A DNA stretch of 35,957 nucleotides, taken from NCBI GenBank assembly GCA_030706465.1, contig JAUZOM010000020.1, positions 1 to 35,957 on the forward strand, in the 5' to 3' direction. The translations under genes and the position numbers were made by a program. Below, in pieces: positions 1 to 35,957 of this stretch. The notes below the pieces were generated by a model that worked only from the letters and a program-made list of their open reading frames with translations, had not been told where the DNA came from and made no database searches. Source of the DNA: Bacteroidota bacterium. GTDB lineage: Bacteria > Bacteroidota > Bacteroidia > Bacteroidales > Paludibacteraceae. Numbering within the stretch: the stretch's first letter is position 1; each line of letters starts with the position of its first letter.

Positions 1-219
1 ACGGCGATAGCTATGACTTTTGCCCATTGTATTGGTGAGTTCGGGGTAGTCATTATGGTGGGTGGCAATATGCCGGGGGAAACGCGCGTAGCTTCCATTG
101 CCATTTACGATGAAGTCCAGGCGATGAATTACCATGCCGCCAACCAATATTCATTTATTTTATTCATTATTTCATTGCTAATCCTGACGCTGGTTTACAG
201 CATTAAAAAGAACCCCTAG
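1..219 (+). CDS. modB: Molybdate ABC transporter permease ModB, 3' end (5' part outside window)
   Basis: Frame open from base 1; TAIAMTFAHCIGEFGVVIMVGGNMPGETRVASIAIYDEVQ matches the C-terminal permease region of ModB; followed by modC. Last residues KNP* are encoded by a repeat copy. Confidence 0.85.
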   Translation, partial: TAIAMTFAHCIGEFGVVIMVGGNMPGETRVASIAIYDEVQAMNYHAANQYSFILFIISLLILTLVYSIKKNP

Positions 220-233
220 CCCCTAAAGGGGAA
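211..233 (-). repeat. Nif-junction repeat, reverse copy (modB 3' end)
   Basis: aacccctagcccctaaaggggaa; exact core CCCCTAAAGGGG; contains the modB stop TAG. Confidence 0.9.
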
Positions 234-341
234 CAAGAAAAGACCCCTTAATTATAAAAAGAAAAAACCTTTCCCCTCCCGGTAAATTGAGATAAATTGC
301 AGAGAACTAAATTAGTTCAGTATTTATAGAATAAAAATAAT

Positions 342-1115
342 ATGGAATCAAAATCAATTAATATAGACTGTAGTAACTCAAACTCCCCTTTAGGGGTCGG
401 GGGTAGTATTCTTTCTATCTCCATCCAACACGCCATGCTTACCTCCGAAGGTAAGACATACCTGGAAGTCTGCACTGAAATCCAGGGTAACGAACTGCTC
501 TGTCTTTTCGGGCATTCCGGGGCTGGAAAAACAACGTTGTTGCGCCTGTTAGTCGGCTTAACGAAACCGGATAGAGGGAGAATAGTTTTTAATGATACCG
601 TGTGGTTTGATTCGGAGAAAAAAATAAATGTTCCGCCACAGGAACGTAATGTAGGGTATATGTCGCAGGATTATGCCCTTTTCCCCAATATGACGGTAGA
701 GAAAAACATCCGTTTTGCCCAAAAGGATAAGAACAAGAGGGAGGTGGATAAATTAATGGATCTCTTCGATTTGAATATTTTAAGGCACCAGCATCCGGGT
801 AAACTATCCGGGGGACAAAAACAACGGGTAGCACTAGCCCGTGCCCTAGCGGCCAGGCCCAATGTTCTGTTGCTTGATGAACCGCTTTCGGCCCTTGACT
901 TCGATATGCGCAAGTCACTGCAACACGAGATACGCAAAGCTCACAAACTCCTTAACACAGTTACTTTGATGGTCAGTCACGATATTCCTGAAGTAATTCA
1001 ACTGGCATCGTCTGTTCTAATTCTCAAAAACGGGACGGTAATTCATCGGGGCAAACCGGATGATGTTTTCCAACTTCAAGCACCTGTTTTTGATTTAAAA
1101 GTTCCTACATTTTAA
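342..1115 (+). CDS. modC: Molybdate ABC transporter ATP-binding protein ModC (short form, no obvious C-terminal TOBE/Mop domain)
   Basis: Walker A GHSGAGKTT, signature LSGGQKQRVALARALA, Walker B VLLLDEP; adjacent to modB. N-terminal extension MESKSINIDCSNSNSPLGVGG is repeat-encoded. Confidence 0.85.
   Translation: MESKSINIDCSNSNSPLGVGGSILSISIQHAMLTSEGKTYLEVCTEIQGNELLCLFGHSGAGKTTLLRLLVGLTKPDRGRIVFNDTVWFDSEKKINVPPQERNVGYMSQDYALFPNMTVEKNIRFAQKDKNKREVDKLMDLFDLNILRHQHPGKLSGGQKQRVALARALAARPNVLLLDEPLSALDFDMRKSLQHEIRKAHKLLNTVTLMVSHDIPEVIQLASSVLILKNGTVIHRGKPDDVFQLQAPVFDLKVPTF
372..404 (+). repeat. Nif-junction repeat, forward copy inside the modC ORF
   Basis: agtaactcaaactcccctttaggggtcgggggt; reads SNSNSPLGVGG. 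Confidence 0.9.
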
Positions 1116-1274
1116 GTGTTTTTCCCTACATTTAAGTAAGATTTTCCCATATTTATCTTCAAGAAAAATCAATCAGTCCTTCGTTTCACCTCCCAAAATA
1201 ATATTTTTTATTTACATTATATTCAATGTTTTATCCTATATTTTCGAGTATTAAAAACACACCCGAAATGTTAA

Positions 1275-1289
1275 TGGCACGATAAATGA
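1275..1289 (+). promoter_or_regulatory. Possible sigma-54 -24/-12-like promoter upstream of nifH
   Basis: TGGCACGATAAATGA: -24 half perfect, -12 half ATGA versus TTGC; about 62 bp before the nifH ATG. Confidence 0.25.
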
Positions 1290-1338
1290 ATAACGGATGT
1301 CAGGTTATATAAAACTGAAACACTAGTTATTCATTTAA

Positions 1339-2175
<837 letters not shown>

Positions 2176-2180
2176 CAAAC

Positions 2181-2203
2181 AACCCCCAACCCCTAAAGGG
2201 GAG
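2181..2203 (-). repeat. Nif-junction repeat, reverse copy (after nifH)
   Basis: aacccccaacccctaaaggggag. Confidence 0.9.
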
Positions 2204-2263
2204 TAAGACACGGTCTTTGATAAAGTTTGGGGATACTTTGAATATAAAAAACTTGGTCTTTAA

Positions 2264-2284
2264 GTCCCTTTAGGGGTTAAGGGT
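2264..2284 (+). repeat. Nif-junction repeat, forward copy (one mismatch in core)
   Basis: gtccctttaggggttaagggt. Confidence 0.85.
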
Positions 2285-2311
2285 CATTAATTTACAAACA
2301 CAAACTTCCGT

Positions 2312-2336
2312 TACTCCCCTTTAGGGGGCGGGGGTC
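2312..2336 (+). repeat. Nif-junction repeat, second forward copy (before nifI1)
   Basis: tactcccctttagggggcgggggtc; ends 14 nt before the nifI1 ATG. Confidence 0.9.
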
Positions 2337-2350
2337 AAAATCAAAACAAT

Positions 2351-2674
2351 ATGTATTTATTAAGAGCAATAGTTCGTCCGGAAAAATCATCTGCGGTTAT
2401 GAAAGCATTATTTGATGCAGGCTTTCCGGCAATCACTAAACTGGCCGTATTCGGTCGTGGTAAACAACGTGGTATTAAAGTAGGAAATGTAACTTACGAT
2501 GAGCTTCCAAAAGATTTGCTTATGATGGTTATTCCTGAAAAAGATAAAGATTTCGTAATCGAAACAATTATGTTGGCAGCCCGCTCGGGCGAAAAAGGAC
2601 AGTTCGGTGACGGTAAAATCTTTGTTACCCCGGTAGAAGAAAGCTACACTATTTCCAGCGGCAAACAAGACTGA
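2351..2674 (+). CDS. nifI1: PII-family nitrogenase regulator NifI1
   Basis: PII-like MYLLRAIVRPEKSSAVMKALFDAGFPAITKLAVFGRGKQRGI, positioned between nifH and nifD. Confidence 0.93.
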   Translation: MYLLRAIVRPEKSSAVMKALFDAGFPAITKLAVFGRGKQRGIKVGNVTYDELPKDLLMMVIPEKDKDFVIETIMLAARSGEKGQFGDGKIFVTPVEESYTISSGKQD

Positions 2675-2695
2675 CCCCCAACCCCCTAAAGGGGA
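2673..2695 (-). repeat. Nif-junction repeat, reverse copy overlapping the nifI1 stop
   Basis: gacccccaaccccctaaaggggac; stop is TGA|CCCCC. Confidence 0.9.
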
Positions 2696-2742
2696 CTTTT
2701 GTCAGGGTGCAAACTTTGAAATTAATTACAAATCTCGACCTC

Positions 2743-2770
2743 TCTTATTCCCCTTTTGGGGTTAGGGGTC
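2743..2770 (+). repeat. Nif-junction repeat, forward copy before nifI2 (core CCCCTTTTGGGG)
   Basis: tcttattccccttttggggttaggggtc; ATG 14 nt downstream. Confidence 0.88.
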
Positions 2771-2784
2771 TAAACAAAAAGATT

Positions 2785-3150
2785 ATGAAACTGATATTAG
2801 CAATGATACGCATCGATAAAATGGCCGCTACCAAGCTTGCCCTTTCCGATGTTGGTCTGCCTTCGTTCACGGCCATGCCGGTATTGGGACGTGGAAAAGG
2901 AAAAGGCGGATTTGAAAAGGCTGCCGGATTAGACGATGACCAAAAAGAGCTCATTATTGAGATGCCTCGTTTAAAATCCAAACGAATGATTACCCTGGTG
3001 GTTACTGATGAAAAGAAAGAACTGGCAGTTGAAACACTTATCAAAATCAATCAAACCGGGAAGAGCGGGGATGGTAAAATATTTGTACTTCCGACTAAAG
3101 ATTCTATCCGGGTTCGTACGGGTGAAAGCGGAGACATTACACTTGATTAA
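2785..3150 (+). CDS. nifI2: PII-family nitrogenase regulator NifI2 (ORF track starts at GTG 2707; ATG 2785 preferred)
   Basis: MKLILAMIRIDKMAATKLALSDVGLPSFTAMPVLGRGKGKGG is NifI2-like; the upstream ORF extension is repeat sequence. Confidence 0.92.
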   Translation: MKLILAMIRIDKMAATKLALSDVGLPSFTAMPVLGRGKGKGGFEKAAGLDDDQKELIIEMPRLKSKRMITLVVTDEKKELAVETLIKINQTGKSGDGKIFVLPTKDSIRVRTGESGDITLD

Positions 3151-3184
3151 TTAATAATTTACAATTCACAATTCATAATTATTA
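3151..3184. repeat. AT-rich inverted repeat, left arm (nifI2-nifD junction)
   Basis: ttaataatttacaattcacaattcataattatta, inverted relative to 3277-3310. Confidence 0.7.
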
Positions 3185-3276
3185 CTCAGTGAAAAGGATA
3201 AAAAGTAACTGAAATATAACAATGTTCAATTCAGGAATAAGGAAAAACGAGTGCAAAACTTACAGAAAGTTTCCTC

Positions 3277-3310
3277 AATTATGAATTATAGATTATGAAT
3301 TATGCATTAA
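3277..3310. repeat. AT-rich inverted repeat, right arm (before nifD)
   Basis: aattatgaattatagattatgaattatgcattaa; repeated attatgaatta units. Confidence 0.7.
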
Positions 3311-3321
3311 AAAAAATCTTT

Positions 3322-4956
3322 ATGGCAAAGACATTAATAGAAGATTTGGAACTGGGCAAATTCGTTGAAGAAGTTTCAGAAGCCTATCCAAAAAAAGTAG
3401 CGAAGAAGAGAATGAAATCGATGGTTGTGAATGACCCGGATTCAATACCGGAAATTCAGGCTAACGTTCGTACGATTCCGGGCATCATTACACAACGAGG
3501 TTGTACCTATGCTGGTTGTAAAGGGGTAGTACTCGGGCCTACCAGAGACATCATCAACATTACACACGGACCTATCGGTTGTGGATTTTACTCTTGGTTG
3601 ACACGTCGTAACCAGACACGTGCCGACAAACCGGAAATGGAGAACTTCATTCCTTATTCATTTTCAACCGATATGCACGATTCGAATATCGTATTCGGTG
3701 GAGAAGAAAAATTGAAGCAAGCTATTCGTGAAGCATACGAATTGTTCAAACCAAAAGGTATCGCAATATTCTCAACTTGTCCGGTAGGGTTGATTGGTGA
3801 TGATGTTCACCGTGTAGCCCGCCATATGAAAGAAGAACTGCCGGGTGTTAATATTTTCGGATTTTCCTGTGAAGGGTACCGTGGTGTATCACAATCGGCC
3901 GGTCACCACATTGCAAACAATGGATTGTATAAAAACCTGATTGGGAACAATGACAACTATGTACGTAAAAACAAATATGCAATAAACGTATTGGGTGAAT
4001 ACAATATCGGTGGTGATGCCTTTGTGATTGAAGATTTATTCGAAAAAATCGGAGTAGATATTGTAGCTACCATGTCAGGTAACTCTACCCTGGAACAATT
4101 TGAAACGGCACACACCGCCGACTTCAGTTTGGTAATGTGCCACCGTTCCATCAACTATGTAGCTGAAATGTTGGAAACTTCATTTGGTATTCCCTGGGCA
4201 AAAGCCAATTTTATCGGAGCGGAAGCAACAGCTAAAACGCTTCGTAAAGTAGGTCAGTATTTCGGAGACCAAGAGTTGATCGACCGTATAGAAGCAGTGA
4301 TTGCAGAAGAAATGATACCTGTAAAAGCAGCTATAGAGAAAGCAAAAGCTAAGACCGAAGGTAAAACTGCCATGTTGTTTGTCGGAGGTTCACGTGCTCA
4401 CCACTACCAGGAATTATTCACCGAGTTAGGCATGGAAATATTGGTTGCCGGTTATGAGTTTGGGCACCGTGACGACTACGAAGGCCGCCGCGTAATCCCT
4501 TCCATCAAGGTTGACGCCGATAGCCGTAACATTGAGGAAATAACCGTTTATCCGGATCCAACACGCTTCAAGCCACGCAAAACAGAAGAAGAGCTTGCTC
4601 AACTGAAAGAAGCTTTCGACATTGAATTCAACGATTACAAGGGTATCATGAAGGATATGAAAAAAGGTACACTGGTAGTGGATGATTTAAGCCACCACGA
4701 AATGGAAAAACTCATTGAAAAGTATAAACCGGATGTATTTTGTGCCGGAATTAAAGAAAAATATGTGGTTCAGAAAATGGGTATCCCCATGAAACAGCTC
4801 CACAACTACGATAACGGCGGACCTTACGCAGCTTTCGAAGGTGCTATCAACTTTTACAAGGACATTGAAATGATTGCCTGCAGCACCATTTTCAAACAAA
4901 TGAAAGCACCCTGGGAACTTGAAGAAGTTTTGGAAGCGGAATACGTATTCAATTAA
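3322..4956 (+). CDS. nifD: Nitrogenase MoFe protein alpha chain NifD (ORF track starts at 3295; ATG 3322 preferred)
   Basis: MAKTLIEDLELGKF...RGCTYAGCKGVVLGPTRDIINITHGPIGCGFYSW; CEGYRGVSQSAGHHIAN; MCHRSINYVAEM; MKQLHNYDNGGPYA. The long region around VIPSIKVDADSRNIEEITVYPDPTRFKPRKTEEELAQL fits the insertion typical of clostridial/group III NifD. Confidence 0.97.
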   Translation: MAKTLIEDLELGKFVEEVSEAYPKKVAKKRMKSMVVNDPDSIPEIQANVRTIPGIITQRGCTYAGCKGVVLGPTRDIINITHGPIGCGFYSWLTRRNQTRADKPEMENFIPYSFSTDMHDSNIVFGGEEKLKQAIREAYELFKPKGIAIFSTCPVGLIGDDVHRVARHMKEELPGVNIFGFSCEGYRGVSQSAGHHIANNGLYKNLIGNNDNYVRKNKYAINVLGEYNIGGDAFVIEDLFEKIGVDIVATMSGNSTLEQFETAHTADFSLVMCHRSINYVAEMLETSFGIPWAKANFIGAEATAKTLRKVGQYFGDQELIDRIEAVIAEEMIPVKAAIEKAKAKTEGKTAMLFVGGSRAHHYQELFTELGMEILVAGYEFGHRDDYEGRRVIPSIKVDADSRNIEEITVYPDPTRFKPRKTEEELAQLKEAFDIEFNDYKGIMKDMKKGTLVVDDLSHHEMEKLIEKYKPDVFCAGIKEKYVVQKMGIPMKQLHNYDNGGPYAAFEGAINFYKDIEMIACSTIFKQMKAPWELEEVLEAEYVFN

Positions 4957-4980
4957 CCCCCTGCCCCCTAAAGGGGAATT
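4954..4980 (-). repeat. Nif-junction repeat, reverse copy containing the nifD stop
   Basis: taaccccctgccccctaaaggggaatt. Confidence 0.9.
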
Positions 4981-5044
4981 AAGAAATGGTTTATTAAAAT
5001 CATTCAGATAATCAGGAATTAATAATTACAAATATAAGAACCGA

Positions 5045-5078
5045 AGTAACTTAATTCCCCTTTAGGGGTTAGGGGTTC
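5045..5078 (+). repeat. Nif-junction repeat, forward copy before nifK
   Basis: agtaacttaattcccctttaggggttaggggttc. Confidence 0.92.
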
Positions 5079-5095
5079 TTTAAAACATTAAACTT

Positions 5096-6475
5096 ATGTT
5101 ACTAAGACATACAACAGCAAAAGAAATAGACAGAAAGGCGTTGACTATCAATCCTGCTAAAACCTGTCAACCCGTAGGAGCAATGTATGCTGCATTGGGA
5201 ATCCACGGATGTTTGCCTCATAGTCACGGCTCACAAGGATGTTGCTCCTATCACCGTAGCGCCTTGTCCCGTCACTTCCGCGAACCAATTATGGCCGGTA
5301 CCAGTTCGTTTTCAGAAGGTTCTTCTGTATTTGGGGGATCTGCCAACCTTGTTTCGGCGATTGACACCATGTTCACAGTTTATAATCCTGAAGTGATTGC
5401 GGTTCACACCACTTGTCTGTCGGAAACCATTGGTGATGACCTAGTTCAAATCGTTTCTAAAGCCAATGAGGATGGATTGATTCCCCAGGGAAAACAAGTG
5501 ATTTATTGCAATACCCCCAGTTATGTGGGAACACATATCACCGGTTACTCGAATCAGGTGGCAGCTATGGTGAAGTTCTTCTCTACGGCAACTCCGAAGA
5601 AACGAAATGTCATCAACCTCGTTGCCGGTTGGATGGAGCCTTCGGATATGGGTGAGATCAAACGGTTGGCTTCTGTCATGGAAGCCCGTACCATTATGTT
5701 CCCGGATATGACCGGAGTGTTGGACACTCCGCTTGATGGACATTACAAAATGTACCCGGATGGCGGAACTACCATTGCCGACCTGAAGCTAACCGGAGAC
5801 AGTAAATTTACCTTGGGCTTTGGCCCTATGAGCACCGAGGATGCTTGTATAAAACTGGAAAACAAGTGTAAGGTAAAATTCGAAATGCTCGATATCCCCA
5901 TCGGATTCAAAGCTACCGACCGCTTCCTGATGTCGTTAAGCCGGCATGCTAACTTGCCGATACCTGACAGCTTGAGTGACGAACGTGGACGTTTAATCGA
6001 CTTGATTTCGGACAGTGCTAAATATCTTTACGGAAAACGCGTTGCACTTTGGGGCGATCCTGACACCTTGGTGCCGCTTACTGAATTCCTGGTAAGCCTG
6101 GATATGAAACCTGTATATATCGTAACGGGTACTCCAAGTAAATATTTCGAAGAAAGAATGCCCGAAATATTGAAAGATATACCTGAAGCAAAATTCATGA
6201 ATGGAGAATTGGCCGACATGTTCCGTATGCACCAGTGGATTAAACAGGAAGGGGTTGACTTGTTGATTGGTAACACGTATGGAAAATACATTGCCCGTGA
6301 CGAAAACACTCCATTTGTTCGTTTTGGATTCCCGATTGCAGACCGCCCCGGACATAACTATTTTGCAAAAGTAGGTTATAATGGTGGTGCCAATTTGGTA
6401 AAACAAATTTTAGATGCGTTCCTGGATCATATTGACAGAACTTGTCTGGAAGAAAAAGTGGAATTTCAATTGTAA
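5096..6475 (+). CDS. nifK: Nitrogenase MoFe protein beta chain NifK
   Basis: INPAKTCQPVGAMYAALGIHGCLPHSHGSQGCCSYHRSALSRHFREP; TTCLSETIGDD; follows nifD. Confidence 0.97.
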   Translation: MLLRHTTAKEIDRKALTINPAKTCQPVGAMYAALGIHGCLPHSHGSQGCCSYHRSALSRHFREPIMAGTSSFSEGSSVFGGSANLVSAIDTMFTVYNPEVIAVHTTCLSETIGDDLVQIVSKANEDGLIPQGKQVIYCNTPSYVGTHITGYSNQVAAMVKFFSTATPKKRNVINLVAGWMEPSDMGEIKRLASVMEARTIMFPDMTGVLDTPLDGHYKMYPDGGTTIADLKLTGDSKFTLGFGPMSTEDACIKLENKCKVKFEMLDIPIGFKATDRFLMSLSRHANLPIPDSLSDERGRLIDLISDSAKYLYGKRVALWGDPDTLVPLTEFLVSLDMKPVYIVTGTPSKYFEERMPEILKDIPEAKFMNGELADMFRMHQWIKQEGVDLLIGNTYGKYIARDENTPFVRFGFPIADRPGHNYFAKVGYNGGANLVKQILDAFLDHIDRTCLEEKVEFQL

Positions 6476-6498
6476 TGACCCCGAACCCCTAAAGGGAC
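6476..6498 (-). repeat. Nif-junction repeat, reverse copy adjoining the nifK stop
   Basis: tgaccccgaacccctaaagggac. Confidence 0.88.
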
Positions 6499-6586
6499 TT
6501 TAAGACGAAGTCTCTTATAAAAGTTGTTTAGTTAACACTCGTTTTTTTAGAAGGAGGTTTTGGGTTTATTTAGAAACCGGGGCTTT

Positions 6587-6614
6587 AATTTCCCTTTAGG
6601 GGATTTAGGGGTTC
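6587..6614 (+). repeat. Nif-junction repeat, forward copy before nifE
   Basis: taatttccctttaggggatttaggggtt. Confidence 0.87.
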
Positions 6615-6631
6615 TTAAACTATAGATCAAG

Positions 6632-7966
6632 ATGGCTCATATATTGGATGAAAGACAAAAACAGGTGTCGGTTGCCGGATTAAATGAACGGACTATCGAT
6701 TGTAATAAAGCCAGTTTAGCAGGGAGTGTGAGCCAGCGGGCGTGCGTATTTTGCGGTTCACGTGTGGTGCTTTACCCGATTGTTGATGCGTTACATTTAA
6801 TTCATGGACCTATTGGTTGTGCTGCATATACCTGGGATATCCGTGGGTCACTATCATCAGGTCCTGAATTACATCGATTGAGCTTCTGTACTGATTTGCA
6901 GGAACGGGATGTCATTTTCGGAGGAGAAAATAAATTATATGCCTCCATCATTGAACTGATTGACAAGCACCAACCTAAAGCCGCCTTTATCTATACCACC
7001 TGTATTGTGGGTGTTATTGGTGACGATGTGGAAAGTATATGCCGTCGGGTAGAAAAAGAAAAAAGTATTCCGGTTATCCCTGTACAGGCTCCGGGATTCC
7101 AGGGTTCCAAAAAAGACGGTTATAAAGTGGCCTGTGAGTCAATATTTAAACTGGTAGGAACAAAAAGCAAACCTTATACACCGGCCAAAAGTATCAATAT
7201 ATTAGGTGATTTCAACTTGGCAGGGGAACTTTGGATCTTATTGGAATACTACAAAAGAATGGGAGTCCATGTAAACGCCACCATAACTGGTGACGGGCGT
7301 GTAGACGATATTTGCAATGCGCATAATGCTGCCCTGAATGTGGTTCAATGTTCCGGTTCCATGAATTACCTGGCCAAGATGATGAAAGACGAATACAACA
7401 TTCCCTCCATGCGGGTTTCTTACTTCGGAATTGAAGATATGAGTGATGCACTGTATGATGTGGCCCGCTTTTTCAACGATGAGGATATGATGGAGAAAGC
7501 CCGTCAACTGGTAAAAGAAGAATTTGTCCGATTAATGCCGCAACTGGCCTGGTATAAAGAACGGTTAACCGGGAAAAAGGCGGCCATCTATGTAGGTGGA
7601 GCCTTTAAAGCCATTTCATTGGTAAAAGCATTACGGCTAATTGGTGTTCAATCGGTAATTGTCGGTTCACAAACCGGAACTACCGAAGACTATGAACTGA
7701 TTAAGCAGCTTTGCGATGAGGGAACTATTATTGTGGATGATTCAAACCCGGTGGAACTATCTCATTTTGTAAAAGAAAAGAAAGCCGACATTTTTATTGG
7801 AGGGGTAAAGGAACGCCCTATTGCCCACAAAATAGGTCTTGGTTTTTGCGATCATAACCACGAGCGCAAAGAACCCCTGGCAGGCTATGAAGGCATGATC
7901 AATTTTGCTAAAGAAATTTATGCAACAGCTATGAGTCCGGTATGGAAATTTACGAAGAACCCCTAG
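6632..7966 (+). CDS. nifE: FeMo-cofactor biosynthesis scaffold NifE
   Basis: CVFCGSRVVLYPIVDALHLIHGPIGCAAYTWDIRGSLSSG; TTCIVGVIGDD; between nifK and nifN. C-terminus KNP* is repeat-encoded. Confidence 0.95.
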   Translation: MAHILDERQKQVSVAGLNERTIDCNKASLAGSVSQRACVFCGSRVVLYPIVDALHLIHGPIGCAAYTWDIRGSLSSGPELHRLSFCTDLQERDVIFGGENKLYASIIELIDKHQPKAAFIYTTCIVGVIGDDVESICRRVEKEKSIPVIPVQAPGFQGSKKDGYKVACESIFKLVGTKSKPYTPAKSINILGDFNLAGELWILLEYYKRMGVHVNATITGDGRVDDICNAHNAALNVVQCSGSMNYLAKMMKDEYNIPSMRVSYFGIEDMSDALYDVARFFNDEDMMEKARQLVKEEFVRLMPQLAWYKERLTGKKAAIYVGGAFKAISLVKALRLIGVQSVIVGSQTGTTEDYELIKQLCDEGTIIVDDSNPVELSHFVKEKKADIFIGGVKERPIAHKIGLGFCDHNHERKEPLAGYEGMINFAKEIYATAMSPVWKFTKNP

Positions 7967-7981
7967 CCCCTAAAGGGGGAT
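7958..7981 (-). repeat. Nif-junction repeat, reverse copy containing the nifE stop
   Basis: aacccctagcccctaaagggggat; encodes NP*. Confidence 0.9.
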
Positions 7982-7986
7982 AAGAA

Positions 7987-8014
7987 TACCCCCAATCCCT
8001 AAACCTAAAGAGGA
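7987..8014 (-). repeat. Nif-junction repeat, degenerate second reverse copy
   Basis: taccccc-aatccctaaacctaaagagga; same layout, diverged. Confidence 0.6.
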
Positions 8015-8051
8015 GAAAGAAATAATACAACCGACTACTAAAAATTTGGAT

Positions 8052-9422
8052 ATGGTTAATACAGAAATATTAGGAAACAGAACTAACTCAAGTGTTCCTT
8101 TAGGGGTTAGGAATTCTTTAGGGGGCAGGGGGTATACTTCCACGCGGAACTCCTGTAAACTTTGTGCTCCATTGGGTGCATCACTGGTATTCAAGGGCAT
8201 TGAAGGGTGTGTTCCGCTTATTCACGGGAGCCAGGGTTGTGCCACTTATATCAGGCGGTATATGATCAGCCATTATAAGGAACCTGTGGATATTGCGTCA
8301 AGTAATTTCAGTGAAGAAACCACAGTCTTTGGAGGAAGTCGGAACTTTATTACCGGGATTGATAATATTATAAAACAATATAAGCCGCAGGTGATTGGTA
8401 TAGCGTCCACCTGTTTGTCGGAAACCATTGGTGAAGACATCCCGGGACATATCCGTAACTATTGCGAAACATACAAAGGATTGGAGAAGAACCTGCCCAC
8501 CTTCATTCATGCCTCCACACCCAGTTATTGCGGAAGTCATGCGGAAGGATATTATAACACCGTATTGGCAACTATCAAGACAGTAACAGAATACGAAAAG
8601 ACGGATAATTCAATTACTATTATTCCGGGAATGGTAACTCCGGCTGATATTCGATACCTCAAGGAATTGCTCGATGATTTTGGCTTAAAGTACACGCTGT
8701 TTCCCGATTACAGCGAAACACTGGATAATGAATACACATCGGAATATCAATTAATTCCTACCGGTGGAACGCCTATTTGGAAAATAAAACGCATTGGCAA
8801 TTCAAAAGCGGTTATTGAATTTGGAAATGTTTTTAATAAAGGGGTTAGTCGTACAAAGGATGTGGGTACCATTCAGTCTGCCGGTGAATGGCTGGAATCA
8901 TCACTATACATTAAGAATTACCAAATGCCTCAACCGATTGGCATTGAAGCTTCCGACCGATTGATGGACGTATTGAAAGAACTAAGTGGCAAGGAAATAC
9001 CGGAGAAACATCGTAAAGAACGTGGAAGGTTGGTGGATGCTTATGTGGATGCCCATAAATATGTGTTCGGTAAAAAAGCATTGTTGTACGGTGAAGAAGA
9101 CTTTGTAACTGCATTGGCCGATTGGCTGCGCGAAATAGGAATAGAAACATACTTCAAAAAAGGAGCAGATTTTGAAACGTTACGTGAAGAAGCAGAAAAC
9201 TTTAAACCGGACCTTTTAATAGGAAACAGCAAAGGATACTATATCGCACGGGAACGTAAGATTCCACTGGTTCGCTTAGGATTTCCCATTCATGATCGGT
9301 TTGGGGCTTCCAGGATTCATCAGATTGGCTATCGGGGGACACAAGAACTTTTTGACCTAGTGGTGAATGCATTGATTGAGTATAAACAGGAAAACTCACC
9401 GATAGGTTATAAATATCTATAA
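8052..9422 (+). CDS. nifN: FeMo-cofactor biosynthesis scaffold NifN (ATG 8052; the track's 8046 is TTG)
   Basis: SCKLCAPLGASLVFKGIEGCVPLIHGSQGCATYIRRY; STCLSETIGEDIPG; N-terminal repeat-derived stretch NSSVPLGVRNSLGGRG. Confidence 0.93.
   Translation: MVNTEILGNRTNSSVPLGVRNSLGGRGYTSTRNSCKLCAPLGASLVFKGIEGCVPLIHGSQGCATYIRRYMISHYKEPVDIASSNFSEETTVFGGSRNFITGIDNIIKQYKPQVIGIASTCLSETIGEDIPGHIRNYCETYKGLEKNLPTFIHASTPSYCGSHAEGYYNTVLATIKTVTEYEKTDNSITIIPGMVTPADIRYLKELLDDFGLKYTLFPDYSETLDNEYTSEYQLIPTGGTPIWKIKRIGNSKAVIEFGNVFNKGVSRTKDVGTIQSAGEWLESSLYIKNYQMPQPIGIEASDRLMDVLKELSGKEIPEKHRKERGRLVDAYVDAHKYVFGKKALLYGEEDFVTALADWLREIGIETYFKKGADFETLREEAENFKPDLLIGNSKGYYIARERKIPLVRLGFPIHDRFGASRIHQIGYRGTQELFDLVVNALIEYKQENSPIGYKYL
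8082..8133 (+). repeat. Nif-junction repeat, two abutting forward copies inside the nifN ORF
   Basis: actaactcaagtgttcctttaggggttag + gaattctttagggggcagggggt; reads TNSSVPLGVRNSLGGRG. Confidence 0.85.
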
Positions 9423-9446
9423 TACCCCTAACCCCTAAAGGGGAAC
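9423..9446 (-). repeat. Nif-junction repeat, reverse copy adjoining the nifN stop
   Basis: tacccctaacccctaaaggggaac. Confidence 0.92.
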
Positions 9447-9482
9447 AGAAAATATTACTAACGATTTTTAAATGATTAGAGT

Positions 9483-10793
9483 ATGAGTAATTTAGAAAAT
9501 ACAGGAGACAAAAGTAACTCCAGTTCCCCTTTAGGGGTTAGGGGTTCACATCCTTGTTTCAATGAGGAAGCAAGACATACCAATGCACGTGTTCACCTGC
9601 CTGTAGCTCCAAAATGCAATATACAGTGTAATTATTGCAATCGTAAATACGACTGCGTAAATGAAAGCCGCCCGGGTGTTACTTCTTCAGTATTGGCACC
9701 CTTTCAGGCTGTCGATTATCTGAAAGACTTGAATGGCCGGATAGAGAATCTGGCGGTCATCGGTATTGCCGGTCCGGGCGATCCGTTTGCCAATGCGGAA
9801 GAAACACTGGAAACCATGCGCCGCGTGAATGCAGAATTCCCGTATAAGATTTTCTGCCTTTCCACCAATGGACTTGAGTTGGAACCCTATATTGACGAAA
9901 TTGCCGATTTAGGCGTTTCACATGTCACCCTGACCATTAATGCCATCGATCCGACTATAACAGCCAAAATTTATAAATGGGTCCGGTATAATAAACATAT
10001 TTATCGGGGGGAAGAAGGTGCTGCCATTTTATTGGAACGCCAACTGGCCTGTATCCCGAAACTGAAGTCCAGGGGAATTACCGTAAAAATTAACTCCATT
10101 ATCATACCGGGAGTAAATGAGGATCATATTCCCGAAGTAGCTCGTGTATGTGCAGAGCTGGGAGCTGATGTCATAAACTGCATTCCCCTGATTCCAACAG
10201 CAGAAACACCTTTTGAAGTTGTTCCTAAACCGGATGCGAAAATGATATTCAGGGTTCGCACCTTATCATCCAATTACTTGAAGATTATGAGCCATTGTGC
10301 TCGCTGTCGTGCTGATGCGGCCGGCTTATTGGGCCAGGATCTCAGTGAAACCCATGCATTGCTGAAAGAGTATTCCTCCCGTGCTGAAGTTATGGAAACC
10401 AATGAAAGGCCTTATGTGGCTGTCGGATCAAATGAAGGATTATTAGTCAATCTGCATCTGGGCGAAGCACTCAGCTTATATATCTTTCAACAAAGTCCGA
10501 AAGGGTTTAAACTGGTGGAAATACGTCATACGCCTCCCAAAGGAAAAGGCGACGAACGTTGGCTTGAATTGGCCCGTTCATTAAAAGATTGCCGTGCCTT
10601 GTTGGTGAGCGGGGTGGGTGAAAATCCGAAAGCTATGCTTAAAGGATGCGGTATCCATGTGGTGGAAATGACCGGGTTGATCGATGAAGGATTGGAAGGC
10701 ATTTACAACAATAAAGTAATCCGTTCCATGGCGAAACCCGATGCTTTCAAATGTGGAAGTGGCTGTAAAGGGACAGCACAGGGTTGTGGATAA
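9483..10793 (+). CDS. nifB: FeMo-cofactor biosynthesis radical SAM protein NifB with C-terminal NifX/NafY-like domain
   Basis: HPCFNEEARHTNARVHLPVAPKCNIQCNYCNRKYDCVNESRPGV (CxxxCxxC); C-terminal LVNLHLGEALSLYIFQ...VSGVGENPKAMLKGCGIHVVEM is NifX-like. Confidence 0.96.
   Translation: MSNLENTGDKSNSSSPLGVRGSHPCFNEEARHTNARVHLPVAPKCNIQCNYCNRKYDCVNESRPGVTSSVLAPFQAVDYLKDLNGRIENLAVIGIAGPGDPFANAEETLETMRRVNAEFPYKIFCLSTNGLELEPYIDEIADLGVSHVTLTINAIDPTITAKIYKWVRYNKHIYRGEEGAAILLERQLACIPKLKSRGITVKINSIIIPGVNEDHIPEVARVCAELGADVINCIPLIPTAETPFEVVPKPDAKMIFRVRTLSSNYLKIMSHCARCRADAAGLLGQDLSETHALLKEYSSRAEVMETNERPYVAVGSNEGLLVNLHLGEALSLYIFQQSPKGFKLVEIRHTPPKGKGDERWLELARSLKDCRALLVSGVGENPKAMLKGCGIHVVEMTGLIDEGLEGIYNNKVIRSMAKPDAFKCGSGCKGTAQGCG
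9512..9546 (+). repeat. Nif-junction repeat, forward copy inside the nifB ORF
   Basis: agtaactccagttcccctttaggggttaggggttc; reads SNSSSPLGVRGS. Confidence 0.92.
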
Positions 10794-10797
10794 GAGA

Positions 10798-10823
10798 CTA
10801 CCCCTACCCCCTAAAGGGGAATT
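10798..10823 (-). repeat. Nif-junction repeat, reverse copy after nifB
   Basis: ctacccctaccccctaaaggggaatt. Confidence 0.9.
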
Positions 10824-10903
10824 AAGTTAGCCCCTGCTCTGAAATCTTATTATTTTGATTTGCATTACTTTATTAATAAACTCTATTAATACCACCATTC
10901 TAA

Positions 10904-10928
10904 AACCCCCTTCAGCGGGTAAGGGGTA
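10904..10928 (+). repeat. Nif-junction repeat, degenerate forward copy
   Basis: aacccccttcagcgggtaaggggta; diverged. Confidence 0.55.
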
Positions 10929-10963
10929 TAATTATTTACAAACTCAATTAAAAACATCGCCCC

Positions 10964-10990
10964 AAAATCCCCTCTAGGGGATAGGGGGTC
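10964..10990 (+). repeat. Nif-junction repeat, forward copy before the ferredoxin gene
   Basis: aaaatcccctctaggggatagggggtc; ATG 7 nt downstream. Confidence 0.88.
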
Positions 10991-10997
10991 ATTCAGT

Positions 10998-11306
10998 ATG
11001 AAAAAACCTCAGTATCACATTTTGGTTTGTAACTCGTACCGGGTTGCAGGCGATGCACAAGGTGCATGTAACAAGAAGGGGGCAGCCGGACTGCTTCAGT
11101 ATATTTCGGAAGAAGCTGCCGATCGTGGGCTGGACGTGGCTGTCAGTTCTACGGCCTGTTTGAATGTCTGCTCGCAAGGACCTGCCATGGTTATTCACCC
11201 CAATAATTTCTGGTATGGCGGAGTTGACTCGGAAGCAGCCATTGATGAAGTGCTTGATGCTCTCGAAAACGACGAAGCTTGCGCCAAATATCTCATTAGC
11301 GATTAA
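10998..11306 (+). CDS. Thioredoxin-like [2Fe-2S] ferredoxin
   Basis: PQYHILVCNSYRVAGDAQGACNKKG...STACLNVCSQGPAMVIHPNNFWYGGV resembles Clostridium/Azotobacter thioredoxin-like 2Fe-2S ferredoxins; four Cys (C-x12-C...C-x3-C). Confidence 0.9.
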   Translation: MKKPQYHILVCNSYRVAGDAQGACNKKGAAGLLQYISEEAADRGLDVAVSSTACLNVCSQGPAMVIHPNNFWYGGVDSEAAIDEVLDALENDEACAKYLISD

Positions 11307-11453
11307 ATTACCGGTAACATTCATAAGAGTCATAAAAGCTGACAAGGATGTAGTAAATAATTGAACGATAGCTTCAAACTTCAGACTTTCATAATTTTAA
11401 AAATTATCTTAGTTAATCAGTTTTTATGACTGCTTATAAACTATCCCAACTGT

Positions 11454-12596
11454 ATGGATTCACCCTACTTTATCGATACCACATTACGTGACGGGGAACA
11501 ATCGCCGGGAGTTGTCTTTTCCCAGTCGGAGAAAATCAGGATTGCCGCCTTGTTGGAAAGGGCCGGTGTACCCGAAATTGAGATAGGAGTACCTGCCATG
11601 GGAGATGCCGAGATACAGGACATACGTGCCATTTGTGCGCTGGGTTTTAATTTCAAGACATTGTCATGGTGCCGTGCTACCCGGCAGGATATACTTTATG
11701 CTTCGCAGGCCGGGACTAACGGTGTACACTTGTCATTTCCTGTTTCTTCCATTTTAATGAAAGCCATGGGGAAAAATACGGGCTGGGTTATCCGGCAATT
11801 GAGGGAATTGATTGATTTTGCAATCCCTATGTTCGATTACGTCACCATTGGAGCCCAGGATGCTTCGCGGGCAGAAACCAAATTTTTAAAAGAGTTTGTT
11901 TGCGCAGCAAGCGCTTTTGGTGCTTCGCGTATCCGGTTGGCTGATACCGTAGGGTTGCTCAATCCCATCAGCACCTTCGAATTGGTATCTTCCGTCAGGA
12001 GTGTGGAGAAGAAACTTCCGCTGGAAATACATGCCCATAACGATTTGGGAATGGCCACAGCCAATACTTTAGCTGCCTATATGGCCGGGGCCGGTTGCCT
12101 GAGCACTACCATTAACGGATTGGGTGAACGGGCAGGAAATGCAGCCATGGAAGAGGTTGCCATGGCCCTGGAACTAAGTGCCAGAGTATCTTCCACTTTA
12201 CGTACCGAAACTTTTTCGGAGCTTAGTGAATACGTTGCCAAAGTCTCAAAGCGTGCCATCAGCCAGAATAAACCCATAACAGGTAGCCTGGTGTTAAGTC
12301 ACGAGAGTGGCATTCATACAAACTGTTTGCTGAAAGACCGGAACACCTACCAACTGATTCCTGCCGGAAAAATAGGAAAAGAAGAACAGGAATTCCTGAT
12401 TGGAAAACATAGTGGGAAGTCAACCATTATGCATTATTTAACCGATGCTAATCTGCCCTTTACGGATAAAGATTGCAGGTTATTACTCAACAAGGTAAAA
12501 GAATTCGCAGATGCTCTCAAAAGGGCAATAACAAAAGAAGAATTGCTGGATCTCTATTTTGAAGTACATTCAAATAAAACGACAGTAAATTGTTAA
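11454..12596 (+). CDS. nifV: Homocitrate synthase NifV
   Basis: FIDTTLRDGEQSPGVVFSQSEKIRIA; HAHNDLGMATANTLAAYMAGA; HESGIHTNCLLKD; downstream of nif genes. Confidence 0.92.
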   Translation: MDSPYFIDTTLRDGEQSPGVVFSQSEKIRIAALLERAGVPEIEIGVPAMGDAEIQDIRAICALGFNFKTLSWCRATRQDILYASQAGTNGVHLSFPVSSILMKAMGKNTGWVIRQLRELIDFAIPMFDYVTIGAQDASRAETKFLKEFVCAASAFGASRIRLADTVGLLNPISTFELVSSVRSVEKKLPLEIHAHNDLGMATANTLAAYMAGAGCLSTTINGLGERAGNAAMEEVAMALELSARVSSTLRTETFSELSEYVAKVSKRAISQNKPITGSLVLSHESGIHTNCLLKDRNTYQLIPAGKIGKEEQEFLIGKHSGKSTIMHYLTDANLPFTDKDCRLLLNKVKEFADALKRAITKEELLDLYFEVHSNKTTVNC

Positions 12597-12629
12597 ATGT
12601 AAATGATATTACATTCCCACTCATTAATT

Positions 12630-13091
12630 ATGGAAAGAACGCTTGTTATTATCAAACCCGGTGCAATAAAAAGAGATTTAATTGGTGAAATTATTCATCG
12701 CTTCGAACGGAAAGGGCTGCAACTTTGTGGCATTAAAATGATGAAACTGAATGATGAAATTCTGGATGAACATTACGAACATTTAAAAGGGAAACCTTTT
12801 TTTCAACGGATTAAAGACTCAATGATGAAAACACCGGTCGTGGTATGTTGTTGGAAAAGCGTTGATTGCGTTCGCATAGTCCATGATATGGCAGGTTGTA
12901 CAAATGGCCGTCAGGCAGCTATGGGAACCATCCGGGGCGATTATAGCGTCAGTGTGCAGGAAAATATTGTCCATACTTCGGATACGGTCGAAAATGCCAA
13001 TATTGAGATTGCCCGTTTTTTCAGGGAAGAAGAAATTTTCGAGTTTAACCAACTAAGTCCTACCGTTTTGTATGCTGAGGATGAATTTTAA
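12630..13091 (+). CDS. ndk: Nucleoside diphosphate kinase family protein
   Basis: MERTLVIIKPGAIKRDLIGEIIHRFERKGLQLCGIKMM; TIRGDYSVSVQENIVHTSD with the active-site His. ATG 12630 preferred over 12603. Confidence 0.92.
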   Translation: MERTLVIIKPGAIKRDLIGEIIHRFERKGLQLCGIKMMKLNDEILDEHYEHLKGKPFFQRIKDSMMKTPVVVCCWKSVDCVRIVHDMAGCTNGRQAAMGTIRGDYSVSVQENIVHTSDTVENANIEIARFFREEEIFEFNQLSPTVLYAEDEF

Positions 13092-13179
13092 GCTGTTCCC
13101 TATCAAAATCAGGGGGAATACCTCCAAATTAAAAGTTCGTTTCAACACGTGATCCGAATTAATCATTAATTCTAAATTT

Positions 13180-13608
13180 ATGCCAACAACCTCTATCATC
13201 CCGGATGAAGAAATGCGCAGGCTTTCATTGTCCTGTTTGCAGTATGCCAATGGCTTCTTCACAACTTTTCAAAGAAGTCTGGCTAACAAGAACTCCCGTT
13301 TTGATAACGACCTGCTCTACGATCTGGCCGTATTAAGCCATGAGAAATACTTTGTTGCCCTGATGGCCCGTTACGACTGGAACGCAACCCACCATATGCC
13401 CATTGCTCTTTATAAAGAAGCCCTGGAATTTGAACCGGAATTAACCGAGAACATGAAACAAACGAGTATCCTGGTTGGTAAGTTTGAGGCCATTTGTTCC
13501 CTCGATGGTTTTGGATACCGCACCCCTTCCTCCGAAGAATTACACGCTATGGCCATCGGATTAGAGGAAATAAAGGAATTGGTAGAGAAACGTGCCAGTG
13601 AAATCTGA
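13180..13608 (+). CDS. Small, probably all-helical uncharacterised protein; weak resemblance to HEPN-type folds
   Basis: 142 aa, same strand and close spacing to ndk; MPTTSIIPDEEMRRLSLSCLQYANGFFTTFQRSLANKN...HEKYFVALMARYDWNATHH. Confidence 0.6.
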   Translation: MPTTSIIPDEEMRRLSLSCLQYANGFFTTFQRSLANKNSRFDNDLLYDLAVLSHEKYFVALMARYDWNATHHMPIALYKEALEFEPELTENMKQTSILVGKFEAICSLDGFGYRTPSSEELHAMAIGLEEIKELVEKRASEI

Positions 13609-13903
13609 CATGTTTTGCTTTCAATAACTTATCAGTTTAACGATGTTAACTCTTAGCCCATGAAAAGAAATAATTTTCAGGGACATTCCGGCACTGGGTT
13701 CGATAAGTTCATTCTCAACTCTTATAATAGTTGATTTTGATGTGCCTGTACAGTTGGCTGGTCCCTGTTGCGTGATATATGCTTCTTTACGTACTTACTG
13801 GTTCTGTAAGCTAATGCAAGAATCTAACCCTTCCTGACGAAGTTTTCTCTTTCAGGTATACCTTCTTTCCCGTATTGTGCATCCGGAGCTGAACCGTAAT
13901 CGC

Positions 13904-14216
13904 CTAATTGATTGTTATTTGTTTACATAGTGATTCTCCTTTTGTTTTTAGGGCTTGAGTTATTTCGGTTACAGGTATTTTCTGATTTTTTTTCTGAGAT
14001 CCATTTAGAAGTACAATAATGTATCCTTCGTCAAAAATAAAAAACACACGATAAATATTGCTGTTGATCTCCATTCTTATTTCAAACAATCCATCACGAA
14101 TAAGTTTTACAAATTTAGAACCAAATCCTTTCGTTCCTGTTGGAAAATCCAACTGGAATTCATTTTCTTTGCTAAAAAATAATAATAGGTTTCAAAATAT
14201 GTAACTTTTTTCATCC
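13904..14216 (-). pseudogene. Decayed RelE/HigB-like (phage Gp49-like) toxin gene with an internal frame break
   Basis: 3' part reads FPTGTKGFGSKFVKLIRDGLFEIRMEINSNIYRVFFIFDEGYIIVLLNGSQKK; 5' part in another frame reads MKKVTYFETYYYFLAKK; the frames meet near 14160-14170. Confidence 0.5.
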
Positions 14217-14415
14217 ATTTTTTCAATTATCCAATGCAGGTTTTGGTGAATAACGGATAATCATTTTTCAGTATCTCATTGTCTTATTTAAACCGAACTG
14301 CAAAGCTGTTGACTTCACTCCTTCATTGCATCAGCGTTATTGAGCATTGGATAAGGCTCATCCGGGGAGCCTGTTCCCTGGCCCGTGCACCCGCTTACTC
14401 TATTCCTTGAATCTT

Positions 14416-16692
14416 TTATTTTACTCTGATCGTTTTTGTAAATTTAATATCATCCGAAGAGCTGCCTATTTGTATCTCAAATTCCCCGGGTTCAACTACC
14501 TCTTCCATCCCGGCGTTATAAAGGGCCAATTCCCGAATAGGGACTTCCAACGTAAAATTCACGCTTTTTCCTGCTTTCACCAGCTCTTTTTTGAAAGCCT
14601 TCAGTTGTTTTACCGGTGTCGCAACAGAGCTTACTTTATCCCTGACATAAAGTTGAACCACTTCTTTGCCATCCCGGATACCGGTATTTTCGACTTCCAC
14701 GGTTACCGTCAGTTTGTCTTTATCTGTGAAAACAGAGTCGTTTAATGCACACTTGACATAATTGAAGCTGGTATAACTTAACCCATAGCCGAAACTCCAC
14801 AAAGGCGAATGCGTGTCAAAGATATAATGCCCCTTCGGTGTTGCCGGTGTTCCGGGCTGATCGAACGGTTCTTCCCGGTCGGTTACCAAATGATTGTAAA
14901 AACAAGGGGTATTCCCGGTACTTCTTGGAAAAGAAACATTCAGCCTTCCCGATGGATTTACATTTCCCACAAGAATATCAGCCATCGAACGTCCTTGTTG
15001 CTCCCCGGCATACCACTGTACCAACAGGGCATCGGCATGCTCTTTCACCCAGGGGATGGCCAGCGGTTTACCGGCAATAAATACAACAACCATCGATTTT
15101 CCGGTTGCTTTAACGGCTTTCAGCAAGTCTTCCTGAACTCCGGGGAGTTCCAGGGAAGATAAGTCAAACCCTTCCCCGGCGGTAGAGTATTGTGGAGAAC
15201 GTCCCAAATACGTACTCCGGGTTCCTATAGCCACGATGGTTATATCACTCTCTTTTGCCGCTTTAACGGCATTTGCTATACCATCTTTTCCCTGACTCCA
15301 CCAATCGCAACCTTCAACATAGTTCAATAAAACCTTATTTCCAACAACTTCCCGAAGACCCTGTAGTAAAGTCACACCCTCTTTTGTATCACTTGTGGTC
15401 CACGAATAATCGCCGAAAATTGTTTGATTGCCATTGGGGCCTATTAATGCAATCGATTTATATTTAGACAAATCCAACGGCAGTATCTTGTTTTCGTTCT
15501 TTAATAAGATAGTACTCTCATCAGCTACTTCCTTTGCCAAAGCTATTTTTTCGGCATTATGAACCACCTTATTTACCTTTTGAGGATCTCCGTAAGGATT
15601 ATCGAACAGACCCAGGGCAAATTTAACCATCAGGATTCTACGCACAGCCTGATCAATATATTTCACATCCAAATTTCCGTCTTCTATGCTCTTCTCCAGC
15701 GTTTCATAGAACGAATCGATATCCAGATCCACCCCTGCCTTCACAGCCATTATAGCAGCCTCTTCACGTGAGCCGGCAGCATGGTGAAAACTCATCAGGC
15801 GCTCCACCGAGCCCCAGTCGGAATATACATAGCCTTTAAAGCCAAGTTGCCCCCGAAGGATATCGGTCATGTAATAATGCGAACCGGTAACCGGAACCCC
15901 ATCGTAGGAACTATAGCAACTCATGACAGCCAATGGTTTGGTTTCCCGTATAACCCGGCGGAACGGATAGAGATATAAGCTTCTCAAATCGCGCTCCCCC
16001 CCGCTTACATTTGCGCAATTCAACCCTCCGGAAGGACTCCCGTGTGCCACAAAATGCTTTGGCATACAGGTGATATTGTATTTTTGATACCCATTTATGA
16101 AAGCGACACCCATCTCCGCAATCAGGTACGGATCTTCACCGAAGGTCTCTTCGATACGTCCCCAGCGCAATTCGCGGGCAATATCGAGTACCGGGGAAAG
16201 TATCTGGTGAATCCCGATAACACGGGCTTCTTCTCCGGCAGCCTCTGTCATTCGGCGTATCAACGCCGGATTAAAGGTGCTTCCCTGGGCCAAAGCATGC
16301 GGGAAAATGGTACAACCATTTTGCAGAATCCCTTCAATACCTTCAGCCCCGGTAAGGAGCGGAATGCCTAGCCGGGTGTTATTCAGCATATAAGTCTGCA
16401 ATTTCTGATACATCACGGCACAGTCCAATGCAGTCATACTCATCTCATGGGTGCAGCCAAAACTACGGCCATTAAACCTTTTTTCGTTTTCATCCACTCT
16501 GCCGGCAGGCATATTCTGCATCTGCAATAGTTTCTCCTTCAACGTCATCCGGCTAAGCAAATCTTCGACACGCTCCTCAACGGAAGCGTTTTTATCCTTA
16601 TATAACGGTTTGTCCCGATTAACAGGTTCACTTCCCCAGAGTGTGTTGATAGTCAGGAACAATACAGAGAGAATCAATATTATCTTTTTCAT
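14416..16692 (-). CDS. GH3 beta-glucosidase-type glycoside hydrolase (BglX-like)
   Basis: SVEERVEDLLSRMTLKEKLLQMQ; SPVLDIARELRWGRIEETFGEDPYLI; YSDWGSVERL; C-terminal fibronectin III-like domain; signal peptide. Confidence 0.93.
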   Translation of the reverse strand: MKKIILILSVLFLTINTLWGSEPVNRDKPLYKDKNASVEERVEDLLSRMTLKEKLLQMQNMPAGRVDENEKRFNGRSFGCTHEMSMTALDCAVMYQKLQTYMLNNTRLGIPLLTGAEGIEGILQNGCTIFPHALAQGSTFNPALIRRMTEAAGEEARVIGIHQILSPVLDIARELRWGRIEETFGEDPYLIAEMGVAFINGYQKYNITCMPKHFVAHGSPSGGLNCANVSGGERDLRSLYLYPFRRVIRETKPLAVMSCYSSYDGVPVTGSHYYMTDILRGQLGFKGYVYSDWGSVERLMSFHHAAGSREEAAIMAVKAGVDLDIDSFYETLEKSIEDGNLDVKYIDQAVRRILMVKFALGLFDNPYGDPQKVNKVVHNAEKIALAKEVADESTILLKNENKILPLDLSKYKSIALIGPNGNQTIFGDYSWTTSDTKEGVTLLQGLREVVGNKVLLNYVEGCDWWSQGKDGIANAVKAAKESDITIVAIGTRSTYLGRSPQYSTAGEGFDLSSLELPGVQEDLLKAVKATGKSMVVVFIAGKPLAIPWVKEHADALLVQWYAGEQQGRSMADILVGNVNPSGRLNVSFPRSTGNTPCFYNHLVTDREEPFDQPGTPATPKGHYIFDTHSPLWSFGYGLSYTSFNYVKCALNDSVFTDKDKLTVTVEVENTGIRDGKEVVQLYVRDKVSSVATPVKQLKAFKKELVKAGKSVNFTLEVPIRELALYNAGMEEVVEPGEFEIQIGSSSDDIKFTKTIRVK

Positions 16693-16796
16693 CTTAAGTT
16701 ATTAAAAAACCTTGTATTAGAATTTAAAAAAGTTTTAGCTCTAAGAATTTACAGATTACGTTCTTACCGTACCACTAAGAACAACATTATTTATAG

Positions 16797-18809
16797 TTAT
16801 TTCTTCTGAAACGTCATTCCCGGCCAGTCATCCGTTCTAAAAGGAGAAGCCGGCAGGTTGGCTTTATTAATAAGATTACATTCAGGATTATCGGCCCAGG
16901 CATAACGTACGGCTACCGGGAACTCAACCTTCGGACTGCTGACAATTATTTCATTTCCATCGATCATGGCGTCAGCCCAATAAAAAGTATGATCGGGACC
17001 TGCAATGGCAAATCCTTTTAAAGTTTCGTTGTTTTTAGCAGTCAGGCCACTTCCTGTATTTTTGAATTTAATCCTGATTTTTCCATTTTCTACGACATAC
17101 GATTCATAAACGGGCCCGGAACCAACAACATTTTGTCCGTAGGTTTTGTTTCTTGCCAGTAAAGCTAACCGCCGGCCAACTTCTTGTTTATTCTTCGGAT
17201 GAATATTACCCCCTTCGCCTAAATCAATGATTACGGCCATTCCGGTATTATCAAGGTGCATGGCATTGGCCTGTGCTTCTCTTAATTCCGCCCAGGCCGA
17301 TGGTTCGGGATTGGTTTTTTGAGGCAGGAAGTTAGCTAATTGAACAAAATAAAAAGGAAAAGCGGAATTCCACTGTTTACGCCAGTCGTGAATAAGCAAC
17401 GGGAATAATTCACGGTACTGATAGGCACGATCGACATTGGCTTCACCCTGATACCAGATCACTCCCTTGAATGCAAAAGGAATCAGGGGATGAATCATGG
17501 CATTATACAGACTGGCAGGATTATTCTGCGTATTTTGGGTTAAAATTGGTTGGGGAATATCCTTTAAATTGAAACCAATGGCATATTGCCAATTACCGGA
17601 TAAATTGATCTTTTTATCTGCCGACAAATAGATGTTTACAGCGTCTTTGTCTCCATGAAATCCTCCACCACCTCCGGAATCGAATACCCGTACAGTTATC
17701 ACCGCTTTGCCCTGTTTAACAAACTTTCCGGGGATGATGTAGGTGCGGCTTCTATCCCACCCTTCCGTACTGCCAATTTGCTGTCCGTTAAAGAAAGTCA
17801 AGTCATTGTCATCAACCATTCCCAGATTCAGCGTTATGTCGTGTCCTTGCCATTCGGCAGGGATATTTAGGGTTTTACGGAACCAAATTACCCCATCAAA
17901 ATCGGAGAAACCTTGTTCGTCCCAGAATTGTGGTACCAGCATGCTTTTCCACTCAGCATCATTCACATCCATCTTAGCCCAAATTGCTTCATTTCCTTTA
18001 AATCCACGATCCTTTGCAATCAGTTCATTTTTCCAGTCAACCAGTTTCTGGTTCATGAAATTGGTTCTTTGAGTATCCTCTGCCGGCATTTTTTTTAATT
18101 CCCTGATATAATCGGCAAAATCCGGCATCACTTCGAGGGATTGTTCACTGGTCCAGGCTTCAACAAGCGTTCCGCCCCAGGATGTATGAATCAATCCGAT
18201 AGGTATATTCAGATTTTGATACAAATTCCGCCCAAAGAAGTAAGCTGTCGCTGAAAACAAAGGAATGGCAGCAGGCGAACAAACTTTCCAGCTACCTCCA
18301 CTGACTTTTAAATCCGATTGTGGAGATAAACTGGTTGACTTCTCCACTTGCAATAAACGAATGTTCGGGAAATCGGCTGCTGCTATTTCTTTTTCATAAT
18401 CGGCAATTTTCCCCCAATCAGCTAAGGGCATTTCCATATTGGATTGACCGGAACATATCCAGACTTCGCCAATCAATACATTGTGGAGTGTAATGGATTT
18501 GCCATCAGAAATAGTCAAATCATAAGGGTTAAGACTTGCCGGAGGAGTATTTACCTTTAATTTCCAGGTCCCGTCGGCAGCAGCCCGGGTAAGGTAGGTT
18601 TTGTGATCCCACGACGTAACTACGCTGACATTCTTTCCGGGAGCAGCTTTGCCCCAGATAGGAGCATCCGATTGTTGCTGCAACACCATATTATCGGTGA
18701 ACAAAGCAGGGAGGGTTACCCTGGCAAATAAAGAAGAGGAAGCTAAAAATAATGCTAAAACAGGGAGAACTTTGCAAAGAGTACTCCTGTTGAATCCGTG
18801 TAATTTCAT
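16797..18809 (-). CDS. Sialate O-acetylesterase-type (SASA) SGNH esterase
   Basis: LPALFTDNMVLQQQSDAPIWGKAAPG; GEVWICSGQSNMEMPL; GLIHTSWGGTLVEAWTS; GVIWYQGEANVDRAYQY. Confidence 0.92.
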   Translation of the reverse strand: MKLHGFNRSTLCKVLPVLALFLASSSLFARVTLPALFTDNMVLQQQSDAPIWGKAAPGKNVSVVTSWDHKTYLTRAAADGTWKLKVNTPPASLNPYDLTISDGKSITLHNVLIGEVWICSGQSNMEMPLADWGKIADYEKEIAAADFPNIRLLQVEKSTSLSPQSDLKVSGGSWKVCSPAAIPLFSATAYFFGRNLYQNLNIPIGLIHTSWGGTLVEAWTSEQSLEVMPDFADYIRELKKMPAEDTQRTNFMNQKLVDWKNELIAKDRGFKGNEAIWAKMDVNDAEWKSMLVPQFWDEQGFSDFDGVIWFRKTLNIPAEWQGHDITLNLGMVDDNDLTFFNGQQIGSTEGWDRSRTYIIPGKFVKQGKAVITVRVFDSGGGGGFHGDKDAVNIYLSADKKINLSGNWQYAIGFNLKDIPQPILTQNTQNNPASLYNAMIHPLIPFAFKGVIWYQGEANVDRAYQYRELFPLLIHDWRKQWNSAFPFYFVQLANFLPQKTNPEPSAWAELREAQANAMHLDNTGMAVIIDLGEGGNIHPKNKQEVGRRLALLARNKTYGQNVVGSGPVYESYVVENGKIRIKFKNTGSGLTAKNNETLKGFAIAGPDHTFYWADAMIDGNEIIVSSPKVEFPVAVRYAWADNPECNLINKANLPASPFRTDDWPGMTFQKK

Positions 18810-18901
18810 AAATCTTTTTTCTGTAAATATTTTGTATTAAATCAATTCGTTTCAAAATCCGGGGATCATAAAATCTAGCTTTTACCTATTGGAGGATCGG
18901 A

Positions 18902-21172
18902 TTACTTCACCCCCCATTTCTTATTTGGTTTGTCACCCATAACAAACTCAAGTGTACCGCCTTCGGTGATCTCGTTATGAGTGAGTATTGTCCGGTTAAA
19001 TATTTTGCCGTTAAGCTTTGCCGATTGAATATATATGTTTTTTCTGGACACATTCCTGGCAATGACCATAAACGTTTTACCATCCTGCAACTTTATTTCC
19101 GCTTTTTCTAAAACAGGTGACCCAATGGCATAATTCCCCGAAACCGGATTGACCGGATAAAATCCCATCGCACTTAGCACATACCAGGCCGACATCTGCC
19201 CGCAATCTTCGTTACCTGAATATCCGGCTGAAGAGGTGGAGTAAAGTTCCTGCATGATTTTGGCAGTATAGAACTGTGTTTTCCAGGGTTGGTCTGCATA
19301 ATCATAGAGATAAGCGACATGATGGCTCGGCTCATTACCATGCGCATACTGGCCAATAAAACCGGATGCATTACCATTCGCTTCCTGATGATGATTATTA
19401 AGGGTAAAAAAATCATCTATTTTTCTAGTAAATTTAATTTTCCCTCCTGTCAAACCAATCAAGCCTTCAACATCATGCGGAACAAACCAAAAATACTGCC
19501 AGGCATTGCCTTCGGTGAAAGGATTTCCTCCATTGGCACCATATTGGAACGGGTCAAAAGGCTCCAACCAATGCCCCTTATCATCTTTTGCCCTGAAAAA
19601 TGAGGTACCCGGATCGAACAGATTCCGGTAATACTGCGATCGTTTCATAAAATACTCATAATCGTCAGTCTCTCCCAGCTTTTGAGCTAACCGGGCCACA
19701 CACCAATCATCATAAGCCATTTCAAGGGTAATCGAGACCGACTGCGATTGTAAGTTTTCAGGCATATAATGGTATTTATCCCAGATAGTAAACGGGGAAT
19801 TCAGATGCGAAGTAATGGACGAGTTTTTAACCGCTTCATACGCCTTGCGGGCATCGATACCGGCTGTGCCTTTCAACACGGCATCCACAATGACCGGAAT
19901 GGAGTGATTGCCAATCATACAGTAATTCTCTTCTCCCCACAATTGCCAAATGGGCAAATAGCCATAGGTATCGTATTGCCTCATTAAACTAAGCACAAAG
20001 TCACGGTTACGATCGGATTGTATCAAGGTATACAAAGGATGTGCCCCCCGAAAAGTATCCCAGAGTGAAAAAGTTGAATAGTGTGTCTTATTTTCTGCCC
20101 GCCGGATACTGTAATCGGATGCCTGGTAATCGCCATTTATATCGGCTATGTTATTGGGTTGTATAAACGTGTGATAAAGGGAAGTATAAAAAATCCTTTT
20201 CTGCTCTTCCGTTCCGGAGACTTTGATTTTCCCGAGTTCTTTCTCCCAAATCTCGTCGGCCAATGCTACCATCTCATCAAAGTTCCAACCGGGGATTTCA
20301 GTTTTCAGATTAGACTCAGCATTTTCAACTGAAACGGACGACAGGCCGATTTTCATTAATAAGGGGAATTTATCCTCTGTGTCAAAATCGAGTGCAGCCC
20401 GTAGATTTGTTCCATTCAAAACTTTCTGACCCTCGCTGACAGCATTTCCATCAACCAGACTGCTTTTTAGAATTTGTTTAGAGAACTCTGCGTGAAAATA
20501 GACCTTTCTTAATTTGGCCCATCCGGTAATAATGCGGAAGCCTTCCAACGTATGGTTATTCACAATTTTGAGTTGGGCATCGATGACGTGGCAACCCCAA
20601 TCCGGTTTCTTTAAAGAATGGTTCAAATCGAAGATCAGGTGTCCGGTACTGTTATGGGGATAAGTATATCGGTGAAATCCACTATGAGCAGTGGCAGTAA
20701 GCTCCGCCAGAATATTGAAATCAGACAGGAGAACTTTATAATACCCTGGTTTTGCCTCTTCATTTTCATGTGAAAAACGGGACATATAACCACTTCCAGA
20801 TTTTGTAACATCACCGGCAATTGTTTTAGCCTCACCCGTCATAGGCATTACCAAAATATCAAATAACTCGGGAACCCCTGTCCCGCTTAAATGTGTATGA
20901 CTGAATCCGGCAATGGTATTGTCATTGTGATCATACCCGCACGCAGAACTCCAATCTGGTTCATTCCGGGTATCGGGACTCAATTGTACCATTCCAAAAG
21001 GAACTGTAGCTCCCGGAAAATTATTTCCGGAAAGACTGGAACCATTCACTGCCCCCCCCGTTCCAATAAAAGGATCGACATAAGATGTCATTTTTCTTTC
21101 TGCTTTTGTCTGTTGGGTAAAACTGCAAAGTCCACCTATAGCAATTAGAAAAGCAGTTTCTATTATTTTCAT
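18902..21172 (-). CDS. GH92 alpha-mannosidase
   Basis: YVDPFIGTGG; GFSHTHLSGTGVPELFDILVMP; SLWDTFRGAHPLYTLIQ; GNEPSHHVAYLYDYADQPWKTQ; NEDCGQMSAWYVLSAMGFYPVNP. Confidence 0.94.
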   Translation of the reverse strand: MKIIETAFLIAIGGLCSFTQQTKAERKMTSYVDPFIGTGGAVNGSSLSGNNFPGATVPFGMVQLSPDTRNEPDWSSACGYDHNDNTIAGFSHTHLSGTGVPELFDILVMPMTGEAKTIAGDVTKSGSGYMSRFSHENEEAKPGYYKVLLSDFNILAELTATAHSGFHRYTYPHNSTGHLIFDLNHSLKKPDWGCHVIDAQLKIVNNHTLEGFRIITGWAKLRKVYFHAEFSKQILKSSLVDGNAVSEGQKVLNGTNLRAALDFDTEDKFPLLMKIGLSSVSVENAESNLKTEIPGWNFDEMVALADEIWEKELGKIKVSGTEEQKRIFYTSLYHTFIQPNNIADINGDYQASDYSIRRAENKTHYSTFSLWDTFRGAHPLYTLIQSDRNRDFVLSLMRQYDTYGYLPIWQLWGEENYCMIGNHSIPVIVDAVLKGTAGIDARKAYEAVKNSSITSHLNSPFTIWDKYHYMPENLQSQSVSITLEMAYDDWCVARLAQKLGETDDYEYFMKRSQYYRNLFDPGTSFFRAKDDKGHWLEPFDPFQYGANGGNPFTEGNAWQYFWFVPHDVEGLIGLTGGKIKFTRKIDDFFTLNNHHQEANGNASGFIGQYAHGNEPSHHVAYLYDYADQPWKTQFYTAKIMQELYSTSSAGYSGNEDCGQMSAWYVLSAMGFYPVNPVSGNYAIGSPVLEKAEIKLQDGKTFMVIARNVSRKNIYIQSAKLNGKIFNRTILTHNEITEGGTLEFVMGDKPNKKWGVK

Positions 21173-21296
21173 GACAAACAGTTTTGTTGAGTAGTATTTA
21201 TAGCTAATATAACTAATTGCGTTTGCAGAACAACTTCATATAATTCGGATATTTATTTTTATATCAGAGATATTAACCACTGTCCAATTATGTAAT

Positions 21297-23774
21297 TTAC
21301 AATTTTCGCAGTTCAATTTTTTCGTTCGGAACAGTCTTAAACACCAACATTCCCTGATTCAGCACCTCTGCAGTCTTTCCGTTTCTGATAACCTGTACTC
21401 TGGAAGCATTCCATGGATTCTTCATCTTACAAACCGAACCTCTTTCACTCAGAATCTCCACATATATCACTTCCCCCTTTGAGCACCGGCTACTTACCAG
21501 GAACGCACCGACTGCACGTAATGTGGAGAAAGTGGCATCGTTTTGCTTATTCCAGTTTGGAAACAAATGAATGATTCCACTATAACTTTGTATCAAACAT
21601 TCGTTAATGACAACGGGTAGTGCAAAGTTTTCAAACCAAATACCCATGGTACCCATGTATCCGAAGTCGGAATGATCATCGTACCGTCCTCCCGTTTGCA
21701 ACTCCTTATCAGTCACAGTTCCGTTTGGAAGCATTGCATAATTAACCTGCCTTTTAAACTTATCAAGATCAAGGACTCCCAAGCGGGCAGCCTGCAAATT
21801 CAGAAAAACAATATCATTACCACCTTCATTTTGATGCGCCTTATAGGTATTGACCAACCTGTTGTAAATAACAGGGGATGAATCCATCCCGAATTCTTCA
21901 CCGGGAAACACATGAGTCAGGCTGGCCGGGACATTGTAAACAATTTTATCGCCTTCGCCCGGAACAGCTGTATAGATATCCCCCAAAGTAGTTGTTGGCG
22001 TTGTGGAGTAATCCGGCATATTTTCCAAAATAGTTTTGACGTCTTTTATATTCCCGGCTTCTATTTTTTCATACCCGAGTACTTTTATCGATTCGAGAAA
22101 AGCATTAAATGCAAATTTCACTAGGGTAATATCCAATTGGGTATCGTGATTGTATTTAAAGCCGGGCTGTAATCCATAAAGTTCAGGAGGAACTGTGGGG
22201 AAAATATGATACTTTTTATCATTCCACTGTTGCCCATGAGCATCCGGACGTTTCATATAATCTACCAAAAACAAAACAGCCTCTTTAATCGGAGCAAAAG
22301 CACTCTCTTTAAGGAATTTATCATCCTTTGAATAGAGATAATGCCACCAAAGTCCCTGAACCATCCAGGGCGTTTCGAAAATCTCCCAACCCCAATCCGG
22401 AACCGGATAAGGATGCATTGTCATATCGACCGGATAAGCAGAATGCGGAAAAAAAGCACCACGCATTCCATAATACTCTTTTGCCCATTTTTGGCTGACA
22501 GGCATCAGATGGTGAACTAAATCGACATATGGAAGGTTTTTATCCAGATGGTTACTTGAAAAAGTCAACCAAAATGGTTGCTGCGTATTGTAGTTCAAAT
22601 GGTAATCGCCGTGCCAGGCCGTACCGATATTACCCAAACTCCAATTGGCAAACAAACCCGGGCAAGTAACACCTTCACGAATTGCACAATTGAAAAAATA
22701 GAGATTCCAATACCATATTTTTTCGAGAAACTTATCCTTCAAGTCTACACCCGATTTACTCCAGAACATTTCCCACGATTTCTCGGTTTGAGTCAATGCC
22801 AAACTATACGATTCCGAAGTTGGTATTATCGTTTTTTCGTTGAAATCAATCTCCTTTGCCAAGCCTTCGGTCAAAGACACAACTCCGAAAAATGGAGTAT
22901 TACTTTTGGTAATATTCTTTTCGAGCGGATGCATCTTTTCTTCCAGACCCTGGTTGGTATATCGAACCCCATCCTCCAACTCCGGGCTGATCTGAGCTTC
23001 AAGCCGGAAAGCCTTGTCTTTCGGATGACCTGTTTTCTGATCTTGTTTTCGGGGTCCGGAATACGGCAAAACCTGAGAAAAGCCAAGTATTCCATCCTTA
23101 ATCTTTTCGATCGAAGAATAGGGCGGAATATCTGCAGGAGTTTGTATGTCCGGCAAAATATGTAAACGATTGAAACAAGAAGGTTGAACAACACTATTTT
23201 CATCCACCAGACGAAACCAAAGCCGGTCATTCTCTGATTCGACAAAGAGCTGCAGGGTATTCTTTTTGCCATTATTTAGCAGATACACCTCACAAAGCCC
23301 CTTATCAATATAGATTTTATGTCCCAAGACTTCAACATTTCTTCTGTCTAAACCGAGGACAACTGTTCCGCAAGGAAATGGCCTTGGATAAGGTTTACGG
23401 TAGTTATCGGCCGTCATATTCAGGTAGTCGCTGAACATTTTATCGTCCCAGATAGATTTTAAATCGGGAGATAAGGCCCTGGCTTTCTTGAATACATCGG
23501 CAAATGTTCCTATTTTCTCCCGGTTATCTTCAGCAAGACGAATATCCCATACATTATTATGACCAAAATGTAAGCAAACAGCATCGGGACGAGTGGTAAC
23601 AATAACTCCCAAGCCTCCGTTCCCCAATACAGCTCCTTCAAAAAAGCCAGGAGAAGGTTTATTAGATTCGATCGGGTAGAACGCAGATCTATTGATGGTA
23701 TTTACTCCCGAATTAGCATACATCATCATGCAATTCAGGAATAAAGCCAGCAAAAGGGTTTTAGTATTATTCAT
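21297..23774 (-). CDS. GH95-like (alpha/alpha)6-barrel glycoside hydrolase, divergent
   Basis: AVLGNGGLGVIVTTRPDAVCLHFGHNNVWD; GDYHLNYNTQQPFWLTFSSNH; overlaps the upstream GH95 gene by 8 bp. Confidence 0.72.
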   Translation of the reverse strand: MNNTKTLLLALFLNCMMMYANSGVNTINRSAFYPIESNKPSPGFFEGAVLGNGGLGVIVTTRPDAVCLHFGHNNVWDIRLAEDNREKIGTFADVFKKARALSPDLKSIWDDKMFSDYLNMTADNYRKPYPRPFPCGTVVLGLDRRNVEVLGHKIYIDKGLCEVYLLNNGKKNTLQLFVESENDRLWFRLVDENSVVQPSCFNRLHILPDIQTPADIPPYSSIEKIKDGILGFSQVLPYSGPRKQDQKTGHPKDKAFRLEAQISPELEDGVRYTNQGLEEKMHPLEKNITKSNTPFFGVVSLTEGLAKEIDFNEKTIIPTSESYSLALTQTEKSWEMFWSKSGVDLKDKFLEKIWYWNLYFFNCAIREGVTCPGLFANWSLGNIGTAWHGDYHLNYNTQQPFWLTFSSNHLDKNLPYVDLVHHLMPVSQKWAKEYYGMRGAFFPHSAYPVDMTMHPYPVPDWGWEIFETPWMVQGLWWHYLYSKDDKFLKESAFAPIKEAVLFLVDYMKRPDAHGQQWNDKKYHIFPTVPPELYGLQPGFKYNHDTQLDITLVKFAFNAFLESIKVLGYEKIEAGNIKDVKTILENMPDYSTTPTTTLGDIYTAVPGEGDKIVYNVPASLTHVFPGEEFGMDSSPVIYNRLVNTYKAHQNEGGNDIVFLNLQAARLGVLDLDKFKRQVNYAMLPNGTVTDKELQTGGRYDDHSDFGYMGTMGIWFENFALPVVINECLIQSYSGIIHLFPNWNKQNDATFSTLRAVGAFLVSSRCSKGEVIYVEILSERGSVCKMKNPWNASRVQVIRNGKTAEVLNQGMLVFKTVPNEKIELRKL

Positions 23775-26178
23775 ACTTTAAATTTAAAGTTTCATCCTTA
23801 TGCAATGTTACCTGAATCAATCCATCCGTATCCGGGTTCACAGAGAATAAAATGCCGTTTTTATAATATTTCGGTTGTTCACCTCTGTTCGCCAATTTGA
23901 TCTTGAACGTATTGTCAGTTGTAGCTTTAACGAAAGCATTCTGGACTTTACCATCTTTCCATTTCAAATCAACCACAGCGCCACCTTGTACACATAAACC
24001 GTTGAAATATCCCGTCTTCCATTCAACAGGCAGGGCAGGTAGAAATTCAATATAACCGTTCTGACTTTGAATAAGCATTTCTGCGATTCCAGCAGCACCG
24101 GCTTCATTCCCATCGAAAATAAAAATGTCATAGGGAGCACCGGCAATTCCTTTCGGCGAAATGGTCAGTAAATTTTCACGGGTAAAATTCCGTTGCAGGT
24201 TTACTACACTCTGATACGCAGTTACAGGATCTTTCAGACGCGCATAATTACAAATGATATTAGCCCGGCTCCATTCAACATCTTCCCAACCCTGAGCTGC
24301 TACCCGATATTTTATTGTATTTGAAGCAGCCTTAGCTAAATCGGGAGTTTTATCGACACTGATTTGATTAAACGGATACAAAGCCAACAAATGACTGGTA
24401 TGCCTGTGGTTCGGATTAGCCTCCTGATAATCATCAAGCCATTCCTGAACGGCACCGTTCTTACCAATCTTCAAGGGAGGAAGTTTTGCCAATGCAATTT
24501 TCAATGAATCCCGAAAATAATCGTCGACATTCAGAATCTCGGAAGCCTGAATTACCGAGCTAAAAATTTCTTTTGCCAGAACAAGTTCAACAGTAGGCAT
24601 CATCGATAAAGATAATTCATCTCCTTTATATCTGAATGAATTTTCGGGAGAAGTGGAAGGCCCTGCAACCAAATAATCTGTTCCGGGTAGTTGTTTCAAT
24701 AAATCCAGTACAAAATAAGCATTACTTTTCAGTATGGGGTATGCCTCATTCTTCAAAAACATTTTGTCTTGGGTATAACAATAGTCTTTCCACAAATGAG
24801 ATGCTATCCAGGTAGATGCAAGTGGAAAAAGTCCCCAGTTAACACCGGATCCGGGAGATGTATACCCCCATATATTAGCTACCGTGTGAGCCGTCCAGCC
24901 ACGTGCACCGTAAACATTTTGAGCTGTCTTCTGGCCGTAAACCGATAGATCTTTTATATAATCGAATAACGGTTTGTTGCACTCGGACAAATTCCCGACG
25001 TTTGACAACCAGTAATTTTGTTCGGTATTAATGTCCAGATGATAATCACAGGTCCAACCCATATTGTTAGCCAGATTATCATTCCAGATTCCCTGAAGGT
25101 TGGCCGGAAGTGGTGAATCTTCACGCGAAGCGGCAATTAATAAGTAGCGGGCATATTGAAAAAACAAGGCATCCAGTCCCACATCATTCTTCCCTTCTTT
25201 AACCAAAACCCAACGTAAATCGGTTGGTAAATCTTCCATATCACTTTTGCCAAACGATAAAGAGACACGGTTAAATAATCTTTGATAATCAAGAATATGT
25301 TTTTGTTTCAAAACCTGGAAATCTGTTTTGAGCGATTTGTCGACAGTTTTTCTACATAAAGCTTCATAACCTGCACTCTTGTAATTAGTCCGTACATCAA
25401 CAAATAAATAAACTGTCGTGGCATTTTTAATAACCAATTTGTTGCCTTCAACAGTTATTGCTCCATCTGTCGACTTAGCGGCTATTTTACCTAAGAATGC
25501 CACACCACCAGGTCCCTGACGTGGAAATGAGGCCTGACCTGAGAACTCAATGCTGTTATTGGCGATCTGCAATTTCGATTGGCGTAATAAATCAAGCGAA
25601 ACAGAACAGTTTAATGCTGCTTTTTTGTTTACCGACAGTTTCACTACCATTATTCCGGCTGGATTACTGCAAAAATACTCCCTAGAAAAACGAAGATTTC
25701 CCTTTTCGAACGATACGGAAGCCACTGCATTCTCAAGATTCAGATCCCGTTTATAGTTTCTTATTTTACCTTCCGGATAGTTGAATTCAAGACACAAGTC
25801 CCCGATAGGTAAATGCGAACCGAATGAGTGAGGTGTACCGGACATATATTTTGTAGCCAAACGATTTCCTTCCGCCAGATTACCATTAAAGAATTGCTGC
25901 CTTATCTCATCCAGTTTCTCTTTTCCACAGACTTGTTCCTGTTGGTCATCAACCTGTCCCGACCACATGGTCACTTCGTTAAGTGCAATGGTTTCCTTTT
26001 GTATTCCTCCAAAAACCATGGCACCCAACCTGCCATTTCCAATAGGAAGCGATTTCATCCAATCACCGGCCGGTTGGTCATACCAAAGTGAAAGAGGACT
26101 TTTTTCTGCTTTGAGCAAAGGGGTGACTGTCACTAAGCAAATAATAAGGCTAATAAATACTTTTTTCTGTGTGTTCAT
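23767..26178 (-). CDS. GH95 alpha-L-fucosidase / alpha-L-galactosidase
   Basis: LSLWYDQPAGDWMKSLPIGNGRLGAMVFGGIQKETIALNEVTMWSG; CDYHLDINTEQNYW; GPSTSPENSF; HRHTSHLLALYPFNQI. Confidence 0.93.
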   Translation of the reverse strand: MNTQKKVFISLIICLVTVTPLLKAEKSPLSLWYDQPAGDWMKSLPIGNGRLGAMVFGGIQKETIALNEVTMWSGQVDDQQEQVCGKEKLDEIRQQFFNGNLAEGNRLATKYMSGTPHSFGSHLPIGDLCLEFNYPEGKIRNYKRDLNLENAVASVSFEKGNLRFSREYFCSNPAGIMVVKLSVNKKAALNCSVSLDLLRQSKLQIANNSIEFSGQASFPRQGPGGVAFLGKIAAKSTDGAITVEGNKLVIKNATTVYLFVDVRTNYKSAGYEALCRKTVDKSLKTDFQVLKQKHILDYQRLFNRVSLSFGKSDMEDLPTDLRWVLVKEGKNDVGLDALFFQYARYLLIAASREDSPLPANLQGIWNDNLANNMGWTCDYHLDINTEQNYWLSNVGNLSECNKPLFDYIKDLSVYGQKTAQNVYGARGWTAHTVANIWGYTSPGSGVNWGLFPLASTWIASHLWKDYCYTQDKMFLKNEAYPILKSNAYFVLDLLKQLPGTDYLVAGPSTSPENSFRYKGDELSLSMMPTVELVLAKEIFSSVIQASEILNVDDYFRDSLKIALAKLPPLKIGKNGAVQEWLDDYQEANPNHRHTSHLLALYPFNQISVDKTPDLAKAASNTIKYRVAAQGWEDVEWSRANIICNYARLKDPVTAYQSVVNLQRNFTRENLLTISPKGIAGAPYDIFIFDGNEAGAAGIAEMLIQSQNGYIEFLPALPVEWKTGYFNGLCVQGGAVVDLKWKDGKVQNAFVKATTDNTFKIKLANRGEQPKYYKNGILFSVNPDTDGLIQVTLHKDETLNLKYE

Positions 26179-26225
26179 GAAATTGTCTTATTCGTTTAAA
26201 TTAATATCGTGATTAAAGTTAATTC

Positions 26226-27731
26226 TCAATTGGTCACTTTACTATCAATGACATTGAACTCGTAAATGGAGGGCGGTGCTGTAGCTTTTAAAACTTTCAG
26301 GCGGATTTTTGATGTCCGGTAATAGACAGGGAAACGAATCACTTTACAGTCTCCCATTGGCCGGTTATCCGTAAAAATGATTCTCCAGTTATCGTCTTTC
26401 CAGATATCAATAGTATAGGACTGGATGCGATTGAACCGATAGGTTGAGAAAATATCATTCGGATCGTTGGACTTCCGTTCATCCTGGTATTCGAATATCG
26501 ATATTTTATTGAAGCAGTCCGATTCTTTTAAATTCACAATCAGTTCCGTTAATGTATCGGCAGCAGCCCATCGGGTTTGCATACCGCCATCTATGGCAAG
26601 TTGAGGTCCGTATTGAGCAATATCATTGGCATAAACCGAGCCGGCTTTTGATTTGCATCCTAACGAAATGAAACGACCGTTCTTAGGAAGCGGTTTCCCC
26701 CTTTTTATATTCAATCGTCTTCCCAATGCAATCACTGTATTTGCATCCTGTTCTGTAATCCTTCCGGTATGATCCGGCGGCACATTAATTACCAGAACAT
26801 TATCGTTCTCCGTAGTCCGGTAAAACAGTTCTTCCAGTTCATCCAAGTCTCTGGACGGCCGTGGATTCAGTTTCTGAAACCAAGTCCATTCTTTGCTCAG
26901 GCAAATGGTGTGTTCGAACGGTAGGTAATAGGATTGCCCCTGATGCAAATACTGTTTTTTATCTGTCTTGTTGGCTATTTTCGGATCCCACAGTCTGAAA
27001 TCGGATGGGAAATACTGAAAAAAATACTTGTTATCTTCTGTCATTAAATCAGGAAGAACAAAATCCCGTTCTCCTTCCTTGTGAACAATGGTGTGATTTA
27101 TACCTATTGCACAATGCGGTTGTAATTTTTTTACCAGTTGATAAACCCGCCCAATTTCCCAATCCTCAGGTTTACGATCCCAACCTCCATCAAACCAGAG
27201 TTCGCAAACAGGCCCGTAACCGGTTAGAAGCTCGGTTAATTGATTCATCATAAAATCAACATATTTCGAAGGATCCGGATCTTTATAGGAAGGCTCATGC
27301 CGATCCCACAAAGAATAATAAATAGCGAATTCAATTCCATACTTTTTACAAGCTCTCGATACAGCCGCGACGACATCGGCCTTAACCGGTGAAGAGGCTA
27401 CGTCGTAATCGGTAAATTTACTATCCCAAAGGCAAAAACCATCGTGATGCTTTACAGTCAATAATACATACCGAAACCCGGCATCACGGGCCACCCGAAC
27501 CCATTGGTCGCAATCAAGCGATGTCGGGTTATATTTCTGTGCCGGAGTCGATCCATCCGACCATTCATCGCCGGTAAACGTATTGATTCCAAAATGCATA
27601 AACATACCGTAGCCACGACTAATCTGCATTTGCTGAGTCCGGTTCGGTTTATTGCCAGGAAGCAGTACCTGACCAAAAACAGTCAGGGTAGGTAAAGTGA
27701 TCATGAATATGAATAGCCGAATGAATCTCAT
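26226..27731 (-). CDS. GH29 alpha-L-fucosidase with C-terminal F5/8-type (discoidin-like) region
   Basis: GYGMFMHFGINTFTGDEWSDG; YVLLTVKHHDGFCLWDSKFTDYDV; CELWFDGGWDRKPEDW. Confidence 0.92.
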   Translation of the reverse strand: MRFIRLFIFMITLPTLTVFGQVLLPGNKPNRTQQMQISRGYGMFMHFGINTFTGDEWSDGSTPAQKYNPTSLDCDQWVRVARDAGFRYVLLTVKHHDGFCLWDSKFTDYDVASSPVKADVVAAVSRACKKYGIEFAIYYSLWDRHEPSYKDPDPSKYVDFMMNQLTELLTGYGPVCELWFDGGWDRKPEDWEIGRVYQLVKKLQPHCAIGINHTIVHKEGERDFVLPDLMTEDNKYFFQYFPSDFRLWDPKIANKTDKKQYLHQGQSYYLPFEHTICLSKEWTWFQKLNPRPSRDLDELEELFYRTTENDNVLVINVPPDHTGRITEQDANTVIALGRRLNIKRGKPLPKNGRFISLGCKSKAGSVYANDIAQYGPQLAIDGGMQTRWAAADTLTELIVNLKESDCFNKISIFEYQDERKSNDPNDIFSTYRFNRIQSYTIDIWKDDNWRIIFTDNRPMGDCKVIRFPVYYRTSKIRLKVLKATAPPSIYEFNVIDSKVTN

Positions 27732-27765
27732 AATTATTCTCTATTGGACTTAGAGGTGAACCTGT

Positions 27766-29757
27766 TTATTTTTCGAACTTTATCAGTTTCACATCTTTGG
27801 ACTGTATGGTTATTACCGATTTCGGATTCAATATCTCTCCGCTCCACAATTCTTTGATTAATCTCATCTTTTCGGCATTTATTCCAATTCGGGATAATGG
27901 AAGTTCAATCGTTATTGGTGTCTCTCCGTAGTTGAAAACCGCATAATACATATTCCCCTTTTTATCGGTATACACAAACTGATTTTCTGATTTTTCACCA
28001 TTTCCTTCCAATGGGCGGAACGATTCACCCTGTGCAACAGCTATAACTTCTGCATTGGTCAGGAATTTTTTAGCTTTATCTTTTCCTTCTTCCGAGCCAG
28101 CTGCACTAAAATCATCCCCATTGATAAAAAGTCCCGTAATTACCGCTGAAGTTACCCGGGCTCTGTTTTCACCTTCGGTAGCCTGTTGAAGAACCACATG
28201 GTCAGCATCATTAAACTGATACACCCGATCGATCCACCAGCCATACGAAACGGCATTTAACGTGTATTCGGTATCTTTTATTTTATTCCAGGCATCGCAG
28301 GCTATTCTTCGTGACTGGGCATATTGGGCCGGAAAAACCGGTGAAATAGACAGGTTAATATACATATCTCCAAAGTACTTATCCAACAATTTTAATCCGT
28401 AGTTATAAGCCTGGATTCCCGTTGTAACTTCGGGATTATACCATTTATCTGCTTCCAAAGCACCGTGTGTCATAAAATCCATCTTTACGTACTTGAATCC
28501 GCAACGACGGAAAAGATCAGCCGTTGATTTCATCTGCTCTTCGATAGCCGGATGTGTCGGGTCAATGGCATAAGCCCCATCAAGATCCTGTGGTTTTCCG
28601 TTAACATAAAGATAAACATCCTTATACTGATATTGAGGAGCATCTTTTATCTCCCTATCCTTGTTTTTCCCCCAATCGGTAAAAGGAGTCCAATAAATAC
28701 CTGCTACTTGTCCGTTGTCTTTGCATTTTTGCACAAAAGCTTTCAATTGTTCTTCTGTGAAATTACTCCAACCTGAATCCAGTCCGATATAGACTGTGTT
28801 GTCGGGATTAACGAAGTGATTGTTTTGTAATTCGTTTTTGAAAAAGTCGGAAACCTGCATGGCTTTCTCGTAATTCAGGTGAAACTGAAGAACACCCCAA
28901 CTGTTCCAACCAAACGGGACTGCTTTTCCCCAAGCCCTTGGAGGAGCTATAACTGCATTAGCATCTGCATATTCTTCAAGCCCTTTGCGCCAATCAGCAA
29001 AAACCCCAATCAGGATTTTGGGTGACTTGATTTTTGTTCCTTTCAGGAAACCATGTTGCCTGGAATCACGTGTCGTCGAATCAGCCACACCTCCAAAACA
29101 CAATAAGGAGGCCACATTTCGTGAGTCTGTTCCCGTCAGCCGGACAGCCGACTTCCAATTGTCATGTTCAATTGAACCTACAACCAATCCGTTACGATCT
29201 TTGGTATTAAATATAGCTGTTACTTCATAGCTGGTCAATTGTTTGAATGGCAACGGATGTGATTGATATCTTATCCATTTGTCGTTATCGAAAGGGATAA
29301 ATAAGGCACGATTATCTCCTTCCTTCAATATTTCGGGCATCTTATCTACATTGACCGGCGCCATATAATTGGTCGAGAATTCCGTTTTACTTTCAAGGGT
29401 AAATTCAGTAAGAATATAATCTTTCCCAGGGTAAATATAAAAAGCCTGGGTCAAAGCAGGCAACCCTTTTCCAGTATAAATAATTTTGTAGATTGAACCT
29501 TTTCCGAATTTATCCGTAAAAGGTTCCTGTTTAATTGTCTTCTTCGAATAATCTTTTGTCGTTATAGTTTTGTCAACCAGTTTATAAGAAGCGTAAAGGC
29601 CATTCAGGATAACAGATAGATTCTGTTCTACGACAACTCCTTTTTTTGAGTCATCATAACTCAGCTTCCACTTTCCATTGGGCAATGCAAAACCGGAGCT
29701 TCCAAAAGCAAGAAATAAGATGAACAACAGGAGAAAATTTACATTGGGCGTTTTCAT
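27766..29757 (-). CDS. Clan GH-D (GH27/GH36/GH31-like) alpha-galactosidase-type glycosidase
   Basis: VPFGWNSWGVLQF; YIGLDSGWSNF; FKYVKMDFMTHGAL; signal peptide. Confidence 0.78.
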   Translation of the reverse strand: MKTPNVNFLLLFILFLAFGSSGFALPNGKWKLSYDDSKKGVVVEQNLSVILNGLYASYKLVDKTITTKDYSKKTIKQEPFTDKFGKGSIYKIIYTGKGLPALTQAFYIYPGKDYILTEFTLESKTEFSTNYMAPVNVDKMPEILKEGDNRALFIPFDNDKWIRYQSHPLPFKQLTSYEVTAIFNTKDRNGLVVGSIEHDNWKSAVRLTGTDSRNVASLLCFGGVADSTTRDSRQHGFLKGTKIKSPKILIGVFADWRKGLEEYADANAVIAPPRAWGKAVPFGWNSWGVLQFHLNYEKAMQVSDFFKNELQNNHFVNPDNTVYIGLDSGWSNFTEEQLKAFVQKCKDNGQVAGIYWTPFTDWGKNKDREIKDAPQYQYKDVYLYVNGKPQDLDGAYAIDPTHPAIEEQMKSTADLFRRCGFKYVKMDFMTHGALEADKWYNPEVTTGIQAYNYGLKLLDKYFGDMYINLSISPVFPAQYAQSRRIACDAWNKIKDTEYTLNAVSYGWWIDRVYQFNDADHVVLQQATEGENRARVTSAVITGLFINGDDFSAAGSEEGKDKAKKFLTNAEVIAVAQGESFRPLEGNGEKSENQFVYTDKKGNMYYAVFNYGETPITIELPLSRIGINAEKMRLIKELWSGEILNPKSVITIQSKDVKLIKFEK

Positions 29758-29797
29758 GATCTATTTGTTTCTAAAATAATAAATTAACTTCATTTAC

Positions 29798-32392
29798 TTA
29801 ATAAACATCGCTTAAGGATACTACCTTTAATTGTTTTACGAACTCGTTCTGCGAAAGAGAAGTTTTGACTTTGGTAACCACCGTTTGACCGGGCAGCATA
29901 TCAAAGAAATTGTTTTCGAAGAAATTATCAATTCCTTCTATGGACATAAAAACTGCACGGGCAAACACATCCGACTTCAAAGTGACTTCAAATCCGTTTA
30001 TTACCGGTTTTACGCTGGTTACAATAGTTGCTTTGGGGAAATGAATATCTTTTTGCTTTAAAAGGAAATAGTTATTCCTGTAGATTTGGCCTCCCCGATC
30101 TGTAAATTGAGCGTAAATAACCACATCCTCTTTGGAATTCCCTTTCAGAAATAAATCAACATCGGTAGTGTACAGATTTGTACTCGAATTAGCAGGAATA
30201 TTAACCGGTATTTTCTTCTCATTAACCACAGTACCATCTAATTTCAGAGCTTTCACCCATAAAGTTCCTTTTGAATGAGTCAATCTATCCGATACAATAT
30301 AAAAATTCAGATTTCTTTCTTTCACAATCGGAGAAACCAGGATATCACGATATGCCTCCCGTGCAAAGTATTGTTGTGCTTTCCATCGTCCGTAATAATC
30401 CCTGCTTGACCACGAAGCTACGGGCCAGCAGTCGTTAATTTGCCAGAAAAGAGTTCCCATGCAATAAGGCTTATCGCGACGGTGTGCTTCCATGGCAATT
30501 TTAATTGCGTCACCCTGCAACACCTGGTTCATATACAAAAATGACTGGAAATCCTTAGGAGTCTGGTATTCTTTTAATAAATAGTCTTTAATAAGATTAT
30601 TGGCATATTCGCCCGCACGTTGATGCGACATCATCACTTCGGAAGTGATAGACCAGTCTTCAGGATGGGGAGCATATTTTTTTACAGACTGAAATTCAGG
30701 AAAAGATTGGAATCCGTATTCGCTGAAAAAGCGGCTGCGTTCCGTGTTGTATTGGGCTATCGGATTACGGCCGTGCCAGACTCCCCAATAGTGGCGGTCA
30801 CCGTGTTTGTCATCACAGGCAGCATTCAAGTTTCCATACGGAGAAGAAGGCCAATAAAAAGTCCCGGGGCTGTATTCTTTCATCACGTCAGGCAACAGTA
30901 CATGGAACAAATCCACATATTGTTTCCATAAAATTCGTGCATACTCGGGATTCTGCTTTGTATATTCTTCCTTTCGCCCCCATCCGAACCAACCATCATA
31001 AGATTCATTGTTTCCGCACCAGAGAGCTATTGCCGGATGATTACGCAGACGCTTTACGTTGTCGATAGCTTCCTGATGAATATTTTCCAGAAAATCTCCT
31101 TCCGAAGGGTACATGCAACAGGCAAACATAAAATCCTGCCAGACCATGATCCCGTATTTATCGCACAGATCGTAAAAATAATCGGATTCGTAAGTACCTC
31201 CACCCCATACACGAAGGGTATTCATATGGGTATTAACCGCATCAAGTATCGTACGCTCGTAAGTTTCTTTTGTAACACGTGGAAGAAAATTATCACAAGG
31301 AACATAGTCCGCTCCTTTTGCAAAGACGGGAACCCCGTTTAATTCGAAATACAGGCTTGTTCCGTACTGATCTGGTTTATTAATTACTTTCAACGAACGC
31401 AGGCCTGTTTTTACAGATTGGGTATCCATGATTTTCGAATTTAAAACGATTACAGTATTAAACTCGTAAAGATGTGCTTCCCCAAGGCCATTACACCACC
31501 ACAATTTGGGATTCCGAATAGTGAAGTCAACCCCTACCCTGTTTGTACCTTTTTTGAGATTCGTAGTGGTAGCCCCATAGGTCATTCCACTCATCTTATC
31601 CGTAACAGTTACCGTTGCTCCTTCCACATCATGATCTGCCAATATTTCAACAGTTGTATTGATAATGGCTTTTTTGCCGGTAACCTCTTTTTGATGAATA
31701 AAGACATTCTCCAGTTTTAAATCATTCCAGGCCTCTAGATAAACCGGACGCCAGATACCCGATGTCACTAAACGGGGTCCCCAATCCCATCCGTAATGAT
31801 AACCGGCTTTACGGGCGAAAATACTGACTGTTTTATTAAAAATACCTCCATTCTCCGATTGGTCCGGTCCGGTAGGATATTTGTAGGGAAGAGCATCCCA
31901 TTTCGGTATGTCAGTTTTGATGGGAGAATGAAAATAAACTTCTAGCTTATTGTCCCGGGGCTTGAGCTTTTCTTTGATGTCCACTTTCCATTCGCGGAAC
32001 ATGTTATTGGCCTCTAATATTTTTTGTCCGTTCAGGTAAACATCCGCATAGGTATCTAATCCTTTAAAATCAAAACGGATATTCTCCTTGCCAAACATAT
32101 CTTCAGGTACATCAAAATGGGTTTCGTACATCCAGTCTTCTTTATCAACCCACTGGACACCCCTCTCATTAAGCCTGAAAAATGGATCCTCGATAATTTT
32201 ATTTGCGATTAAGTCGGTATGAACAACTCCCGGAACGGTGGCTGGATACCAATTTGAAAGCCTGCCCTGGCGAAACTTCCATCCTGCATTAATTTCTTTA
32301 TTTATGGGCTCGGCCATAATAAATCCACAGCACAACATCGAAATGACAACAGGAAATAATTTTTTGAGATTTCTTTTTAGGATACTCTTCAT
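29798..32392 (-). CDS. GH2 beta-mannosidase
   Basis: WYPATVPGVVHTDLIANKIIEDPFFRLNE; RVWGGGTYESDYFYDLCDKYGIMVWQDFMFACCMYPS; ALWCGNNESYDGWFGW; RFFSEYGFQSFPEF. Confidence 0.95.
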   Translation of the reverse strand: MKSILKRNLKKLFPVVISMLCCGFIMAEPINKEINAGWKFRQGRLSNWYPATVPGVVHTDLIANKIIEDPFFRLNERGVQWVDKEDWMYETHFDVPEDMFGKENIRFDFKGLDTYADVYLNGQKILEANNMFREWKVDIKEKLKPRDNKLEVYFHSPIKTDIPKWDALPYKYPTGPDQSENGGIFNKTVSIFARKAGYHYGWDWGPRLVTSGIWRPVYLEAWNDLKLENVFIHQKEVTGKKAIINTTVEILADHDVEGATVTVTDKMSGMTYGATTTNLKKGTNRVGVDFTIRNPKLWWCNGLGEAHLYEFNTVIVLNSKIMDTQSVKTGLRSLKVINKPDQYGTSLYFELNGVPVFAKGADYVPCDNFLPRVTKETYERTILDAVNTHMNTLRVWGGGTYESDYFYDLCDKYGIMVWQDFMFACCMYPSEGDFLENIHQEAIDNVKRLRNHPAIALWCGNNESYDGWFGWGRKEEYTKQNPEYARILWKQYVDLFHVLLPDVMKEYSPGTFYWPSSPYGNLNAACDDKHGDRHYWGVWHGRNPIAQYNTERSRFFSEYGFQSFPEFQSVKKYAPHPEDWSITSEVMMSHQRAGEYANNLIKDYLLKEYQTPKDFQSFLYMNQVLQGDAIKIAMEAHRRDKPYCMGTLFWQINDCWPVASWSSRDYYGRWKAQQYFAREAYRDILVSPIVKERNLNFYIVSDRLTHSKGTLWVKALKLDGTVVNEKKIPVNIPANSSTNLYTTDVDLFLKGNSKEDVVIYAQFTDRGGQIYRNNYFLLKQKDIHFPKATIVTSVKPVINGFEVTLKSDVFARAVFMSIEGIDNFFENNFFDMLPGQTVVTKVKTSLSQNEFVKQLKVVSLSDVY

Positions 32393-32420
32393 ATTTCTAG
32401 ATTAAGAAATTGGAATACAG

Positions 32421-32627
32421 TTAATTAATTGGAACAACATCAGTGTTCTTGATTATTTTTTCATTTCTATACAATTCAATTAATTTCTCAGCGGATCCTA
32501 AAGAGCTGAAAGGATCAACACCTTCGCCAATTGCGATCAACGCATTAGGATCTTGTTTTGCTTCAGGATAAAACAGAGAACAGACTGTGATAAAACAGGC
32601 ATTAATAAAGGCTATTTTATCTCGTTG
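32421..32627 (-). pseudogene. 3' remnant of a decayed gene (family not recognised)
   Basis: Open frame bounded by stops without an ATG: QRDKIAFINACFITVCSLFYPEAKQDPNALIAIGEGVDPFSSLGSAEKLIELYRNEKIIKNTDVVPIN*. Confidence 0.35.
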
Positions 32628-33139
32628 TTACCGTTGTATTTAAATTGTTTTTACTGTTTATCTGCTTAAACAGAAAGAAGACAGGAGGAAGACTGAAATA
32701 TACAGTTAAGCAGAAGTACGGTATTAATTTATTCCACTCACTTAACCCATCTTTATACAGATTAATCTTTCGGAATGAGCACAAAAGGATGATGTCATCC
32801 CCATTCGGCGAAGTAAAAACTAACCCCCAAGTGATACAATAGACTAAATAATTTTCAGCATGGATTATTTAAGGGTTATCCATTGTGAGCATCTATAAGG
32901 TGGATTTATAGTCAAATAAGAATTTTAGAGAAGAAATTCAGATAGTAAGGCTCACAAGAAAATCCACAACATCAAAGAATGGAAATAACTGACAACGTGG
33001 AAATTTTTTCATAACAGCACCCGTCCTCAAACTCATTAGTCTGCTACTCCTGAGTAACCTGTTTCGGTAAACGGATGCCGCCTGACGCTCCAAACTATTT
33101 CATCCTGGATTCTTTGCTCCGGTTGTAAATGCGGTTTTA

Positions 33140-33169
33140 CCAATAATCCCGATAAATCGGGATTATTGG
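33140..33169 (-). terminator. Perfect 14-bp-stem palindrome downstream of GH36, candidate terminator
   Basis: CCAATAATCCCGAT-AA-ATCGGGATTATTGG, 46 bp past the GH36 stop. Confidence 0.55.
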
Positions 33170-33179
33170 CACTCATTCT

Positions 33180-33221
33180 TTACTAATAACTAAACTAATC
33201 TTACTAATAACTAAACTAATC
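33180..33221. repeat. Perfect 21-bp tandem duplication overlapping the GH36 stop codon
   Basis: ttactaataactaaactaatc twice (33180-33200, 33201-33221). Confidence 0.9.
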
Positions 33222-35420
33222 TTCTTCAACTAATAAAACCGCACTTTCAAAAGGATTTCCAAGATTTACTCCAATACCTACCTTCATCAAATAATCACCG
33301 TTAAATATTTTTACATCTTCATTGAAAGCATGATGTCCTGATTTTATATTTAATTCTGTAATCTTGTAATTCTTATTCGGATCAAGGCCATTCAACTTGT
33401 TTTCGAAAAATGTAGTCCGATCGTGATATTTTAAACTATACGCAAAGTACACCGCTTGTTTTTTATCTTTCGAAACATACATGAGCGAACTCCAGCCGTT
33501 TTCATCATAGGGAGATATGATCCTGTATAAATCACCGAATTGTACAATCGGACGAATATGTTTATAATCTTTAATGGCATTCCGGGCAAACTCATAATCA
33601 TCGCCAACAATGTCCTTGGGTTGCAACTCCATGCCTAACCGTCCCGACATGGCTACATCAAAACGGAATTTCAAAGGCAACATCATTCCCGTTTGGTGGT
33701 TTGGACTGGTCGATACATGCGCAGCTGTAGCTATGGCCGGAAAGAAGGTGTTGGATCCGTATTGGATGAAAATCCTGTTTAACGGATTGGTATTATCACT
33801 GGGCCAAAACTCATCGTGATATTTTAATGCTCCGAAGTCGAGACGGCCTCCGCCGGAAGAGCAAAGTTGAATTTCAATATCGGGATATTTTGCCCGGATT
33901 CTATCATACACACTATATAATCCTTTCACGTAATCATACCAGAAATGGGTCTGATTTTCTTTCGATAAGTATTCTGAGCCCACATTATCCACATGCCTGT
34001 TTGCATCCCATTTTATATAACTAATGTTGGGCGACATGGAAACAACCTGATCGAATGTATTGAAGACAAAATCCTGAACCTGGGGATTACTTAAATCCAG
34101 TAACCATTGGTTGCGGATAGGCAGGATATCTCTTTTCCCGCTTTTAACTACCCATTCCGGATGTTTCCTGGCCAATTCACTTTCCGGATTAACCATTTCC
34201 GGCTCAATCCAGATCCCGAATTTCAAGCCTTTCGATACGGCATGATCTGCTAAATAGCCAATGCCGTGGGGAAGTTTCTTTTGGTTGACCTGCCAGTCTC
34301 CCAAGCCGGCGTTATCACCATTACGCGGATATTTATTTCCAAACCATCCGTCGTCCAGTACAAACATTTCGATACCGAAATTAGCGGCATTATCCATCAT
34401 GTCGGTCAGGATTTTTTCATCGAAATTGAAATAAGCCCCTTCCCAGCTGTTCAGGATAATCGGACGGATTTTATCACCATGCTGTAAAGCATATTTACGG
34501 GACCAATCGTGGAAATTTCTCGAAATCTGTCCTTTTCCGTTCGAACTATAGGTCAACACCATTTCGGGTGTCTGTAACTTTTGTTTGGGTTGTAAATGAT
34601 AGGTGGATGCAAATGGATTCATCCCTCCCAAAATGTTAAGTACCCCTCTTTCATCAAATTCGAACGACAAAGCAAAGTTACCCGACCAGGCTAATGAACC
34701 GGCATAAACTTCTCCGGTATTCTCTTGTGCCGGTCCGTTTAAAGCCAATAAGAAGGAAGGGCTCTCCGATTGGGTCGTACGTACTTCCTTTTTGGATTCA
34801 ATAACCTTTATACCGGGAGTCAGTTTCTCTTCTTTCATCTGCATTTCAGCGGCCCAGGTACCATGAAAGTGAGTTAAATAATAGGATTGGGCATGAAGCG
34901 GAATATAGGAAGAAGCAAAATTCTCAATTGAAATACTCTTTTTCTCTTCATTTAATACGGTAACCGATTGGCAAATAATATTTTCTTTCTGATAAGCCAC
35001 AAAATGTACATCGACAAATATCGGATATAATTTATCCTTGAGTCGAATGATTGTCTCAACCCGATTGGCATCCAAGCTCTTTTTCTCTGATCCGGCATAC
35101 ACCAGTTCGGTCGTCAGGACGCCATCATTATGCGTTATTCTCAGTGCCGGATTCAGGAAAAGTTTGCCCCCATAGGCCGGATAAAGTTGTGAAGCCGCAT
35201 CCTGATTGGCATCCGGATGTTCCCTGAATCCATTATTTTTAAATGCAGATGATTTACTAAACTTATTTCCCCAATAGTGAAAAACTACGCTTTCATTTCG
35301 GGAAGCACTAAAAATCATGCTCAGGTCATTTGTCTCCACCTCAATTACCTCTCTGGTTTGACTAAAAACACCAGCTGTTATAGTACAAAAAAATAAAACA
35401 CTAATAACGATACGTCTCAT
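33216..35420 (-). CDS. GH36 alpha-galactosidase
   Basis: NSWEGAYFNFDE; FVLDDGWFGNKYPRNGDNAGLGDWQVN; GIWIEPEMVNPESEL; ISYIKWDANRHV; CSSGGGRLDFGAL. Confidence 0.95.
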   Translation of the reverse strand: MRRIVISVLFFCTITAGVFSQTREVIEVETNDLSMIFSASRNESVVFHYWGNKFSKSSAFKNNGFREHPDANQDAASQLYPAYGGKLFLNPALRITHNDGVLTTELVYAGSEKKSLDANRVETIIRLKDKLYPIFVDVHFVAYQKENIICQSVTVLNEEKKSISIENFASSYIPLHAQSYYLTHFHGTWAAEMQMKEEKLTPGIKVIESKKEVRTTQSESPSFLLALNGPAQENTGEVYAGSLAWSGNFALSFEFDERGVLNILGGMNPFASTYHLQPKQKLQTPEMVLTYSSNGKGQISRNFHDWSRKYALQHGDKIRPIILNSWEGAYFNFDEKILTDMMDNAANFGIEMFVLDDGWFGNKYPRNGDNAGLGDWQVNQKKLPHGIGYLADHAVSKGLKFGIWIEPEMVNPESELARKHPEWVVKSGKRDILPIRNQWLLDLSNPQVQDFVFNTFDQVVSMSPNISYIKWDANRHVDNVGSEYLSKENQTHFWYDYVKGLYSVYDRIRAKYPDIEIQLCSSGGGRLDFGALKYHDEFWPSDNTNPLNRIFIQYGSNTFFPAIATAAHVSTSPNHQTGMMLPLKFRFDVAMSGRLGMELQPKDIVGDDYEFARNAIKDYKHIRPIVQFGDLYRIISPYDENGWSSLMYVSKDKKQAVYFAYSLKYHDRTTFFENKLNGLDPNKNYKITELNIKSGHHAFNEDVKIFNGDYLMKVGIGVNLGNPFESAVLLVEED

Positions 35421-35570
35421 GGTTCATGAATTAAATGAGAATACACTTCAACTGTATTCCGAATTGCTTATTATAATCGATTAACTAAAGGAGAAAATCC
35501 AAACCCCGGATTACAAATCCGTTGTTGAATTCATTACTATTAACACAAAAAGTCTTTATAATTAGGTATG

Positions 35571-35578
35571 CAAATATA
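35571..35578 (-). promoter_or_regulatory. Candidate Bacteroidota -7 box upstream of the GH36 gene
   Basis: TATATTTG on the minus strand matches TAnnTTTG; no clear -33 TTTG at ideal spacing. Confidence 0.3.
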
Positions 35579-35794
35579 TCCGAATTCAATCTGTAGAAAA
35601 AGCTCAATATCGTCAATAAATATAAGTATTGTCCTGTTTTAAACTGATATTGACATAAAGCTACTAAATTTCTATTTTTTGACTCATCTGTTTCAATTCG
35701 TTTTCATATTTTTGTCGGAACGTTATTGAATAGAAAGAATGGGATATCCGATGATTCATCTAAATAAAAAACACAACCATACATTGTAAAACCT

Positions 35795-35957
35795 ATGCAA
35801 TCCGGATTTGTAAACCCTAATTTAATTCCGGTAAAAGGCCGGAAATATTCTGTTCTCATTTTTTGCTTATGCTCTTTTTATTCTGTGTTTAGACCTATCC
35901 AACGAACCTTAATACTCCGTTTTAGGTATCGGGTGGAATCGGAAAGATTTCAGTTAA
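35795..35957 (+). CDS. Possible 5' end of an ORF running off the window, product unknown
   Basis: ATG followed by an open frame MQSGFVNPNLIPVKGRKYSVLIFCLCSFYSVFRPIQRTLILRFRYRVESERFQL to the window end; divergent from GH36. Confidence 0.3.
   Translation, partial: MQSGFVNPNLIPVKGRKYSVLIFCLCSFYSVFRPIQRTLILRFRYRVESERFQL

Follow-up and report, generated by a model that had tools for sequence, protein, structure and literature searches.

The window analysed here, a stretch of 35,957 nucleotides, carries a Paludibacter-type nif cluster with the gene order modB-modC, nifH-I1-I2-D-K-E-N-B-ferredoxin-nifV, whose NifK protein is 96% identical to that of the closest named record, Paludibacter sp. STB_57 (L041). 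Inverted repeats are found at nine of the nine nif junctions of the window; at two of these, nifI2|nifD and ferredoxin|nifV, the repeats belong to other families than the C-rich type found elsewhere in the cluster. The features identified at the junctions are as follows.

212-234, + strand: left arm of modB|modC, which gives the modB stop codon TAG (217-219).
382-404, + strand: right arm of modB|modC, within the reading frame of modC.
2182-2206, + strand: left arm of nifH|nifI1.
2262-2284, + strand: first right-type arm of nifH|nifI1.
2311-2335, + strand: second right arm of nifH|nifI1; the nifI1 ATG is at 2351.
2674-2696, + strand: left arm of nifI1|nifI2, immediately 3' of the nifI1 stop codon.
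2747-2769, + strand: right arm of nifI1|nifI2; the nifI2 ATG is at 2785.
3147-3180, + strand: left arm of an AT-rich inverted repeat (other family) at nifI2|nifD.
3277-3310, + strand: right arm of the AT-rich inverted repeat (other family) at nifI2|nifD.
4957-4983, + strand: left arm of nifD|nifK.
5050-5076, + strand: right arm of nifD|nifK; the nifK ATG is at 5096.
6478-6504, + strand: left arm of nifK|nifE.
6586-6613, + strand: right arm of nifK|nifE; the nifE ATG is at 6632.
7959-7980, + strand: left arm of nifE|nifN, which gives the nifE stop codon TAG (7964-7966).
9424-9446, + strand: left arm of nifN|nifB, ACCCCTAACCCCTAAAGGGGAAC, from the inverted-repeat search.
9523-9545, + strand: right arm of nifN|nifB, which reads as part of ...SSSPLGVRG in the nifB frame.
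10800-10823, + strand: left arm of nifB|ferredoxin.
10967-10988, + strand: right arm of nifB|ferredoxin; the ferredoxin ATG is at 10998.
11326-11434, + strand: ferredoxin|nifV junction with a further inverted-repeat family (agtcataaaa ... tttttatgact).

Directly 3' of nifV, an open reading frame at 12603-13091 has MERTLVIIKPGAIKRDLIGE near its start and looks by eye like a nucleoside-diphosphate kinase.

An initial annotation of this DNA had described reverse-complementary arms of about 22 bp at nifN|nifB, some 78 nt apart, that enclose the nifB start codon. The two arms are complementary at 23 of 23 positions and lie 76 nt apart, and the nifB ATG at position 9483 falls within the loop. The same organization was claimed for modB|modC and is present there: the left arm contains the modB stop codon, and the loop holds the modC ATG (342). 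The nifE|nifN junction follows this plan too, its left arm containing the nifE stop codon and its loop the nifN ATG (8052), except for a degenerate right arm. The start codons of nifI1, nifI2, nifK, nifE and the ferredoxin gene lie about 9-19 nt 3' of the right arm, in good agreement with the 7-20 nt given in the annotation. At this spacing, perfect inverted repeats reach 23 bp in the window but no more than 15 bp in 60 dinucleotide shuffles, and the core of the arms, CCCCTAAAGGGG, has 30 matches in the window at up to two mismatches, against 3.0 expected.

RNA folding of the junctions, which the annotation had suggested as a check, strongly predicts large hairpins, some of them with start codons in their loops. 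The nifN|nifB junction (9419-9550) has a predicted fold of -54.4 kcal/mol (z -7.4), and other C-rich junctions gave z-scores of -5.5, -4.3, -3.4 and -3.2. The predicted fold of a lone arm is weak, at -7.2 kcal/mol, and the long stem should therefore dominate. Because they are GC-rich stems that follow stop codons, these structures might be read as intrinsic terminators or attenuators at each junction; however, the loop of about 76 nt splits the stem, the left hairpin has no U-run, and the structures separate genes that presumably share an operon, some of them enclosing the following start codon; we give this explanation hardly any credence.

The arms are not peculiar to the nif cluster. The exact core occurs 79 times in the genome to which the window belongs, 11 times in about 11 kb of the window and 68 times in the other ~4.33 Mb, and 111 times in a single-contig relative of 3,685,504 bp (G015). 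Twenty Paludibacter genomes contain strict arm pairs, and none turned up in 16 genomes representing other families in the order; a 20-nt right arm was absent from 298 other Bacteroidota genomes sampled. An exact-pattern search of 80 genomes of the phylum for a related-looking repeat (CCTCCTTTGGAGGGG...) gave no match, which we do not take to indicate how widely that family occurs. Genome-wide statistics were drawn from most of the G015 matches listed (100 of 111) together with sampled regions of other genomes. Adjacent cores in two genomes are arranged as inward pairs in 63 cases and in other orders in 10, the median spacer being 70 nt in one genome and 79 nt in the other, and one genome (G013) holds five copies of a nearly identical 70-mer on different contigs with only short flanks in common.

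The placement of these elements relative to genes is biased. Among 62 classifiable elements, 50 lie between co-directional genes, five between convergent and six between divergent genes, and one is inside an open reading frame. Most begin between -24 and +12 nt relative to the upstream stop codon, and in 11 of the 50 co-directional cases the downstream start codon is within the element. Read 5' to 3', the left arm contains stop codons in two of its three frames (CCC TAA / CCC TAG), and in about ten of 50 sampled cases, roughly a fifth, it provides the stop codon of the upstream gene. Taken together, these observations make it probable that each arm marks one end of a REPIN-like palindromic element, dispersed within the genus and confined to it: an inverted pair of ACCCCTAACCCCTAAAGGGG, usually 50-95 nt apart, which captures start codons.

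REPINs, or REP doublets, are mobilised by RAYT (TnpA-REP) transposases (PMC3116915), and the element described here resembles them in being an over-represented inverted doublet of short palindromes with a short, variable spacer of similar size, in its dispersed and mostly extragenic copies, of which a subset is coding, and in its predicted hairpin. Inward-facing pairs make up 63 of the 73 adjacent pairs here, and inverted doublets 93% of those formed by the REPs of P. fluorescens (PMC3116915). Unlike REPINs, the arms have no cognate RAYT beside them among the 23 Y1 transposase genes that we inspected, a subset of those in the genus: none of the 23 is flanked by this arm on both sides, their surroundings contain other hairpins or none, and several have flanking inverted repeats of their own that are unlike this arm. 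In L133, the Y1 transposase gene at 5402-5848, which encodes 148 aa with a YIKNQREHH motif, lies between 24-nt inverted repeats that contain CCCCGAAGGGG. Among the REP systems mobilised by RAYT, a Bacteroidetes subclass, 2.6, is described as having 'atypical secondary structures' (PMC6006769). Movement of the element as a unit by a single-strand mechanism is what its REPIN-like anatomy would lead us to infer.

Both members of the perfect pair at nifN|nifB belong to one subtype, and the adjacent junctions combine mixed subtypes. In a set of 63 elements, identity between the inner 12 nt of the arms was 0.382, and permuting the partners gave 0.385; for the outer 8 nt, identity was only slightly higher than under permutation (z 2.1). 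The inner flanks thus match no better than permuted ones, which argues against maintenance of the long stem outside the self-palindromic core; no compensatory changes were seen between the two sides of the hairpin, and in this the arms are unlike published Pseudomonas REPINs. A switch between local and long-range folds had been put forward in the initial annotation. Within-arm covariation (outer trinucleotide against inner flank, with a bulge) is absent as well, with a z-score of -0.3, so that coupled changes outside the core are lacking for both folds, and in some genes the open reading frame described below outlasts the inverted repeat; we find no support for such a switch.

The same nif junctions in relatives (L041, L042, L044, L046, L048, L051-L054, L092 and others) vary in content. 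They hold C-rich subtypes, AT-rich repeats (taattcataatt...), ttgatt arrays, inverted repeats of the gcccttcgggc type or the ctctccttcggagag type, or nothing, and some relatives have gaps of only 14-31 nt without an inverted repeat. Significant inverted repeats were present at 61 of 97 nif junctions of the genus that are at least 60 nt long (nine-junction table), compared with 7 of 96 intragenic controls, and a C-rich core at only 36 of the 97. Because orthologous junctions contain unrelated repeats or none, the particular sequence is not conserved, in contrast to what a conserved nif regulatory RNA would require, though many junctions hold some inverted repeat. The nif junctions of Bacteroides luti are mostly 18-37 nt long and without repeats. 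Very long inverted repeats made of tandem ttgatt/aatcaac or tgatgtgatg-type units occur at nifE|nifN in L041 and ferredoxin|nifV in L044. A sigma-54-like promoter sequence, AATGGCACGATAAATGA, lies 5' of nifH at 1273-1290 of the window; ten relatives (L041, L042, L044, L045, L046, L050, L051, L056, L105, L134) have a copy between nifK and nifE, 5' of nifE, and the window has no copy at nifE and a C-rich element in its short nifK|nifE junction instead.

These data bear on the proposal of the initial annotation that the hairpins are selected as intercistronic mRNA structures, which would direct the processing or stability of parts of the nif mRNA and determine Nif stoichiometry. The strong predicted folds, the inverted repeats of several unrelated families at all nine junctions of the window and at many junctions across the genus, the 2.9-fold enrichment of the C-rich core in nif of relatives above its flanks (p=2e-4), and the precedent of Anabaena variabilis, where stem-loops and transcript stability have both been linked to nif transcript processing (PMC4284476), all favor such a role. 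However, the same elements are found in unrelated operons throughout the genome and the genus, the occupancy of junctions turns over among close relatives, the two arms match no better than permuted partners, several junctions, including those of some genes with element-derived starts, lack an inverted repeat, as most of those in B. luti do, and we consider this explanation unlikely. The hairpins near nif gene starts resemble those of A. variabilis, but the latter are conserved at particular processing sites (PMC4284476), while the junction sequences here turn over and are common to unrelated operons. An effect of the junction hairpins on mRNA, including a selected role at some junctions, is possible; a role in Nif stoichiometry is not supported. 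Long co-directional operons offer many acceptable sites for the element, and the unusually dense occupation of nif is not accounted for by our findings.

The right arm, TCC CCT TTA GGG GTT AGG GG, is open in one frame, which encodes SPLGVRG, and has TAG in the other two. A loop ATG that is in the SPLGVRG frame usually lies about 14 codons 5' of the right arm. For nifB, nifN and modC of the window the loop ATG is in the frame of the right arm, the right arms lie within the open reading frames, and the native start region is absent, giving three element-derived starts and leaders:

342-404, + strand: element-derived start and leader of ModC, MESKSINIDCSNSNSPLGVGG.
8052-8132, + strand: element-derived start and leader of NifN, MVNTEILGNRTNSSVPLGVRNSLGGRG, which spans the degenerate right arms at 8094-8115 and 8116-8132.
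9483-9545, + strand: element-derived start and leader of NifB, MSNLENTGDKSNSSSPLGVRG; the native MEMTEERKQA-type start is absent.

The annotation was right about the position of the start codon in the loop, while its regulatory reading is not supported: the element itself provides the start codon and a leader that would be translated. Comparison with relatives illustrates the substitution: their NifB begins MEMTEERKQA-HPCF, whereas that of the window reads MSNLENTGDKSNSSSPLGVRGS-HPCF and that of L042 MKISTNIEDKSSLNSPLGVRGLA-HPCF. The usual start of NifV is M[NKA]-PYFID, and four relatives (L042, L053, L054, L049) have an element leader directly before PYFID. G015 has a leader on nifE. In some genes the leader is present with no significant inverted repeat left (nifV in L053 and L054; nifN in L048, L049 and L054).

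Several variants of this organization were observed. Where coding arms stand in tandem (L023 at 1578 and 2119, L020, L041 at 5119), the SPLGV[RG]G unit is present two or three times in the leader, and an arm encoding SPLGAEG lies inside an ABC ATPase (L005, 650-1621, - strand), 36 codons from the start and between conserved segments. A second type of palindrome, encoding SPSFGGVGGG or FPSFGGVRGG, is found at the N-terminus of NifN in L053 and upstream of nifB in L041; its likewise N-terminal location suggests that leaders may come from more than one repeat family. No mention of SPLGVRG or SPLGVGG was found in the literature searched.

We searched 48 genomes of the genus with the pattern ATG-N24-39-arm and obtained matches in 37. 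Of the 141 distinct sequences among the matches listed, 74 have the ATG in the SPLG frame, and 58 of these lack a stop codon between ATG and arm; for the 67 whose ATG is in another frame, the number is 20 (p=6e-9). A spacing of 39 nt, the upper limit searched, was found in 25 sequences among the matches listed, with the consensus M-N-K-K-K-N-I-x-D-[KE]-[ST]-N-F-N. In the sample of 63 elements, a loop ATG co-occurs with an open frame into an open reading frame of at least 100 aa (p=1e-5). Twenty places were picked as leader-like, and their outcome is for this reason no unbiased rate: in 18 the frame stays open for at least 200 aa, in most of them visibly reaching a conserved protein, another is truncated where the region ends, and the last meets a stop codon after 36 aa. 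A left-arm core is present within 200 nt upstream in 17 of the 20.

The proteins that carry these leaders are functionally diverse. Pfam analysis of ten places identified TrpA, IGPS (TrpC), class-I glutamine amidotransferase, MacB/FtsX, a homocitrate-synthase-type (NifV-type) protein, MnmE, pyridine-nucleotide oxidoreductase with Fe-S domains, a Glu racemase-type protein, DUF3826 and an EF-Tu-type GTPase; an earlier set of leaders had included a class-III aminotransferase (HemL-like), PALP (TrpB-like), KdpC and a nitrogenase-type protein (NifE). The conserved domain often starts 3-16 residues past the arm. One peptide predicted from the leader on TrpC is MNNDKNIQDNSNSNSPLGVRG. Genes of the trpA, trpC, trpB and class-I glutamine amidotransferase types with a leader were seen in several genomes (L231, L232, L233, L235, L240, L250, L144).

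Open reading is needed in just one of three frames, and the leaders could in principle be spurious extensions of open reading frames next to a neutral extragenic repeat, with the true starts further downstream; most N-terminal REPs of several species were judged non-coding for this reason (PMC3733652). An ATG shortly 3' of the arm could act as the start in L245 and L247 and in the modC and nifE fusions. However, the frame and stop-codon bias extends over 48 genomes, native starts are absent, the next possible start codons lie deep in conserved domains (49 residues 3' of the arm in nifB and 19 in nifN of the window), and the leader reading frame is kept despite a degenerate palindrome, as in nifV of L054; spurious extension is therefore very improbable as a general explanation.

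We propose that start capture by the element proceeds in steps. An element would be inserted or copied into the gap that separates a stop codon from the initiation region of the following gene and tolerated there, and copies would come to lie mostly between co-directional genes, starting just past the stop codon of the first and reaching close to, or across, the start codon of the second. If the loop offers an AUG in frame with the open reading of the right arm, translation could begin there instead, which would add a leader of about 21 residues; subsequent loss of the native AUG would lock the leader reading frame in, after which the palindrome, the partner arm and the hairpin may decay. While the anatomy, dispersal, position and frame bias, fusion to conserved domains and absence of native starts can be read directly from the sequences, we infer from them that the leaders are actually translated and that insertion preceded start capture and decay. 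The Asn, Lys, Ser and acidic content of the leader suggests a flexible, tolerated tail. Overall, the putatively mobile Paludibacter palindrome probably acts as a portable stop-hairpin-start cassette, which would have placed one leader of about 21 residues (MNKKKNIxD[KE][ST]NFN-SPLGVRG) on dozens of proteins of housekeeping and nitrogen fixation that are otherwise unrelated.

This behavior has partial parallels in other repeats. An in-frame start codon, a coding arm and frequent overlap with gene ends distinguish the element from REPINs. The GTAG/CGTC REPs lie mostly between unidirectional and convergent genes and, like our element, can provide stop codons and overlap the 5' ends of open reading frames; unlike it, those at N-termini are mostly judged non-coding, and a shared leader with a fixed start is not described in the portions of that report we draw on (PMC3733652). 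As in the Rickettsia palindromic elements (RPE; PMC3733652), a palindromic repeat would be translated in frame within otherwise normal protein genes. Compared with RPE by description only, fusion here is almost always N-terminal, with the element's own start at a roughly fixed position, and the host is a free-living Bacteroidales genus. 

The short palindromic repeats of bacteria are usually treated as extragenic. In this genus, one repeat family would repeatedly have taken over translation initiation in many lineages, and the native starts of central enzymes of tryptophan synthesis and nitrogenase maturation, and of MnmE, would have been replaced with a common leader. Such cases offer a natural experiment on the fixation of a repeat, since its removal would be harmful once the native start is lost. 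The annotation of start codons near such repeats calls for care, and the findings bear on how nif operons may tolerate, or use, repeats at every junction.
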